From the NCBI GenBank assembly GCA_025453925.1, contig JALOPK010000078.1, positions 1-11,699 on the forward strand: DNA of 11,699 bases, given 5' to 3'. Both the position numbers and the translations under genes were made by a program. The notes beneath the pieces are model-generated. The model searched no databases, was not told the DNA's origin, and saw only the letters and a list, made by a program, of their open reading frames with translations. This document shows positions 1 through 11,699 of this stretch, one piece after another (positions within the stretch are counted from its first letter, which is position 1; each line of letters opens with the position of its first letter). Source of the stretch: Candidatus Eiseniibacteriota bacterium (GTDB lineage Bacteria; JAFGKV01).

Positions 1-1655
1 GCGACGTCGGCGCTTGTGTACCGCAGGCCGTCTTCCATGATGTCCTTCTCGCGATACTCGATCAGGGCCACGTCCACTGACTGGTGTCGCAGCAGGGTGC
101 CGACCTGAAGCCACTGGCTCTCCATTTTCGACAGGAACCGGTTCGAGATGAACACGCCCTCGGCCGATGCCGATCCGACAACCGTGTCCGGCCGGGGCTG
201 CACCAGGGGTGTGATGACCCGGCGCATGTCCGCCGATAGCCTGTCGAACACGAGGATCGGCACTCGGCTGTCCCGCCGAGTGGGGAACAGCGACCGGATG
301 ATAGCGCCGGGAACATCGATGGATCCGCCATGGGCGGGGACGAGGTGCATGAAAACGCCGGGTCCGGCGTTGATCTCGATGATAGAGAGGGGCGACTCAC
401 GCCACGACCGGGTGATATCGTCTGCCAGTACGTCGACACCCAAGCAATGGACTCTCAGGAATGCCGCGACATCTTCCGCCAGCTTCTTGTTGTCGGGGTG
501 GATCTCATCGGTCACATTAATCGACACGCCCCCCGCGGAGATGTTTGCGACGCGACGGAGGAACACCTTCCTCCCCTTGGCAATCACGGTGGAAAGCCGG
601 AGATCCTGCAACCGCAGGAAGTCGGCGAGGTCGTCGTCGATCCGGATCTTCGTGAGGGCGGACCGGGCATTGTCACGCCGGGCGAATGTTTCGTTCTCGC
701 GGTCGATGAGCTCGCCGATGGTGCGTTCTCCATCCCCGAACACGAAGGCCGGCTCGCGCTTCAGCGCTGCCACGAAAGTGCCTCCGACCGTCAGCAGGCG
801 ATGGTCGAAGCCGGTGACATGCGACTCGACGATGATGCCGTCGCGAATTCCCGCGGCCAGAAGGCCCGCGAAGGCCCTCTCAAGCTCACGGCCGCTCTGG
901 ATATTCGTGGTCACACCCTGGCCCTTGTGCCCCGCCACAGGCTTGATCACCAGTGGGTATCCGATATCATCGGCGACCCGCAAGGCCTGGGCGACCTCGT
1001 GGCAGACACTTCCGCGGGGCGTCGGCAGGCCCATGTCGGCGAGGAAGTGCTTGACCATGTCTTTGAAGCAGGTGAACTCGGTATCCTTGATGCCGTCGAG
1101 AGACATGGTGGTCGAACGCCCCCGCACCTGCCGCCTGCCGTACCCCCACTGGAAGACGTTTTCGTGAGGCAGGTATGCCATGGGAATGCCGTTGCAGAGG
1201 CCTGCCTCCACGATGGAGTAGATCGTCGGTCCGCCAAACAGACTGCGATCGAATCCGTGCTGGAGCCGCTTGAACTCCCGCTCGAACGGGTAGTCGGACC
1301 CCTCGGCCGCCGCGTTGAACATGTCCACGGTCACGTCGAGGGCATCCTCGGCGGTGTGTTCGTCGATGGTCTGCACCGCGATGTCAAAGCCGGTTCCGGA
1401 AAGGGGCTCCACGGCAGACTGCGTGATTGCCAGTTCCATGTCGAGCTGCTGGACGAGCAGGAGGGTTCGCGCGAACAGACCGCCGACATCAGACCCCACG
1501 ACATCCAACTGCGGCAGATGACGCTGGAGGGCGACGTAGAGCTCCTTCGGATCGTGGCTGGATTCGCCGACTTCAAGGCGGAAGCATATTGCCTTGGTCG
1601 GAAGCATGTGGTTGGGACCGCGGTAGACCTTGACCTGTTCAACGCGAAACGACAT
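1..1655 (-). CDS. Cyanophycin synthetase (CphA)-like protein with degenerate Mur-ligase half; partial, 3' end beyond the window
   Basis: The minus-strand frame is open for 551 codons from ATG 1655 to the edge, with AGGAGG five bases before the start. Seen: an N-terminal VYRGPN motif (residues 10-15) like the CphA N-domain opening; GYGRRQ (171-176); then an ATP-grasp domain with FKDMVKHFL (197-205), YPLVIKP (233-239), an IVESHVTGFDHR segment (275-286), VFGDGERTIGELIDREN (305-321), ANISAGG (370-376), VTDEIHPDN (381-389) and EINAGPG (427-433). All fit CphA, which adds Asp and then Arg to cyanophycin using an ATP-grasp site and a Mur-ligase-like site. Odd: after RVPI (464-467), where CphA has TGTNGKTT, the protein reads VFDRLSADMRR with no P-loop Gly/Lys. 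The later ETARGGIL block is EYREKDIM (533-540). The fold continues (VGSASAEGVFI, 493-503) but ATP binding by this half looks lost. CphA2 is a known precedent for a one-site cyanophycin synthetase that polymerises beta-Asp-Arg. The actual substrate here is unknown. Confidence 0.85.
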   Translation of the reverse strand, partial: MSFRVEQVKVYRGPNHMLPTKAICFRLEVGESSHDPKELYVALQRHLPQLDVVGSDVGGLFARTLLLVQQLDMELAITQSAVEPLSGTGFDIAVQTIDEHTAEDALDVTVDMFNAAAEGSDYPFEREFKRLQHGFDRSLFGGPTIYSIVEAGLCNGIPMAYLPHENVFQWGYGRRQVRGRSTTMSLDGIKDTEFTCFKDMVKHFLADMGLPTPRGSVCHEVAQALRVADDIGYPLVIKPVAGHKGQGVTTNIQSGRELERAFAGLLAAGIRDGIIVESHVTGFDHRLLTVGGTFVAALKREPAFVFGDGERTIGELIDRENETFARRDNARSALTKIRIDDDLADFLRLQDLRLSTVIAKGRKVFLRRVANISAGGVSINVTDEIHPDNKKLAEDVAAFLRVHCLGVDVLADDITRSWRESPLSIIEINAGPGVFMHLVPAHGGSIDVPGAIIRSLFPTRRDSRVPILVFDRLSADMRRVITPLVQPRPDTVVGSASAEGVFISNRFLSKMESQWLQVGTLLRHQSVDVALIEYREKDIMEDGLRYTSADV

Positions 1656-1726
1656 CACTACCTCCTGTCACGGCCGGCACCCGCGGCACGGCCTGACGAT
1701 CTTGATGGGAAAGCGTACGTGAAGCG

Positions 1727-1754
1727 GGCGAACCCATTCGCCAGGGGGGCCCCC
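1727..1754. promoter_or_regulatory. Hairpin and GC palindrome in the divergent intergenic region
   Basis: A perfect 6-bp inverted repeat, GGCGAA (1727-1732) and TTCGCC (1737-1742) around loop CCCA, is followed at once by the palindrome GGGGGCCCCC (1745-1754). It lies between the start of the leftward CphA-like gene and the promoter of the rightward genes. It could be an operator or 5'-leader structure of the leftward gene, or chance in GC-rich DNA. No known regulator motif was recognised. Confidence 0.2.
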
Positions 1755-1784
1755 AGCTGAATCGGCCGGATAATCACAAGGAAC

Positions 1785-1813
1785 TGGACGACGCAGGCCA
1801 GCCAAGATATGAT
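1785..1813 (+). promoter_or_regulatory. Putative sigma70-type promoter of the rightward gene run
   Basis: TGGACG (1785-1790) matches TTGACA at 4 of 6 positions. A 17-base spacer separates it from TATGAT (1808-1813), which matches TATAAT at 5 of 6. Transcription would begin near 1820, leaving a leader of about 30 bases before ATG 1850, whose GGGAGG (1839-1844) lies five bases upstream of the start. The optimal spacing and the position in the divergent gap support it. No transcript data are available. Confidence 0.4.
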
Positions 1814-1849
1814 CTACGGAGAAATCCACCAGTTCAGTGGGAGGTATGC

Positions 1850-3322
1850 ATGATTCCGTCGTCCGCACCATCGACGACACGAGTCCTCGTGGCCAGCGGC
1901 GACCTCCGGCTGCGCAAACTCATGCGCATAGCCTTGGACGAGGTCGGCGGGCCGCCCATCGAGGCGACCGACGGCATGACGCTGATCCGCGAAGCATTTG
2001 CCTCGCATCCCGACATCATCGTGATGCAGCGTGAGCTTCCGGATCAGGATGGCCTCCAGGTGCTTGCGCGCCTGAAGCAGGAACTGCAGCGACCTCCTGT
2101 CATCGTGGTGACACGGGGGACCGATGCTGATGCCCGCCTGGTGTGTTTCGCGGCTGAAGCCGATGACGTCGTGTCCATTCCATTCGACGCACGCGAGTTG
2201 AAGGCACGCGTGGAGGCCGTGGTGAGGCGCAGCCGGTCACGGACTCCCGGCATCAGGAACACCTTCGCGGAAACGCACCTGATCCAACTGGCGGGAAATG
2301 TCTTCGACACGTTCGTTGAGGGGCGCTCCAACCGCGCGGCGGTGGAGGCGGCACGGGAAGTGGCGGAACGCCCGGGCAAGCGATTCAACCCCCTGTTCAT
2401 CTATGGCCCGCCCGGCGTCGGCAAGACGCATCTCCTCGGATCAATCGGCCATCACTTAGCGAGCACCGCCCCCGATCTCACGCTGCTGTACGTCTCCGCC
2501 ACCGAGTTCTCCAACGAGTACTTGACGGCCATTGCATCAGGTGAGACCGAGCTGTTCTGGAGTAAGTACGGGCACGCAGATGCCCTGCTTCTAGACGACC
2601 TCCAGTACCTGGGAGGCGGGAACCTTGTCGAGGACACCGCGCGATTGGTGAGAGAAATGGCGGAGCACGGGCGACAGGTCGTTGCGTCCAGCGACCGGAC
2701 CCTGGAAGAGCTGCGCCCCGCGATCAAGGAACTCGGATCGGTGCTGGAGAAAGGGCTGGTGGCCAAGATCGATCTCCCCGACCGGGAGCACCGGTTCCGG
2801 ATTCTCCAGACGCAAGCGGTCATCAATAAATGGAACCTCCCTGATGCAATGTTGAATCTCATCGCCGACGTCGTGGCAAGCGATGCGCGCTCCCTGCAGG
2901 GCGCAGCCAGGAAGCTGGTCGCCATTCGCACCATCCAGGGTGGCGTGCTGACGACCGAGTCCGCCAGGTATGCGCTCAGAGATCTGGCCCAGGGAGAGGA
3001 GGTGGTGACGGATGCGGCCTTCAGAGTCACGTCGTCATCTGCTGCTCTCCGGCCGCTGGAGTCAGGGTCGTATGAGCTCGGTGAGGCAGAAGAGCGCCCC
3101 CCTCAGCCATCCCGCCGCGCAACAGATGGCCCTCCCCGCGAGTGGAAGCCGCCCACGGAATCCACACCCGACCCCGCTTCCATTACGCCACGCGGGCCAT
3201 CGCCGCTCGACACGAGGCCGACACGGCGGGCCCAGCCGCCAACGCCCGCGCCTGTGGACGCTGAAGACGGCGAGGATGACTCCCCGCGCCACCACTGGTA
3301 TGACCGATTGCGCGGCAAGTGA
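1850..3322 (+). CDS. Pseudo-receiver (REC-like)/DnaA-type AAA+ ATPase fusion lacking the DnaA DNA-binding domain
   Basis: 490 residues. Residues 11-126 align with a response-regulator receiver, but the phosphoacceptor Asp is Gln60 (IIVMQRELPDQDG), the acidic pair is Ser16-Gly17, and the conserved Lys is Ile110 (ADDVVSIPF). Thr88 remains. It should not be phosphorylated in the usual way. Residues 150-375 are DnaA domain III: FVEGRSNR (155-162), FNPLFIYG (179-186), Walker A GPPGVGKTH (186-194), the DnaA initiator-specific region (FSNEYLTAIASGETELFWSKY), Walker B LLLDD (246-250), sensor 1 SSDR (280-283) and sensor 2 SDARSLQG with Arg347. In box VII the arginine-finger position is Val298. The normal domain IV (helix-turn-helix for DnaA boxes) is absent. 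In its place is a Pro-rich, charged, probably disordered tail (about 400-480) ending HHWYDRLRGK. It is therefore unlikely to be the replication initiator. Hda, another DnaA-like ATPase without domain IV, is the nearest analogy, but Hda uses the arginine finger missing here. A scaffold or regulator role is inference. Confidence 0.9.
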   Translation: MIPSSAPSTTRVLVASGDLRLRKLMRIALDEVGGPPIEATDGMTLIREAFASHPDIIVMQRELPDQDGLQVLARLKQELQRPPVIVVTRGTDADARLVCFAAEADDVVSIPFDARELKARVEAVVRRSRSRTPGIRNTFAETHLIQLAGNVFDTFVEGRSNRAAVEAAREVAERPGKRFNPLFIYGPPGVGKTHLLGSIGHHLASTAPDLTLLYVSATEFSNEYLTAIASGETELFWSKYGHADALLLDDLQYLGGGNLVEDTARLVREMAEHGRQVVASSDRTLEELRPAIKELGSVLEKGLVAKIDLPDREHRFRILQTQAVINKWNLPDAMLNLIADVVASDARSLQGAARKLVAIRTIQGGVLTTESARYALRDLAQGEEVVTDAAFRVTSSSAALRPLESGSYELGEAEERPPQPSRRATDGPPREWKPPTESTPDPASITPRGPSPLDTRPTRRAQPPTPAPVDAEDGEDDSPRHHWYDRLRGK

Positions 3323-3379
3323 CCGATGGCCGACCCAGTGAGACGGACTGAGGAGCCTTCCCCGCTGTGGGAGGCAACG

Positions 3380-3772
3380 ATGATGCTTGGGGACCGAGGG
3401 CTCTATGAAGTGGCGTTCTTGCTGGCGACGGAATCGGCCATACGTCCCGGAGCACTGGATCAGGCCGTACTGGCACCAGGCTGGTACGTCTATACAGGGT
3501 CCGCCCGACGCAACCTCCGCGCGAGAGTTGCCCGCCATCTCCGCGGAAGCGCGAACCTTCGCTGGCATATCGACTACTTGCGGGCGTGTGTCCGTCCGGT
3601 CGCATGGCGACTCCACCCGCTGGGCAGCGGAACGGAGTGCGATCTGGTCGAACAGGCCGTCAGTACGGGGCAGGCGATTCGGCATCCTCGGGGCTTCGGC
3701 TCATCGGACTGCCGGTGCGGCGGGCATCTCACCCACCACGTCGGTCCGCCCCCATGGGTGGCGCCACAGTGA
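3380..3772 (+). CDS. GIY-YIG nuclease family protein of the COG1833/DUF123 (Uri-type) group
   Basis: 130 residues from ATG 3380. That start is preferred because GGGAGG lies about five bases upstream and the protein then begins just before the conserved GLYEVAFLL strand. An in-frame ATG at 3326, three bases after the previous stop, would add 18 residues but has no Shine-Dalgarno. Seen: GWYVYTGSA (34-42), the GIY-YIG core; RVARHLRG (49-56); RWHIDYLR (61-68); ECDLVEQ (86-92); and GFGSSDCRCGGHL (105-117), whose Cys111, Cys113 and His116 mark this group. The family is small, stand-alone and mostly uncharacterised, and is described as Uri-superfamily endonuclease by homology. Cleavage of DNA is therefore expected rather than shown. 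It is cytoplasmic, with no signal peptide. It sits between the DnaA-like gene and the phosphatase-fold gene, whose ATG overlaps its TGA, so it is very likely co-transcribed with both. Confidence 0.85.
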   Translation: MMLGDRGLYEVAFLLATESAIRPGALDQAVLAPGWYVYTGSARRNLRARVARHLRGSANLRWHIDYLRACVRPVAWRLHPLGSGTECDLVEQAVSTGQAIRHPRGFGSSDCRCGGHLTHHVGPPPWVAPQ

Positions 3773-4833
3773 TGAGATCTCCGAGCCGGGCACTCTTCGC
3801 TCTGCTGTGGCTCGGCACGGCGGCGTTCGCCGGCGTGGTGATCGCACTCAGGTTCTCGGCGACGCCAGGCCGCATGCTCATCCCGCTCTCCGCATACCTG
3901 CCGTTCCTCATCATCCCCTTCGCCGTCATGACCGCGGCCATCGCCCTCCTGTTCCGACGCTGGGGTCGCACCCGATTCGTCCTCGCCTGCGCCGCGCTGC
4001 TCCTCGCAGCCTTTGTCTATCTGCCTCGCCTCGTGCCGCGGCTCCAACCCCCGGCGGGCTGTATGGTTCGCGTCGCGACCTGGAACGTGTTCCTTTGCAG
4101 GTACGGGGTTTCGGGGATCAGGGAGACCATCGGCCGGCTCGGGGCGGACATTCTCGCCCTTCAGGAAGTCGTCGGATCGGAAACCGACACCACCGACTGT
4201 CCTCAGTTGGAGGCGCTCGTGAAGCCGATGGGGTACCGGTGGGCCTTCGTCGGCTACCGCCCGGGGAGGCCCGGCCGGCAGCCGGGTATCGCGATTTGCG
4301 TCCGCGACCCCGTGAAGCTGCTCTCTGTCGAGCGACGTACGTACCACGCGGCGGGGCGTTGGCGTTACGTGTTCGCCGAGGTCGAGATCGAGGGGCGCAG
4401 GATCAACGTCGTCATTCCCCACCTCTACCCCTTCGCGTTCGGTACGGCGACCGGACAGGGACGCCACGACATCCGGACCACCGCCCGCCGGCTCGCCTAC
4501 CGGATCACCGCGACCACTCACTGGCACCTTCGCGAGGGTACCGAGCTTCTGCGCCTCGTCGGCACCTTCAGGGATCCGACTATCCTCCTCGGAGATTTCA
4601 ACACCGCGCCGGATCACCCGATCCACTGGAATCTGAGACGACACCTCACCGATTGTCTCAACGCCGCGGGCAAAGGTCTGGCGTCCACCTACACGTTTTT
4701 TCTTCCGGTACGGATAGACTATGTCTACGCGACGAAATCGATCCCGGTGCATGCGGCATCCGTGGTTCCCACTACCGCGTCGGACCACCGGCCGGTGGTT
4801 GCCCTGCTGGGCGTGCCATCAGCGGGGGAGTAG
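3772..4833 (+). CDS. Membrane-anchored endonuclease/exonuclease/phosphatase (EEP) family enzyme
   Basis: 353 residues. ATG 3772 shares one base with the TGA of the preceding gene, indicating translational coupling. An in-frame ATG at 3754 would add six residues. Three hydrophobic segments (about 7-27, 37-61, 68-86), with the Arg-rich FRRWGRTRF between the second and third, predict an extracytoplasmic C-terminal catalytic domain by the positive-inside rule. That domain has the complete EEP set: VATWNVF (Asn105), ILALQEVV (Glu132), VVIPHLYPF (His217), ILLGDFNTAPDHP (Asp275, Asn277), RIDYVYAT (Asp316) and SDHRPVV (Asp338-His339). EEP enzymes are metal-dependent phosphodiesterases acting on nucleic acids, phosphoinositides or sphingomyelin. 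The membrane-anchored bacterial members have no agreed substrate. The inferred outward topology argues against a role in intracellular DNA repair. No residue expected for catalysis is missing. Confidence 0.88.
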   Translation: MRSPSRALFALLWLGTAAFAGVVIALRFSATPGRMLIPLSAYLPFLIIPFAVMTAAIALLFRRWGRTRFVLACAALLLAAFVYLPRLVPRLQPPAGCMVRVATWNVFLCRYGVSGIRETIGRLGADILALQEVVGSETDTTDCPQLEALVKPMGYRWAFVGYRPGRPGRQPGIAICVRDPVKLLSVERRTYHAAGRWRYVFAEVEIEGRRINVVIPHLYPFAFGTATGQGRHDIRTTARRLAYRITATTHWHLREGTELLRLVGTFRDPTILLGDFNTAPDHPIHWNLRRHLTDCLNAAGKGLASTYTFFLPVRIDYVYATKSIPVHAASVVPTTASDHRPVVALLGVPSAGE

Positions 4834-4929
4834 CCTGACCGGTGTGATGCGACCCATGCTCGACACCGCGTGGAGTCCAGATGACGGCAAGTGATACACA
4901 TGTCGATTGTCACTGAGCGGGAGAAAGAC

Positions 4930-5337
4930 ATGGATCTCAGCGGGCTCTTGAACACCGAGCACTCGATCTCACACCTCGTCGATACCCTCGATACCGCCGT
5001 GGCGTTCGGCTCCGGCGGCGTCGAGGTCTTGGCCACGCCGGCCCTCGTGGCCCTGGCGGAAACCGCGGCGCGTGATGCAGTTCAGAAACTCCTTCCTCCC
5101 GGGTACACCACGGTGGGAAGCGTGATCAACCTTCGCCACCTGGCGCCGACGCCTGCAGGCCGGGAGGTTCGGGTCACGTCAAGGGTGATTGCCGTTGCGG
5201 GGCGGAGGATCACCTTCGAGGTAAGTGCCCGGGACGATGCAGGTACGGTGGGTGAAGGCGCCCACGAGCGCATCATCGTGGATCTGGCCCGATTCACTGA
5301 CAAGGCAGCCGCCAGGTTCCGGGGAATGCAGTCGTGA
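4930..5337 (+). CDS. FlK-type (fluoroacetyl-CoA thioesterase-like) hotdog-fold thioesterase
   Basis: 135 residues from ATG 4930, chosen because GGGAG (4919-4923) lies six bases upstream. Earlier in-frame starts (GTG 4891, ATG 4900) lack a Shine-Dalgarno. The block VLATPALVALAETAA, then VGSVINLRHLAPTP, then GEGAHERIIVDLARF is the FlK pattern. The catalytic triad is conserved at the FlK spacing: Thr36, Glu44 and His70 (FlK Thr42, Glu50, His76). Family members hydrolyse acyl-CoA thioesters. True FlK specificity for fluoroacetyl-CoA is confined to a few organisms and cannot be inferred, so a general short acyl-CoA thioesterase is the cautious call. The stop overlaps the GTG start of the peptidase gene (GTGA), so the two are translationally coupled. 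The 96 bases separating it from the phosphatase-fold gene hold no recognisable promoter or terminator. Confidence 0.85.
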   Translation: MDLSGLLNTEHSISHLVDTLDTAVAFGSGGVEVLATPALVALAETAARDAVQKLLPPGYTTVGSVINLRHLAPTPAGREVRVTSRVIAVAGRRITFEVSARDDAGTVGEGAHERIIVDLARFTDKAAARFRGMQS

Positions 5338-7142
5338 ACACGCCGCCTGCGCGCAGAGAGGTGGCACGCGAACACCGTTGGAATCTGGAGCGGGTCTATC
5401 CCACCGACGAACAGTGGGAACACGACTTCAAGCTGACGGCGGATTTCGCCGCGGAGGCTGCGGCCCGCTCCGGCACAATCGGCGAATCCGCGGCCTCCCT
5501 CGCGGCCACCCTGGAGATGATCTTCGCCCACCGACGGGTGCTGGACAGGCTGGCCGTCTACGCGACGCACCGCCGGGACGAAGATCTCTCAGAAGGCCTC
5601 TATCAGGACATGGCATCACGGACGTCGTCGCGGATAACGGAGTATGCCGCGGCCACAGCCTTCCTCCGCCCCGAGATCTTCGCACTAGATGATTCCACCA
5701 TGGCGGCATGGCTTCTCAGACCAGAGCTGACCCCGTACGCAACCTGGATTGGCTACGTCCTTCGCTACCGCGCACACACGTTGAGTCAGCCGGAGGAACG
5801 GCTGCTCGCCATGGCCAAAGAGCCCATGGCGGGCTTCAGAAGAGCATTCGGCATGCTCAACAACACCGACCGGCCTCGTCGCCTGCCCACGATCCAGGAC
5901 GGACAGGGAGAGACCCGGTTGACCAATGCCAATCTGGCGAAGCTCCTGGAGTCCGGAGACCGGAAGGTGCGCGCCGATGCGTTCTCGGGGTTTTACGACG
6001 AACTCAGGGGCAACGTTGACACCCTTTCGGCGCTCCTTGATGGAGAGATCCGGACCCACGCCTTCGAGGCAAAGGCGCGCGGGTTCGCATCCTGCCTGGA
6101 AGCCTCATTGTTTCCGGATCAGGTGACCACGGCGGTCTATCAGTCGCTGGTGAATGCGGTGCGGGACGCGAGGTCCGGCATGCACGAGTACTTCCGATTG
6201 AAGCGGGATACGCTCGGTGTGCGGCCCTTGCGCATCTACGACGCGCTGGCGCCGATGGATAGTGCCGCACCTCGTGCGTACTCGTATGAGGAAGCGTGCA
6301 TTCTGGTCCTGGACGCGCTTGCCCCTCTGGGAGCGGAGTATGTCGAGAATCTCCGTTCCGGTCTTGCCTCGGGCTGGGTAGATCGGTTCGAGAACAGAGG
6401 AAAGCGATCGGGCGCGTACTCCGGCGGCAGTTTCGACACCTTCCCCTACATCCTCCACAACTTCAACGGCACGCTGGACTCGGTGTTCACGCTGGCACAC
6501 GAGGCCGGCCACTCGATGCACAGCCTTCTCGCGCGGCGGAATCAGCCGTTTCACCACGCCGACTATGCGATCCTCGTCGCCGAGGTGGCATCGGTGACCA
6601 ATGAAATGCTCCTGTTTCACTTCCTGAAACACCGCGAGCACGACCCTTGCAGCCGCGCCAGACTATTGAATCACCTCATTGGCGATTACCGTGCGACGGT
6701 ATTCCGGCAGACCATGTTCGCGGAGTTCGAGCGGTCCATTCACGAGCGGATTGAACGGGGTGGATCCCTCACCGCCGAGTATCTGAGCGAGTCGTACTTC
6801 TCACTTGTCCGCGACTATCATGGAAGCGCCTTTGACTTCGACGGCCCGGATCTGGCGATCCAGTTCGAGTGGGCCAGGGTGCCCCACTTCTACTACAACT
6901 TCTACGTCTACAAGTACGCGACGGGCATGGCGGCCGCCATCGACATCAGCAGGAGGATCCTGTCCGGGGAACCGGGATCCCGCCAGGGGTATCTCCGGAT
7001 GCTGGCCGCCGGGTCTTCACGTCCGCCGCTGGTGGCGCTCAGTGAAGCGGGGATCGATCTGGAGAGCGGCCGACCCATGGCGGCCGCCTTGAGCCAACTG
7101 CCGGGGCTCGTCGAGGAGCTTCGGGATCTCGTCCTTGCGTGA
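5334..7142 (+). CDS. pepF: Oligoendopeptidase F, M3-family zinc metallopeptidase
   Basis: 602 residues, the normal PepF length. It starts at GTG 5334, overlapping the previous stop by four bases; GGGGA lies about nine bases upstream. The N terminus EHRWNLERVYPTDEQWEHDF is a typical PepF opening. The zinc site is HEAGH (389-393), with the third ligand Glu417 in EVASVTNE. Ahead of it lie the conserved blocks ENRGKRSGAYSGGSFDTFPY and LHNFNGTLDSVFTLAH. RVPHFYYNFYVYKYATG (about 515-531) is the substrate-site helix with the tyrosines used by M3 peptidases. The usual HELGH is HEAGH, a tolerated change. There is no signal peptide, so it is cytoplasmic and expected to trim peptides of roughly 7-17 residues in peptide turnover. 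Coupling to a thioesterase gene is unusual and its meaning is unknown. The reading frame is intact. Confidence 0.95.
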   Translation: MNTPPARREVAREHRWNLERVYPTDEQWEHDFKLTADFAAEAAARSGTIGESAASLAATLEMIFAHRRVLDRLAVYATHRRDEDLSEGLYQDMASRTSSRITEYAAATAFLRPEIFALDDSTMAAWLLRPELTPYATWIGYVLRYRAHTLSQPEERLLAMAKEPMAGFRRAFGMLNNTDRPRRLPTIQDGQGETRLTNANLAKLLESGDRKVRADAFSGFYDELRGNVDTLSALLDGEIRTHAFEAKARGFASCLEASLFPDQVTTAVYQSLVNAVRDARSGMHEYFRLKRDTLGVRPLRIYDALAPMDSAAPRAYSYEEACILVLDALAPLGAEYVENLRSGLASGWVDRFENRGKRSGAYSGGSFDTFPYILHNFNGTLDSVFTLAHEAGHSMHSLLARRNQPFHHADYAILVAEVASVTNEMLLFHFLKHREHDPCSRARLLNHLIGDYRATVFRQTMFAEFERSIHERIERGGSLTAEYLSESYFSLVRDYHGSAFDFDGPDLAIQFEWARVPHFYYNFYVYKYATGMAAAIDISRRILSGEPGSRQGYLRMLAAGSSRPPLVALSEAGIDLESGRPMAAALSQLPGLVEELRDLVLA

Positions 7143-7163
7143 GGCAGCGCATATCCCGTCGGG

Positions 7164-7224
7164 CCGCGACACCGTGGTCTCGCTCCGAGATGCGCGTCTT
7201 TGTCGCTCAACCACGGTGTCGCGG
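7164..7224. repeat. Perfect 15-bp inverted repeat with a 31-base loop, after pepF
   Basis: CCGCGACACCGTGGT (7164-7178) and its exact reverse complement ACCACGGTGTCGCGG (7210-7224) flank a 31-base loop that begins CTCGCTCCGAG, itself able to form a small 4-bp hairpin. It starts 22 bases after the pepF stop and ends 24 bases before the ATG of the next gene. No T-run follows, so it is not a textbook intrinsic terminator. It could be an attenuating or stabilising mRNA stem, an operator with widely spaced half-sites, or a dispersed REP-like element. Confidence 0.7.
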
Positions 7225-7248
7225 AAGCGACCACAGAAGGGAGAACAC

Positions 7249-7809
7249 ATGTACAGGTTGCACCTCGCCGCGGTGTGCCTGCTCGCCCTGTGCGGCTTGG
7301 CAGGCTCGGGTGAGCTTTCCGGAGTGACAATGCCGGACACCATCATGGTGGACGACGGCACACTCGTTCTCAACGGGATGGGTCAGCGCAAGAAGATGTG
7401 GGTCGAGGTCTACGTGGGGGGGCTCTACCTCCCCGCGCGCTCCGCCGATGCCGGCCAGATCCTCGCCTCGGAGGGGCCGTGGCGATTGACGATGCACTTC
7501 CTCCACAAGAAGGTCGACAAGGAGAAGCTTGACGGCGCGTGGATGGACGGGTTCCGGAACAACTCACCTGACATCCTGACGTCCCACCCCGGCGACATCG
7601 AACGGTTCCTCTCCTGCTTCCCCGACATTTTCAAAGGACAGGAGGTGACCCTTACCCACCTCCCCGCAACGGGACTCCATGTGGCGGTCGCCGGGGAGAC
7701 GAAACAGTTGTTTGCTCCGGGCGTCTTCCCAAAAGCAGTGCTGGCAATCTGGCTCGGACCGCAGCCCCCGTCAGAAGACCTCAAGAAGGGCCTGTTGGGA
7801 ATCTCATAG
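7249..7809 (+). CDS. Exported chalcone-isomerase-like domain protein (Chalcone_3 type)
   Basis: 186 residues from ATG 7249. AAGGGAG (7237-7243) lies five bases upstream, and the start exposes a signal-peptide-like N terminus (residues 1-20, MYRLHLAAVCLLALCGLAGS). An open frame continues 38 codons upstream but has no better start and crosses the inverted repeat. The mature part has the bacterial chalcone-isomerase-like pattern: LVLNGMGQRKKMWVEVYVGGLYLP (about 39-62; Arg47 falls where chalcone isomerases carry their catalytic Arg), a LTMHFLHKKV strand, the AWMDGF helix, and the ending AIWLGPQPPSEDLKKGLLG. These bacterial proteins are not flavonoid enzymes. They are usually periplasmic, of unknown role, and probably bind a small hydrophobic or acyl ligand. 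A long gap from pepF suggests regulation partly separate from the upstream genes. Confidence 0.85.
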   Translation: MYRLHLAAVCLLALCGLAGSGELSGVTMPDTIMVDDGTLVLNGMGQRKKMWVEVYVGGLYLPARSADAGQILASEGPWRLTMHFLHKKVDKEKLDGAWMDGFRNNSPDILTSHPGDIERFLSCFPDIFKGQEVTLTHLPATGLHVAVAGETKQLFAPGVFPKAVLAIWLGPQPPSEDLKKGLLGIS

Positions 7810-7866
7810 GAGCCGCCGGGGCGTGGATTCCCACGCTCGCGGCGGACGCGAAGCCGGGCGGGCTCC
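7809..7866. terminator. Structured convergent junction, possible bidirectional terminator
   Basis: An inner hairpin GCGTGG (7821-7826) / CCACGC (7831-7836) with loop ATTC can be extended, after a small internal loop, by CCGCC (7813-7817) / GGCGG (7841-7845). Alternatively, GGAGCC (7809-7814) pairs with GGCTCC (7861-7866). It sits between the ends of the rightward chalcone-isomerase-like gene and the leftward TPR gene. No T-run is present on either strand, so factor-independent termination is uncertain. Confidence 0.4.
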
Positions 7867-7909
7867 GAAGCCATGAGCTGGTGCGCGTCATCCATCCGCT
7901 GCGGAGGAC

Positions 7910-10138
7910 CTACGGCCCTGCGAGGAGTTCTCTAACCTCCGGGGCAAAGATGCCCCCGGGCGCCAGCCGGAGGTACTCCGTGAACAGCGCATCCGCGGAA
8001 TCGCGCGACCCTTCGGCGAGCCGAATGCGGCCGAGGTGCCGATAGGGATCGGCCAGCTCGGGCCAGCGGTTGAGGACCATAGTGAGGAGGCTGTCGGCGG
8101 AACGAGTTCTCCCGAGCAACCACCGTGTCTCCCCGAGGTTGGTCCAGGCGACGCTCAGGCGGGGATCCAGGGCGGCTGCCCGGGAAAAGCTCGATTCCGC
8201 CGAAACGAGTTCCCCGCGGGTCCTCAGGGAAACCCCGAGGTCATTCGCAATGGTGGGATCCTCCGGAGCGACTCGCCCCGCCGCGGAGAGGAGTCGCGCA
8301 GCATCGGAGATTCTCCGCTGCTCAAGCGCCTCACGCCCCCAAGCTGCTAGCCGCGCGCCGGCATCTCGCCGCTGAAGGCCCCGCGTCACTGCTTCCTGCG
8401 CGGCAGCGAGCGCCAGCGTCTCATCGCCCGACAGGGCCAATGCCTGCGCCAAAGTCATCCATGTGGTCGAATCGACCTCCATCAGCACGGCTGCCCGGCG
8501 CAGGGGCGGAACCGCCCTCGCCGGTTCACCCATTCGCAGGTAGGTCAACCCGGCATTCAGGAATGCCGATGCCACAGTGCTGTCCCGCGCGATGACCTGT
8601 GCGAGGAGATCCAGCGCCTCCTGGTGCCGCCCCATGGTCCTCCATGTGCCGGCGAGATTGCTGGAGAACAGCGGATGGCCGGGAGCGAGCCTCAGGGCTT
8701 GGACAAAGCATGATTCCGCCTGCGCCAGCCCTCCGAGCTGATAGTAGGCGACTCCGAGGTTGTCCCAAGCGTCGGGGTTGATGCGATCCCGCACCAGCGC
8801 GGACTCACTGAGCGCCACCGCGCGGGCGGCAGAGCCGCGCCGGGTTTCCTCCAACGCCAGGTTGGTGTAGCCCAGCGCGGACTCAGGTGCACGGCGGGCA
8901 ACCCACGCGAAGAGGGCATGGTCGTCCACCCACTGCGCCGATGCGTGCCGGGCCACGACCACCCAGCCGAGAAGAAGGAGAATCGCCAGCCCTTGAGTTC
9001 CTCGACGACGCCACGGAAGTCCCCGCAGACCGAACACGAGCCCGAGGAGTGGCATGTACAGGAACCGCTCCGCCATGAACGACGGCCCCGCAAGCCTGAT
9101 GGGGACGACATTGATCACGGGGAGCAACATCATGGAGAACAACAGCACTCCATCGCGCAGCGACCCACGCAGGTGACCGGTGAGCCACGTCCACGCGACG
9201 ACGAACGCGAGTACAAGCCCCAGCCAGGCGCCCGGCTCGGTTGCAGACACCCCGGCGGCGTAGTGAACGGGATTGGGTAAGAAGGGAAACAGGGTGAAAA
9301 CGACGTAGCCCCAGATAGTCTTGCCGACCAGCATCATATGGTCCAGTGTGGTGCGAATAGGGATGGCCAGATCCCGGGAAACCACCAGCCCTCCAAGGAC
9401 CAAAGCCCTGAGGCCAAGGTATGCGGAGAAGGCGATGGCGTAGGGAAGGTATCCGGCGACGTGCCGCCTGAACCCTCCATGCTCGGTTCCCGGGCGCGGC
9501 CCCCTTGCAGGCCAGAGATGGCGGTCGCCATACCAGGCGACCAGGGGAAAGGTGACTGCCATCTCTTTGGAGGTCAGTGCGAGGAGATAGGCGACCGCCG
9601 CCGCCCAACGGGCACCACGGGACTCCAGGGCGACGGATCGCCGGTGCAAGAGGATCGCGCACAGGACCAGGAAGGTCGCCAATAGATCGAACCTGCTGGA
9701 GATGAACACAACCCCTTCGACCCGCGAGGGATGGACCGCGAAGACGGCGGCGGCAGCGCCCGCGGCCAAGGGCGAGCACCCGACGACTGCCAACAGCCGA
9801 ACGAGAAGAAGGGTCGAGGCACAGTGCAGAACGAGGTTCTCTACGTGGTACCAGACCGGCTGTGGCCCAAAGACCGAATAGTCGACGAAGAAGCTGAAGT
9901 AGCCCAGCGGCCGGAAATAGCTGGGGGAGATGATGAACAGGGAGCGCAGTGACGAGAGGATGAGTTCGGGACGACGGTAGTTGGGATGATCCAGGAGCAG
10001 AAGGTCGTCATCCCATACGAATTCACCACGCAAGCCCGGCCAGAACGCGACGACGATAAGTGCCAACAGGGCCGCTGACACCGCGATCCACGACCAGTTG
10101 CGTCGACCCGGCGTGCCGGCAGGATGAGGAGCCTTCAT
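7910..10138 (-). CDS. Multi-pass GT-C (TMTC/DUF1736-like) membrane protein with C-terminal TPR repeats
   Basis: 742 residues. The start ATG 10138 overlaps the priA stop in ATGA. Residues 1-400 carry about nine to ten hydrophobic segments. FVWDDD (40-45) after the first membrane helix is the acidic loop expected of a GT-C glycosyltransferase catalytic site. VHPSRVEGVVFISSRFDLLA (135-154), TSKEMAVTFP (189-198) and LPVINVVPIR followed by MAERFLYMPLLGLVFG (339-370) match the TMTC/DUF1736 pattern (N near ER-LY-P-G). From about residue 420 to 735 there are around eight tetratricopeptide repeats, for example AWDNLGVAYYQLGGLAQAES and AWTNLGETRWLLG. Eukaryotic TMTC proteins are O-mannosyltransferases. 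Bacterial relatives are common in GC-rich uncultured phyla and presumably use polyprenyl-phosphate sugars to glycosylate proteins or envelope polymers outside the membrane. The TPR part would hold the target. Substrate is unknown. Confidence 0.85.
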   Translation of the reverse strand: MKAPHPAGTPGRRNWSWIAVSAALLALIVVAFWPGLRGEFVWDDDLLLLDHPNYRRPELILSSLRSLFIISPSYFRPLGYFSFFVDYSVFGPQPVWYHVENLVLHCASTLLLVRLLAVVGCSPLAAGAAAAVFAVHPSRVEGVVFISSRFDLLATFLVLCAILLHRRSVALESRGARWAAAVAYLLALTSKEMAVTFPLVAWYGDRHLWPARGPRPGTEHGGFRRHVAGYLPYAIAFSAYLGLRALVLGGLVVSRDLAIPIRTTLDHMMLVGKTIWGYVVFTLFPFLPNPVHYAAGVSATEPGAWLGLVLAFVVAWTWLTGHLRGSLRDGVLLFSMMLLPVINVVPIRLAGPSFMAERFLYMPLLGLVFGLRGLPWRRRGTQGLAILLLLGWVVVARHASAQWVDDHALFAWVARRAPESALGYTNLALEETRRGSAARAVALSESALVRDRINPDAWDNLGVAYYQLGGLAQAESCFVQALRLAPGHPLFSSNLAGTWRTMGRHQEALDLLAQVIARDSTVASAFLNAGLTYLRMGEPARAVPPLRRAAVLMEVDSTTWMTLAQALALSGDETLALAAAQEAVTRGLQRRDAGARLAAWGREALEQRRISDAARLLSAAGRVAPEDPTIANDLGVSLRTRGELVSAESSFSRAAALDPRLSVAWTNLGETRWLLGRTRSADSLLTMVLNRWPELADPYRHLGRIRLAEGSRDSADALFTEYLRLAPGGIFAPEVRELLAGP

Positions 10139-11699
10139 ACCGTCTCCAATGGATCGATGTCCACCACCAGTCGCGTGCCATGATGGTCGCCGGCCCGGGC
10201 CAATGCGCTCTGCAGCCAGGCGTGGAGTCGAGAATGTGAGCGATGGAACACCAGCACGTGCCGGCGGTGGAAGCCTTTCATCCTCGGGAGCAAAGGAGGT
10301 GCGGGCCCGAGAAATCGTGCGCCCTGGCCCTCCCGCGTGGCGCGAAGACCCTCGGCAATGGAACGGGCGTGGGACTCAACCGCGTCAAGCATCTGACCTC
10401 GCACTTCCAGGCGCGCCAGGCGCGCAAACGGCGGGTAGCCCGCCTCCTTCCGATCCATCAGCTCGTCACGAGCGAATGATGCATAGTCGTGCCGGGCAGC
10501 GCACAACAGCACGGGGTAGTCCACCAAGAGACTCTGCAGGATCACCTCGCCGCCCGTGCGGCTTCGACCGGCCCTGCCGGCCACCTGGGAAAGAAGTTGA
10601 AACGCTCGCTCTCCCGCTCGGAAGTCCGGGAATTGCAGCGGAGTGTCGGCGTTGACGACCCCGACGAGCGTGACCTTCGGCAGATCGAGACCTTTGGCGA
10701 TCATCTGAGTTCCGACGAGCACGCTGGCCTCCTCACGCTCCATGGAGTCAATGATTCGCACGTGAGCGCCACGCGAACGGGTCGTGTCGCGATCCATGCG
10801 GAGGACGCGAAGCCTGGGGTGAAGCGATCGAAGCTCCTCCTCCACCCGCTCAGTTCCCACGCTCCCGAGCCCAAGTCGACGGCCTCCGCAAGATGGGCAT
10901 TCCTCCCCGGCAGGCTCCGCATAGTCGCAATAGTGACAGACGTGCCGCAGGTCGCGCCGATGAAAGGTGAGCGAGATGTCGCAGTCGGGACACTTGGGGA
11001 TGAACCCGCAGTCAGCGCACTGAACGGAGCGCGCATACCCCCTCCTGTTCAGGAGCAGCAACGCCTGCTCACCCCTCTCCAGCACTTCATGGAGCCGTCG
11101 CTGGAGAAGTGCAGAGAAGATCAGCGGTCCCTGGAGTCTTGGCTCGACGCGCATGTCCACGATGGAAACCGCGGGCAGGCGCCACCCATCGACCCTCTCC
11201 GGGAGCTCAAGAAGCACATGCTTGCCCGTGAGGCAATGCTGGTAGCTCTCCAGGCTCGGCGTGGCCGAGCCCAGGACTACGGGACACCCTGCCTGATGAG
11301 CTCGCATGATGGCGACATCGCGCCCGTGATAGCGGGGATCGCGTTCCTGTTTGTAGCTCGCATCGTGCTCCTCGTCCACCACCACGAGACCCAGCGATCG
11401 GACCGGCGCGAAGATGGCGGAACGGGGACCGATCACCAATGACGCCGGCATCGAGCTGGCACGCTTCCACGCGTCGTGTCGTTCCCCCGCGCTCAAGCCC
11501 GAGTGGAGCAGGATTACCCGGTCCCCGAGTCTGCCCCTGAACCGGGCGACCATTTGCGCGGTCAGTGCGATTTCCGGCACAAGGCAGAGCACGGATGATC
11601 CCTGATCCAACGCGAAAGCAGCCGCTGCCAGATAGACTTCCGTCTTCCCGCTTCCGGTGACGCCATGAAGCAAGAACGACGCGAACTGTCTGCGGGCCA
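10135..11699 (-). CDS. priA: Primosomal protein N', replication-restart helicase PriA; partial, 5' end beyond the window
   Basis: The frame is open from the right edge (ARRQFASFLLHGV...) to TGA 10137-10135, giving the last 520 residues; about the first 200, holding the DNA 3'-end-binding and winged-helix parts, lie outside. Seen in order: Walker A GVTGSGKTEVY; VPEIALT; Walker B VVVDEEHD with KQERDPRYHGRD after it; GSATPSLES; the zinc module with four CxxC pairs (CADC, CPDC, CHYC, CPSC); GTQMIAKGLDLPKVTLVGV; PDFRAGERAFQLLSQVAGRAGR; and a C terminus ending VVDIDPLETV. PriA is a 3'-5' DNA helicase that recognises stalled forks and D-loops and reloads the replicative helicase. All helicase motifs and eight zinc cysteines are present. 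A small deviation is KGLDLP where many PriA have KGHxFP. It is upstream of, and overlaps, the TPR membrane-protein gene. Confidence 0.97.
   Translation of the reverse strand, partial: ARRQFASFLLHGVTGSGKTEVYLAAAAFALDQGSSVLCLVPEIALTAQMVARFRGRLGDRVILLHSGLSAGERHDAWKRASSMPASLVIGPRSAIFAPVRSLGLVVVDEEHDASYKQERDPRYHGRDVAIMRAHQAGCPVVLGSATPSLESYQHCLTGKHVLLELPERVDGWRLPAVSIVDMRVEPRLQGPLIFSALLQRRLHEVLERGEQALLLLNRRGYARSVQCADCGFIPKCPDCDISLTFHRRDLRHVCHYCDYAEPAGEECPSCGGRRLGLGSVGTERVEEELRSLHPRLRVLRMDRDTTRSRGAHVRIIDSMEREEASVLVGTQMIAKGLDLPKVTLVGVVNADTPLQFPDFRAGERAFQLLSQVAGRAGRSRTGGEVILQSLLVDYPVLLCAARHDYASFARDELMDRKEAGYPPFARLARLEVRGQMLDAVESHARSIAEGLRATREGQGARFLGPAPPLLPRMKGFHRRHVLVFHRSHSRLHAWLQSALARAGDHHGTRLVVDIDPLETV

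Follow-up and report, generated by a model that had tools for sequence, protein, structure and literature searches.

Background

The AAA+ domain of DnaA, domain III, is usually regarded as a module of replication initiation. In Escherichia coli DnaA, Arg285, Arg281 and Arg227 serve the contacts between one domain III and the next, and the sensor-2 residue, Arg334, takes part in hydrolysing ATP in cis (PMC5742627). Receiver domains without the phosphoacceptor Asp are defined as aspartate-less receivers (ALRs), and many pseudo-receivers dimerise without phosphorylation, often through the alpha4-beta5-alpha5 face (PMC12632262). Pseudo-receivers and DnaA domain III are thus already known separately, and we found no description of a fusion of the two. 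The open-access literature yielded neither a published receiver-DnaA fusion nor a description of DnaA as the output of kinase-paired receivers, and DnaA is unmentioned in the main text of a pseudo-receiver review (PMC12632262) and of the ALR survey.

Here we describe such a fusion, encoded in an 11,699-nucleotide stretch of bacterial DNA (hereafter, the window). With DnaA domain III (PF00308; PDB 8bv3 and 2z4r, the latter from T. maritima) the window protein shares the AAA+ fold, Walker A and B motifs, sensor 1 and sensor 2 at about 36% identity, but it lacks domains I, II and IV and the equivalents of R227, R281 and R285, and it carries an N-terminal receiver. Like the pseudo-receivers and ALRs FrzS and RitR, it has a receiver fold devoid of the acceptor Asp, the acidic pair and the Lys, with a conserved alpha4-beta5-alpha5 face; unlike them, it has a DnaA-type ATPase as its output. 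FrzS itself consists of a receiver followed by a coiled coil and has no ATPase domain; the window protein shares its N-terminal pseudo-receiver but has the DnaA ATPase behind it. NtrC-type regulators also place a receiver before an AAA+ domain, and Foldseek lists NtrC1 and NtrX among the matches, but the AAA+ domain belongs to another clade, and a Pfam scan of the window protein up to E 1 gave neither a sigma54-activator domain nor a DNA-binding domain. Hda, too, is a DnaA domain III without domain IV; the window protein differs from it in having no arginine finger and no N-terminal clamp motif, in its added receiver, and in falling short of the TIGR03420 cut-off. In its own genome and those of two relatives there are receiver-DnaA and MshEN-DnaA paralogues, which form one DnaA-domain clade with it (support 97). 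The receiver-DnaA paralogues resemble it in the loss of interface residues but differ in having an intact phosphorylation site and, in 12 of 15 cases, an extra C-terminal domain; the MshEN-DnaA paralogues carry MshEN instead of a receiver.

Results

Domain organization of the window protein

The gene (1850..3322; this and the following features lie on the plus strand) starts with ATG, encodes 490 amino acids and is preceded by a Shine-Dalgarno-like GGAGG 5 nt upstream (1840..1844). Its product begins with a pseudo-receiver domain (residues 11-130; 1880..2239), recognized by Pfam as Response_reg (PF00072) at residues 13-122 with E 1.5e-14 and 54.5 bits against a cut-off of 30.2. In an AlphaFold2 model, made from a shallow 14-row alignment and not reliable for the lid, linker and domain arrangement, residues 11-130 form a (beta-alpha)5 receiver with block pLDDT values of about 83-95, which Foldseek matches to the VicR and KdpE receivers with a TM of about 0.93 and an rmsd of 1.3 Å. 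The receiver is followed by a DnaA-type AAA+ core (domain IIIA, residues 150-310; 2297..2779), which matches Bac_DnaA (PF00308) at 150-305 with E 1.7e-39 and 136 bits against a cut-off of 23, and PDB 8bv3/8btg with E of about 1e-40, and then by a lid (domain IIIB, residues 311-385; 2780..3004). The NCBIfam DnaA model TIGR00362 covers residues 149-384 and scores 212.7 against its cut-off of 343.9, a shortfall to be expected of a lone domain III. Among solved structures, the best matches were DnaA domain III (B. subtilis, T. maritima), then OmpR/PhoB-type receivers, and the modelled ATPase part resembles B. subtilis DnaA domain III (8bv3) in Foldseek.

Both DnaA_N and Bac_DnaA_C are missing from the Pfam scan of the protein. 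Where domain IV would be, there is a variable Pro-rich linker (3005..3283) with a three-way identity of 17% among orthologues and low pLDDT, inside which the motif GSYEL (residues 406-410) is identical in all three. The protein ends in a C-terminal tail (3284..3319) with the pattern W-[YF]-D-R-[LI] in 3/3 orthologues; its counterpart in the alignment with the paralogues is the R-x-W-L-x-x-A end of their C-terminal domain, of which it is perhaps a remnant.

The neighbours of the gene (6-1658 on the minus strand, and 3326-11697) are ordinary genes, encoding an ATP-grasp protein, a DUF123 protein, a member of the endonuclease/exonuclease/phosphatase family, an FlK-type thioesterase, a PepF-like peptidase, a chalcone-isomerase-like protein, a TPR protein and PriA. 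No histidine kinase and no pilus or motility gene is found among them.

Receiver and ATPase sites

Alignment with intact paralogues places Q60 (codon 2027..2029) at the phosphoacceptor Asp, S16-G17 at the acidic pair and I110 (codon 2177..2179) at the conserved Lys; the Thr position is retained (T88). With four of the five site residues gone, the domain fits the ALR class, and it combines the PF00072 fold with loss of the phosphorylation site, a loss seen in 3/3 orthologues. With these residues the receiver cannot take up phosphate by the ordinary route; its sequence is nevertheless strongly conserved.

In the ATPase, alignment shows K192 to be retained, within the Walker A motif GPPGVGKT (residues 186-193; 2405..2428), as are D249 and D250 in the Walker B motif LLLDD (246-250; 2585..2599), D282, and the sensor-2 R347 within the lid (2888-2890). 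In the box VII region (residues 285-301; 2702..2752) the finger position is V298 and the equivalent of E. coli R281 is E294; R227 (AID-1) corresponds to G241. The Lys of the post-Walker B loop (the ssDNA loop, GKE-TQ in ordinary DnaA) is absent. The protein therefore has the initiator's AAA+ domain III with Walker A/B and sensor 2, and lacks domain IV (PF08299), box VII Arg281 and finger Arg285. A sequence-only reading of this DNA had already described a dead receiver at residues 11-126, retained Walker motifs and sensor 2, Val298 in place of the finger, and the absence of domain IV. Pfam, AlphaFold2 with Foldseek, and the paralogue alignment agree with it on the receiver fold and its lost sites, the alignment and the Pfam scan bear out the rest, and the E294 and G241 substitutions are added here.

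Conservation among three orthologues

One orthologue is present in each of two relatives, Ca. Fermentibacteria JAFGKV01 and JAUXFG01, at 74% and 63% identity, and both are syntenic, with the same ATP-grasp and PepF neighbours. Of the three substitutions singled out from the sequence alone, V298 is conserved (V/V/V); the Lys position (I/I/M) and the acceptor position (Q/H/Q) are not strictly so, and an Asp acceptor occurs in no orthologue.

Identity between the window protein and its orthologue in genome G001 is highest in the receiver, at 88% (95% in alpha4-beta5-alpha5), followed by 87% in the lid, 75% in the ATPase core and 43% in the linker; these conservation statistics are thin, as there are three orthologues only and dS is saturated. 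In the receiver pN is 0.07 against a pS of 0.72, which is near saturation and makes the dN/dS values indicative only. The alpha4-beta5-alpha5 face is 85-100% conserved in pairs of intact paralogues, under a constraint that the dead receiver has therefore retained, not acquired.

Box VII behaves differently. In the same comparison 7/17 residues (41%) of 285-301 are identical, against 175/215 (81%) in the remaining ATPase (Fisher p 0.0006 uncorrected and about 0.008 after correction, for a region of prior interest among 15 segments tabulated), making it the least conserved ATPase segment in the trio. In five intact orthologue pairs the figure is 68/85 (80%), not significantly below the remaining ATPase. 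Box VII has drifted in the trio and not in the intact pairs, so that constraint on the finger face seems to have been lifted in the trio, with no such sign on the ATP side or on the face of the receiver.

The receiver-DnaA family

The window genome (3.9 Mb, 82% complete) encodes nine DnaA-domain proteins: the window protein, one ordinary DnaA, five other receiver-DnaA proteins, four of them longer by about 190 residues at the C terminus, and two MshEN-DnaA proteins. Both relatives hold similar sets. The ordinary DnaA (L010:6425-7828) has Bac_DnaA_C (domain IV) and is the separate, normal copy whose presence the sequence-only reading had wanted confirmed.

Receiver sites are intact in all 15 other receiver-DnaA paralogues of the three genomes, with the acceptor Asp in 15/15 and the Lys kept. 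HisKA/HATPase histidine kinases adjoin the intact members at L009, L012, L051, L053, L056 and L059, and some of the kinase genes overlap their receiver-DnaA neighbours or sit within tens of bases of them. Kinase control is accordingly a sound inference for those members, not for the window protein.

K192, D249, D250 and R347 are kept in 18/18 receiver-DnaA proteins, the trio included, R281 and R227 in 0/18 each, and R285 in 3/18 (L011, L054 and L057 only). Among the other DnaA domains, a set that takes in fusions from further phyla, R281 is kept in 68/68, R285 in 68/68 and R227 in 61/68, although some near-duplicate DnaA proteins are included and the 68 are not independent cases. In its sequences, the family has preserved the ATP site and been stripped of the filament contacts. 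The finger is missing in 12 of the 15 paralogues with intact receivers, so its loss is a family trait, and we rejected it as a feature specific to the window protein. The suggestion that finger loss equips the protein in particular to poison a DnaA filament falls with this, and L011, L054 and L057 supply what the sequence-only reading had named as evidence against itself, the same architecture with Asp and finger both intact. In a quick maximum-likelihood tree (SH-aLRT support only), the trio groups at 100, the trio with the other receiver-DnaA proteins at 90 and receiver-DnaA with MshEN-DnaA at 97, with the genome's own DnaA lying outside this group.

Only receiver-DnaA proteins carry the C-terminal domain of about 190 residues, of which each of the three genomes has four copies (for example L013:7333-7956 and L011:2268-2900 on the minus strand, with equivalents in L009, L012, L051-L057 and L059). 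It matched no Pfam family; its profile is colinear with the second G domain of the GTPase Der over 79 residues (E 0.008), ending near G5, and the domain is perhaps a GTPase domain in degenerate form. A second receiver was considered for this region and rejected, as HHalign gave no support. The short receiver-DnaA proteins (about 400 amino acids) are without the C-terminal domain, keep the basic loop after Walker B, and in two genomes come after the gene of a TPR protein (L014:4899-5522, L060:1285-1953).

Occurrence in other genomes

No receiver-DnaA fusion outside the three genomes came up when about 1,300 more genomes, 386 across many families (E limit 1e-70) and about 940 from six chosen phyla (E limit 1e-86), were searched with profiles, and a wide occurrence of such fusions was therefore rejected. 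In the 386-genome search, none of the outside matches listed starts before profile position 116, by which point most of the receiver has been passed. When members were left out of the profile, intact ones without the C-terminal domain were recovered at about 1e-112 and those diverged like the window protein at 1e-84 to 1e-88, so that the 1e-86 limit could miss members of the latter kind. In a viral_contigs scan with the family profile, matches end by query residue 195 and are mostly receivers only.

MshEN-DnaA genes form clusters in the two relatives (L050:4309-19244 and L049:4062-14341). The clusters include a 1993-residue protein, in which MshEN is followed by a DnaA domain, a long helical stretch and another DnaA domain, with arginine fingers intact, and they adjoin a prepilin peptidase and, in L050, also an MshEN-T2SSE ATPase. 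DnaA domain III without domain IV is also found in other lineages (L062:6643-8598, L103:893-2998, L063:6958-11001 and L105:480-5732; further loci at L099, L101, L102, L106 and L107), as tandem DnaA-DnaA, TPR-like repeats with DnaA, MshEN-DnaA, and DnaA with an unknown C-terminal part. Both box VII arginines are kept throughout. Several of these proteins group with receiver-DnaA in the tree (92), which hints at an ancient branch of DnaA that does not act as initiator.

Discussion

The interpretation we prefer, with a probability of about 0.45, is that the window protein is a lineage-specific receiver-DnaA pseudo-response-regulator, ATP-bound and DNA-free, which pairs through its receiver face and is tethered by its linker and tail. 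By sequence, its family has remade DnaA domain III, keeping the residues of the cis ATP site and giving up the DNA-binding domain and the residues of the contacts between protomers. The window protein would then bind ATP, have no action on DNA and form no DnaA-type filaments. Through its OmpR-type alpha4-beta5-alpha5 face it would pair with a second copy of the protein or with a receiver-DnaA paralogue under kinase control, the window protein serving as the phosphorylation-independent partner, and the linker, which is flexible, and the tail (W[YF]DR[LI]) would tether it to a further protein. As the intact members of the family adjoin histidine kinases, paralogues are the more likely partners, as shared ancestry would suggest.

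The stronger rival, though in our view unlikely, is a localization scaffold akin to FrzS, in which the pseudo-receiver docks at a pole or a machine, the ATPase acts as an ATP-dependent adaptor and the tail recruits pilus or motility cargo. FrzS likewise begins with an Asp-less receiver (PMC1974792), the sister MshEN-DnaA proteins adjoin a prepilin peptidase and a type II/IV secretion ATPase in the relatives, and a conserved tail after a disordered linker would suit recruitment; but the architecture of FrzS differs, pilus and motility genes are absent near the window gene, and the tail is just a few residues long in three sequences. A cap or poison of the DnaA filament, proposed in the sequence-only reading together with the scaffold, is improbable. 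The ATP-bound face would take the finger of DnaA and the degenerate box VII would stop further growth, and an intact cis ATP site beside a lost and unconstrained finger face gives a one-sided interface of the right geometry, in a genome with a normal dnaA, which keeps the idea possible. Against it, the same interface is lost in most members of the kinase-adjoining family, R227 (AID-1) is gone too, the protein is far from its own DnaA (33% identity), and domain I, domain IV and a conserved clamp-binding motif, through which it might be recruited to DnaA or oriC, are all wanting. The observations of the sequence-only reading hold and its interpretation as a whole is partly supported; with no domain I, clamp motif or ssDNA-loop Lys, the sequence gives no pointer to DnaA as the partner, and poisoning of the filament is possible but unsupported.

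We give very little credence to a decaying, functionless paralogue. The protein has indeed lost the acceptor site, the finger and the C-terminal domain relative to its paralogues, but the gene is intact and syntenic in three genomes with the same sites lost, and its receiver is 88% identical to that of G001 with a pN of 0.07 against a pS of 0.72; chance or a pseudogene was rejected on this synteny, the shared losses and the receiver conservation. Least credible is an Hda-like regulator, predicted to stimulate hydrolysis of DnaA-bound ATP. The protein shares with Hda a domain III without domain IV, but TIGR03420 scores 68.2 bits, far below the cut-off of 194.8, the finger is absent, and so is an N-terminal clamp motif throughout the trio, the sole match to a beta-clamp motif in a simple pattern scan being internal, at residue 363. 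On these grounds Hda identity was rejected.

The pseudo-response-regulator that we prefer may also belong to something wider. We entertain, as a fair possibility, a new class of two-component output, made up of kinase-paired regulators with a DnaA-derived AAA+ effector devoid of DNA-binding and filament contacts, mostly with a possibly degenerate GTPase-like C-terminal domain; the window protein would be its built-in phosphorylation-independent member, tuning the others.

Conclusions

In one bacterial lineage DnaA domain III has come to serve as the output of signal receivers, with the filament residues selectively lost and the ATP site kept, and the members of the family look like kinase-controlled switches with a DnaA core as their output. 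The presence of a pseudo-receiver and its phosphorylatable cousins in one genome makes the mechanism of the pseudo-receiver testable pairwise. The receiver-DnaA family as a whole offers a natural test for telling the DnaA residues that act in ATP sensing from those that act in assembly.
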